From a virus: a stretch of 42,647 nucleotides of DNA. The notes beneath the pieces are model-generated. The model worked only from the letters and a program-made list of their open reading frames with translations, was not told where the DNA came from and did not search any database. A program made the translations under genes and the position numbers. Each line of letters opens with the position of its first letter. The stretch's first letter is position 1. This document shows, one piece after another, positions 1 through 42,647 of this stretch. Location of the stretch: IMG/VR virus record IMGVR_UViG_3300009788_000168, positions 1 through 42,647 of that record. One strand, given 5' to 3'.

Positions 1-6
1 TCATTG

Positions 7-210
7 TCATTTATCTTTTAAATACCTCCATTCAAATTTACATAATCCTTGCTCATGGTCTAATTTAAACCTGTCAAAATGTTTTCCTTTATACCTCTTC
101 CATATTGGAGGAGTTAAAATTATGATGTTATCCTTATCTAATTCAATAAGGCCACAAGCATAATTTGTCCTGACGTATAGTGATCTATTCTTTGGTTTGT
201 TTTTCTTCAT
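7..210 (-). CDS. hypothetical protein, last complete early gene in the window
   Basis: I do not recognise this 67-residue protein. It is basic at the N-terminus, mixed alpha/beta in composition and has two cysteines. An upstream in-frame ATG at 246 would overlap the preceding gene by 62 bases, so I chose the ATG at 210, which overlaps it by 26; the ribosome site there is weak. The stop overlaps an ATG at positions 8-10 that probably begins another gene outside the window. Confidence 0.5.
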   Translation of the reverse strand: MKKNKPKNRSLYVRTNYACGLIELDKDNIIILTPPIWKRYKGKHFDRFKLDHEQGLCKFEWRYLKDK

Positions 211-370
211 TTGGTTGTTCGATATCAATATCATTTTTAACACCACATATTTTATCTATAGCCTTTTCTAAATCACAAAATCCAATATCACCAGTATCTT
301 TTATATGGAGTTCTTCCCATATTTTGATGATATCAGTTAAGGCTATCATTTTACTGTAATTTATACCCAT
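185..370 (-). CDS. hypothetical protein, 61 aa
   Basis: Unrecognised small acidic protein (61 residues) with a glutamate/lysine-rich tail. I chose the ATG at 370 because a GGAGGAAGAGGA purine tract lies just upstream on the minus strand; the longer reading from 454 would run deep inside the replication gene. It overlaps that gene's end by 20 bases, which suggests translational coupling in one leftward operon. Confidence 0.6.
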   Translation of the reverse strand: MGINYSKMIALTDIIKIWEELHIKDTGDIGFCDLEKAIDKICGVKNDIDIEQPNEEKQTKE

Positions 371-1601
371 CGCAATCCTCTTCCTCCACTTCTTTGATAA
401 ACATCTTCCATAACTTGCCATTTGCATTAATTTGTATAGATTCAATTTCATCAATCCAGTTTTGATGTTCTAACCAATCATAATAATTTTCACATAAACT
501 TAAAGGTTCTCCAAAATCCCTTCTGAGTTTACTCACTTTCAATGTTTTCTTTGGAATGTGTTTGGTGAAGTTTACTATTGAACGTATTCCTAATACTAAT
601 TTATTTTGATTGATAACAGTACCATTGAATTTGTCTATAAAGAATTTAGTTATTTCGGGATGATTGTCTTTTACTTGTCTGTCTGATACTTTTTTTGGAG
701 AGTTATACATGACTTGCATAAGCCAGGATATTTCACTTTTTGGATTATATATTAATCTCAATAGTGATTTTGGAAGGATGGATTTTTTTCTTGGTTCATA
801 TTCTCCTTTATAAAGTAATGATAAACGATTGATATGTTTTTTATAATTAAATTCAATTTCATCTTTGAATGGAATGTTATTTATTTTTCTTGAGATAGAA
901 TTTATTGAATTGTTTTGTAAGAATGTATTGCCTTTAAGAAGTTTGAAATATAATTCCAATTCTTCTATTGATGGATTTCGTTTGGTTATTCTTACATGAG
1001 GGAGTCCTTTAATCTTATCAGCTATTTTATTTTGGTAGGAAATTACTTTTTCAGCATACTTAGATTTAAACACATTATTTGTAATTCCCTTAGAAACTTT
1101 TCCTAAAGTTTCCATAGATACTTTAGTATCATTATTATTCTTATGTTTATTATTATTATCTTTATTCTTATTATCTTTATAGTAATTGATTTTTTCAGTA
1201 TCAAGTTCTTTAATTTCTTGAATACTTAGTTCTTTAATTTCTTGAGAACTGAAAGTACCGTTTAAAAATTTAATTATTTGAGGATGATTGATTTTAAAAT
1301 ACGTCCTAGCCGGAATCCCCTTTAGTTTAACTTTCAATATTTTTACATCAATTAACTTCTTGATTATGTTTCTTTGTTGGAAGTCACTTAGTCTAGTATC
1401 CTCTTCCCTATTTTTAATTGTATTATAAAACCATTCATTGTCTTGTGTTTTGTTTCTTATTGCAAAGTATTCCTCTTTACTTATTAAATCAGCTATAAAC
1501 AAAGCGGCATGTATTCCAAATAACCTAACAAGTTTTTTATTGATCATGAAATAGGCTTCCTTGACTAACATATTTTTTAATAGTTCTCTGTCTTTGTTCA
1601 T
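351..1601 (-). CDS. winged-helix replication initiator-like protein
   Basis: This 416-residue protein is built like phage replisome-organiser or initiator proteins. The N-terminal ~130 residues read as a winged-helix domain (alternating short helices, then a KLKGIPARTYFKIN wing-like segment). Next comes a very Asn/Lys-rich linker at about residues 150-175, then a basic C-terminal domain. The family call rests on architecture and on its place beside primase and helicase; no catalytic motif is expected. Start: an ATG at 1652 also exists, but the ATG at 1601 has AAAGGA upstream and avoids overlap with the previous gene. The linker coding DNA is almost pure A/T and is flanked by an 18-bp direct repeat, so the gene may carry the replication origin, as in lambda gene O. 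Confidence 0.55.
   Translation of the reverse strand: MNKDRELLKNMLVKEAYFMINKKLVRLFGIHAALFIADLISKEEYFAIRNKTQDNEWFYNTIKNREEDTRLSDFQQRNIIKKLIDVKILKVKLKGIPARTYFKINHPQIIKFLNGTFSSQEIKELSIQEIKELDTEKINYYKDNKNKDNNNKHKNNNDTKVSMETLGKVSKGITNNVFKSKYAEKVISYQNKIADKIKGLPHVRITKRNPSIEELELYFKLLKGNTFLQNNSINSISRKINNIPFKDEIEFNYKKHINRLSLLYKGEYEPRKKSILPKSLLRLIYNPKSEISWLMQVMYNSPKKVSDRQVKDNHPEITKFFIDKFNGTVINQNKLVLGIRSIVNFTKHIPKKTLKVSKLRRDFGEPLSLCENYYDWLEHQNWIDEIESIQINANGKLWKMFIKEVEEEDCDGYKLQ
1204..1245. repeat. tandem 18-bp direct repeat inside the replication gene
   Basis: AGTTCTTTAATTTCTTGA occurs at 1204-1221 and again, identical, at 1228-1245 (24-bp period). It encodes a repeated Gln-Glu-Ile-Lys-Glu-Leu. The next 80 bases (about 1120-1200) are low-complexity TTATTATT/CTTTATTC DNA. 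Repeats beside an AT-rich tract in an initiator gene resemble an iteron origin; this is inference. Confidence 0.5.
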
Positions 1602-1620
1602 GTTATTTTTCCTTTCTTTT

Positions 1621-1869
1621 TCAATCTCTAAATTTATCGGGATTGGATTCAATTACCATTTCCACATGCTTTTCAGTTTCTTTGATATCAATTTCAACTA
1701 TTGCGGTTAAAAGTGGGCTTAATGAAGTGGTAGGATCGTGCATCATTAATTGTAATTGAAATCCCTCATCGTTTGTGAATCCAGATGATTCATATAAATT
1801 GCTTACTGCTTTTGCTAGTTTTTCCACTCCTCTTTCTATATCTTCTTCTGAGTATTTTCTATCTTCCAT
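1621..1869 (-). CDS. hypothetical protein, 82 aa
   Basis: Unrecognised acidic, mostly helical protein. The ATG at 1869 follows a good GAAAGGAGAG site with an eight-base spacer; a TTG one codon earlier is less likely. The start overlaps the stop of the upstream 52-residue gene (TGATG), so the two are probably translationally coupled. Confidence 0.65.
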   Translation of the reverse strand: MEDRKYSEEDIERGVEKLAKAVSNLYESSGFTNDEGFQLQLMMHDPTTSLSPLLTAIVEIDIKETEKHVEMVIESNPDKFRD

Positions 1870-2027
1870 CAATTCTCTCCTTTCATAAAATAAAGATAAT
1901 CGTATATAACGGCATATACAATCCCAATAACAGTTATTATGGTGTATATAGTTCTATTTTTCTCATCTTCAACACCTCTAAGTATAGGAATGTATAGCAT
2001 TGCAATTATCATTGAAATCGTTCTCAT
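1869..2027 (-). CDS. small membrane protein, 52 aa
   Basis: A 52-residue protein with two hydrophobic stretches, at about residues 1-13 and 26-44, separated by a charged RGVEDEKNR loop. This suggests one or two membrane passes. The ATG at 2027 has the same GAAAGGAGAG leader as the next gene. An upstream in-frame ATG at 2057 lies in the terminator hairpin and has no ribosome site, so I rejected it. Function unknown. Confidence 0.6.
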   Translation of the reverse strand: MRTISMIIAMLYIPILRGVEDEKNRTIYTIITVIGIVYAVIYDYLYFMKGEN

Positions 2028-2057
2028 CAACTCTCTCCTTTCAATAAATGTAGACAT

Positions 2058-2100
2058 AAAAAAACCCTGACACCAGTCATTGCTAACCAGTAGTCAGGGT
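2058..2100 (-). terminator. rho-independent terminator, minus strand
   Basis: Perfect 8-bp arms ACCCTGAC (2064-2071) and GTCAGGGT (2093-2100) enclose a 21-base loop. On the minus strand they are followed by seven U (2058-2064, the innermost base shared with the stem). The plus strand has no T run after the stem, so it acts leftwards. It ends the structured RNA below, or attenuates the genes at 2027 and further left. Confidence 0.85.
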
Positions 2101-2201
2101 CAAACAAAATCCAGATATTAAAAGAGCCCAAACCGCAAAGAAAGTCCTCTTTACCTAAATGGATTTTGATATTGTAATTATTTAATTGTCTTTTGCGGTT
2201 T
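2058..2201 (-). ncRNA. structured RNA with pseudoknot topology ending in a terminator
   Basis: Between the genes ending at 2293 and starting at 2027 there are two interleaved inverted repeats. Arms 2130-2139 and 2192-2201 (AAACCGCAAA/TTTGCGGTTT) pair perfectly. Arms 2105-2126 and 2147-2168 pair over 6+9 bp around a 7-nt internal loop of equal length on both sides. Order A-B-A'-B' means an H-type pseudoknot or two alternative folds. The terminator follows directly. It could be a free small RNA of about 145 nt or a leader/attenuator for the downstream genes. I could not identify a convincing promoter or an RNA family. Confidence 0.6.
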
Positions 2202-2292
2202 GTCTTAATCAATCTATTTCTCCAAGCAGTTTACTGATAAGTTTACAAAGGTAAATTGCATTTCAATATGATATAAAATTCGTTTCAAAATG

Positions 2293-2466
2293 TCAAGGAA
2301 TATCTATAATATTTCTTTGTTTAAATTTAGTAAGAGGACAACCACATCGAGGATAACCAATGTCATATTTAAACGATTGATATATAGTGTTGTGTATGAG
2401 ACGTTTGCAGTAAGGACATTGCCAAATACTAAAATTAAAATTTTTAGATTCTTTTTTATCCCCCAT
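2293..2466 (-). CDS. small zinc-ribbon protein, 57 aa
   Basis: A 57-residue protein with CPYC at residues 17-20 and CGC at 41-43, the pattern of a small zinc ribbon. The ATG at 2466 is preceded by GGAAGGAGAAG, an excellent ribosome site. It stops just upstream of the structured RNA. Function unknown; probably nucleic-acid or protein binding. Confidence 0.65.
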   Translation of the reverse strand: MGDKKESKNFNFSIWQCPYCKRLIHNTIYQSFKYDIGYPRCGCPLTKFKQRNIIDIP

Positions 2467-2484
2467 AATTACTTCTCCTTCCCT

Positions 2485-2679
2485 CTAAAAATTAATCATT
2501 TGTCTAACTGTTGAAATCAGGCACTCCTTTGAGCAAAAATGTTGTATGCCTTTAAATGAACATGAGTCAGGGTCAGAACGCACCTCTATCCAAGAGTGGG
2601 AAGTATTTCCGATTTGTAGAGGTTCTAGTATTTGTGTTTTTCCACAACTATCACAAACTTTTTGTTTTTTTATAGTCAT
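2485..2679 (-). CDS. small zinc-finger protein, 64 aa
   Basis: A 64-residue protein with CDSCG near the N-terminus and FCSKEC near the C-terminus, a treble-clef or zinc-ribbon pattern with about 38 residues between the metal-binding pairs. An AAAGGA site lies upstream of the ATG. Its last codons and the spacer to the next gene (ATTAATTTTTAGAGGGA) are a near copy of the primase end at 2889-2909, a shared junction sequence. Confidence 0.65.
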   Translation of the reverse strand: MTIKKQKVCDSCGKTQILEPLQIGNTSHSWIEVRSDPDSCSFKGIQHFCSKECLISTVRQMINF

Positions 2680-2699
2680 TTTAATTTAATCCTTTTATC

Positions 2700-2888
2700 T
2701 TAACCTATTAAAATCTCAAGCTCGGCCTGAGAGAGAGCATCATTTATACACTCTTCAACATCATTGACTATCAAGTACTCTTCATCTCTGTCGTAGTCAA
2801 TACTAGCTTTACTTACACAATTTCTAATAATACTAACTACTCTTTTTGCTGCTGCAATTTTAATCTCGTTTATATTGATAGTCACCAC
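2700..2888 (-). CDS. hypothetical protein, 62 aa
   Basis: Unrecognised acidic helical protein. The start is a GTG (2888 or 2885) directly after GAGGGAGG; 2885 gives the better spacing, and there is no early ATG. It follows the primase by six bases, so the two are transcribed together and perhaps translationally coupled. Confidence 0.55.
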   Translation of the reverse strand: MVTININEIKIAAAKRVVSIIRNCVSKASIDYDRDEEYLIVNDVEECINDALSQAELEILIG

Positions 2889-2894
2889 CTCCCT

Positions 2895-3806
2895 CTAAAA
2901 ATTAATTATCTTTTTAATCTGCTCTTTATTCAATTCAGCAGGGTCTTTGTTTTCAGGCAATTTTAATAGATAAGCATCAACATTAGTATTGTTTAAATCA
3001 GCTTGTAGTTTTAAAGCCTGTTGGTAAGCGTCCTCTCCGTTGTCAAATAATATTCCCACTCTCTTGATTCTTTTGTTAGATATTAAACGCACTTGTTTCA
3101 TAGTATAATTTATTCCAAACGTAGCTACGGCATTTCCCTTGCCAAGTCTCCATACGTCCATCACTCCCTCAGTTATAATCACCTTGTCATTCGTAACGTA
3201 GTCAAGTCCATATAGATAATTTTTGATGTTTGTATCATGACAGGTTTTATATTTGTCTTTTTGTTTGCCTGTAATGTCCCTTCCCTGGAATGATACTAAC
3301 TTCCCCTCATGGTAGATAGGGATTATGATTCTGAATTTATAGTCGCCGATTCCTTCAGTTCCTTTACTAACTCTCCAATCTTTGCTAAGTTCTTTTGGAT
3401 TAAATCTTCTATCAATGAGATATCGTTTATGTCTTTTTGTGAAATCATAGATTCCAACAGGCAGACTAATCTGTCGATGTCTGCCAACTTTGTTATTATT
3501 TCTTTCATTTTCTGCTTTGTTTTGTTGATAGGTTTGGGTTTGTGTGGAACAAATACTTTCTTCATTTTTTCCTTTCTTATATTTCTTAATTATTTCATAA
3601 GGGTTTTTGTCAGTTTCAAATTCTTTAATTAGTTTAGGTAATTTATGGGTTCCACATTTCCAACAATTGATACTTCCTTTTTCAAGATGAATTCCAATAT
3701 GTTCTCCGGCGTCATGACAGAAAGGGCATTGCATGTTTATCCATTCTGAGCTATATGTATATGGAATGTCAAGGTCTTCTAGGAATGTTATAATATCAAA
3801 ATTCAT
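2895..3806 (-). CDS. DnaG-like primase (zinc finger + TOPRIM)
   Basis: A 303-residue primase that would make RNA primers for phage replication. The N-terminus has a zinc ribbon (C27, C30, C48, C51). The middle (residues ~118-200) resembles the DnaG/gp4 N-terminal catalytic region. A TOPRIM core follows, with the glutamate in ITEGVMDVWRL (E213) and the acidic motif in LFDNGEDA (D255/D259) expected to bind metal. It lacks a C-terminal hexameric helicase domain, so it is shorter than T7 gp4 or bacterial DnaG. The start ATG overlaps the stop of the upstream gene (3803). A second reading frame with its own ribosome site lies inside at 3323-3565. Confidence 0.88.
   Translation of the reverse strand: MNFDIITFLEDLDIPYTYSSEWINMQCPFCHDAGEHIGIHLEKGSINCWKCGTHKLPKLIKEFETDKNPYEIIKKYKKGKNEESICSTQTQTYQQNKAENERNNNKVGRHRQISLPVGIYDFTKRHKRYLIDRRFNPKELSKDWRVSKGTEGIGDYKFRIIIPIYHEGKLVSFQGRDITGKQKDKYKTCHDTNIKNYLYGLDYVTNDKVIITEGVMDVWRLGKGNAVATFGINYTMKQVRLISNKRIKRVGILFDNGEDAYQQALKLQADLNNTNVDAYLLKLPENKDPAELNKEQIKKIINF
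3323..3565 (-). CDS. possible overprinted gene inside the primase
   Basis: This frame lies wholly inside the primase in another frame of the same strand. It would encode 80 residues: a Lys/Pro-rich start, then a long heptad-like helix (from about residue 20 to 72) rich in Leu, Ile and Lys/Glu. It starts with ATG five to six bases after GAAAGGA, one of the better ribosome sites in the region. Shadow frames seldom look this protein-like, but chance cannot be excluded; the primase is certainly real. Confidence 0.3.
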   Translation of the reverse strand: MKKVFVPHKPKPINKTKQKMKEIITKLADIDRLVCLLESMISQKDINDISLIEDLIQKNLAKIGELVKELKESATINSES

Positions 3807-4021
3807 TTTTTAGGTGCATGGTGAGTACAAATACGCTTCATGCGATTTGATTGATTAGTAATTGGACGATATGCTTTATCCCCAACAATTTCCTGGCATA
3901 TTGCGCAAGCATCACTTTTGTGTTTTTTTGTCATCTTTGATAGCGTCCATATTTGCCGCCCGTAATGAACACTGTCAATGATTAACCATCCTTCAATAGG
4001 GACTTCTTTAATAATATACAT
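3803..4021 (-). CDS. hypothetical Cys/His-containing protein, 72 aa
   Basis: Unrecognised 72-residue protein. CAICQ near residue 40 and a C-terminal CTHH could form a zinc site. It overlaps the primase start by four bases and lies one base from the next gene upstream, as expected for a compact operon. Confidence 0.6.
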   Translation of the reverse strand: MYIIKEVPIEGWLIIDSVHYGRQIWTLSKMTKKHKSDACAICQEIVGDKAYRPITNQSNRMKRICTHHAPKK

Positions 4022-4225
4022 TTATTTTTTATCTATTATATTTTGTAATATTTCTTGTGGGTTGAATTCTTTTTCTTCTTCTTCTTTTTCTAAAATTAAT
4101 TGAGCAAAGTCTGTAAAAGTCTTACAACGATGTAAATCAAGTGATGTTATTACAACTCTATTTTTAGTGTTATCTTCTAATATTAATTTTAATAAACCTT
4201 TTTTTATAATTAATATCTTTATCAT
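4022..4225 (-). CDS. hypothetical protein, 67 aa
   Basis: Unrecognised 67-residue protein with an Ile/Leu-rich beginning and an acidic EKEEEEKEF segment. An AAAGAG purine tract lies upstream of its ATG. It directly abuts the next gene downstream, so co-translation is likely. Confidence 0.55.
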   Translation of the reverse strand: MIKILIIKKGLLKLILEDNTKNRVVITSLDLHRCKTFTDFAQLILEKEEEEKEFNPQEILQNIIDKK

Positions 4226-4241
4226 TTTCTTACTCTTTTCT

Positions 4242-4484
4242 TTATTTTAATACTTCCGGTTTACAGGTATTACGGTTGTGGCGATATAAAGTTTTTCCGT
4301 TGTGGGGAAATAGAATTACGGTTTCTACCGCTTTCTTCCATAGCTTTTCGTAAGAGTCTAATCCATCCTCTTTTGCTTTTTTTAAATCTACTAGGATTTT
4401 GACAGGTTTTTCGCAAATGTAGCATTTGGGATTATACTTGCGTTTGAATTTAGTTATGTTTTTTCTTCTTTTAAATTTACTCAT
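4242..4484 (-). CDS. small Cys/His protein, 80 aa
   Basis: An 80-residue strongly basic protein. CYIC (about residues 21-24) and a C-terminal LYRHNRNTC give a possible CCHC zinc site, and the basic N-terminus suggests nucleic-acid binding. It is not a recognisable HNH nuclease, since the second half lacks the N and H motif. It overlaps the upstream gene by eight bases. Confidence 0.6.
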   Translation of the reverse strand: MSKFKRRKNITKFKRKYNPKCYICEKPVKILVDLKKAKEDGLDSYEKLWKKAVETVILFPHNGKTLYRHNRNTCKPEVLK

Positions 4485-4674
4485 TTTTCTGTTTTAGTTC
4501 AGCTATCATGTCTGCATCTTTAAAGCTATGTGCATAAGCTGACCATAGTGATCCGCCCCTATGTTCTTTATATTCCGCCCATTCAAATGAGTTTAAATAT
4601 TCGTCTGTTAGCTTGTATTTTTCCCAAGCAATTCTCATTAGATTGTCTTTTGGTACTTCCTGTATTTTTGTCAT
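4477..4674 (-). CDS. hypothetical protein, 65 aa
   Basis: Unrecognised helical, Trp/Tyr-containing 65-residue protein. It lies between the helicase-proximal membrane peptide and the Cys/His protein. The ATG follows CAGGGTAATTAATT, a modest ribosome site. Confidence 0.6.
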   Translation of the reverse strand: MTKIQEVPKDNLMRIAWEKYKLTDEYLNSFEWAEYKEHRGGSLWSAYAHSFKDADMIAELKQKNE

Positions 4675-4688
4675 AATTAATTACCCTG

Positions 4689-4790
4689 TTACCAAGTTAT
4701 CTGAAATAAACGAGTGATTGTTTCTGTGTAATAGTGCATAAATATTATAACTGATGTTATACTTATTCCGTATTCTATTAGTGATATCAT
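4689..4790 (-). CDS. tiny hydrophobic peptide, 33 aa
   Basis: A 33-codon frame whose ATG overlaps the helicase stop (GAAATGATATC) after an AGAGGAG ribosome site. It would be a short hydrophobic, Ile-rich peptide with one possible membrane segment at residues 4-18. Position and ribosome site support it; it is too short for homology by eye. Confidence 0.45.
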   Translation of the reverse strand: MISLIEYGISITSVIIFMHYYTETITRLFQITW

Positions 4791-7486
4791 TTCTCCTCTT
4801 CTTTCTTTAAAGATTGTAAAAGGTTGTTAAAAATAGAAACGTCTTTTACTGTTGCTCCGTCCAGTACCTGGTCGAGTATCTTGCTTTTCTCTTCGATGTA
4901 TTTCATTATCTTTTCTTCTATTGTGTTTTTTGCTATCAAATACCATGCTGTTACTGAGTCTTTTTGTCCGATTCTATGGCAATTGTGGATACTGCTTAAT
5001 CCAATTATAAATGAATAGTTGTTTTCTACTGATAAATCATAAACCCTCTCTTTACCTCTTTTTGGTATGGAAATATTCGTTTCTGAAACAGGGAATAAAA
5101 CATTACCATCTTTATTAATTTTTATTCTTGTGCTTCCTTTAATTTTGCTGATTATAGTGTGTTCAATAGTCCATACTTTAGATTTTTCTTTGTATCCAAT
5201 TCCCATAATTGAGTTGCCAATTAAGGAATTTAGTAAGATTAATTGTGTTATTAATTTTGGAGATGCAGTGCTTCCTTGCTGTGTGTTTTTTCGTTTATAT
5301 CCGTCGCCAGCATAATAACCATCTAATAAAATCTCAACTTGTGTTTTATTTAATTTAAATACCCAGTCTGGAAATTGTTTGTTATGTGCTCCTTTTCCAA
5401 ACCAATTAATAAAATTAAAAGCTAAGTTTTTGGAATAGACAGTTCCTGAATAGCAGTTATCTTTATTTTCATAATGATTGGTATTTAGGTTCCCGAATTT
5501 TGTAGAAATAGTTTTTGCGACTTTATCAACAACAGCTTTCTTTTTTTTAGCGTCTCCGGAAATACTGATAAATGATGGATTGATATTGTATCTACCACAT
5601 CCATTGGCTATATAATATCCAAAAGCAAAAAGCATATCATTGTCTATTTTTACCTCACTGAAAATATTTTTCATTCTTCCATTAGTTTGTTTAGTTCCCC
5701 AGTTGTTTTTGAATTTATTGGTGAATGGCTTTTGAAGTTTTAAAATATTAAGTTTTTTGTTGGGTAGTTTTGTTCCGGGATTCAGGACTAAAAAATGTTT
5801 ATTAGGTCTTATATCAATTGCTTTTGTCCAATTGTATTTTTTTGTTTGTTTATCATATACATAGATTTTGTGGTCGTCAGTTACTTTTAGTTGTTCATTA
5901 AATCCGAAATATTTTATATTTATTTGTAGTTTTTTTCTTTCTATATGAGAATTAATATCTAAAACATTGTTCCATTTACCTAAATGAGTTAGAACTTTAT
6001 CACCAATTTTTATAGATTCTATCTTTTTATATCCTTCTTTTGTGAGAATGTATTGTCCTTCAAAAACACATCTGTCTTCTGCTTGAATGTGTTCCGCTGG
6101 CGACCATCCTAGTTCTAAAAAGCATGTATTAGAGGAGGCGGTCAGGGTTATACCTATTCCAGCGGCCTTTATGTTTCCTATAAATAATTTTATATTTTCA
6201 TTATTTTGAAAATCATTTACTATTTTTTGTCTTTTTGGTACAGGTGTAGAGCCGTCTAATCTTACATTGATTTCCTTAAAATGGTTTTCTAATATGTCAA
6301 GGGTTTTAGTGTGGGTGGTGAAGACTACTAATTTTTGACCTGTCTCAAGAAAATCTTCAATCCATTTAATCGCTTGTTTCATTTTTCCCTTACATGCTAT
6401 TTGCTTACATTTCTCCATCTGAATTAACACTTCCGCCGCCTTCGCCTTTTCAGCTTTTGCTTTTCCTTCATTATTGTGAATCCATTCTATTATGTTATTT
6501 TCCACTTGGTTGTATTCATAGGCGTTATCTATTTCAAGCGGGATTATACTTCTTACTTTAGGAGGGAGGTCTTTTAGAACGTCCTTCTTTTTGTGTCTTA
6601 TCATTATTTTATTTGTTAATAATTTATTTAATTCTGTTGTGTTAGATGATCCATTAAGATTCCAACCAAAACCATTATGTGTAGGATTACAATATTTATT
6701 GGCAAAATCCCATCTGGAGGAGAATAGGGAGGGATTAAGTATTTTAATTATATTCCAGAACTCGATTGGTCTGTTTACAATCGGAGTTCCGGATAATGCG
6801 ATTATGTGTTTAACTCTTTTACATAGTTTTATGACTGCTTTTGTTCTTTGCGCCGATGAGTTTTTTAAGAAATGGCATTCATCGAGTATAATGACTTTTG
6901 GATTTAGTTTTTTTAACTCTTTTAATCTATTGGAAACAATATCGTAATTAATTATAACAAAATCTTCTTTTATGTTTTTACCGTTCTTTCTTCCGGATAA
7001 TATTTCACTGTTCTTTTTTGTCCATATATCAATTTCATTTTGCCATGTGTATTTCACACTTGCTGGGACGATAATTAAGGCAGGTCTGAGTTCAGGGTGA
7101 TGTTGTAAATATGCGATAACTTGACAGGTCTTTCCCAATCCCATCTCCGATCCTATCAATGCTCTACCGTTTAGAGATTCTAGGAATTCCACTCCTTCAT
7201 GTTGAAAGGGATATAGCTTTTTATATAACCCTTCTATTTTATTTATAGTTTTAGTTTGTAAAGGGGCCTTTGCTTTTGTGAGCCATTTAAGTATGTCGGG
7301 AGAAATATCAAAATCCCATGATTTTAATGATTCAATATTTTCCTCACTCAAATGCACTCTCCATGACCTTGTATCAGGATCGTACTTTCTTCCGTTTAGG
7401 GATTTGACTTGTTCTAATGTTTTGGTAAAATCATCTCCCTTAAATTTGATCTGGATTTTGTTTTGTATTAGGTTGGCTGTTTTCAT
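4787..7486 (-). CDS. SNF2-family helicase/ATPase carrying an intein
   Basis: An 899-residue precursor; after splicing it would be 536 residues. Helicase motifs in order: Walker A in GSEMGLGKT (112-120), motif II DECH (202-205), LSGTP (231-235), KLVVFTTHTKTL (about 385-396), then motif VI, QAEDR (468-472) continuing as CHRIGQ (836-841). Motif VI is split by the intein. This is a small SNF2 core, the single-chain form common in phages, presumably a DNA translocase or helicase used in replication or recombination. The intein sits at an arginine-finger motif essential for ATPase work, so unspliced protein should be inactive. The start ATG has only a weak AAAG site upstream. Confidence 0.9.
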   Translation of the reverse strand: MKTANLIQNKIQIKFKGDDFTKTLEQVKSLNGRKYDPDTRSWRVHLSEENIESLKSWDFDISPDILKWLTKAKAPLQTKTINKIEGLYKKLYPFQHEGVEFLESLNGRALIGSEMGLGKTCQVIAYLQHHPELRPALIIVPASVKYTWQNEIDIWTKKNSEILSGRKNGKNIKEDFVIINYDIVSNRLKELKKLNPKVIILDECHFLKNSSAQRTKAVIKLCKRVKHIIALSGTPIVNRPIEFWNIIKILNPSLFSSRWDFANKYCNPTHNGFGWNLNGSSNTTELNKLLTNKIMIRHKKKDVLKDLPPKVRSIIPLEIDNAYEYNQVENNIIEWIHNNEGKAKAEKAKAAEVLIQMEKCKQIACKGKMKQAIKWIEDFLETGQKLVVFTTHTKTLDILENHFKEINVRLDGSTPVPKRQKIVNDFQNNENIKLFIGNIKAAGIGITLTASSNTCFLELGWSPAEHIQAEDRCVFEGQYILTKEGYKKIESIKIGDKVLTHLGKWNNVLDINSHIERKKLQINIKYFGFNEQLKVTDDHKIYVYDKQTKKYNWTKAIDIRPNKHFLVLNPGTKLPNKKLNILKLQKPFTNKFKNNWGTKQTNGRMKNIFSEVKIDNDMLFAFGYYIANGCGRYNINPSFISISGDAKKKKAVVDKVAKTISTKFGNLNTNHYENKDNCYSGTVYSKNLAFNFINWFGKGAHNKQFPDWVFKLNKTQVEILLDGYYAGDGYKRKNTQQGSTASPKLITQLILLNSLIGNSIMGIGYKEKSKVWTIEHTIISKIKGSTRIKINKDGNVLFPVSETNISIPKRGKERVYDLSVENNYSFIIGLSSIHNCHRIGQKDSVTAWYLIAKNTIEEKIMKYIEEKSKILDQVLDGATVKDVSIFNNLLQSLKKEEEK
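4982..6070 (-). mobile_element. intein with degenerate LAGLIDADG endonuclease, in the helicase
   Basis: A 363-residue intein (helicase residues 473-835). It begins CVFEGQYI after QAEDR and ends SSIHN before Cys836, giving the expected Cys1, penultimate His, terminal Asn and Cys+1. Block B is LKVTDDH (533-539). The insert contains two LAGLIDADG-like motifs. The first is FGYYIANG (622-629), with Asn628 where the catalytic acid normally stands; the second is LLDGYYAGDGY (720-730), with Asp728 intact. Splicing residues look complete, but the endonuclease has probably lost one active site. Confidence 0.9.
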
Positions 7487-7491
7487 TTTCT

Positions 7492-7633
7492 TTAGTTAAA
7501 TTGTTTATAATCTATGTTAAGAATCGAGTTCTTTGGTGGCTTAACTATGTCTCTTGTATTAGATGTTTTTTTTTGTTTTTATGTTATTAAGATTTATGTT
7601 TGACATTTTTCTTCCTGTCTTAGTTTCTTTCAT
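7492..7633 (-). pseudogene. small early gene with a +1 frameshift in an A9 run
   Basis: The ATG at 7633 follows AAAAAGGAAGG. The frame begins MKETKTGRKMSNINLNN and reaches a run of nine A (7566-7574 on the plus strand), where it stops after 24 residues. With one A fewer it continues with a plausible basic C-terminus (ending in DYKQFN) to a TAA at 7492-7494, directly before the helicase. This is either a homopolymer indel, natural or technical, or programmed slippage. Product unknown, about 47 residues if whole. Confidence 0.5.
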
Positions 7634-7660
7634 ATTACACCTTCCTTTTTAAAAATTGTT

Positions 7661-7804
7661 TTATATGTTAATTGGTAGCTTTAAGGAAATAAAATCTTTG
7701 ATATCGTTGTCTATTTTATTTATAGCACAGTATTTTATCCAAGCCTCTTGCATCGTCATATGTGTTTGTTTTATTCGGTCTTTGTTTTCAATTGCTTTTT
7801 TCAT
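7661..7804 (-). CDS. hypothetical early protein, 47 aa
   Basis: A 47-residue unrecognised protein with an excellent leader (TTTTTAAAAAGGAGATTTGAA then ATG). Its first residues, MKKAIE, match those of the gene at 7961-8143, which also shares the leader, so the translation start region seems duplicated. Confidence 0.6.
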   Translation of the reverse strand: MKKAIENKDRIKQTHMTMQEAWIKYCAINKIDNDIKDFISLKLPINI

Positions 7805-7831
7805 TTCAAATCTCCTTTTTAAAAAGTTAAA

Positions 7832-7937
7832 TTATAAACACAACCACCATTTTAATTCTGCTCTATACTTTTCACCTATTAACGTTATTGCTTTTTCCAG
7901 GAATTCATATGGATTGCTTGTAGAGTTAACATCTCAT
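7832..7937 (-). pseudogene. small early gene with a probable one-base insertion near its start
   Basis: The ATG at 7937 follows AAAAGGAGAGT but meets TAA after three codons. One base fewer near 7928 joins it to an open frame of about 30 codons that reads as protein (N-P-Y-E-F-L-E-K then W-W-L-C-L) and ends at 7832. The good ribosome site and leader shared with its neighbours argue that this was a gene of about 34 codons. Confidence 0.4.
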
Positions 7938-7960
7938 ACTCTCCTTTTCAAAAAATTGTT

Positions 7961-8143
7961 TTAATTTATTATGTTAAGTAGTTTGGCTTTGCCTTTGAAA
8001 TACATACCATGTCTTCTTAACCACGCTTCTACGTTTTTAATGTTTGCCGGTACATTTACGACTACTTCTGTATTTATACCCGTTTGAATGTCCATTTTCC
8101 CTGCCTTGACTACGTAGCTTATAATTTCAATTGCTTTCTTCAT
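7961..8143 (-). CDS. hypothetical early protein, 60 aa
   Basis: A 60-residue unrecognised protein with a basic C-terminal half. I chose the ATG at 8143 because of the AAAAGGAGAATAGAA leader; the longer reading from 8218 has none and overlaps the previous gene. Confidence 0.6.
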   Translation of the reverse strand: MKKAIEIISYVVKAGKMDIQTGINTEVVVNVPANIKNVEAWLRRHGMYFKGKAKLLNIIN

Positions 8144-8171
8144 TTCTATTCTCCTTTTCAAAAATTGTTTA

Positions 8172-8387
8172 TTAAATAAATTTAGCTTGTCTTTTGACTT
8201 TTTCCGGATCAGTTTCAATTTCAGTAAAAGTAAAATCTCTTGAAGCCCAATCAGTGCCGAAACATTTTGATACTGATATACATACTATCTTGTTTATTAT
8301 ATCAATATAAACACTCTTACGTCCAAATAAGTAATCACCGAATATTTCTATCTGATCTTTCTTTGTCATTTTATTATCTTTCTTCAT
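8172..8387 (-). CDS. hypothetical early protein, first gene of the leftward operon
   Basis: An unrecognised 71-residue protein and the first gene after the leftward promoter. The ATG at 8387 follows ATAAGGATATTTGAA. In phages this place often holds small host-takeover or anti-defence proteins, but the sequence shows no motif. Confidence 0.55.
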   Translation of the reverse strand: MKKDNKMTKKDQIEIFGDYLFGRKSVYIDIINKIVCISVSKCFGTDWASRDFTFTEIETDPEKVKRQAKFI

Positions 8388-8436
8388 TTCAAATATCCTT
8401 ATAAAAATGTTTTAAATAACTTAACCTTACAACCTA

Positions 8437-8464
8437 AGTATACTGCATAAACAAAAAAAGTCAA
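8437..8464 (-). promoter_or_regulatory. sigma-70-type promoter for the leftward early operon
   Basis: On the minus strand TTGACT (8464-8459) and TATACT (8442-8437) are separated by 16 bases, close to the sigma-70 consensus. It lies about 50 bases upstream of the first early gene. CTAAGTATA occurs here (8434-8442) and again near 8494-8503, which could be an operator repeat. Confidence 0.75.
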
Positions 8465-8537
8465 TAATAAAAATAATAAAAATAAAAGAAACATTCTAAG
8501 TATATGTAGTATAAGGAGTTAGTTTTAAAAAAAAGTA

Positions 8538-8566
8538 TTGTTTTTTATGTACAATAGTATTAGAAT
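8538..8566 (+). promoter_or_regulatory. promoter candidate for the late genes
   Basis: TTGTTT (8538-8543) and TAGAAT (8561-8566) are separated by 17 bases. Transcription would begin near 8573, three bases before the terminase small-subunit ATG, giving a leaderless message. That fits the lack of a ribosome site in front of that ATG. Confidence 0.5.
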
Positions 8567-8575
8567 AATGACATT

Positions 8576-9223
8576 ATGGGTAGATTCAAAAGAAAGAATG
8601 GGAATAGTAAGAATATTATCAATAAATTCAATGGTTCGGTATCAATAAAAGAGAAGATATTTATAGAAGAGTATTTACAGGATTTTAATGGAACAAGAGC
8701 ATATTTAAAAGCGTATCCAAAGGCTAATTGGAGCACTGCAAATACGGAAGGGTGTCAAATCCTAGGAAAACCGTGTGTGATGGAGGAGATAGATAAAAGA
8801 ATCACTGAAATGTTTAGTAGATTGGAAATAAGGAATGAGGATTTGATAGCAGAATATGCAAAACAAGCATTTATAGATACAAGGAGTTTTTATGTTAATA
8901 ATGTGTTTGTAGGAATGAATAGATTGAACATAGCTCAACAATCTTGTATTGAATCTTTAGACGTTGAGGAGATGTATGAAATAAACAAAAATGGTGAAAA
9001 GGAATATGTTGGCAGAAAAACAAAAGTAAAGTTTTATAGTAGGAAAGGGGCTATGGACTCCCTCATGAAATATAAAGGATTAATCAAACAAGATGTTACT
9101 AATAATATAAATATAGATAATCGGACGGTTGAATTAATTGCATCAAAGGAGTTGGAGGACAAATTAGGTGCTAACAAAGTTATTGAATTCAACAAACTTC
9201 TCTCGGGAGGGGGAACAGGTTGA
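8576..9223 (+). CDS. terminase small subunit
   Basis: A 215-residue Terminase_2-family protein that would recognise packaging sites on phage DNA and hand them to the large subunit. The diagnostic stretch runs KEKIFIEEYLQDFNGTRAYL (residues ~26-45), with NTEGCQILGKPCVMEEIDKR following, the usual helix-turn-helix region. The ATG at 8576 is the only start after an in-frame TAG at 8561 and has no Shine-Dalgarno site. The end overlaps the large-subunit start by 56 bases. Confidence 0.88.
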   Translation: MGRFKRKNGNSKNIINKFNGSVSIKEKIFIEEYLQDFNGTRAYLKAYPKANWSTANTEGCQILGKPCVMEEIDKRITEMFSRLEIRNEDLIAEYAKQAFIDTRSFYVNNVFVGMNRLNIAQQSCIESLDVEEMYEINKNGEKEYVGRKTKVKFYSRKGAMDSLMKYKGLIKQDVTNNINIDNRTVELIASKELEDKLGANKVIEFNKLLSGGGTG

Positions 9224-10646
9224 AGAATTACAGGTTACTAAACAGCTATTAAACATAACTGCTGCTCAATGTAGCTTGAGAGAATTCATCAAGCAAGCAT
9301 GGTGTGTTCTTGAACCGAAAACAAAGTTTGTTTCGGGTTGGCACATAGACGCAATATCAGATCATTTAGAAGCTGTAACAAAAGGACATATCAAAAGACT
9401 GCTTATCAACATTCCACCAAGATGTATGAAGAGTTTATCAGTTTCAGTATTCTGGCCATGTTGGAGTTGGATCAATGATCCGGCTGTGAGATGGCTTTTT
9501 TCATCTTATGCTCAAGACCTATCCACTAGGGACTCTCTCAAATGCAGGAGATTGATTTTATCGGATTGGTATCAATCAAGGTGGGCTGATAGGTTTTATC
9601 TTGTAGGCGATCAAAATCAGAAGACCAGGTTTGAAAATAATTATACAGGGTGTAGGTTGTCTACGTCTGTTGATGGAGTTACGATAGGTGAGGGTGGTGA
9701 TAATATAGTCATAGATGATGCTCATAATGTTAAGAAGGTGGAGAGTGATGTAATCAGGAAAGGTGTATTAACATGGTATGATGAGATTATGACTACTCGT
9801 CTTAATGATATGAAAACAGGAACGATAACTTTGGTTATGCAACGGTCACACTATGGTGATTTGGCAGGGCATGTGTTGGAGAAGAATAAGGATTTTGTGC
9901 ATCTTATGTTACCTGCTGAGTATGAACCGGATAGAAAATGTGTTACTATCTTAGGTTTTGAAGATCCACGTAAAGAAGAAAATGATTTGTTATGGCCTGA
10001 AAAGATGGGTAGAGATGAGATTGAAAAGCAGAAGATGATGGGTACTTATGCTTATTCAGGTCAATATCAACAAAGACCCTCTCCTCGTGGCGGTGGTTTA
10101 TTCAAGGTTGGGAAGTTTAATATTGTTGAAAATCTAACTGGGTTTAATGTAGTACTTTGGATTCGCTATTGGGATAAAGCAGGAACTCAGGATGGAGGTT
10201 GTTTTACTTGTGGCGTAAAGATGGGTATAACACACAATAAAAAGATACTCGTAGTTGATTGTGTCCATAGACAATGGGCAAAAGATATTAGGGAGGCTAT
10301 GATAAAATTGGTTGCTGAGAACGATGGTAAGAAATGTATTACATATGTTGAGCAAGCTCCTGGTGAGTGTGGCAAGGAGAGTGCTGAGTATACTATAAAG
10401 AATTTGATAGGGCTTAGAGTCAAAGCAGACAGGCCAACAGGTAATAAGGAAGATAGAGCTATGCCTTACGCAGATCAGGTTGAAATAGGCAATGTATCTA
10501 TTCTAAAAGCATCTTGGACGGATGATTTTATTGCAGAGCATGAAGGGTTTCCAAAGGGCAAATATAAAGATATGGTAGACGCCAGTAGTGGGGCTTTTAA
10601 TAAATTAACCACAATGAAGTTTGTTCGAGTGCCTTCCAGAAAATGA
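9168..10646 (+). CDS. terminase large subunit
   Basis: A 492-residue DNA-packaging motor (ATPase plus nuclease; Terminase_6-type). The ATPase half has the adenine/Walker region around RLLINIPPRCMKSL (about 75-88) and an acidic Walker B in NIVIDDAHN. The nuclease half starts near residue 320, with WIRYWDKAGTQDGG providing the first acid. Start: GTG at 9168, ten bases after GGAGG; no ATG exists nearby and the start lies inside the small-subunit gene. Together they identify a headful or site-specific dsDNA packaging phage. Confidence 0.92.
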   Translation: MLTKLLNSTNFSREGEQVEELQVTKQLLNITAAQCSLREFIKQAWCVLEPKTKFVSGWHIDAISDHLEAVTKGHIKRLLINIPPRCMKSLSVSVFWPCWSWINDPAVRWLFSSYAQDLSTRDSLKCRRLILSDWYQSRWADRFYLVGDQNQKTRFENNYTGCRLSTSVDGVTIGEGGDNIVIDDAHNVKKVESDVIRKGVLTWYDEIMTTRLNDMKTGTITLVMQRSHYGDLAGHVLEKNKDFVHLMLPAEYEPDRKCVTILGFEDPRKEENDLLWPEKMGRDEIEKQKMMGTYAYSGQYQQRPSPRGGGLFKVGKFNIVENLTGFNVVLWIRYWDKAGTQDGGCFTCGVKMGITHNKKILVVDCVHRQWAKDIREAMIKLVAENDGKKCITYVEQAPGECGKESAEYTIKNLIGLRVKADRPTGNKEDRAMPYADQVEIGNVSILKASWTDDFIAEHEGFPKGKYKDMVDASSGAFNKLTTMKFVRVPSRK

Positions 10647-10654
10647 TTATCAAT

Positions 10655-10780
10655 AGCAAAACAGGGACTAAATAAAATGAAGTCGTCTCCTTTCGTCATT
10701 TTATGTTTGTCTTGGCATGAAGCTGTTTTGCTGTGTAAGGGTGGGGAGTTTAGCTTATAGGGAGAGGTAGGCTCCTCACC
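10655..10780 (+). ncRNA. structured spacer between terminase and portal genes
   Basis: The 166-base gap has no convincing gene but strong fold potential. Arms 10655-10664 and 10723-10732 (AGCAAAACAG/CTGTTTTGCT) pair perfectly. Inside them, 10670-10680 pairs with 10696-10706 and can extend. A second hairpin, 10740-10748 with 10772-10780, pairs GGTGGGGAG with CTCCTCACC with one G-U. It may be an RNA processing or regulatory site, a small RNA, or a weak terminator before TGATTTTAAT. A 27-codon frame from 10678 has no ribosome site. Confidence 0.45.
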
Positions 10781-10812
10781 TGATTTTAATATATACATAA
10801 AAGAGGTTAATA

Positions 10813-12297
10813 ATGAAAATGAATACATCAAAACAATCTAGAATAAAAGTAATTGATAACGGAAGCAAAGAAACGTTAATGAGGATTAGTGGTAAGATGA
10901 GGAAGATTACTGATCTTGTCACGAATGGTATGATACAAACAAGAGCTGAGTTGAGTGGGGCGTTGGGGAAGTCTTACGGTACTACCAGGGATTTATACAA
11001 AGCATTAGGGTATATAAAACAACCTACATTCCAACATTACTATGATAGATATGAAAGGCAGGATATAGCAAAGGCTATTGTAGACATTCCTGTAACATCG
11101 TCCTGGAGGTTGTATCCTACTATAAAAGAAATACAGGAACAGGAGAGGGAGGGAGAGAAAACACCATTTGAAGAGTCTATTGATAATTTAATCAAGGATT
11201 CTAAAATGTTTCATTATTTGAGTAGAGTAGACAGATTGAGTGGGATAGGTCAATATGGTGTTTTGTTAGTAGGGTATAATGATGGCAATATTCTAAAAGA
11301 GGAAGTTAGTCAGGCAGGTGAGATATTGTATTTACAAACGTATAGTGAGGATAATGCCAAGATTAAGGAATGGGATAAAGACGAAAAGAGTCCTCGATAT
11401 GGACTTCCTTTAACATATCAACTCAGCGTGACAAACCCTGATAGAAGTTCTAGGAATAGTATTGAAGTGCATCATACCAGGGTATTGCATGTCAGTGAGG
11501 GGATGTTAGAGAGTGATGTTTTCGGTTCGAGTAGACTAAAGTCCGTGTTGAATCGTTTACATGATTTAGATTTAATTATGGGTGGGAGTGCTGAAATGTT
11601 CTGGAGAGGGGCTTTTCCCGGGTTTGGTGTGATGGCAAAAGAAGGGGTTTCTTTCATGGATGACGCTCAAAGTTTAACGGATTTTGAAACTGAATTGGAT
11701 TCTTACTTTAATAATTTACAAAGATATTTCAGGGTAGAGGGTGCTGATATAAAAGAGATGCACATTCAAGTTGCCGATCCTGCAAATCATATTGATATAC
11801 AATTGATTGCTATAAGTGCAGCTACAAGAATCCCAAAGCGTATATTGATAGGTAGTGAAAGAGGCCAGCTAGCGAGTGAACAAGATGAAACTGCATGGAA
11901 TATTAAGGTAGATGAAAGACGGACAAATTATATTGAACCCATGATACTAAGACCGTTTATAGATATGCAGATTGAAAGGGGAATAATACCCAATCCTTCG
12001 CTTGGATATATGGTAGAGTGGCCTGATTTGTTTGTGACTAGTGAAGATGAAAAGGCGAAAGTATCTAAAACGAAGAGTGAGTCAATTGCGATATATTCAA
12101 ATAGTGTTAGTGCTGAACAGGTAGTCCCTCCTGAGATATTCTTAAGCGATATAATGGGATTTAGTGAGGATAAGATCAGGCAAATACAAGACATGGTGAA
12201 TGAGGTTATGGTAGAGGAAGAGGCAAATATAAAAGAAGAAAATGAGATTATGAAAGAGGAGTTAGCTAAGAGGGAGAAAGAGGTAGTTGAAGAGTGA
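10813..12297 (+). CDS. portal protein (DUF1073 type)
   Basis: A 494-residue portal, the dodecameric ring through which DNA enters and leaves the head. Recognisable DUF1073-family features include RYERQDIAKAIVDIPVTSSW (about 75-94), the HHTRVLHVSEG segment, SSRLKSVLNRLHDLD and the conserved RIPKRILIGSERGQLAS loop near residues 345-361. The C-terminal 30 residues are a charged Glu/Lys helix. AAGAGG precedes the ATG. It follows the terminase as usual for this class. Confidence 0.88.
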   Translation: MKMNTSKQSRIKVIDNGSKETLMRISGKMRKITDLVTNGMIQTRAELSGALGKSYGTTRDLYKALGYIKQPTFQHYYDRYERQDIAKAIVDIPVTSSWRLYPTIKEIQEQEREGEKTPFEESIDNLIKDSKMFHYLSRVDRLSGIGQYGVLLVGYNDGNILKEEVSQAGEILYLQTYSEDNAKIKEWDKDEKSPRYGLPLTYQLSVTNPDRSSRNSIEVHHTRVLHVSEGMLESDVFGSSRLKSVLNRLHDLDLIMGGSAEMFWRGAFPGFGVMAKEGVSFMDDAQSLTDFETELDSYFNNLQRYFRVEGADIKEMHIQVADPANHIDIQLIAISAATRIPKRILIGSERGQLASEQDETAWNIKVDERRTNYIEPMILRPFIDMQIERGIIPNPSLGYMVEWPDLFVTSEDEKAKVSKTKSESIAIYSNSVSAEQVVPPEIFLSDIMGFSEDKIRQIQDMVNEVMVEEEANIKEENEIMKEELAKREKEVVEE

Positions 12298-12413
12298 TAG
12301 AATATTGTTGTATTTATAAAATTATAGGATGTGCTCTACTCTTTAGTTTTACCGGAGCTATTATTTTAATAAGCATTTTTATTTTAATTGTAAAAAGAAA
12401 AGAAAAGAAATGA
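12294..12413 (+). CDS. small membrane protein, 39 aa
   Basis: A GTG start overlaps the portal stop (GTGA). The 39-residue product has a single hydrophobic helix at about residues 9-32 followed by a KRKEKK tail, a typical positive-inside anchor. It also overlaps the next gene by four bases (ATGA). Function unknown; Cys-rich at the N-terminus. Confidence 0.55.
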   Translation: MIEYCCIYKIIGCALLFSFTGAIILISIFILIVKRKEKK

Positions 12414-12589
12414 AAGAACAAGGCATATTTGATGTAAAAGCGTTTAAAGTTCCTGAGGGATATAAAGCCAAACCCTCTTGCATGGATTGTTTTGGAAAGG
12501 GTTATAAAACTTTACTTGATAAAAATAAGAATAGGAAGAAAATTCTTTGTCATTGTATAAGAAAAAAGGAGGTTAAAAAGTATGATTAA
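12410..12589 (+). CDS. small zinc-knuckle protein, 59 aa
   Basis: A 59-residue protein with CMDCFGKGYK and a C-terminal CHC, the CxxCxGxG style of DnaJ-like or rubredoxin-like zinc knuckles. It overlaps both neighbours (ATGA at its start, and by eight bases with the exported protein), and its 3' end supplies the AAAGGAGG ribosome site for the next gene. Role unknown. Confidence 0.6.
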   Translation: MKEQGIFDVKAFKVPEGYKAKPSCMDCFGKGYKTLLDKNKNRKKILCHCIRKKEVKKYD

Positions 12590-12953
12590 AAGATTGTTGT
12601 TTGTTTCAATATTAGTCAGTTTGTTATTTTGTGGTACTACTTTTGCTGATACAGTTTCTAAAAGTATAACGGCTCAGAATGTTTGGAGTAATGCTATTGT
12701 GCCAAGTCCGGTTAGTGCTACTACTAGCAGGAAGTCAGGATTTTTAAACGTTAGTATTGGAGGTACCTGGGTGGCAACAGTGACATTGCAAAGGAGCTTT
12801 GATTCAGAAGTTACTTGGAAAGATGTAAAGACATGGACGGCAAATGCTGAAAGGGCTTTGATTGATAAGACACCTAACGTTGATTACAGAATCGGAGTAA
12901 AGACAGGAGAGTTTACCAGTGGGACGGTTGTAACTATATTGAATACAGATTAG
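12582..12953 (+). CDS. exported protein with signal peptide, 123 aa
   Basis: Starts MIKRLLFVSILVSLLFCGTTFA, a standard Sec signal peptide with an A-x-A-like cleavage site near residue 22. The mature ~100 residues are beta-rich (WVATVTLQRSFDSEVTWKDV), resembling small jelly-roll or decoration-like phage proteins. A secreted product beside virion genes is unusual. It may be a periplasmic or surface protein made during infection, or a virion protein whose hydrophobic start is not a true signal. Confidence 0.7.
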   Translation: MIKRLLFVSILVSLLFCGTTFADTVSKSITAQNVWSNAIVPSPVSATTSRKSGFLNVSIGGTWVATVTLQRSFDSEVTWKDVKTWTANAERALIDKTPNVDYRIGVKTGEFTSGTVVTILNTD

Positions 12954-12968
12954 AAAGGATAATTATAT

Positions 12969-15900
12969 ATGGATAAAAGATTATTGAAATTAACAATAGG
13001 TGTTTTTTTAGTAGTTTTTGGATTGATAGGAATTGTCTCTATTACCGCTGATGATAAGGTGTTAGATGGTGGTGTGGGGTTGTTAGGTATTAGTGATGGA
13101 GCCGGAGGTGCGGGAGCACCTACAGATGCAACATATATCACACAAACAGCAGATGGAGATTTAACAAATGAACAAGCAATGGGGGCATTGGGTACAGGAA
13201 TAGTAAAGAATACGACAACGTCAGGTGTACAAAGTATCGCTGTTGCAGGGACTGATTATTCAACTTCTTCCGCTACTGAAACTCTTACCAATAAAACTCT
13301 TGATGATTCAACAAACACCATTCATGCAGACACTACATATATTGATTCCCGTAATGTTTCAGGGAGTACGATTACGGGAGGGAGTCCTGTTTATGCCTCC
13401 GGTTATAATGCCGGTCAGGATAAAATTGAGATAGATTTATCTGATTCAGATGTTTCAGGAACTATGCCGGCTATCGGAATAGCTGAAAGTGATATATTAA
13501 ACAATGCTAATGGGCATGTTGTTGCTAGTGGAGTTTTCGATAGTTTAGATACTACAGGGACACCAGAGGGAGAGTCCTGGGCTGTTGGTGATACTTTGTA
13601 TGTTTCAGCAACGTTAGGAGAGTTGACAAATATAAAACCTACAGGAAGCACAGAATTAATTCAGGCTATTGCAAAAGTTGTTCGTTCACACGCTACGTTA
13701 GGTAGGATTTTAGTGCAGGGTGCTGGTAGAACAAATGACGTTCCTAATAGTATATTAGCGGCAGCGGGTTGGACTGATAATGATCCTAATGTTGTTTTAA
13801 CTGATATTACCGATAATGTAGGAATTGGTACTGAAACTGTAGGCACAACAAACCAACTACATATAGTTCTAGATGGTGCTAAGGATATTTTTATAGATGG
13901 TGCAACAAATCCACGTACTATTGATACGGGAATAATGAGGTTTGAGCATAAACCATCTATTGTAAATACCCGTTGCATCACAAAAAATGTAGACGCAAAT
14001 AGTATGGCCTCAACACATGGTGATGTTGTTAATCTTAAGGCAACAGCATTGGCAGCGGGTGAGACGGCAACCGCCTATCAAGTGAATATGGATGCTAATA
14101 CTTCTACGGGTGGAGTGATGAGGGGTCTTTCCATTTCAAAGAGTGGAGCCGGTTCTGCTGTTGGACATGGTATTCATGTTGATTCCGGTATAGATGTTAT
14201 AAGTCATTTTGCAGGTACTTTTATCAATATTGAACAGGGATGGGACGAGAACGGTGGCTTTGTTGATACGACAGCCGCTTTCAATGCAGCAGGTACGGAC
14301 GTAACAATATTCGATGCTGACAATGATATGATCCATATAGGCATGGCAACAGCATTTAATGAAATACAAGTCAATCTAGATACGTTTGCCGGAGGTGCTG
14401 GAATTTTTCCAACATTTGAATATTCTAGTGGAGGAGGGGCTCCGGTATGGACTGTGTTCACTCCAGAAGATGAGACACAAGGAATGAGGCAAAGTGGAGT
14501 GATTACATGGATGGTTGCAGATTTAGTTACTCCTACTTGGGCGGTAGCTACTATAAATGCTGTAAGTAAGATGTATATTCGCATTACGAGAACACAGAAC
14601 ACCATTCCAGTTGACCCTATTGAGGATACAATTCAAGTAGCTTCTACAGTTGATTATGAATGGGACGCCACAGGAAATCTTACGATAAACAGTGTAATTC
14701 TTGAAGGCACGTCAGATGCGTTTGAACAAACAATCAATACAATAGATCCAAGTGCAGATAGGGCGTTTAACTTCCCTGATGATGAAATGGTTGCCGGTGA
14801 TGTATTAGTTGCTAGTGACGCCAGTGATCTAGAATATCTTAACCTTGCAACGACTGAAATATTGATTGGTGATGGTTCGGGTATACCAACGGCTGCCACT
14901 TTATCTGGTGATGCAACGATGACAAATGGTGGAGTAGTCACCGTTGTTGATGATTCACACAACCATGTAATTACTAATATAGATTCATTTTCAAAAGCAA
15001 ACCTTGAAACACAGACAAGTGATGTAGCTGATTATGCTGAGGCTGATGGTGATGTATATACGGGGGTGCATGACTTTGGTGGAGCAGATTCTTTTGAAGT
15101 AGTAAACTCAGCTACACCAACTACAGACGCTACCGGAGAGATTGCATTAGATACTACTATAACAGATCACCAACCATTAGTGCAGTATTATGACGGTGCT
15201 GAAAATATGACTGTTATTGCTATTGACACGGCTGAGTTACCTGCAACAGATAATGAGATAATAAAATATGATGCTGCATTGGATAAGTTTGTTTTAGAGG
15301 CTGATGCTGGAGGCACTGCTAGTGGGTGGACTGATGACGGTACGGTTGTTAGATTAGATGACGCAACTGATGATGTGGGAGTGGGTACATCAACACCCTC
15401 CGTTAGACTAGAGGTGTGGGAGGATAGTGGGACGGTCGCTACGTTAAAACTGCATGGAAGTAATCACGCTGAGGCAAATGATTATATTGAAATATCACAT
15501 AGAGTATTTAATCAAAATAACTTAGGTAATTCTGTATTTATTGGAGCTAGTGCGGGAGCCGCTGATGATCTATCTGATAATCGGCATGTCTTTGTTGGTA
15601 CAGAAGCTGGTCTCAGTAATACTACGGGGCATCGGAATGTCTTTATAGGACATACTGCGGGACGTACTAATACAACAGGCTTGTATAATACGTTCATAGG
15701 TGAAGAAGCCGGTTATACTAATTTAGGAGGTTCTAGTAACACATTTATAGGGAGGAAAGCAGGTTATAAAACTACCAGTGGAAATAATACTTATGTTGGT
15801 GAGGGTGCGGGTTTAAACAGTATCGGAGTTACTAAAAATTCTTTCTTTGGATGGGAATCCGGTAATCGCACTACTACAGGATCATCTAATACTTATATAG

Positions 15901-16709
15901 GGTATCAGGCAGGAAAATTTATAGCCAATGGGGTTACGGCAAACCAGACGACAGGCACAAGCACGTTTTTAGGTATGAATACAAAGTCTTCTGCAAATGG
16001 TGTAGCTAATGAAACTGTAATTGGATATAACACAATAGGCAAGGGAAGCAATACTGTAATCCTGGGAGCAGAGGGAGCTAACATAGCGGTATATGCAACG
16101 GGTGGTTTGATAGTGAATGAAGAGGGGTTTGATGTAGATAGTAGAATAGAGGGATTAAGCGATGTTAATTTGTTTTATGTGAATGCCGGTGATGATAATA
16201 TTGGTATTGGAACCGATACGGCAACTGAAAAACTTCAAGTAGAAGGTAATATTAAAGCTAATTCTAACTTTGTAATGGAGGGAGTTTCAAGTACACGGAG
16301 TGTTTCAAGGGCTATAGAATTAAGGGTACAGCCTGGAGCAACACCAGGAACTAATATTAATGTAACTAATACGAGCATCGTGACTGGATATAATCCTCCT
16401 ACTATCACAGATGCAACTGACTTGGCAAAAAGCGGGACTGTTGGATCTTTTTCACTTAGTGCAGACGGTCTGACTATTACATTGGATTTAACAGAAGACG
16501 TTATAGGTATTCTGAATTGTGCTATACAGCTTCACGACATAAATTCATCCTCAACGACAGAGATGTATGTGTCTCATGCAGCAATGGCAAGTAGTAATAT
16601 GACTATTATTCTAAGAAAACGGGGAGGCACTGCGTCTATAGATTTAACAACAATAATGGATGCCGGTGATAGGGCTGATATATTAATAGGTTTTATAACT
16701 TCAAGTTAA
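12969..16709 (+). CDS. large fibre-like protein with hydrophobic N-terminus
   Basis: A 1246-residue Thr/Gly/Ala/Asp-rich beta protein of the tail-fibre or adhesin kind. It begins with a signal-anchor-like segment (residues 5-26). Fibre-shaft motifs recur: VGIGTETVGTTNQLHI, VGVGTSTPSVRLEV and IGIGTDTATEKLQVEG. This repeated G-[IV]-G-T-x-x-P-like element often precedes trimeric fibre tips. A run of N-x-F-I-G-x-x-A-G repeats lies at residues ~854-983. No S74 peptidase chaperone follows. Its place between portal and MuF, not with the tail genes, is odd. It may be a head fibre, an adhesin, or an exported surface protein. Confidence 0.75.
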   Translation: MDKRLLKLTIGVFLVVFGLIGIVSITADDKVLDGGVGLLGISDGAGGAGAPTDATYITQTADGDLTNEQAMGALGTGIVKNTTTSGVQSIAVAGTDYSTSSATETLTNKTLDDSTNTIHADTTYIDSRNVSGSTITGGSPVYASGYNAGQDKIEIDLSDSDVSGTMPAIGIAESDILNNANGHVVASGVFDSLDTTGTPEGESWAVGDTLYVSATLGELTNIKPTGSTELIQAIAKVVRSHATLGRILVQGAGRTNDVPNSILAAAGWTDNDPNVVLTDITDNVGIGTETVGTTNQLHIVLDGAKDIFIDGATNPRTIDTGIMRFEHKPSIVNTRCITKNVDANSMASTHGDVVNLKATALAAGETATAYQVNMDANTSTGGVMRGLSISKSGAGSAVGHGIHVDSGIDVISHFAGTFINIEQGWDENGGFVDTTAAFNAAGTDVTIFDADNDMIHIGMATAFNEIQVNLDTFAGGAGIFPTFEYSSGGGAPVWTVFTPEDETQGMRQSGVITWMVADLVTPTWAVATINAVSKMYIRITRTQNTIPVDPIEDTIQVASTVDYEWDATGNLTINSVILEGTSDAFEQTINTIDPSADRAFNFPDDEMVAGDVLVASDASDLEYLNLATTEILIGDGSGIPTAATLSGDATMTNGGVVTVVDDSHNHVITNIDSFSKANLETQTSDVADYAEADGDVYTGVHDFGGADSFEVVNSATPTTDATGEIALDTTITDHQPLVQYYDGAENMTVIAIDTAELPATDNEIIKYDAALDKFVLEADAGGTASGWTDDGTVVRLDDATDDVGVGTSTPSVRLEVWEDSGTVATLKLHGSNHAEANDYIEISHRVFNQNNLGNSVFIGASAGAADDLSDNRHVFVGTEAGLSNTTGHRNVFIGHTAGRTNTTGLYNTFIGEEAGYTNLGGSSNTFIGRKAGYKTTSGNNTYVGEGAGLNSIGVTKNSFFGWESGNRTTTGSSNTYIGYQAGKFIANGVTANQTTGTSTFLGMNTKSSANGVANETVIGYNTIGKGSNTVILGAEGANIAVYATGGLIVNEEGFDVDSRIEGLSDVNLFYVNAGDDNIGIGTDTATEKLQVEGNIKANSNFVMEGVSSTRSVSRAIELRVQPGATPGTNINVTNTSIVTGYNPPTITDATDLAKSGTVGSFSLSADGLTITLDLTEDVIGILNCAIQLHDINSSSTTEMYVSHAAMASSNMTIILRKRGGTASIDLTTIMDAGDRADILIGFITSS
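15528..15915 (+). repeat. N-x-[FVY]-[IV]-G-x-x-[AS]-G repeats in the fibre gene
   Basis: About seven to eight degenerate units of 17-22 residues, such as NVFIGHTAG, NTFIGEEAG, NTFIGRKAG and NTYIGYQAG. The pattern is that of left-handed beta-roll or trimeric adhesin heads. The DNA repeats are diverged, so they are old or under diversifying selection. Confidence 0.75.
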
Positions 16710-16949
16710 ATGAAAGTAGAGATTAACCATTTCGGAGATTGATCTATTTATGCTTTAGGTTGTGATATTTGTGACTGTGGAGAGTTTAGAAGGTTGCTAC
16801 CTAGTATAGATAGATATAATGTTATAGATAAAGAAACTATGGAATTATTAGTAAAACATCAATGTCAAGTTCATGATTTTGCTGAGATTGAAATGAGTAA
16901 ACGCAAAAAGGAAATAGTTTTTAATAATGAATCATATAGAGTGTATTGA
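16710..16949 (+). pseudogene. small Cys-containing gene with an in-frame TGA
   Basis: An ATG directly after the fibre stop opens a frame that meets TGA at codon 11 (16740-16742) and then stays open for 68 codons to TGA at 16947-16949. The downstream part reads as protein (GCDICDCGEF, then a charged helix). TGA for Trp (TGG) after HFGD would restore a 79-residue product. It overlaps the MuF start by 23 bases. Confidence 0.4.
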
Positions 16950-19557
16950 TAATAAAGTAGAGCATCAACATAAGGTTAGACTCAATGCCGTAGTGCAGTT
17001 TGATCCTACCCGTACCCTCACCTTGAGGAATAGATTTGTAAGGGATATGGAGAAGCGGTTCAATCAGCTTAAGAGAGATATTACAAAACACATAGTAGAG
17101 GAAGATGCTTTAGGAGCAAATGAGAAAAGAAATGTTTTTGATTTTTCTACTAAGATCAATGCTATCAATCTTGAGATTGTTCCTTCTAACAGATCAGAAG
17201 AATTGAAAAAATTAAAACCAAAAGTTATTACCAACATATTTGAATACACTCGTTCACAAGCAAAGGCAGAATCATTTATGCGATGGTTGGATAGGATGGA
17301 AGAGCAGGGGATATTAGAGCAGGCAGCTCCTAGATTGGGTGCAGCACCAACATTACAGCCTTGGACAAATCAGTATATTCAATCGTCTTATCAAAAGGGA
17401 ATATTGAGAGCAAGACAAGAGTTAAATGCAATAGGTGTTCCAGTGACTACCGGTGATCCTTTCGGTGTAGGAATAAGTGCTGTTTTCAACCAACCAATTC
17501 ACGTTGATAGAATGGGTTTATTGTTTACCAGGACATTCGAGGACTTAAAAGGAATAGACTCTGTAATGGATAGTTAGATCAGTAGAACACTTACTCAAGG
17601 TATGGCAGAGGGTTTAAGTCCTCGCACAATCGCAAGACGTTTAAATGATAGAGTGGATAAGATAGGCAAGGTGAGAGCAAGAGCATTGGCAAGGACTGAA
17701 ATTATTCGTGCTCATCATTCTGCTAATGTGCAAGAGTATAGAATGGCAGGTATCGAAAAGGTAAGAGTGAAAGCAGAATGGGTCACTGCGGGATTTAATG
17801 TGTGTTTTTCAGCTTGGACATTTGTTAATACAGATAAGGGTATAAAACCTATTCATAAATTAGTGATAGGAGATTTAGTACATACCAGGCAAGGATTAAA
17901 AAAAGTATTAGCTACTTCTAAAAGAAGATATAAAGGAAATATGATTAAGTTAAAAACTAATATAGGAAAGACATTTGTAACAGATGAACATCCTTATTGG
18001 GATATTAATAAAGGATGGATTCCTTCAAGACAATTGACTCTTAATAGTTCTTTGCAATCTTTTTCTAATAAGAGCATTGATGTTCTTAGTGTTAGTGATT
18101 TCAATATCGGTTATTCTGCAAATGCTAATTCCTTTATTAGTAAGAAAGGTATTTTTATTAAAATCTTTAACAGGATTATGCCAATAAACTCCGTCTACTT
18201 CAAGAGCGATTTTGTGTTTAGGAATGTAAAAATCAATGCTATATCTACCTATAGAAAATTCTTGAACATGTTTAATTTTAAGAAAGGTAAGAGATTTTCT
18301 AACCGCTTTTTCAGGTCTTGTTTCTCCAGTGAATTTCCTATAGCAACTAAGGCAACAGAAAATACAATCACTAGCAGGAACAGTTCTAAATTCTTTTTTA
18401 CATTCTTTGCAAATTTTAATCAATGGAGGTCTTCTACATTCCTCAGAGCAATAATGCCTTTTAAGTCCTCTTGCAAAATCCCCATTATTATACTTAAAAG
18501 ATTTGTTGCATCTTTTGCAAGTAATAAGAGTAAAAGAACCGTTCTTTCTAGGCGATCTTTTTATTTTGCATCTATCACAGTTTTTGTATGTGCTGCTCTT
18601 TTTTGTTTTAAAAAGTTCTTTGCATGTAGAACATTCACGTTTGATAATTCCGATTTCCTTTTTATTTCTTTTATAGCATTGTATGGAACAGAATCTTGTA
18701 TTGGGATCAGTTCTCTTCCCTTTACCACCAGGATAAAAAGATTTTTTACAAAGCTCACATATTTTATTAGAAAGTCTTTTTGTAGAGTCATGGTAACAGG
18801 TAGAAGAACAAAAAACATGGGTTCCTCTTTTATCAACACTATTTCTTCTAACAAAAGGCTTTTTACAAAAGTTACAAATGAATTTAAAAGGCATTATTAT
18901 AGTCTCCGAAGTTCTTTAAATATTTCTTATTATCAATTGTACCACATTCGGCCTAATGTTTACAACTTAAAAATAGAAGATGTTCCAGAGTTTTATGCTA
19001 ATGGGATATTAGTACATAATTGTCCAATATGTTCCGGTAATGAAGGCAAGATATTTACTTTAAGACAGATAGAGGGGTTAATTCCTGCTCATCCAAATTG
19101 CAGATGTGTTATTGTACCAGTGGTACAGGATGAAGAGTTATTTAAGGAGCCAACTTCTATAGACATTTCTCCTGATATTAAAAAAGATTTATCACAAGAA
19201 CAAATAGATGGTGTTTTAAAAAGAATAATTCTTTCTAAGAGAGCTAAAATAAATGGAGATAAATTGATTGTAGTAGATACAAAGGCTTTTGATAATGCTT
19301 TTAAAAAAGACACAGATTTTTATATTGGAAGGGGAGGAGAAGGAGGGGTTAAGGGACGTTATGAAGGGTTTCAAAAGTTTATAAAAAAAGGAACTAAAAT
19401 AGAAGCTTCCGAAGTTGTTGTGACGGATGAAGGGAGGGTAGTGTTTGTGAATGGAAGACATAGGTGGGCTGTAGAAAGGGATATTGGAATGAAGGAAATA
19501 TCTGTCGCCATGTCCTCTGGCTCTGAGGCTAATTCATTGATATTTAATTTAAAGTAA
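16927..19557 (+). CDS. MuF-type minor head protein, intein-interrupted, with an in-frame amber codon
   Basis: An SPP1 gp7/Mu F-like head morphogenesis protein; the precursor has 876 codons, about 470 after intein removal. The N-terminal domain (1-216) ends DSVMDS, then TAG at 17575-17577; the frame continues ISRTLTQGMAEGLSPRTIARRL, the classic MuF region, where Gln would be normal at the stop. The core motif AEWVTAGFNV is split by the intein and resumes CPICSGNEGK...HPNCRC. After MuF, about 100 residues end in NGRHRWAVERDIGMKEISVAM, resembling a ParB-like fold. If TAG is a true stop, two pieces result: 16927-17577, and 17602-19557 from an internal ATG without a clear ribosome site. Confidence 0.8.
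18025..18894 (-). CDS. EDxHD (Vsr-like) homing endonuclease with zinc modules, antisense in the intein
   Basis: A 289-residue protein. Five CxxC...CxxxC-like zinc modules occupy residues ~7-185 (for example C7/C10/C29/C33, C126/C129/C149/C153), probably DNA-binding. The C-terminal ~95 residues form a Vsr/PD-(D/E)XK-like nuclease: E195, IDFYIP (D221), ALEVDG (E232, D234), YWHN (H239), D263. This matches the EDxHD homing endonuclease family known from phage inteins and introns. ATG at 18894 is nine bases after GGAG; a promoter-like sequence lies upstream. Its codons are exact reverse complements of intein codons; stop TGA corresponds to Ser TCA in the intein. Confidence 0.88.
   Translation of the reverse strand: MPFKFICNFCKKPFVRRNSVDKRGTHVFCSSTCYHDSTKRLSNKICELCKKSFYPGGKGKRTDPNTRFCSIQCYKRNKKEIGIIKRECSTCKELFKTKKSSTYKNCDRCKIKRSPRKNGSFTLITCKRCNKSFKYNNGDFARGLKRHYCSEECRRPPLIKICKECKKEFRTVPASDCIFCCLSCYRKFTGETRPEKAVRKSLTFLKIKHVQEFSIGRYSIDFYIPKHKIALEVDGVYWHNPVKDFNKNTFLTNKGISICRITDIEITNTKNINALIRKRLQRTIKSQLS
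18936..18965 (-). promoter_or_regulatory. promoter candidate for the antisense endonuclease
   Basis: On the minus strand TTGTAA (18965-18960) and TACAAT (18941-18936) are 18 bases apart, about 42 bases upstream of the endonuclease ATG, with GGAG (18907-18904) between. It overlaps the codons of intein block F. It would let the endonuclease be expressed independently of late transcription. Confidence 0.45.
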
Positions 19558-19580
19558 AATATGAGAGTGGAAATAGGAAA

Positions 19581-19835
19581 ATGATAATAAGAATATTGAC
19601 GATAGGATTAATTATATTCTTGACTTCGTGTGCAAGAATAGCTTATGTTGGTGAGGACGGTAAGATCAGTTATTGGAGGTTAGGCAATCAAAAGATAGAG
19701 AATTTGGTACTTGAAAAAACAAATGAGGGTGTGCTTAAAGTAAGCTTTGATAACCAGGAGGGTAGTGCGGGAGATTTATCAGAGGCAGTGAAGAACTTAT
19801 CGGAAGTAGCTAAGAAAGTGAGTATGATTCCATGA
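19581..19835 (+). CDS. small lipoprotein, 84 aa
   Basis: The N-terminus has a short charged start, a hydrophobic core and the lipobox LTSC (Cys17), so the mature protein should be lipid-anchored, probably in the outer membrane. The remaining 67 residues end in a helical segment. It could be a spanin-like outer-membrane subunit or a superinfection-exclusion lipoprotein; no matching inner spanin is seen next to it. It overlaps the next gene by four bases (ATGA). Confidence 0.7.
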   Translation: MIIRILTIGLIIFLTSCARIAYVGEDGKISYWRLGNQKIENLVLEKTNEGVLKVSFDNQEGSAGDLSEAVKNLSEVAKKVSMIP

Positions 19836-20203
19836 CAAGTTATGGTAAAGAATTAATTATTGATTTACATAAATGTGATGTTTCTAAATTCAATAGAAAA
19901 GACATTGAACAGTATTTTATTGAGCTATGTAAATTGATAGATATGGAAAGATGCGATTTGCACTTTTGGGATGATGAGGGAGTGCCGGAAGAGGATAAAC
20001 AAACGTTACCACACACAAAAGGAATTTCAGCGGTGCAGTTTATTTTAACTAGTAACATAACTATTCATACATTGGATCTTTTAGAAAATGCTTATATAAA
20101 TATATTTAGTTGTAAAGACTTTGACTTTCAAACGACTTTAGCTTTCTCTAAGGATTTTTTTGGGGGTGTTGCCGTAAATTGGACAGAGGTAAATAGAGTA
20201 TGA
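19832..20203 (+). CDS. S-adenosylmethionine decarboxylase-like protein
   Basis: A 123-residue protein that matches the bacterial SpeD/SpeH fold in size and motifs. KGISAVQFILTSNITIHT (about residues 69-86) corresponds to the autocleavage region GVSGV...ESHISIHT, with Ser in LTSN as the likely pyruvoyl-forming residue. INIFSCKDFD corresponds to the catalytic-Cys segment. AdoMet decarboxylase makes decarboxylated AdoMet for spermidine synthesis; polyamines neutralise packaged phage DNA. The segment before SN is Thr rather than Glu, so activity is unproven. It is coupled to the lipoprotein gene. Confidence 0.7.
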   Translation: MTSYGKELIIDLHKCDVSKFNRKDIEQYFIELCKLIDMERCDLHFWDDEGVPEEDKQTLPHTKGISAVQFILTSNITIHTLDLLENAYINIFSCKDFDFQTTLAFSKDFFGGVAVNWTEVNRV

Positions 20204-20236
20204 AGCTTTATAGAAGAAAGTTATGGATATTCAACC

Positions 20237-20476
20237 TTGGAAAACGATAAATTCACACAATTAGTTGAAGATTTAAAGAATGGAGATTTAACACTTACGC
20301 ATCTACAGATTGCAGTACGGGTATATGTAAGAGAAAATAACAAGATACCTGATGGTGTAAAGGATTTACTTGCAGGCAAAAATGAGCAATGGGGTTTAAT
20401 AGGCAAGTCGTTTGATATAATGAACCAAACCATTGGTTGTATGGAATTAGCATATCGAAGAGGGAGTGCAAAATAA
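20237..20476 (+). CDS. hypothetical protein, 79 aa
   Basis: An unrecognised helical 79-residue protein. The apparent start is TTG at 20237 with no clear ribosome site. A nearby ATG at 20223 is in another frame and soon stops, so either the start is unusual or a base is missing here. The protein body (FTQLVEDLKNGDLTLTHLQ) is convincing. Confidence 0.5.
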   Translation: MENDKFTQLVEDLKNGDLTLTHLQIAVRVYVRENNKIPDGVKDLLAGKNEQWGLIGKSFDIMNQTIGCMELAYRRGSAK

Positions 20477-20571
20477 TGAACAAGTTCAAATTAGGAAAGT
20501 ATGTATAGGGAGGATCGTAAAATAATTACATGGTGTTTTTTAATTTTTAGAAAGAGAAAGGAATAGTGAAA

Positions 20572-21072
20572 ATGATAGGAGCGATGTTATTAGAGGAAGA
20601 GTGTATTGTTGATGGTTGTAAAGTAGTTGTAGGAATAGATAATGGATTAGATTTTTTTGTATCTGCAATAGAGTTGTCAGATGATTTTGAAATTATAGCT
20701 GATGAAAGAAATGACGATGGTGATTTACTTATAGTTAAAGATTTGGAAAAAGCAGATGGGAAGTTTGGTGTTTATATAGGGGTATCTGTTAGTGAGATTA
20801 TGAAGATAAAGAATTTTGATGGCGCTATTGAGTTCTTAAGAGTTATGAGGGGTGATAGAAATTCTATTGTATTGCATGGTATTACAAGAATAGTTGGTTA
20901 CTATTCAAGAGTCAATAACTGGAACAAAAGCAAAACCCAGGAACTTCGACAAAGAGTAGAATCTAGGATGGTTGGTGGTTATATTTTAGGAAAAGATAAA
21001 CCGATTTATCAGGAAGAAGCACTAATGGCTATTGATAACATAAGTTTGAATGAGATAAGTAATGTAGTTTAG
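20572..21072 (+). CDS. protein with NrdD-like glycyl-radical segment
   Basis: A 166-residue protein. The first ~100 residues are unrecognised. The segment GITRIVGYYSRVNNWNKSK (about residues 103-121), continuing into QELRQR, resembles the C-terminal glycyl-radical loop of anaerobic (class III) ribonucleotide reductase, whose radical Gly lies in R-[IV]-x-G-Y. The rest of NrdD (ATP cone, barrel) is absent. It may be a stand-alone replaceable radical domain, in the way GrcA serves pyruvate formate-lyase, or merely a relic of that fold. The ATG at 20572 has AAAGGA nine bases upstream; a GTG at 20566 is too close. Confidence 0.55.
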   Translation: MIGAMLLEEECIVDGCKVVVGIDNGLDFFVSAIELSDDFEIIADERNDDGDLLIVKDLEKADGKFGVYIGVSVSEIMKIKNFDGAIEFLRVMRGDRNSIVLHGITRIVGYYSRVNNWNKSKTQELRQRVESRMVGGYILGKDKPIYQEEALMAIDNISLNEISNVV

Positions 21073-21099
21073 AAAGTCTTATTTAATAGAGGAGGTATT

Positions 21100-21885
21100 G
21101 TGTTTAGAAAAATAATTGTATTACTTGCATTTACTTTTATTTATTTGTTTGTTGTCACGGCGTATGGTCAGGAAGATGGCCATGGTGTAACCTGGGATGC
21201 TAATACAGAAACCAACTTAGCAGGATATAAACTGCATTATGGCCCATCAAGTGGAAATTATACAGCGACTATTGATGTGGAAAATGTGCTTGAATATATG
21301 TTTTTTACAAACCCCGTAATCACGGATGGTCTATATTATTTTGTGGCAACTGCATATGATACAAACAACAAAGAGAGTCTTTATTCAAATGAATTATTTA
21401 TCAATATAGATGTTACAGCGGAGGTTACTCCATTAGATGGTATACTTGATAATGATACTCAGTGGACAAAGGCAATCGGAACGTGGCAAATTTCTAACGG
21501 TATAGATTTCTATGGTACAAATTCTAAGTATAGTAATGTAGCTGGAAATAAATACATTTTTGAGTCATTTGGTGTTAGTGGGCGGAAGGAGTTGTTTCTA
21601 TGGTGGACATATTTTAATACAAGATGTTCAAATGTTCCTATTCAAGTTTATGATGGAAGCAATCTTATTGATACAAGAATGATTGATCAAACAGATCAGA
21701 CTAAAGCAGGTCAGTGGAATGCGTTAGGTTTATACACTTTCAATGATACTGCGAGAGTTGTGATAAATTCACAAGGGGGGTGCACGAGTAGTGCAGATGC
21801 GGTGAAGATTGCTAATCCTCCTCTATTACCACCACAGACGTTTAGGATTTCAGGGATTATAACTCTTATTCCTATACCAGAATAA
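21100..21885 (+). CDS. exported fibronectin-III + golvesin/xanthan-lyase-like binding protein
   Basis: 261 residues. A Sec signal (residues 1-23, ending near AYGQ) is followed by a fibronectin type III domain (GVTWDANTETNLAGYKLHYG, about 30-105). A second beta domain resembles golvesin C-terminal or xanthan-lyase carbohydrate-binding modules (GTWQISNGIDFYGTNSKYS ... GQWNALGLYTF ... ARVVINSQGG ... SADAVKIA). The GTG start follows GGAGG. It probably binds surface polysaccharide. The style is common in Gram-negative environmental bacteria, so it may come from the host. Confidence 0.75.
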   Translation: MFRKIIVLLAFTFIYLFVVTAYGQEDGHGVTWDANTETNLAGYKLHYGPSSGNYTATIDVENVLEYMFFTNPVITDGLYYFVATAYDTNNKESLYSNELFINIDVTAEVTPLDGILDNDTQWTKAIGTWQISNGIDFYGTNSKYSNVAGNKYIFESFGVSGRKELFLWWTYFNTRCSNVPIQVYDGSNLIDTRMIDQTDQTKAGQWNALGLYTFNDTARVVINSQGGCTSSADAVKIANPPLLPPQTFRISGIITLIPIPE

Positions 21886-21906
21886 AAGCAAGAAGGGGTT
21901 TTAAAA

Positions 21907-22104
21907 ATGGGAGATGATATTATTGTAAAAGATGTTCAATTAATACAAGGTGGGTTATTACAAATAGATTTCATGAATACAAAAACTGGTGAAAACTATA
22001 GAGCGTTTAGTGAAGGAAAAGAATTTTTTAGTTTATTGGGAAGTTCAATGGCTAGTAACTCAGAAAGATGGATGAGTTCATTTGAAGATTCTCTTGTAGA
22101 ATAA
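21907..22104 (+). CDS. hypothetical protein, 65 aa
   Basis: An unrecognised 65-residue acidic protein with a compact beta start (VKDVQLIQGGLLQIDF) and a Ser-rich helix. An AAGGGGTT tract lies upstream of its ATG. It sits directly before the protease gene and is presumably co-expressed with the head genes. Confidence 0.55.
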   Translation: MGDDIIVKDVQLIQGGLLQIDFMNTKTGENYRAFSEGKEFFSLLGSSMASNSERWMSSFEDSLVE

Positions 22105-22110
22105 TAAAAA

Positions 22111-23586
22111 ATGCCAATACCTAATCTAAACAAAGGGGAGTCACAAAGTAAGTTTATAAGTAGGTGCGCTGGAAATAAGACCATGAATAAGGATTTCCCG
22201 GATCAAAAACAAAGACTTGCTATATGTCATTCTCAGTGGAGGAAAAGGAATAACATGAAAGTAAATATTAGTTTGAAAAATAATTTTGAAATTAAGAAGG
22301 AAGTCATTGGAGACATTGAGTATGTAGTAGTGCCAGTGATAGCAATGGTGGAGGGTGTGCGGAATAAGCTATTATATACCGCTGATGAAATAGCAAAGAA
22401 TGTTGAGCAGTGGGATGGTGTTCCCGTAACAATAAACCATCCTGAAAGTAGAAGAGGAACGAGTGTTGGAGCAAACTCCTCTCCACAACTAATGGAAATA
22501 CAGGTAGGTAAGATGTTTAATACTACTGTCATAGGTGGAAAGCTTAAGGGAGAGCTATGGATTAGTATAGAAAGAGTTAAAGAGGTTTCTCCAGAATCAT
22601 TGTCGGCTATAGAGGAAGGTAGGTTGGAGGTTAGTGTAGGTTTGTTTAGTGCTGGGGATGGAACTAAAGGTGTTTGGAATAATGAGGAGTATAATGAAAA
22701 GCTATTTGATTTTACGCCTGATCATATTGCTTTATTGCCTGAGGGGTTAGGTGCTTGTAGTTGGGCGGACGGTTGTGGTGTGAGAGATAATAGAAGAGGA
22801 GGTGATGGTGATGTGAAAATTACTGTTGATAAGGTTGGAGATGTATCACAATTTACATTTATAGGTTCAGATGAAGAAGTTGGATCGGCTTTAGCACTTT
22901 TAAATAAGGAGGTTACCAGTATGATAACAAAAGAGAGAATAGATGCTTTGTATACGAATGATAAGAAATTTATGTTTCCTGATGACGATCCTACAAGGAA
23001 ATTCTTATCTAAGTTATCGGAGGATGTTTTTGTAAAGTTAGAGGATTGTAGGTGTAGTGAAGTGGATGCTTTACTTACAAATGCTAAGAAAGCAGAAGAT
23101 GAAAATAAGAAATTGCTCAGGGTTAATTCTGATTTAAAAACTGAGTTGGAAAAAAGTAAGAAAGAGAAGATGGATGGTGATAAGGAAAAAACGGATAATA
23201 AGGGGGATGGGGATTTGAAGATAAATAAGGAAGAGTTAGCGAAAGAGATTCTTGAAGGTTTTACCTTTGATCAGCTTCTTGGAAAAGCAAAACCTGAATT
23301 GAGGGAGTCAATTGAAGATGGTCTTAAGGTGAATGAGGAAAAAAGGAGTGGGTTGATTAAAAGCATTTTATCCAAAAAGGATTGTCCTTATGAAGAGGAA
23401 GAGTTGAAGGGTTTGAAGACTAATGCTTTGGAGAAGTTGGTTTCTTTCGGTCAAGTCCAGGTTAATTATACGGGGCGTGGTGGGGGTAAGACAACCACTC
23501 AGTATACTGAATTTGAAAAACATTCTGATGGTTCCGGTGTCCCTAAGATGCCAACGCTTGAAGAGTATGCCGCTTCGCTTAAATAA
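22111..23586 (+). CDS. prohead protease fused to scaffold (DUF2213 type)
   Basis: 491 residues. Residues 1-47 form a small basic domain (KFISRCAGNKTMNKDFPDQ) often fused to this family. Residues ~50-230 are a DUF2213-like protease domain (VPVTINHPESR, SVGLFSAG, FDFTPDHIALLPEG). Residues ~270-491 are a charged coiled-coil scaffold with a C-terminal tail. An in-frame ATG at 22255 has GGAGGAAAAGGA upstream, so a form without the first domain may also be made. A strong internal start at 22921 makes the scaffold alone. Confidence 0.82.
   Translation: MPIPNLNKGESQSKFISRCAGNKTMNKDFPDQKQRLAICHSQWRKRNNMKVNISLKNNFEIKKEVIGDIEYVVVPVIAMVEGVRNKLLYTADEIAKNVEQWDGVPVTINHPESRRGTSVGANSSPQLMEIQVGKMFNTTVIGGKLKGELWISIERVKEVSPESLSAIEEGRLEVSVGLFSAGDGTKGVWNNEEYNEKLFDFTPDHIALLPEGLGACSWADGCGVRDNRRGGDGDVKITVDKVGDVSQFTFIGSDEEVGSALALLNKEVTSMITKERIDALYTNDKKFMFPDDDPTRKFLSKLSEDVFVKLEDCRCSEVDALLTNAKKAEDENKKLLRVNSDLKTELEKSKKEKMDGDKEKTDNKGDGDLKINKEELAKEILEGFTFDQLLGKAKPELRESIEDGLKVNEEKRSGLIKSILSKKDCPYEEEELKGLKTNALEKLVSFGQVQVNYTGRGGGKTTTQYTEFEKHSDGSGVPKMPTLEEYAASLK
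22921..23586 (+). CDS. nested scaffold protein from internal start
   Basis: In frame with the protease, AAGGAGG (22906-22912) stands eight bases before ATG 22921. It would yield a 221-residue scaffold comprising the charged helical region (residues LLRVNSDLKTELEKSKKEK in the middle) and a C-terminal tail, without the protease domain. This is the lambda C/Nu3 plan: much scaffold, little protease fusion. Confidence 0.7.
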   Translation: MITKERIDALYTNDKKFMFPDDDPTRKFLSKLSEDVFVKLEDCRCSEVDALLTNAKKAEDENKKLLRVNSDLKTELEKSKKEKMDGDKEKTDNKGDGDLKINKEELAKEILEGFTFDQLLGKAKPELRESIEDGLKVNEEKRSGLIKSILSKKDCPYEEEELKGLKTNALEKLVSFGQVQVNYTGRGGGKTTTQYTEFEKHSDGSGVPKMPTLEEYAASLK

Positions 23587-23629
23587 TTTATTTTATTTTA
23601 GATGTTTGTTTTTATAGGAGGGATTTTAT

Positions 23630-24061
23630 ATGGCGCCGAAAACAATTTTATTGAAGGGCAATCCCCATCAGAAGCTGGCAAAGGCTACTGCTGTGGCGAT
23701 TACGCCAGGATATTTGTGTCAGTATGATAGTACTGCTGGTCAAATAGAAGCTCATAGCACTTCTGGGGGAAATGCGGCAAGATTATTTGCAATAGAGGAT
23801 GCTCTACAAGGCAAAGAGATTGGTGACAATTATGCTGTAAGTTCTCAAGTGCAGTTTATATGTGCGAGGTTGGGAGACGAGATTTATGCTATGTTGCAAG
23901 ACGGTCAGAACATTACTAGAGGTCAGTATTTGGAGAGTAATGGCGATGGTACATTGAAAGCGTATGGATCGGGATTTCCTGTTGCTGTTGCATTAGAGGC
24001 GGTGGACTTGTCAGCTTCTGCAAATACAGCGGATGCTAGAATCAAGATTGAAATAATGTAA
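23630..24061 (+). CDS. head decoration-like protein
   Basis: A 143-residue Gly/Ala-rich beta protein located exactly between scaffold and capsid genes, where small decoration or stabilising proteins usually lie. It has GQYLESNGDGTLKAYGSG and VAVALEAVDLSAS, as in short DUF2190-like phage structural proteins. ATAGGAGG precedes the ATG. The call rests mainly on position and style. Confidence 0.65.
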   Translation: MAPKTILLKGNPHQKLAKATAVAITPGYLCQYDSTAGQIEAHSTSGGNAARLFAIEDALQGKEIGDNYAVSSQVQFICARLGDEIYAMLQDGQNITRGQYLESNGDGTLKAYGSGFPVAVALEAVDLSASANTADARIKIEIM

Positions 24062-24093
24062 TTCATTTTTAATTTAGAATAGGAGGATTGTGT

Positions 24094-25104
24094 ATGGAGC
24101 CTAATGTAAACATTGGAGGGGATGCTCAAGTAACTTCTTTTCAAGAGATGCTTGATGCGAAAGGTTATGGAGGGAGTATTGCTTCTAAACTTCTACATAA
24201 CAATATGGATGTAAAGTGTCTAAGGACTAATGAGACCCTTTTACATGAGGAATGGTTAGAGATAGATAAGGCAGTGATAGAGGCCGCTCATTTAAGGCAG
24301 GTAGGCATAGCTGATTTACGTTCTAGGAATTTAGTTTATACAATGAATGGAATGGCAAAATCAGTTTTGGCTTATCAGGATATGTCGGATATTGAGGGAG
24401 CAGATGTTTCGATGGATGGGGTTACTAAAGGTGAGAGAGATCGCCCTGAATATAACATAAATTATTTGCCATTGCCTATTATTTTCAAAGACTTTAGTTT
24501 TTCTTTAAGGGAATTACAAGAGTCTAGGAACGGTAGCCAGCCGTTAGATACTACTATGGCAGCGGCTTCGGCAAATAAAGTAATTGAGAAAGCGGAAGAG
24601 TGGTTATTTCAAGGTTCAAGTTCTTTTACTTATGGTGGGGGTACTATCAGAGGATACCAAGACGCTCCTCAAAGGACTACCAGGGCGATTGGGACTAGTT
24701 GGACTACTGATACTGGAGCTAACATTTTAACGGATGTGAGGAATGCGAAACAGGATAAAATTGATGATAGGCATTATGGAGATGCAATCTTGTATATTCC
24801 TACGGCGTATGAAACTGTTATGGATAATGATTTTACCACTAATTATCCGATAACCATAAGGGAAAGAATTTTGAAAATGACTGGTATTCAGGATATAAAG
24901 GTAGCTGATCAGTTAACTGCGGATAACGTTATGTTGGTACAAATGACTGCCGATGTGGTAAGAATTGTTGAGGGTCTTCCAATCACTACAGTACAATGGA
25001 GTTCTGGTGATGGCCTAAGAATCTTCTTCAAGGTCATGACGATTCTGATTCCACAGGTACGGAATGATCAACAGAGTCGTAGTGGTATCGTTCATTTGTC
25101 ATAG
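24094..25104 (+). CDS. major capsid protein, HK97 fold (encapsulin-like)
   Basis: 336 residues. The central region, NYLPLPIIFKDFSFSLREL then LDTTMAAASANKVIEKAEEW, LFQG, and RGYQDAP, is the E-loop/spine arrangement shared by HK97-fold capsids and encapsulins. The later IPTAYETVMDNDF and LVQMTADVVRIVEG segments belong to the A-domain and P-domain. The order protease-scaffold, decoration, capsid supports it. ATG at 24094 has AGGAGG seven bases upstream, better than the GTG at 24088. Confidence 0.85.
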   Translation: MEPNVNIGGDAQVTSFQEMLDAKGYGGSIASKLLHNNMDVKCLRTNETLLHEEWLEIDKAVIEAAHLRQVGIADLRSRNLVYTMNGMAKSVLAYQDMSDIEGADVSMDGVTKGERDRPEYNINYLPLPIIFKDFSFSLRELQESRNGSQPLDTTMAAASANKVIEKAEEWLFQGSSSFTYGGGTIRGYQDAPQRTTRAIGTSWTTDTGANILTDVRNAKQDKIDDRHYGDAILYIPTAYETVMDNDFTTNYPITIRERILKMTGIQDIKVADQLTADNVMLVQMTADVVRIVEGLPITTVQWSSGDGLRIFFKVMTILIPQVRNDQQSRSGIVHLS

Positions 25105-25155
25105 TGGCTGAAATTTATTTTAAATGGTATACAATCCATTCTTAGGAGGGTGCAT

Positions 25156-25491
25156 ATGAAGTTTAGATTAATGAAAAAAAGAGGGAGACACATTACAAAG
25201 GATAAAGTTTATTATGAAGGTGATATTATTACTTGTGAAGATGAGAAGGAGTTAGGAGGTGCTTTAAATAAGTTTGAAAGAGTTGATTTTAAAGAGGATG
25301 TTATGCCTGATCCTATATTATTCACAATAGTCAAGAGAGTGGAGAAAAAAGGGTATGATGTGGTAAACATTGAATCAGGAGAGAAGATCAATGACAATGC
25401 TTTAACAAAAAAAGAGGCTGAGGAGTTGGTTGGTGAAACCAAAAAGGAGCAAGTAGGTGAAATGGTTAGTGCCGAAGATGTGGCAAGGTAG
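25156..25491 (+). CDS. hypothetical protein after the capsid gene, 111 aa
   Basis: A basic beta-like N-terminus (KFRLMKKRGRH) and an acidic helical C-terminus. Position after the capsid fits a head-completion or accessory head protein, but I see no known motif. ATG at 25156 has AGGAGG six bases upstream. Its end overlaps the next gene by 35 bases. Confidence 0.55.
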   Translation: MKFRLMKKRGRHITKDKVYYEGDIITCEDEKELGGALNKFERVDFKEDVMPDPILFTIVKRVEKKGYDVVNIESGEKINDNALTKKEAEELVGETKKEQVGEMVSAEDVAR

Positions 25492-26095
25492 AACCGTTTA
25501 CATCGTAGGGGGAGGTTCTAGCATTAAGAACTTAGACCTATCTCTAATTCACAATGAAAGATGTATAGGTGTTAATAATTCTTACATGTTTGGTAATTGG
25601 ATAGACATCTGTTGGTTTGGAGATTCTAGGTGGTTCGAATGGCATAGCACCCATAAACAATTTAGGGAAGGGTGGCGAGATTTTCAAGGAATTCAAGCAT
25701 GCTGTGTTGATAGATGTTGTGATCATAAAAGAGTGAAGTATCTAGAACGTAGCATTAAGGCAGATGGAATAGACGTCAATCCCTCAAAGGTATGTTGGAA
25801 TAAAACAAGTGGAGCTAGTGCCATTAACTTGGCTTACCATCTTGGAGCTAAGTTGATTGTGCTTATTGGCTTTGATATGCAGATAGTCAATGGAGAGGAA
25901 AACTGGCATAATGATCATGTTAAGCATGGAGATAATTTAAATCCGTATCCTAAATAGTTGGATGTTTTTCCGGCAATAAGCAGAGACTTAAAAAGTCTGA
26001 AAGTTGATATAGTGAATACCAGTTTAGACAGTACCATACCGGAAGAGATAATTACTAAGAAACCATTAGAAGATATTGTTAAGGGTGGATTGTAA
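25457..26095 (+). pseudogene. DUF115-like protein, copy 1, interrupted by amber
   Basis: A paralogue of the gene at 26691-27332. It shares WQG-x-T-x-Y-[IV]-[IV]-GGGSSIK, NERCI-x-VNNSYM, CWFGDSRW and GFDM over the whole length. TAG at 25955-25957 stands after NPYPK. The frame then continues for 45 codons, still matching the paralogue (ISRDLKSL, VNTSLDSTIPEE), to TAA. So the copy is full-length but interrupted, with no other lesion. GTG at 25457 follows AAAGGAG. Probably a Rossmann-type nucleotide-sugar protein; see the intact copy. Confidence 0.7.
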
Positions 26096-26097
26096 TA

Positions 26098-26484
26098 ATG
26101 GCTGAAATAATGAATGGTTCTAAAGGAAGTGACTTAGAACGTAGAGAAGCAGAGCGGAGGGAGTTTGATAGGCAATTAAAGGAAAAAGAAGTTGAGGGAA
26201 GGATTGAGCTTGCCAAAACATTAGCAAAGATAGGAGGCACACTTGATCATCTATATAATGGACAGACGGAGTTGAAGTCAGATCAAAAAGAAATAGGTAA
26301 AACATTTGATAAACACATACTATCAGATCAAAAAAGATATACTGATGTTATTGTTGAGATGAATTATTTAAGAGGGCAGAATAGATATTGGTATGTGATA
26401 ATCAGTATTATTGGTTGTATTATTGCTATTTCTACAGTGGCTGCAACACTTTTAAGTTTGAGCAATATAGGAGGAAGAAGTTAA
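26098..26484 (+). CDS. coiled-coil membrane protein, holin-accessory-like
   Basis: 128 residues. A long charged helical region (residues ~10-90, ERREAERREFDRQLKEKE) is followed by one transmembrane helix (about 97-120). This is the layout of XhlA/hemolysin-type phage lysis accessory proteins. The neighbour at 26485 is holin-like. No endolysin gene was recognised nearby, so the lysis role is inference. Confidence 0.6.
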   Translation: MAEIMNGSKGSDLERREAERREFDRQLKEKEVEGRIELAKTLAKIGGTLDHLYNGQTELKSDQKEIGKTFDKHILSDQKRYTDVIVEMNYLRGQNRYWYVIISIIGCIIAISTVAATLLSLSNIGGRS

Positions 26485-26694
26485 GTGAGTAAATTAATAG
26501 AGATGTTTTCAGATGCTCAAGGCAATTTAAGTTCTATGAGAGCGTTCAACGGTGTTATAATATTGGGTGCTTTCATAGATTGGATGGGTTCTAGGTTCAT
26601 TGAACATGCACAATGGGAGCCTGGAATGACTGTCGCCGGTATAATAATTGGAGCATTGACGGCGCAGACAGTAAAAAGAAAATTTGAAAAATGA
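26485..26694 (+). CDS. holin-like small membrane protein, 69 aa
   Basis: Starts GTG, immediately after the previous stop. It has two hydrophobic segments (VIILGAFIDWMG and AGIIIGALTAQTV) and a basic C-terminus (KRKFEK), as in class II-like holins. It overlaps the next gene by four bases. Call from topology and from pairing with the coiled-coil membrane protein. Confidence 0.6.
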   Translation: MSKLIEMFSDAQGNLSSMRAFNGVIILGAFIDWMGSRFIEHAQWEPGMTVAGIIIGALTAQTVKRKFEK

Positions 26695-27332
26695 TATGGA
26701 AAGTACCTAGACTTTGGCAAGGTGAAACTGCATATGTTATTGGTGGAGGTTCTAGTATTAAGGATTTAGATTTATCTATACTTCACAATGAAAGATGTAT
26801 TGCTGTTAATAATTCTTACATGCTTGGTGATTGGATTGATGTTTGTTGGTTTGGCGATAGTAGATGGCTAGAATGGCATAGAACATACGATCAATTTAGG
26901 GAAGGATGGAAGAGCTTTACAGGAATAAAGGTTACTTGCGTTGCTAATTGTAAGAATCATAAGGAGATAAAATATATTGCAGTAAGTGAGAAGTCTAGGG
27001 GGATAGAAACTGATTGTGATAAAATTGCATGGAATAAGACTAGTGGTGGTAGTGCTATTAATATTGCTTACCATTTAGGAGTTACTAAAATCATTTTGGT
27101 AGGATTCGATATGAAAGTGATAGCGGGTAAAAAGAATTGGCATGACGATCATCCTAAACGAGAATATGAAACTAATCCTTATCCAAGATTTGTAAAGGTG
27201 TTTTCTGATATAAGTAGGGACTTAAAAAGTTTGGGGGTTGATATCATAAATACCAGTTTAGATAGTGCTATTCCAGAAGAGTATATTCCTAAAAAACCAT
27301 TAGAAGAAGTTGTTAAGAATGGATATATATAA
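26691..27332 (+). CDS. DUF115-like Rossmann protein, copy 2 (intact)
   Basis: 213 residues. A nucleotide-binding-like turn GGGSSIKDLDLS (about 18-29), CWFGDSRW, the helix WNKTSGGSAINIAYHLG and the strand IILVGFDM suggest a Rossmann-like fold related to DUF115/sialyltransferase-like proteins found in phages and glycan loci. An acceptor or donor sugar is unknown. It lies upstream of the sugar cassette. Copy 1 is about 640 bases upstream, separated only by the two lysis-like genes, so a tandem duplication was split by them or spans them. Confidence 0.6.
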   Translation: MIWKVPRLWQGETAYVIGGGSSIKDLDLSILHNERCIAVNNSYMLGDWIDVCWFGDSRWLEWHRTYDQFREGWKSFTGIKVTCVANCKNHKEIKYIAVSEKSRGIETDCDKIAWNKTSGGSAINIAYHLGVTKIILVGFDMKVIAGKKNWHDDHPKREYETNPYPRFVKVFSDISRDLKSLGVDIINTSLDSAIPEEYIPKKPLEEVVKNGYI

Positions 27333-27811
27333 TGGTCACTATAAATGATTTTCAAAAGAATACCAATAGAAGGCCTTTAGTAGAACTTATATCATCTTCC
27401 TTTGTTCAAGATATTCCTTTCGATGGTAAACTCCTAACTACAGAGACTCAAGATGAAACACACCCCACCTCTATAACACATTCCTCAGGTAGAATATTAA
27501 TGGCATATGCTCAATTAGAGGCTGGTTTGAGTCAGGAAATTCATTATAAATTTAGTGATATAGATAGACAAGAGTTTAGTGAGGTAGTGTGGTCTGTCTC
27601 TTCTTCAACTAGAACGGTAGAGGGTATTTCTGTAACTGAATTAAATAATGGAGATATAGGAATTGTATGGTTAGAAAACGATAATGATACTACTTATTAT
27701 TTACAATGTAAAACAATGACTGTATTGGGAGTTGAATTGACTACTGGTTTAATTGGAAGTTGGGCTTTTTCTATTGATACTGGTGCCCCCTCAGTATTGC
27801 AATTAACTTAA
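27332..27811 (+). CDS. sialidase/BNR-like beta-propeller fragment
   Basis: 159 residues. The segments THSSGRILMAYAQLEAG and ELNNGDIGIVWLENDND resemble blades of BNR/sialidase-type propellers, as in receptor-binding or glycan-binding virion proteins. It is too short for a full propeller, so it is a truncated or single-domain version. It resembles in style the partial protein at 41935, and overlaps the previous gene by one base. Confidence 0.5.
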   Translation: MVTINDFQKNTNRRPLVELISSSFVQDIPFDGKLLTTETQDETHPTSITHSSGRILMAYAQLEAGLSQEIHYKFSDIDRQEFSEVVWSVSSSTRTVEGISVTELNNGDIGIVWLENDNDTTYYLQCKTMTVLGVELTTGLIGSWAFSIDTGAPSVLQLT

Positions 27812-28006
27812 ATGAAAAGATTAAAAGGGTTAAAATACAAGGGGTTATGTTTTACAGCCGTTCATGATTTAGATCCATTAGTTTATAATGAGAAAGGGAA
27901 TGGGTATTGGGTGTTTTTAGATTTTCCTTGGAAGTTTGGGTGGATTACTACTCAAATGAATGAATATTTATTTTTAGGATTTTGCTATTTATCATGGTCA
28001 ATGTAA
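27812..28006 (+). CDS. hypothetical aromatic-rich protein, 64 aa
   Basis: An unrecognised 64-residue protein, very rich in Phe, Trp, Tyr and Leu (GYWVFLDFPWKFGWI). Its ATG directly follows the preceding TAA with no ribosome site, so it depends on re-initiation if real. Confidence 0.4.
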   Translation: MKRLKGLKYKGLCFTAVHDLDPLVYNEKGNGYWVFLDFPWKFGWITTQMNEYLFLGFCYLSWSM

Positions 28007-28021
28007 GGAATTAAAAAAATC

Positions 28022-28660
28022 ATGCTTACAATAGTTTGTGTTTTAAAAAGTGGTGGTGATTATGATTGGGAGTATGTGGAAAGATTGTATAAGGGAGTGC
28101 AGAATAATCTTAGTTATTGTCATGATTTTATTGTGCTAACTGATACGTTTTTTGAGACAGAGAAACCACGTATTCGTCAAATTCCTTTAACTTTAAATCT
28201 TCCTGGATATTGGAGTAAGATAGAATTATTTAAATTGAAAGGATCAATAATTTATTTTGATCTTGATACTATAATCTTAGGTTCAATTAATAGATTAGCT
28301 AAAGAGGTGTTGCGTTTTGAAAGTACAGAACAACCTATGTTTTATATGTTAAAAGCTTTTAGCTCTAGAAAATGGGCTTCTGGAATAATAGCATGGTGTG
28401 GTGATTTTAGTTGGGTATATTCTAATTTTACAAAAGAAGATTATCAAAAAGAAAAATGGGAAGTGGATTATATTCTAAAGGAATTAGGGATAAAACCATA
28501 TAAAATAAAGAGTATTCAAGATTATGTTCGTGGTAAGATTTATAGTTATAAACATCATTGCAAAGAGGGTGTTCCTGATGATGCTGGTATAATTTGTTTT
28601 CATGGTAAACCCAGACCTAGGGAGGTTGGATGGTTAGATGGAGTTTGTGTTGCAAAATAA
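28022..28660 (+). CDS. glycosyltransferase (GT8-like)
   Basis: 212 residues. An N-terminal strand LTIVCVLKSGGDYDW is followed by a metal/nucleotide-sugar DxD in IIYFDLDTIIL (about 76-86) and a C-terminal CFHGKPRP, the usual features of GT8/GT-A-type glycosyltransferases. It would transfer a sugar from a nucleotide donor to a glycan, cell-surface or virion acceptor. First gene of the modification cassette; it overlaps the radical-SAM gene by 23 bases. Confidence 0.72.
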   Translation: MLTIVCVLKSGGDYDWEYVERLYKGVQNNLSYCHDFIVLTDTFFETEKPRIRQIPLTLNLPGYWSKIELFKLKGSIIYFDLDTIILGSINRLAKEVLRFESTEQPMFYMLKAFSSRKWASGIIAWCGDFSWVYSNFTKEDYQKEKWEVDYILKELGIKPYKIKSIQDYVRGKIYSYKHHCKEGVPDDAGIICFHGKPRPREVGWLDGVCVAK

Positions 28661-29615
28661 AATAAATTCTTTTACTTCTGCTGGTATATTTCCTATTAAA
28701 GTTTTACAAGATAGAGATTGCATTAGTAGAGAAAAGAAAATAGTCCCTAGACATGTTCAATTAATTATTACAAATGATTGCAATCTAAAATGTAATTTTT
28801 GTTCTTGTTCTAAAAGAGATATAGGAAAGGAAATGAATCTTGAAGTTGTCATAAAGGTGATGGAAGAGTATTGTGGGTTAGGATGCATGTCAGTTACCAT
28901 TACAGGTGGAGGAGAGCCTTTATTACATAAAGATATAAACAATATATTGTTTTATATTTCTAACTTAGGAATAAAAATAGGATTAGTTACGAATGGATTA
29001 TGTTTATCTAAATTAACCACGAGTAGTTTAAATCGTATAGATTGGATAAGGATTTCTTTTGATGATAATAGAGAATTTAAAAAACTAGAAAAAGTGTTTC
29101 AGGATATAGATTTTTCAATCTTAGATTGGTCTTTTAGCTATGTATTATCTAGCAATCCAAATTATAAGAATCTTAAAGACGTTATAGAATTTGCTAATAG
29201 AAAAGAGTTCACTCATGTTAGAATTGTTACTGATCTGCTTGATTTATCTAATGTGCCTGATATGTTGAGTGTTAGAAACCAAATACAAGATATGGGAATT
29301 GATGATTCTTTAGTAATATATCAGGGGAGGAAAAAGTTTACAAAGGGTAAAAAAAGATGTTTGATTTCTTTGCTCAAACCCGTGGTAGATGTAGACGGAA
29401 GTTTATATCCATGTTGTGGAAGTCAATATGCTATGCAAAAACCCTCATACCAATATAATGGGGATATGAGGATGGGGGGTATAGAAGAGATAATGGATAT
29501 TTTTGATAAGCAAAGATATTTTGATGGTAGTGCTTGTGTGAAATGTTATTACGATAATTATAATTATTTACTTGAAGGTATGATAGAAGATGTGGAGCAT
29601 AGAGAGTTTTTATGA
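28638..29615 (+). CDS. radical SAM enzyme with SPASM-like C-terminus
   Basis: 325 residues. CNLKCNFC (about 49-56) is the CxxxCxxC motif that binds the 4Fe-4S cluster, followed by the GGGEP motif (SVTITGGGEPLL) that contacts AdoMet. A C-terminal Cys cluster (RCLISLL, YPCCGSQ, CVKCYYDN) can hold an auxiliary cluster as in SPASM/Twitch proteins. Such enzymes modify peptides or sugars by radical chemistry. Being within a glycosyl/methyl cassette, a sugar or glycopeptide substrate is possible. It overlaps the next gene by four bases. Confidence 0.82.
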   Translation: MEFVLQNKINSFTSAGIFPIKVLQDRDCISREKKIVPRHVQLIITNDCNLKCNFCSCSKRDIGKEMNLEVVIKVMEEYCGLGCMSVTITGGGEPLLHKDINNILFYISNLGIKIGLVTNGLCLSKLTTSSLNRIDWIRISFDDNREFKKLEKVFQDIDFSILDWSFSYVLSSNPNYKNLKDVIEFANRKEFTHVRIVTDLLDLSNVPDMLSVRNQIQDMGIDDSLVIYQGRKKFTKGKKRCLISLLKPVVDVDGSLYPCCGSQYAMQKPSYQYNGDMRMGGIEEIMDIFDKQRYFDGSACVKCYYDNYNYLLEGMIEDVEHREFL

Positions 29616-30235
29616 GAGATTGGTGGAATAAACAACAACAGGATTTTGATAAGAGAAGAGAGGTTAGGTTTCTTGCAAACAGTTCTCCCTGTAAGATTTG
29701 GGAATTTTTAAATATTGATAATAAGATAAAAAAAGGAACGAAAGTTTTAAATATTGGGGTAGGTACCGGGCGGGATACTATGTTGTTGCATTGTCAAAGA
29801 GGAGTAGAAGTGAGTGTATTGGATATTTCCCCTCTAGCATTGAAAAGAGTACATAGAATGGCTAAAGGATATTTATCTGAGAATTTAGAGAGTGTTCTTC
29901 CTTCTGATTATTTTGATTTGGCTATTTCTCATTTAGTATCTCAACATATGGGGGATAGGGAATTATTACATCAATTTAGGAATGTAATAAGAAGTATCAG
30001 GGAAAAGGGTATTTTTGCTTTACAATTTGCCTGGGCGGAAGGGGTGGTAGTTGGGGGTAAAAGAGATCAAGAGTTAGGGGAATGTTCAAGATATGATACA
30101 AGAATGGAATACCTTATAGACAAGGCTGGTGGAAAGGTTGTCTATTCAGTTCCTCCTATTATATATAAAGATAGAGATTGGGGGAAGAAAAAAGGAGATG
30201 TTGTTTGGTTTGGTGTTCATATTTCTAAGAAATAA
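29612..30235 (+). CDS. SAM-dependent methyltransferase, 207 aa
   Basis: A class I methyltransferase fold: motif I VLNIGVGTGRDTM (AdoMet-binding), an acidic residue at the end of strand 2 (VSVLDIS) and a later FDLAISHLVSQHM. It starts with ATGA overlap to the radical-SAM gene. The target is unknown; it may methylate cassette-made sugars. Confidence 0.78.
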   Translation: MRDWWNKQQQDFDKRREVRFLANSSPCKIWEFLNIDNKIKKGTKVLNIGVGTGRDTMLLHCQRGVEVSVLDISPLALKRVHRMAKGYLSENLESVLPSDYFDLAISHLVSQHMGDRELLHQFRNVIRSIREKGIFALQFAWAEGVVVGGKRDQELGECSRYDTRMEYLIDKAGGKVVYSVPPIIYKDRDWGKKKGDVVWFGVHISKK

Positions 30236-30250
30236 TGATATTGATGTTCA

Positions 30251-30727
30251 ATGAATTTAATTCAATTTACTTCTAATCTAGTAAAACAAGATGGTGTTAT
30301 TTTAGATATAGGGTGTGGAAATAAATGTTATGAAAGCAAAATAAAACAAGGAAAGTTTGTTTCAATAGATGCTTTAGCAGAATTAAATCCTAATTATGTT
30401 ATAGATTTAGAGTATGAGAATTTGCCTTTTGATTCAAATAGTTTTGATATGATTTTGTTATTAGATTTTATTGAACATTTAACAAAACATAGAGGGAGTG
30501 AAATAATAAAACAATGCCAACAAATTGCAAGAAAATATATTTTAATTAGCACTCCTATTTTTTGGACGGATAACAGTGTAAATATAAATAATCATATTGC
30601 CTGGAAACACAATCCTTATAATGAACATAAAAGTTTGTGGGAGATTTCCGATTTTTCAGAAGGTTGGAAAAGAATAGAAGGTCTTAAAAATTTACAAAAA
30701 CAATACGTGTTATTATGGGAAAAATAA
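30251..30727 (+). CDS. SAM-dependent methyltransferase-like, 158 aa
   Basis: Compact type-11-like methyltransferase: VILDIGCGNKCYES (motif I), FVSIDALAE (motif II) and FDMILLLDFIEHL (motif IV). It is shorter than most class I enzymes, so the substrate-binding part is reduced. It overlaps the next gene by 13 bases. Confidence 0.75.
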   Translation: MNLIQFTSNLVKQDGVILDIGCGNKCYESKIKQGKFVSIDALAELNPNYVIDLEYENLPFDSNSFDMILLLDFIEHLTKHRGSEIIKQCQQIARKYILISTPIFWTDNSVNINNHIAWKHNPYNEHKSLWEISDFSEGWKRIEGLKNLQKQYVLLWEK

Positions 30728-31386
30728 AATTATCTATACTGATATTAAGCATTCATGAAAGAGTAAATAGCACTTATCTCAAGTTGATTAATCAGCTAAA
30801 GAATCAAATAGGAAATAGAGAGGATATAGAGGTTGTTTCTTTGTATGATAATATGGTTATTGAAGTAGGTGAAAAAAGAAATAAACTTTTGAGTATAGCA
30901 CAAGGTAAGTATTTAACTTTTATAGATGATGACGATAGAGTATCAGACGATTACATATCGTTATTGATGAATGTCATTAAGAAAAACAAGAATGAAGATT
31001 GTATAGTATTTGATTGTTTATGTATTTTATTTGAAAGAAATATGGAGGTTCTTTGCAAGTATGGAATTGAATACGAATATTGGTGGTCTGAGGATAAAAA
31101 ACATTGGAGGGGAAAACCTGCTCATACAATGGTCCTTAAATCTGGAATTGTAAAGAAACATAGATTTAGAGGAGCAGTAGGGGAGGATATGGATTGGGTA
31201 AATCGAGTTATTCCTCATATAAAAACACAAGCAAGAATAAATAAGATTCTTTATTATTATCAAAAAGGAATAGTACCAAAACCTCCTAGAAAAGGAAAAT
31301 CTAAAAACATACTTCCTATAGCAAAAATAATAGAAGAGAACAAGAGAAAAGGAATATCTTATAGTAACGAGGTAGTTAATAAATGA
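30715..31386 (+). CDS. glycosyltransferase family 2-like
   Basis: 223 residues. An N-terminal KLSILILSIHERVN strand, GEKRNKLLSIAQGKYLTF and the DDD-type motif FIDDDDRVSDDY (about 77-88) mark a GT2 nucleotide-diphospho-sugar transferase. GEDMDWVNRVIPH provides the second acidic (ED) motif. It is translationally coupled to the next gene (ATGA). Confidence 0.78.
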   Translation: MGKIKLSILILSIHERVNSTYLKLINQLKNQIGNREDIEVVSLYDNMVIEVGEKRNKLLSIAQGKYLTFIDDDDRVSDDYISLLMNVIKKNKNEDCIVFDCLCILFERNMEVLCKYGIEYEYWWSEDKKHWRGKPAHTMVLKSGIVKKHRFRGAVGEDMDWVNRVIPHIKTQARINKILYYYQKGIVPKPPRKGKSKNILPIAKIIEENKRKGISYSNEVVNK

Positions 31387-32531
31387 ATGTATTAATTATT
31401 GGCATAGATGGGTATATAGGATGGTCACTTGCATTGCATTTGTTAGATAGGGGGTTTTCAGTTTTTGGAATTGATAATTTTAAGAGAAGAGATTATGCGA
31501 ATTCTGCAATTCCTATTGCTAATATGAAAAACAGATTGAACGCTGTAAAAGATAATTATAATAAAAGAATAGAATTTTTTAATATTGATGTGAGCAATAG
31601 GGTGCGATATGAAGAGCTTAAGCAGATATTTATTTCCATCAAACCACAAACAGTTATTCATCTTGGTGAAATACCATCGGCAGCTTATAGTATGATAGAC
31701 GCATGGAGAGCTACCGAAGTACAAATTAATAATATCATTGGGACGTTAAATATTTTGTATTGTATGAAAGAAACGTGTCCTGACACTCATTTAGTTAAGT
31801 TAGGCACTATGGGAGAGTATGGCACTCCTAATGTGGATATTCCAGAGGGATTTTTTGAAATAGAATATAATAATAGAAAAGATCGTTTGCCTTTTCCTAA
31901 GCAAGCAGGAAGCTGGTATCATCAAAGCAAAGTGCATGATACAAATAATATAATGATGGCGTGTAGAATTTGGGGATTGAGAAGTACGGATGTGATGCAA
32001 GGAGTGGTGTATGGGACAAATGTACTAGAGGTTTCTGATGAAAGATTATATACTCGTTTAGATTTTGATGAATGCTTCGGGACTGTGATACATAGATTTT
32101 GTTGTCAGGCAGTAATTGAGTATCCTTTGACTGTATATGGTAATGGGAATCAAAAAAGAGGGTTTCTTCCCTTATCGGATGCTTTACAATGTTTAACTTT
32201 GTCAATAGAAAATCCTCCTGTCAAGGGAGAGTACAGGACATTAAATCAATTTGATGAGGTATATAGTGTTTTAGAATTAGCTCAAAGAGTAAAAAAGATA
32301 TGTAAGAATGACGGAATAGATGTTTTGATTAACAATATAAAAAATCCAAGAGTTGAAAAAGAAAGTCATTACTATAATCCTGAACATAAATTATTGTTTG
32401 ATTTAGGATATTCACCATTAAAAGATTTGGACGGTCAAATACAAAGTATGTTATCTGCTCTTTCGGGATATACTACTAAAATTGAAGAAGAGAAAGAGTG
32501 TCTATTTCCTAAGACAAGTTGGAAAAATTAA
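31383..32531 (+). CDS. UDP-sulfoquinovose synthase-like enzyme (SQD1/SqdB family)
   Basis: 382 residues, close to the normal length. NAD-binding GIDGYIG (7-13) starts a Rossmann fold. VIHLGEIPSAAYSMIDAWRA and HLVKLGTMGEYGTPNVDIPE are hallmark SQD1-family segments. The catalytic Thr142, Tyr179 and Lys183 (WYHQSKVHD) stand three residues before plant SQD1 Thr145, Tyr182, Lys186. QGVVYG and the C-terminal NPRVEKESHYYNPEHK also match. Family members join sulfite to a UDP-glucose-derived intermediate, making UDP-sulfoquinovose for sulfolipid or, in Agl3, S-layer glycans. A phage copy would supply a sulfonated sugar for its cassette. Substrate is inferred. Confidence 0.85.
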   Translation: MNVLIIGIDGYIGWSLALHLLDRGFSVFGIDNFKRRDYANSAIPIANMKNRLNAVKDNYNKRIEFFNIDVSNRVRYEELKQIFISIKPQTVIHLGEIPSAAYSMIDAWRATEVQINNIIGTLNILYCMKETCPDTHLVKLGTMGEYGTPNVDIPEGFFEIEYNNRKDRLPFPKQAGSWYHQSKVHDTNNIMMACRIWGLRSTDVMQGVVYGTNVLEVSDERLYTRLDFDECFGTVIHRFCCQAVIEYPLTVYGNGNQKRGFLPLSDALQCLTLSIENPPVKGEYRTLNQFDEVYSVLELAQRVKKICKNDGIDVLINNIKNPRVEKESHYYNPEHKLLFDLGYSPLKDLDGQIQSMLSALSGYTTKIEEEKECLFPKTSWKN

Positions 32532-32535
32532 TGAC

Positions 32536-33315
32536 ATGATGAAATATAGTTTTTTAATGCCTTATTATTTTAGAGCAGAGCAGTTACAAAAAACATTAAA
32601 AAGTTTTAGTGATCTTTATAGAGATAGAAAAGATTATGAAGTAATAATTGGGGAGGATATTAAAAATATTCAGAATAAAAAAGAACATCAGAAATTACTT
32701 GATTTGATCGAGTCTTTTATTGGCAAAATAAATATTGTATGTATTCAAACAAATTTTGAAAATTGTTATAATCCTGCTCCTATTTTTAATCTTTGTGCTG
32801 AAAAAGCTAAGGGCATTTTCTTGATTCTCACAAGTCCGGAGGTATTACATAAGAATAATATTCTACAAGGATTTGATATTGAATTATCCAAGGATAAAAA
32901 TATTTACATAATCCCTAGCTGTGAGTGTGTAAAAGATTTAATTTATAATGGTGAGTTAATAAATTATTCTCACTTCAAATGGTATCACCACACCAAGCAC
33001 AGAAGGTCAATGTTGCATTGGTGTACTGTTTTAAGCAAGGATAATTATGACAGGATAGGGGGTTTTGACAATGAATTCAGGAAAGGAATAGCATGTGAGG
33101 ATAATGATTTTTTAGAGAGAGTGAAAGAAGATGATAAATTAAAAATAATTATGAGAGATGATTTAGAGACTTTACATATATGGCACGGTAAGCCTAGATT
33201 AACAATGGATAATTATAAAATCCTTCATAAAATAAATAGTGATTATTGTGATAAGAAGAGAATGGAGAAAGTGTTAAAAAGAGAAGGAATAAAAATTGTA
33301 GAAAAGAGAAGATGA
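32536..33315 (+). CDS. glycosyltransferase family 2/7-like
   Basis: About 259 residues from the ATG at 32536 or 32539. I chose these because the longer reading from 32482 overlaps the previous gene by 50 bases. YSFLMPYYFRAEQLQKTL is the GT2 start. DNYDRIGGFDNEFRKGIACE then EDNDF is the galactosyltransferase-like C-terminal acidic motif. ETLHIWHGKPRL follows. It would add a sugar, perhaps the sulfoquinovose-like product of the preceding gene. Confidence 0.74.
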   Translation: MMKYSFLMPYYFRAEQLQKTLKSFSDLYRDRKDYEVIIGEDIKNIQNKKEHQKLLDLIESFIGKINIVCIQTNFENCYNPAPIFNLCAEKAKGIFLILTSPEVLHKNNILQGFDIELSKDKNIYIIPSCECVKDLIYNGELINYSHFKWYHHTKHRRSMLHWCTVLSKDNYDRIGGFDNEFRKGIACEDNDFLERVKEDDKLKIIMRDDLETLHIWHGKPRLTMDNYKILHKINSDYCDKKRMEKVLKREGIKIVEKRR

Positions 33316-33319
33316 TTTT

Positions 33320-33563
33320 ATGGAATTAAATCCTGTAGCTAATGTAAAATATAAGTGTCAATGCAGATGGAACTGCCGCTACTGTTGTAATAAACGATAT
33401 AGATTTTGGAGAGTATGTAAAATCGTTTGAGTTAAAAGCCGCTATTGATCAAACAACGGAGTTAGTGCTTGTTCTTAAAAATGTAAACGTTAATTGCAAC
33501 ATACCGGCAAGTACATTAACAAAAATAGAAGATGATAAAGTGAAGAAAGTAAAAGAAAAATGA
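33320..33563 (+). pseudogene. small phage gene with a one-base frameshift
   Basis: ATG at 33320 opens MELNPVANVK; one extra T at about 33350 shifts the frame. Removing it gives an 80-residue protein continuing VNADGTAATVVINDIDF and ending in a Lys-rich tail at TGA 33561-33563. The downstream frame is convincing, while the uncorrected one ends after 36 residues. It is a small beta-rich structural-type protein of unknown role, between the cassette and the sulfotransferase. Confidence 0.5.
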
Positions 33564-33594
33564 GTAAGGCACACAGAAGGAGGCTGGTAGCATA

Positions 33595-34299
33595 ATGTCA
33601 TATATTAATTCTCCCGTTTTAATCACTGGGTGTGCGAGGAGTGGCACATCCATGACAGCGGGTGTCATTCATATTTGTGGAGCGTTCGGAGGGAAGTTGG
33701 CTAGAGCAACTCAATCTAATAAAAAGGGAATGTTTGAAAATAATATCATCAGGGAATCTATTGTAAAACCTATTTTAAGAGAACATGGATTTGATCCTAT
33801 GGGTCAATGGCCTCTTCCTGATATTCGGATGTTTAATGTTAATGATATAGGAGACAAGTTAAGAGGAAGAGTGTTAGCTACTATGAGATTAGAAGGATAT
33901 AATGATGACAATAAAATATGGTTTTATAAAGGAGCTAAGATGTGTTTGATATGGCAGATATGGCATAGAGCTTTTCCGGAGGCAAAGTGGATTATTGTCA
34001 GGAGGATAGATAGTGGAATAATAGATAGTTGTTTGAAGACTGGATTTATGTCTAAATTTAATGGGAGGTTAGGTTGGCAAAAATGGATTAATGTGCATAA
34101 GGAGAGATTCAAAGAAATGAGAGAGGCCGGTTTAGATGTTACGGAAATTTGGACAAGGGATATGATAGAGGGTAGGTTTGATAATATTAAAATGTTAATT
34201 AATGATTTAGGTTTGAGGTGGCAGGGAGAAAAAGTTTTAGATTTTATCACTCCTGCTCTATGGAGTAATTTGAAAAGGGAAGCAGTTAGTTGTGAATAA
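33595..34299 (+). CDS. sulfotransferase-like protein
   Basis: 234 residues. N-terminal VLITGCARSGTSMTAG (about 8-23) is the PAPS 5'-phosphosulfate loop, the P-loop variant of sulfotransferases. The segment AKWIIVRRIDSGIIDSCL, with Arg and Ser, matches the 3'-phosphate binding motif. Such enzymes move sulfate from PAPS to sugars or other hydroxyls. It lies just after the cassette with the SQD1-like enzyme, so both sulfated and sulfonated glycans are possible. The downstream neighbours are connector genes. Confidence 0.75.
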   Translation: MSYINSPVLITGCARSGTSMTAGVIHICGAFGGKLARATQSNKKGMFENNIIRESIVKPILREHGFDPMGQWPLPDIRMFNVNDIGDKLRGRVLATMRLEGYNDDNKIWFYKGAKMCLIWQIWHRAFPEAKWIIVRRIDSGIIDSCLKTGFMSKFNGRLGWQKWINVHKERFKEMREAGLDVTEIWTRDMIEGRFDNIKMLINDLGLRWQGEKVLDFITPALWSNLKREAVSCE

Positions 34300-34314
34300 T
34301 AGGAGGGTTTGTAA

Positions 34315-34686
34315 ATGGCTGTAAGAGTGACCGATGTAGAAGTAAAAGAAATAATAGATACTACTGTAACTACTACTCCGTTCGTAGCCATTGCCAATAT
34401 ACTGGTAGATAAATATCTAAGTGGGCATGGTTTGTCAGATGCTCTTCTTAAAGAGATTGAGAGATGGTGGTCTGCTCACTTAGTGGCTATCAGGGATATG
34501 AGACCTCATGCGGAGAAGATAGGAGACACGTCAATAAATTATCAAGGCAAAACCGATATGGGTCTTAACTGCACTCTATATGGCCAACAGTTATTAACTA
34601 TGGATCCTACAGGCATTTTAGCAAAGATAGGTAAGAAGTATGTCAAGGTGGAGACCGTACAATCACCAACAGATGCTACACCATAA
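34315..34686 (+). CDS. head-tail connector-like protein, 123 aa
   Basis: The helical N-terminal part and beta C-terminus, plus position directly before the head-closure and gp10-like genes, fit a connector/adaptor (gp6/gp15-like). ATAGGAGGG precedes the ATG. No diagnostic motif; the call is positional. Confidence 0.55.
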   Translation: MAVRVTDVEVKEIIDTTVTTTPFVAIANILVDKYLSGHGLSDALLKEIERWWSAHLVAIRDMRPHAEKIGDTSINYQGKTDMGLNCTLYGQQLLTMDPTGILAKIGKKYVKVETVQSPTDATP

Positions 34687-34692
34687 AAAACT

Positions 34693-35049
34693 ATGGCTAC
34701 TGAATGGATGTTAAGACAATTAAAAGATGATATTGTGTATTGGGGAACTCCTTCTCCGGATGGGTTTGGTGGAGCCACCTTTGTAGATTATGTTAATCTC
34801 AAGGGGAGGTGGGAGGATAGGAACGATTTGTTTATTGATGCAGAAGGCAAAGAGTCTATGACGAAAGCTGTTGTATATGTTACACAAGATATGGATTTAG
34901 GAGGTTGGTTATATAAAGGTCTTACTACTGATATAAGTTCCGCTGATCAGGATGCTCCACAAGATGTAGATAATGCCTATGAAATTAGAGGGTTTAAAAA
35001 AGTATCTAATATGAAAGGTGATGGGTATGAGAGGAAGGTATTTTTATGA
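34693..35049 (+). CDS. head closure-like protein, 118 aa
   Basis: A beta-rich protein starting ATEWMLRQLKDDIVYWG, then LKGRWEDRNDLFIDAEGKE and VVYVTQDMDLGGWLYKG. This is the pattern of small head-closure or stopper proteins of long-tailed phages. It overlaps the next gene by four bases. Confidence 0.62.
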   Translation: MATEWMLRQLKDDIVYWGTPSPDGFGGATFVDYVNLKGRWEDRNDLFIDAEGKESMTKAVVYVTQDMDLGGWLYKGLTTDISSADQDAPQDVDNAYEIRGFKKVSNMKGDGYERKVFL

Positions 35050-35255
35050 AAAAGACACTTGTTCAGATACACCATCAATTTGAAGATAGAACGGAGATGA
35101 TAGTTCAGGAAGAGTTTTTTGGTAATGCTGACTTAAGAAAAAGAATGAAGGAGTTGAATAGTAGCCATCCGTTACCGGAAGGAGCACAATGGATGATGTG
35201 CACTAAAAGTTCGGATTTTTTTATACCAGGTGGAACAGGGAGGGTGGTTTTATAA
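35046..35255 (+). CDS. hypothetical small protein in the connector cluster, 69 aa
   Basis: An unrecognised 69-residue protein with a helix-turn layout. Start and stop overlap both neighbours (ATGA, and TAATG at the end), so it is an integral part of the operon. Confidence 0.55.
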   Translation: MKKTLVQIHHQFEDRTEMIVQEEFFGNADLRKRMKELNSSHPLPEGAQWMMCTKSSDFFIPGGTGRVVL

Positions 35256-35845
35256 TGGCAATGTCTCTTGGTCAAGTAAAAGGAATACAATGGAAGGGAT
35301 TGGACAAAGTATTATCTAATCTTAATAAAGAGATACGTGGTATAGAAGGAAGGACAAGGCAAGGATTGTTAGCAGCAGCTTTAAAAGTAAAAAGAGATGC
35401 AATAAAACTAGCTCCCGTTGATACTGGTAATTTGCGCAATAGTGCTTATGTGATATGGGGAGGTGGTAGAAAGACAAGATCGAGAGTAAGACGGACAGGT
35501 TCTGAGGGAACTTTTAAAGAAGATAAGTCAAAAGCAAAATCTACTATTACAGGAGGTCTAGCTCAGAGAATGGGAATTGATCATCAGTCTGTAATAGCAG
35601 AAAGGCAGGGTGTAGATTCTTCCTCTCCTTTTGCTGAAATAGGATTTACTGCTTTTTATGCTTTGTATGTTCATGAAAATTTGACGGCAAGACATACTAA
35701 AGTTGATTTAGTAGGTAGAGGAAGAGGAAGGGAGAAATTAAGAAGGATAGTTCAAGCAGGACAAGCTAAGTTTTTAGAGCAAGCGTTATTACAGAATAGA
35801 AATGTTATTTTAAACACTATTAAATCACATGCAAAAATAAAATGA
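35255..35845 (+). CDS. HK97 gp10-like tail completion protein
   Basis: 196 residues. Features of the HK97 gp10 family: AAALKVKRDAIKLAPVDTGN then LRNSAYVIWGGG (about 45-75) and a later FYALYVHENLTARH segment. It completes or joins the tail end to the head. Longer than usual because of a basic Arg/Lys-rich insertion (residues ~75-95). It overlaps both neighbours by a few bases. Confidence 0.85.
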   Translation: MAMSLGQVKGIQWKGLDKVLSNLNKEIRGIEGRTRQGLLAAALKVKRDAIKLAPVDTGNLRNSAYVIWGGGRKTRSRVRRTGSEGTFKEDKSKAKSTITGGLAQRMGIDHQSVIAERQGVDSSSPFAEIGFTAFYALYVHENLTARHTKVDLVGRGRGREKLRRIVQAGQAKFLEQALLQNRNVILNTIKSHAKIK

Positions 35846-36252
35846 AACCACCAGCAGAAGATTTTAAAGATTTGTTATTGTTATCGTCATCAGGAACAGG
35901 GTTGGTTTTCAAGACTGATTTGTTCGTAGCTCTTGAACCTGATATAGAGAATGCCTCTCCCATAGTGACTTTATATGATGTGGGAGGGGACAGGCCACAA
36001 TTTAATCTTAGTGGTTATAATTATTATGTTGTAAGGGTGCAGGCAAGAATAAGAGGGGCTGAATTTGGATACCAGGCAGCTTATACAGTAGCAGAGACTG
36101 TGAGGGATGCTTTACATGATCTTAGTAATCAAACAGTTAATAGCACAAGGTATATTTTAATTTCAGCTTCTACAGATATTTTCGCTATAGGATTTGATGA
36201 GAATAACCGTCCAATATTTACAGTTAATTTCTTGGCACATAGGACGGTTTAG
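35842..36252 (+). CDS. tail terminator-like protein, 136 aa
   Basis: A compact alpha/beta protein between the gp10-like and tube genes, where the tail terminator (gpU-like) lies. QARIRGAEFGYQAAYTVAET then VRDALHDLSNQ is a typical helix of this group. Call from order and general pattern. Confidence 0.68.
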   Translation: MKPPAEDFKDLLLLSSSGTGLVFKTDLFVALEPDIENASPIVTLYDVGGDRPQFNLSGYNYYVVRVQARIRGAEFGYQAAYTVAETVRDALHDLSNQTVNSTRYILISASTDIFAIGFDENNRPIFTVNFLAHRTV

Positions 36253-36283
36253 TTTTTTAATTTTTAGTGGGGAGGGGTAAAAT

Positions 36284-36709
36284 ATGGCAACAAATGCTTT
36301 TAGTGGTGTTAGTAGTTCGTTTTCAAGGGGGGATAGTACATCGAATGAATCGTTTACGGCTATTCCTGAGATAAAGAGTTACACGAGTTCGGGGATTGAT
36401 GCAGCGGAAATTGGCGTCACGAGTATCGATTCCAGCTTGGGATTTAGAGAATTTATTACAGGGTTTAAGGATCCTGGCACAGTGACTTTGACAATTAATT
36501 TTACCAGGGATGGTTATGATGATTTCCTTGCAGACGTAAATGCTAATACTGCTAGAAATTATAGGCTTATTTTGGGAGATACTAATGCAACCCAATTTGA
36601 TTTCTTGGCAAGGGTTTCTAATTTAGGTGATCCCGAAGTAAACCCGGACGATGCTGTGACGTTTACGGTAACATTGAGGAAATCAGGAGCAACGACTTTA
36701 ACTTCATAA
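36284..36709 (+). CDS. major tail tube protein
   Basis: 141 residues, beta-rich, with SFTAIPEIKSYTSSGIDAAE, then LGFREFITGFKDPGTVTLTI and an FDFLARVSNLGDPEVNPDD segment, as in TP901-1/lambda gpV-like tube proteins. TGGGGAGGGG lies upstream of the ATG. It precedes the chaperone and tape-measure genes, the normal order. Confidence 0.82.
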   Translation: MATNAFSGVSSSFSRGDSTSNESFTAIPEIKSYTSSGIDAAEIGVTSIDSSLGFREFITGFKDPGTVTLTINFTRDGYDDFLADVNANTARNYRLILGDTNATQFDFLARVSNLGDPEVNPDDAVTFTVTLRKSGATTLTS

Positions 36710-36731
36710 ATTAATTGAGGAGGTGTTTGTT

Positions 36732-37220
36732 ATGTTCTTAACCAGAGAACTTAGAAAAAAAGGAATAAAAGGAATGCGATTGGGAAAGCATGGTATGTTT
36801 GGTACAGCAATATATACTTCTTGGCAGGACATGAAGGCCAGATGTAATAATCCAAATAGTTCTAGATTTATGGATTATGGTGGAAGAGGTATAAAAGTTT
36901 GTGATAGATGGAATAATAGTTTTCAGAATTTTTATAGTGATATGGGAAGAAAGCCAAAAAATAAATCTTTAGATAGAATTGATAATGATGGTGATTATGC
37001 TCCTGATAATTGTAAATGGTCTACTGAAAAACAACAGGCTAATAATAAGAGAAATAATGTTTTTCTAGAGTTCGATGGTTTTAGATTAAGTTTTGCTGAT
37101 TGGTCGAAGAGACTTGGTATAAAGTATTCTACTCTGCGGTTTCGTATTAAGAGTGGTTGGTCAGTAGAGAAAACTTTAACGATGATACCAACAAAAGGAG
37201 GCTATCATGTTTTTAACTAA
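36732..37220 (+). CDS. HNH/AP2-type homing endonuclease-like gene
   Basis: 162 residues from ATG 36732 (a GTG at 36723 is too close to GAGGAGG). The core is YTSWQDMKARC, YGGRGIKVCDRW, then SLDRIDNDGDYAPDNCKW and EKQQANNKRNN, the signature of phage endonucleases annotated as HNH/AP2-like. A helix-turn-helix-like tail (SFADWSKRLGIKYSTLRF) probably binds DNA. It sits between tube and tail-chaperone genes, and its first codons copy those of the chaperone gene. It is a free-standing selfish gene. Confidence 0.8.
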   Translation: MFLTRELRKKGIKGMRLGKHGMFGTAIYTSWQDMKARCNNPNSSRFMDYGGRGIKVCDRWNNSFQNFYSDMGRKPKNKSLDRIDNDGDYAPDNCKWSTEKQQANNKRNNVFLEFDGFRLSFADWSKRLGIKYSTLRFRIKSGWSVEKTLTMIPTKGGYHVFN

Positions 37221-37572
37221 GGAGCAAATCCTAAATAAGGATGATTTAGAAAGAGAGTTAATAAAGGTATGGGGTGGTGAGGTGTATGTAAGAGGACTAA
37301 CAGGTACGGAAAGAGATGATTTTGAAAAGAAAGTATTTTTAGATAAAGACGGTAATGAAAATGAAAGGTTTAAAAACTTTAGAGCTGAGTTGATTGTGAG
37401 GACGGTTGTAAATGAAAAAGGTGATAAAATATTTGATATGGGTGATGTTACTAAGTTAGGAACTAAGTCAGCAAAAGAATTAAACAGAATTTTTGAAGTA
37501 GCTCAAAGGCTGTCGGGATTGGGCAAGGAGGACATAGACGATCTAACAAAAAACTCAAAAACAACCCCGTAA
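37207..37572 (+). CDS. tail assembly chaperone (G-like)
   Basis: 121 residues, starting MFLTKEQILNKDDLERE then VWGGEVYVRGLTG, a pattern common to phage tail assembly chaperones. The start overlaps the endonuclease gene by 14 bases, which also supplies the AAAGGAGG site. The frame carries A AAA AAC close to its end, and most ribosomes should stop at TAA 37570-37572. Confidence 0.8.
   Translation: MFLTKEQILNKDDLERELIKVWGGEVYVRGLTGTERDDFEKKVFLDKDGNENERFKNFRAELIVRTVVNEKGDKIFDMGDVTKLGTKSAKELNRIFEVAQRLSGLGKEDIDDLTKNSKTTP
37548..37554 (+). promoter_or_regulatory. -1 programmed frameshift site A AAA AAC
   Basis: In the chaperone frame the codons ACA AAA AAC contain the classical heptamer A-AAA-AAC. 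A -1 slip gives CTC AAA AAC AAC..., which is exactly the frame of the next gene, and no stop intervenes. This is the usual way to make G and G-T tail chaperones. Confidence 0.78.
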
Positions 37573-37898
37573 GGTTATTCTGTTTTCGACTAGCCTTGCA
37601 ATGGGGTTGTAGTGTAGAAGAATTGTTACAAAGAATAAGTTCAAAAGAATTAACGGAGTGGATGGTTTTTTATAATATAGAACCTTTTGGAGAAGGTCAG
37701 GCGGCATTGAGAGCAGGTATTATTGCCAGTTTAATTGCTAATGTAAATAGAGACACAAAGAAAAAGATAACACCTTTTACACCATTTGATTTTATTCCTA
37801 AGATACATAGTAAAGAAACAATGCAAAAACTTGAACAGGCTCGACAGGATGTTATAGAAATGAAACAAAGAAGATATAATGAGAGAGGGAAAGAATAA
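37554..37898 (+). CDS. tail assembly chaperone T part, made by -1 frameshift
   Basis: The reading frame from 37554 continues LKNNPVRLFCFRLALQWG then CSVEELLQRISSKELTEWM, the T-type chaperone signature. The fusion product joins 37207-37554 to 37554-37898, about 230 residues. A TTG at 37596 gives a shorter stand-alone reading but has no ribosome site and would lose conserved residues. It overlaps the tape-measure start by one base. Confidence 0.8.
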   Translation, partial: LKNNPVRLFCFRLALQWGCSVEELLQRISSKELTEWMVFYNIEPFGEGQAALRAGIIASLIANVNRDTKKKITPFTPFDFIPKIHSKETMQKLEQARQDVIEMKQRRYNERGKE

Positions 37899-40606
37899 TG
37901 GCGGCTAATCTTGGTTCTATATTCGGTAGAATTAATATAGATACTACTGGATTGAAAAGAGGTCTTGCTCAAAGTAGAAAACAACTTACTAGTTTTACTA
38001 CCAAGACTGAGTTCTCTATGAAAAGAGTTGCTGGTTCTATGGCAGGGGTTGTACGAAAGCTCACTAATATAAGAACTCTTATGGCCGCTGGTGGAGCTAT
38101 TGCTGTAGGTATGTTTGCTAAGTCTGCTATAAGAGAAGCCGCCGCTTATGAGACGGAATTAACAAAAGTGGCAACATTAGTTGATGATACAAATAGAGTA
38201 TTTGGAGAGTTCAGTGATGGGATAACAGATTTATCTATTTCGTTTGGACAAAGTAAAACTACCTTAACTAAAGGTATGTTTGATATTATATCAGCTACAA
38301 TTGATGCTAGTGAAGCTATGGAAGTATTAGAGGCTTCTACTAAATTAGCTGTTGGGGGTTTTACTGAGGCAGGTACAGCAACACAAGCAATTATTACTAC
38401 ATTTCAAACCTTTACAAGACAAATAAAAAGTGCCGCTGATGCAAGTGACTTTTTGTTTACTATACAAAAGAGAGGTCGATTGACTGTGGCTGATGTAGCT
38501 GAAACATTTGGTGTTGTCGCAGCTTCGGCGAAAGCAGTTGGAATAACTGTAGAGGATTTGGGGACAGCTTTTGCGGCGATATCAAGATCAGGTATTGGAG
38601 CACAGAGAACAGTAGTACAATTACAAAGATTTTTAGATACATTCATAGAACCTGGAAAAGAAGCAACAGACATTGCTGCAAGGTATGGAGTAGAGTTGGG
38701 TTTAAGTGCTATTCAAGGGGATAGGCTAATTAAGACTATTCAAAGGTTGAGTAAGATGACGGCGGAAGAATCCGCTATTGTATTCAAAGAAGTGCGAGCA
38801 AGGAGAGCTTTCAATGCTTTGGTAGCTCAAGGAAATAGTTTGTTAGACGACCATGCTGAATTGTCAAATAGAGCAGGGAATACTCAAATAGCATTAGGAA
38901 AAGCAATGGAGACGGCTGCGATCAAATTTGCAAAACTTCATGAGTCTGTGTTATTGTTGAAAAAGGCTTTGGGAGAGGGATTGGTTGATGCTTTGTTAGA
39001 GGTTACAGAAGACACTACTAAATGGATTAAAACAATGAAGGAGACAGGTGCGATAGATGAGTTTTCTGATAAAGTAAAAACTCTTACGAAACTTATGTTG
39101 TCATTATCAAAAATTATTACAGTTCCGCTTAAGCCTTTTTTTAATTATGGAGCGGCTTTTGTAGATGTAATAACGACAGACATAAGGGATGTAATACCTC
39201 GATTAAAAGGTGAGTTAAAGGGCATGTTTAATGATATAGCAAAAGGACTTCAAATTACTTTTTTTCCAGAATCACTCATTGACACTAAAGATTTAGATGA
39301 TCAAATAGTTAAACTTAATAAACAGGTAAGAGATAAGATGCAGAAACGACAGGAATTTTTCTTGAAAATAATTCCTCGTATAGAGTTTAGGGATGCTGAT
39401 CTACAAAAACAAGTTCGTGATTTACTTATTCCTTCCAGGCTTGGTGTAGTTGGTGAGATGATAACTTTGTTCCCTTCTTTGGAAAGAGACAGAAAAAGAA
39501 TAGAGAATGTTGAAGAAGCGTTTAAGAAATTAGGGATAGTTTCAGATAAGATACTCAATAAGATGGCAGGGAGTGCTTTTAAGAATTTTGAAATAATAGG
39601 AAAGCAAGGTGAACTTACTACGAATAGATTAGCAGAAGTCTGGAGAGTGTTAAAAGAAAAGATAGATACTTCAAGACTATTCGGTAGTTATAAGGAGGAG
39701 TTTGATGAGCTTGAAAAACAGTTCGGTAGTTTGACCGAAGACATGATAAAAGATATAGATAAATTGAAACAAAGCACCTTGACACCATTTGAAGAACTAA
39801 CAGAAGGTATCAATAAAATACAAGAGTTGGTGAAAGCATCTACCGGCACAGAGTTTGAAATAAGCACAGAGACCGCACAAAAAGCTATAGAAAAATTGAC
39901 TGATAGTTATTTAGAATTTAGGAGAGCAGTAGAAGCAAGTGCACAAGCTTTGAAAGATTCCCTTAGAACTCCACTTGAAGTAATGCAGGATTCTATAAAA
40001 GCACTTAATCAAATGCGAAAAGAGAGTCCTTTAATAATTGATGATGAAACGTTTGGAAGAGCGATGGAAAAAATAGCATCTGATTATAAAACCTCATTGG
40101 AGAATATGAATAAGTCAACAAAGCTTTGGGAAAAGATAACTGATGAAGCTTTTAATAGATTAGGTGATGCGATGGGGGATGCTGTTTTTGCAGTTTGGGA
40201 AGATGGTATGGACGGGTTTATGAAGACGTTTAGAGATTTTGTTAAAAGTATAAATAAAATGGTAGTGGATATGTTAGCTCAAATGGCGGCTGATTCACTT
40301 AAGAATTTTCTTTTTAGTGGAAGTGGTGGTGGTTTAATAGGAAGTTTCTTTGGTGGGGGAGGAGGTGGAGCAGCAGGAGGAGGTGCTACTGCAAAGACAA
40401 GTAATCTAACTGCAACAGAAGACCGTTTTACTTCATCAGGACTAAACCAAGTAGCATTTCAAGGGCAACGTACAAATCAACCTGAATCAATCAATGTGTC
40501 TGTGCCTGTTAACATAGAAGGCGGTGGAGAGAATAAACAAATGATTGGTGAATTACAAAGAAATATTGAAGAGGTTGTCGTTAAAACTATTAAGGAGTTT
40601 GTATAA
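37898..40606 (+). CDS. tape measure protein
   Basis: 902 residues. The N-terminal region contains the TP901-type core: a hydrophobic segment (TLMAAGGAIAVGMFAKSAI, about 47-65), then AAAYETELTKVATLVDD and GTATQAIITTFQTFTRQIKS. Long amphipathic helices with coiled-coil character fill residues ~330-760. A Gly-rich linker (FFGGGGGGAAGGG) lies before a beta C-terminus. It sets tail length; at about 1.5 angstrom per residue the tail would be roughly 130 nm, a family rule rather than a measurement. Directly after the chaperones. Confidence 0.9.
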   Translation: MAANLGSIFGRINIDTTGLKRGLAQSRKQLTSFTTKTEFSMKRVAGSMAGVVRKLTNIRTLMAAGGAIAVGMFAKSAIREAAAYETELTKVATLVDDTNRVFGEFSDGITDLSISFGQSKTTLTKGMFDIISATIDASEAMEVLEASTKLAVGGFTEAGTATQAIITTFQTFTRQIKSAADASDFLFTIQKRGRLTVADVAETFGVVAASAKAVGITVEDLGTAFAAISRSGIGAQRTVVQLQRFLDTFIEPGKEATDIAARYGVELGLSAIQGDRLIKTIQRLSKMTAEESAIVFKEVRARRAFNALVAQGNSLLDDHAELSNRAGNTQIALGKAMETAAIKFAKLHESVLLLKKALGEGLVDALLEVTEDTTKWIKTMKETGAIDEFSDKVKTLTKLMLSLSKIITVPLKPFFNYGAAFVDVITTDIRDVIPRLKGELKGMFNDIAKGLQITFFPESLIDTKDLDDQIVKLNKQVRDKMQKRQEFFLKIIPRIEFRDADLQKQVRDLLIPSRLGVVGEMITLFPSLERDRKRIENVEEAFKKLGIVSDKILNKMAGSAFKNFEIIGKQGELTTNRLAEVWRVLKEKIDTSRLFGSYKEEFDELEKQFGSLTEDMIKDIDKLKQSTLTPFEELTEGINKIQELVKASTGTEFEISTETAQKAIEKLTDSYLEFRRAVEASAQALKDSLRTPLEVMQDSIKALNQMRKESPLIIDDETFGRAMEKIASDYKTSLENMNKSTKLWEKITDEAFNRLGDAMGDAVFAVWEDGMDGFMKTFRDFVKSINKMVVDMLAQMAADSLKNFLFSGSGGGLIGSFFGGGGGGAAGGGATAKTSNLTATEDRFTSSGLNQVAFQGQRTNQPESINVSVPVNIEGGGENKQMIGELQRNIEEVVVKTIKEFV

Positions 40607-40974
40607 TGGCAAACATGATTTTAGACTCATATACTTTTGTCAAGCAACCTGGGGATATGACATTAATTGAAAAGGATAAACATGCTGATACTTTACTTAC
40701 GTATGCTAGTGTAGCGTATTTCTCATGGGGGGTTTCTATTGTAGGTAAAGCAATCAGTATGAAATGGGGTGGAATGACTACTGCTCAATTTGATACTCTA
40801 CAAACAAAATATGAAGCTGATGCTCAGGTAGTGTTTGATCCACAAGATGGTAATGGAAAGACATACAATGTAGAGATAATAAGATTAAAAGGGGATTATC
40901 ATTTAAGTTTATTAACATCCGCTACTCACAAAATAAATGTAGCTATGGATTTAATTATTATGAGTGAGGTATAA
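40606..40974 (+). CDS. distal tail/minor tail protein, 122 aa
   Basis: A beta-rich protein starting MANMILDSYTFVKQPG and following the tape measure by one-base overlap. WGVSIVGKAISMKWGGM and the QVVFDPQDGNGKTYNVEIIR segment resemble baseplate-hub or distal tail N-domain proteins. Call from order and beta style. Confidence 0.62.
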   Translation: MANMILDSYTFVKQPGDMTLIEKDKHADTLLTYASVAYFSWGVSIVGKAISMKWGGMTTAQFDTLQTKYEADAQVVFDPQDGNGKTYNVEIIRLKGDYHLSLLTSATHKINVAMDLIIMSEV

Positions 40975-40980
40975 AAGAAT

Positions 40981-41925
40981 ATGACAATATCACTTGATCC
41001 GGTTATCAATGGAGGTAAAGGGACAGTATCAACGGGATATGCCGCTGGAGCTGTCACGGTTGTTTTAAGTAGTGGTGATGGCGCTAAGTTTCCGTCATCA
41101 TTTAGTTACAATGTTGTGTGGTGGAATAGCACTGATTATTCAGAGCCGTCTGATGACCCTAGCGTAGAGATAGTGAGAGTGACTTCTAGGACGGGAGATT
41201 CACTTACAGTGACAAGGGGTCAAGAGGGAACGGCTGATGTGGCTCATAATACAGGCGGCAAGACGTATAAAGTGATTTTAGCAATTACTAAAAAGATGAT
41301 AGATGACATTGATGCTCACACACATGATATTGACGAGCTTGGAGATGTGACACTCACTTCAATTGCGGATGGAGAAATACAACGTTATACAGGTTCGGGA
41401 GGTTGGGTAAATAATACGATTGCAGAATTGATAACAGACATAAACCAATTAGGGAACGTTGTAATAACAAGCATAGCAGTTGATGAGGTGCTTGGATATA
41501 GCGGTGGTAATTGGATTAACAGGACGTTAGTTGAAGCAGGGATAGCTGCAAGTGGGGTCAATGCTGATATTACGTCTTTAACATCATGCGCTCTTATTGA
41601 TGGTGACACAGTGGATTTAGTCCTTACTGCTGTAGCTGGTGGAGCGGTAGTTATAAATGATGCTCAAGAAAATGTTGATTTCAGGATTGAAAGTGATGCA
41701 AACGTAAATGCCTTTTTTGTAGATGCTTCCATTGATGCTGTAGGCATTGGTACAGGTACTCCCTCACAGTATGCAGATTTAACATTAGAGTTAGGTAAGT
41801 TGTGTATTAAAGAAACTACCACACCAACGGCTGATGCTGATTATGGCAAGATATATACCAAGTCAGATAATAAATTATATTTTCAAAGTGGCGATGGTGT
41901 TGAACATGAAATCGCTTATGTATAA
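40981..41925 (+). CDS. minor tail/fibre protein with GIGT motif, 314 aa
   Basis: The N-terminal ~110 residues resemble a fibre-attachment domain (NVVWWNSTDYSEP, VTSRTGDSLTVTRGQEG). The C-terminal part has AVGIGTGTPSQYADLTL, then TPTADADYGKIYTKSDNKLY and FQSGDGVEHEI, a motif set shared in style with the 1246-residue protein at 12969. It is probably a tail-tip fibre or spike subunit. Confidence 0.7.
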   Translation: MTISLDPVINGGKGTVSTGYAAGAVTVVLSSGDGAKFPSSFSYNVVWWNSTDYSEPSDDPSVEIVRVTSRTGDSLTVTRGQEGTADVAHNTGGKTYKVILAITKKMIDDIDAHTHDIDELGDVTLTSIADGEIQRYTGSGGWVNNTIAELITDINQLGNVVITSIAVDEVLGYSGGNWINRTLVEAGIAASGVNADITSLTSCALIDGDTVDLVLTAVAGGAVVINDAQENVDFRIESDANVNAFFVDASIDAVGIGTGTPSQYADLTLELGKLCIKETTTPTADADYGKIYTKSDNKLYFQSGDGVEHEIAYV

Positions 41926-41934
41926 TACTACGAT

Positions 41935-42647
41935 ATGACTTTAGCAAATCACCCTTATGCAGGAGCACCCGTACAGGGAGTAGCTACTGACACAATTCTA
42001 TTAGTCTATACAAAACAATCCGGTGCTGATTGGTTTTTATATTCCAGGACGTCTACAGACTTTGTGACCTGGACTGCTGAAAGTCAAATGTCTGTAGCCG
42101 GTTTAACTTCAACGGATACAAAACGGAATGCTTTCTTGATGCAACTCAAAGGAAGTGGTGATCTGTGGGTATTTTTTGAAGTAGTAGAATCTGCTGTAGG
42201 TGGTCAAGAACTAACAAACATCTATTATACTGTCTCCTCGGATTATGGTACTACGTGGGGAACCGCTGTAAAGTTTACTAATTATACTTCACTATCAGTA
42301 GTGGCGGAACATCCCTATGCCGTACAAAAAGGCACTGATTCCATGCATGTGATATTTAATGAAAAGCGAAATGCTTTAACTATGGATAGGACTGCTCCAG
42401 GATGGTGTGCCGGTGCTGACACAATGGCTGTATCTGATATGCATTGGAGTGTTTCACAAGATAGGTTATATGTCACTTCAATTTGGTCAGGTGGTGGTAA
42501 TAAAATGTTGCGTGCTATTATAGAGGTAGATGTTGATAATTGGATAATTACAAGGTGCTGGTCAGATACTTCTACTCCGGCATTTGAAAGTGAATGGGCT
42601 ACTTCAATTTCCGGATATCACTTGTGGTATAATAGAGATCATGGAGA
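41935..42647 (+). CDS. beta-propeller-like virion protein, cut by window end
   Basis: ATG at 41935 opens a frame that stays open to the last base (237 residues visible). Repeating Trp/Tyr/Thr-rich blades, such as TDTILLVYTKQSGADWFLYS, TIYYTVSSDYGTTWG-like segments (NIYYTVSSDYGTTWGTAVKF) and DSMHVIFNEKRNA, are typical of sialidase/BNR-type propellers. In a tail locus such a protein would bind or process surface sugars. The C-terminus lies outside the window. Confidence 0.65.
   Translation, partial: MTLANHPYAGAPVQGVATDTILLVYTKQSGADWFLYSRTSTDFVTWTAESQMSVAGLTSTDTKRNAFLMQLKGSGDLWVFFEVVESAVGGQELTNIYYTVSSDYGTTWGTAVKFTNYTSLSVVAEHPYAVQKGTDSMHVIFNEKRNALTMDRTAPGWCAGADTMAVSDMHWSVSQDRLYVTSIWSGGGNKMLRAIIEVDVDNWIITRCWSDTSTPAFESEWATSISGYHLWYNRDHG

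Follow-up and report, generated by a model that had tools for sequence, protein, structure and literature searches.

How can a complete endonuclease gene lie on the strand opposite an intein while the frame of the intein itself stays open? Inteins as a rule carry their nuclease as a sense fusion, at one conserved insertion site (PMC6801210). The question arises in a stretch of 42,647 bases of an IMG/VR viral record (34.6% GC; the window, in its entirety), in which phage head and tail genes are present. Here the original prediction placed the intein blocks in one open plus-strand frame within MuF and, in exact codon-on-codon register with that frame, a full gene on the minus strand. Both parts of this description hold: the intein occupies 17803-19020, 406 codons without a stop, and the minus-strand gene of 289 codons is aligned to it codon by codon (Table 1). 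We conclude that the locus is very probably a mobile MuF intein that holds its sense frame open for splicing while the opposite strand, under signals of its own, provides the homing endonuclease.

The plus-strand ORF that contains the element (17602-19557) encodes 651 aa, of which residues 68-473 are the intein. Profile matches identify MuF on either side of the insert as well as both ends of the intein. The codon of Cys1 is at 17803-17805, the last Asn codon is at 19018-19020 and the +1 Cys is the first residue of the MuF 'CPIC' motif. The intein residues, namely Cys1, the block B TxxH (T60..H63) and H405 N406, are invariant across 28 relatives. In the AlphaFold model a Hint fold is assembled from residues 1-105 and approximately 381-406 (the last residues at pLDDT 93-96), and Foldseek matches it to the gp41-1 intein. 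Residues 107-347 are mostly below pLDDT 50, and the greater part of the insert, read in the sense frame, is accordingly predicted to be unfolded. Split inteins have their N and C halves in separate ORFs; the intein of the window is one continuous ORF. Downstream of the element, the C-terminal tail of MuF (KAFDNAFKKDTDFYIGRGGEGG...GRHRWA; window 19250-19557) resembles a small ORF that stands alone in a different viral contig (L003, 61-387; 44% identity), a recurrence that suggests the tail is a mobile domain.

Table 1. Features of the MuF intein locus, in positions of the window.
Feature	Position	Strand	Evidence or remark
MuF N-terminal part	16927..17577	+	Terminated by an in-frame amber (TAG, 17575-17577); homologue of the N-terminal part of L006 MuF
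MuF N-extein (part of MuF domain, ...AEWVTAGFNV)	17602..17802	+	Pfam Phage_Mu_F 2.8e-6, TIGR01641 2e-9; L006 empty site
N-terminal part of the intein Hint fold (residues 1-105) with blocks A and B	17803..18117	+	AlphaFold pLDDT ~95; Foldseek gp41-1 intein E 2e-8
EDxHD homing endonuclease gene, 289 aa, codon-on-codon antisense to intein frame	18025..18894	-	AlphaFold pLDDT 90; Foldseek I-Bth0305I 3r3p E 6e-7
About 31 codons predicted to encode folded, conserved protein on both strands (intein residues 75-105; last ~30 nuclease codons)	18025..18117	both	
Sense reading of nuclease gene, intein residues 106-347	18118..18843	+	Stop-free, predicted unstructured; pLDDT <50 at 107-196, 202-347
Shine-Dalgarno-like GGAG, 9 nt upstream of nuclease ATG	18904..18907	-	
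Promoter-like TTGTAA-18-TACAAT, TG before -10, within C-intein coding region	18936..18965	-	
Intein C-part, blocks F and G, ending ...VYNLKIEDVPEFYANGILVHN	18943..19020	+	TIGR01443 2.1e-4; pLDDT 84-96
MuF C-extein CPICSGNEG...HPNCRC, then C-terminal tail	19021..19557	+	

The minus-strand gene starts with ATG and shares its codon boundaries with the plus frame. Its product had been described as an EDxHD/Vsr-like nuclease with five zinc modules, and the comparison with relatives bears this out: five Cys4 modules are visible and conserved, and the catalytic residues E195, D221, E232 and H239 are invariant in 33 relatives. The nearest solved relative of the catalytic domain is the catalytic domain of I-Bth0305I (sequence E 3e-7), which is also the best Foldseek match of the confident AlphaFold model. 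The C-terminal helix of the nuclease lies opposite intein residues 75-105, which include Hint beta strands; according to the two models, about 31 codons would encode folded protein on both strands.

How two frames can share the same DNA follows from the geometry of the code. With codons aligned (register 0), the antisense counterparts of sense stops are TTA, CTA and TCA, hereafter antistops, which encode Leu and Ser, amino acids with six codons each. In the other two registers a stop is forced by Phe followed by Lys, Met, Asn, Thr or Ile, or by Asn, Asp, Tyr, Phe, Cys or His followed by Tyr. The nuclease of the window contains seven dipeptides of the former kind and six of the latter; antisense relatives average 2.4 (minimum 0) and 3.4 (minimum 1) per protein, respectively. 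Register 0 is found in 45 of 45 antisense loci, split ones included, and we ascribe its fixation to the fact that in no other register are the sense stops confined to Leu and Ser codons, which can always be replaced synonymously. It follows from this replaceability that the nuclease is selected as a protein and the sense frame kept merely stop-free, except over the roughly 30 dual-folded codons. Stop avoidance is already plain in the window, where none of the 36 Leu and Ser codons of the nuclease (14 Leu, 22 Ser) is an antistop; its own use of A-ending codons predicts 9.1 (P ~2.5e-6; log10P -5.6), and the codon use of the phage gives P 2e-7. The codon-aligned antisense run is open for 290 codons here, compared with a maximum of 122 in 30 other plus-strand genes of the window.

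The host gene of this particular copy is itself interrupted. An in-frame TAG at 17575-17577 divides MuF into ORFs of 216 and 651 aa in the same frame, so that the intein-bearing ORF begins at an internal ATG (17602). Because the amber lies upstream, a spliced MuF of ~470 residues requires readthrough; otherwise the spliced product would have ~245 residues. No suppressor tRNA was found in the window, which has no tRNA gene. Recoding of TAG (table 15) was considered as the cause of the amber and is not supported: large core genes are without internal TAG, and TAG terminates 7 of 39 genes. In this phage TAG thus seems to act as a normal stop, and the window copy may be degenerate, suppressed or misassembled. 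That the amber has broken MuF, leaving the element as a decaying copy of the family architecture, is possible although we think it unlikely. Such decay would agree with the ordinary role of TAG and with the MuF genes of L006 and L184, which are uninterrupted. However, both frames downstream of the amber are intact, codon avoidance is still visible there, the ORF after the amber retains the MuF domain, and conversion of CAG to TAG needs just one C-to-T change.

Single-sequence scans of IMG/VR and INPHARED with the window proteins found almost nothing, and the GTDB genomes gave one weak match only. A catalytic-core profile (A1) recovered closer relatives, and a clade profile (A3) added 80 more loci from IMG/VR. 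The sense proteins of the closest relatives are MuF proteins with an intein at the same Cys, and in most of these relatives the antisense frame is open for 700-1,400 codons, well past the nuclease on both sides. Loci were classed with profiles for the nuclease, for N-intein plus N-extein and for C-intein plus C-extein. At 34 distinct loci (the window and 33 others), spanning GC contents of 0.29-0.67, a single unbroken MuF-intein ORF contains the nuclease in antisense; the other distinct classes comprise 8 sense-fused loci, 2 split loci in which an antisense nuclease lies between the halves (L187 and L209), 2 split loci with a sense nuclease in that place and 21 other or free-standing. All 34 inteins lie in MuF-like head proteins, immediately before the conserved Cys, and as far as we have seen the family is restricted to MuF. 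Homologues with a non-conserved antisense frame would have spoken against the original prediction, but the result was the opposite: at the 34 distinct loci both frames remain open, in one common register.

In the continuous antisense class, which is defined partly by its unbroken ORF (of 36 distinct loci with an antisense nuclease in an intein, 34 are unbroken and two are broken), the sense frame has no stop in 9,494 codons, with 196 expected from each gene's own codon use (log10P -107). Antistops per Leu and Ser codon number 0/1,148 in this class, 42/248 in sense-fused, 24/76 in antisense-split, 18/48 in sense-split and 119/626 in other or free-standing loci. These counts bear on the possibility that the locus is a fractured or split intein, in which a free-standing nuclease gene landed between separately expressed halves and the sense frame is open by coincidence. 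L187 and L209, with their N and C halves in separate ORFs and 15 and 9 antistops, respectively, have just this form, and L187 carries the closest relative of the window nuclease in the tree (99/96 support). We nevertheless consider this origin improbable for the window, which like 33 other distinct loci is unbroken and free of antistops; L187 and L209 show the relaxed state yet keep register 0, and continuity may be ancestral to them.

An intein-side search relied on an N-intein profile (A7) that is blind to the nuclease, a phage-intein profile and A6 being too diverse. It returned 45 loci. At 23 of them a continuous ORF contains the nuclease in antisense, and the 13 distinct ones have no antistop in 3,644 codons. 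The search also recovered HEG-less mini-inteins at the same MuF site (L274, L283, L284 and L286) and a sense nuclease in L287-L289. Intein-less MuF genes with a matching empty site are common (L006 reads AEWVTGAGA/CPIC, the slash marking the insertion point), and the sporadic occurrence of the element and the empty sites fit homing. No intein was found in L075, L078, L081 or L082, whose MuF matches begin at the insertion Cys. Some MuF genes carry two inteins: a second is found further down the protein, at HPN/C...N/CRC, in L105/L195 and L283.

Removal of the insert at the RNA level, by an intron or a bypass element with an antisense nuclease, is very improbable. Antisense HEGs do occur in nuclear group I introns, for example I-DsqI (PMC9548176), but here the locus retains both the residues of the intein splice junctions and the Hint fold, and an RNA intron has no need of a stop-free frame; a search for catalytic intron RNA around the nuclease gene gave no Rfam match.

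Composition and substitution both reveal which strand carries the coding signal. Coding periodicity changes strand within the nuclease gene. Across antisense loci, GC3 plotted against genome GC has a slope of 1.75 in the nuclease frame and 1.68 in the flanking sense frame, positions 1 and 2 being far shallower. Changes between pairs of relatives cluster at nuclease third positions; for L290 and L292 the changed codons are 44 synonymous to 28 non-synonymous in the nuclease frame, versus 16 to 56 in the sense frame. Codon-aligned antisense frames may be open by chance in GC-rich genes, but a minus ORF that is a spurious shadow of a sense-coded insert can be counted as refuted by its conserved Cys modules, catalytic residues, solved-structure relative and confident fold, by the unfolded sense reading and minus-strand third-position signal, and by the AT-rich genome. 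The L290 and L292 pair is also uneven along its length: MuF and the N-intein are nearly identical, with 2 differences in 132 codons, whereas 85 nt differ across 272 codons of the antisense nuclease, a pattern that would fit an exchange of the nuclease segment or its evolution alone.

The nuclease had also been credited with its own GGAG and promoter-like sequence. Both could be located, the GGAG directly upstream of the start; the promoter is weak alone, as the sigma70-like site (extended -10, 9/12 match) is one of 3 such sites in the region, where 1.5 are expected. Family-wide, an SD-like sequence with a start codon is seen at 11 of 34 nuclease starts compared with 19 of 269 control windows, a recognizable SD being absent from the remaining 23 of 34, and promoter-like scores upstream of the nucleases exceed those of shuffles (Wilcoxon p 4e-5). 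A TTGACG-17-TGATATAAT sequence lies upstream of the L193 nuclease, with like sites in L205, L207, L195 and L201; the predicted extended -10 promoters of L193, L205 and L207 are near consensus. While promoters and ribosome sites alike are computational predictions, the proposal of a composite element, with splicing on one strand and an endonuclease with its own signals on the other, finds support across the family.

The nuclease tree places the window with the split L187 (99/96) and the free-standing L196 with the antisense L210 (100/94), and sense-fused members mostly cluster together. The free-standing nuclease relatives in L215, L227, L228, L218, L196, L229 and L204 adjoin the 3' end of an intein-less MuF (or of an ORF in the MuF position) in tail-to-tail orientation, most with overlapping ends or stops. 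These pairings and tail-to-tail copies indicate that transitions between nuclease states probably occurred more than once, in a tree where 24 of 59 inner branches are weakly supported. Given their AT content, antistops are unusually scarce in two of the free-standing nucleases (L218 and L196). The fractured L187 and L209 retain the nuclease antisense between separate N and C halves, with the register unchanged.

If the locus is indeed a mobile intein with its endonuclease on the opposite strand, the plus-strand message would be translated straight across the insert, and the anatomy suggests that the Hint domain, built from ~105 residues at the start of the intein and ~25 at its end, would excise ~406 residues and join MuF at the conserved CxxC. 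The promoter and ribosome site on the minus strand of the C-intein coding region would direct independent synthesis of the nuclease; to judge from its EDxHD family and the empty alleles, this enzyme would cut intein-less MuF, and repair would copy the whole element in. Splicing, antisense expression, cleavage of empty MuF and homing are thus activities predicted from sequence. More speculatively, these loci might constitute a class of mobile inteins that live by codon-locked antisense double coding, the nuclease having entered MuF inteins repeatedly in the same orientation and register and exchanged with free-standing convergent and fractured forms, with an antisense transcript that also times or represses MuF; we put this forward as a doubtful extension.

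Maintenance of both frames can rarely be demonstrated for a long antisense overlap, and most such cases are contested. Selection becomes measurable here, as one gene family supplies dozens of diverged lineages together with controls that are sense-fused, split or free-standing. The architecture would offer a free endonuclease a route into an intein without breaking the host gene, a selfish gene hidden in a gene; through L187 it is linked to fractured split inteins, and it hints at why just one antisense register works. Natural inteins that seemingly tolerate ~240 residues of unstructured insert could also interest intein engineers. Initially regarded as a single undescribed case, the locus proves to be one of a recurrent family of 34 distinct loci. 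As for a published counterpart, no antisense HEG within an intein was found in the literature searched, coverage of which is incomplete and leaves novelty unproven, and to our knowledge the recurrent codon-on-codon antisense packing of an intein nuclease is undescribed so far.

Among known systems, the fractured genes reportedly described by Dassa and colleagues in 2009, in which an EDxHD/Vsr-like endonuclease gene lies between the halves of a split intein, share with the window the nuclease superfamily, the setting in phage genes and an independent nuclease gene between intein halves. They differ in that the window intein is continuous and its two genes occupy the same DNA in locked register; L187 and L209 look fractured. 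I-Bth0305I (PDB 3r3p), the EDxHD endonuclease of a phage group I intron, is alike in the sequence and fold of its catalytic domain, the part to which the comparison extends, the five Cys4 modules lying outside it; unlike the window nuclease it is intron-borne. Sense-fused inteins with LAGLIDADG or other nucleases have the same Hint domain, the nuclease between blocks B and F and insertion at a conserved residue of the host gene, whereas in the window the nuclease has a gene to itself, antisense and with signals of its own, and what is inserted in the sense frame is a polypeptide other than a nuclease. HEGs of the I-DsqI type likewise place a homing endonuclease antisense within a self-splicing element, but their host intron is a non-coding RNA without double-coding constraint, their nuclease is of the His-Cys type and they reside in eukaryote rDNA (PMC9548176). 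Free-standing homing endonucleases and intronless or collaborative homing are established in phages (PMC2988022), and the relatives in L215, L227 and L229, tail-to-tail beside an intein-less MuF, recall that arrangement; the nuclease of the window, in contrast, sits within the intein, antisense and frame-locked.
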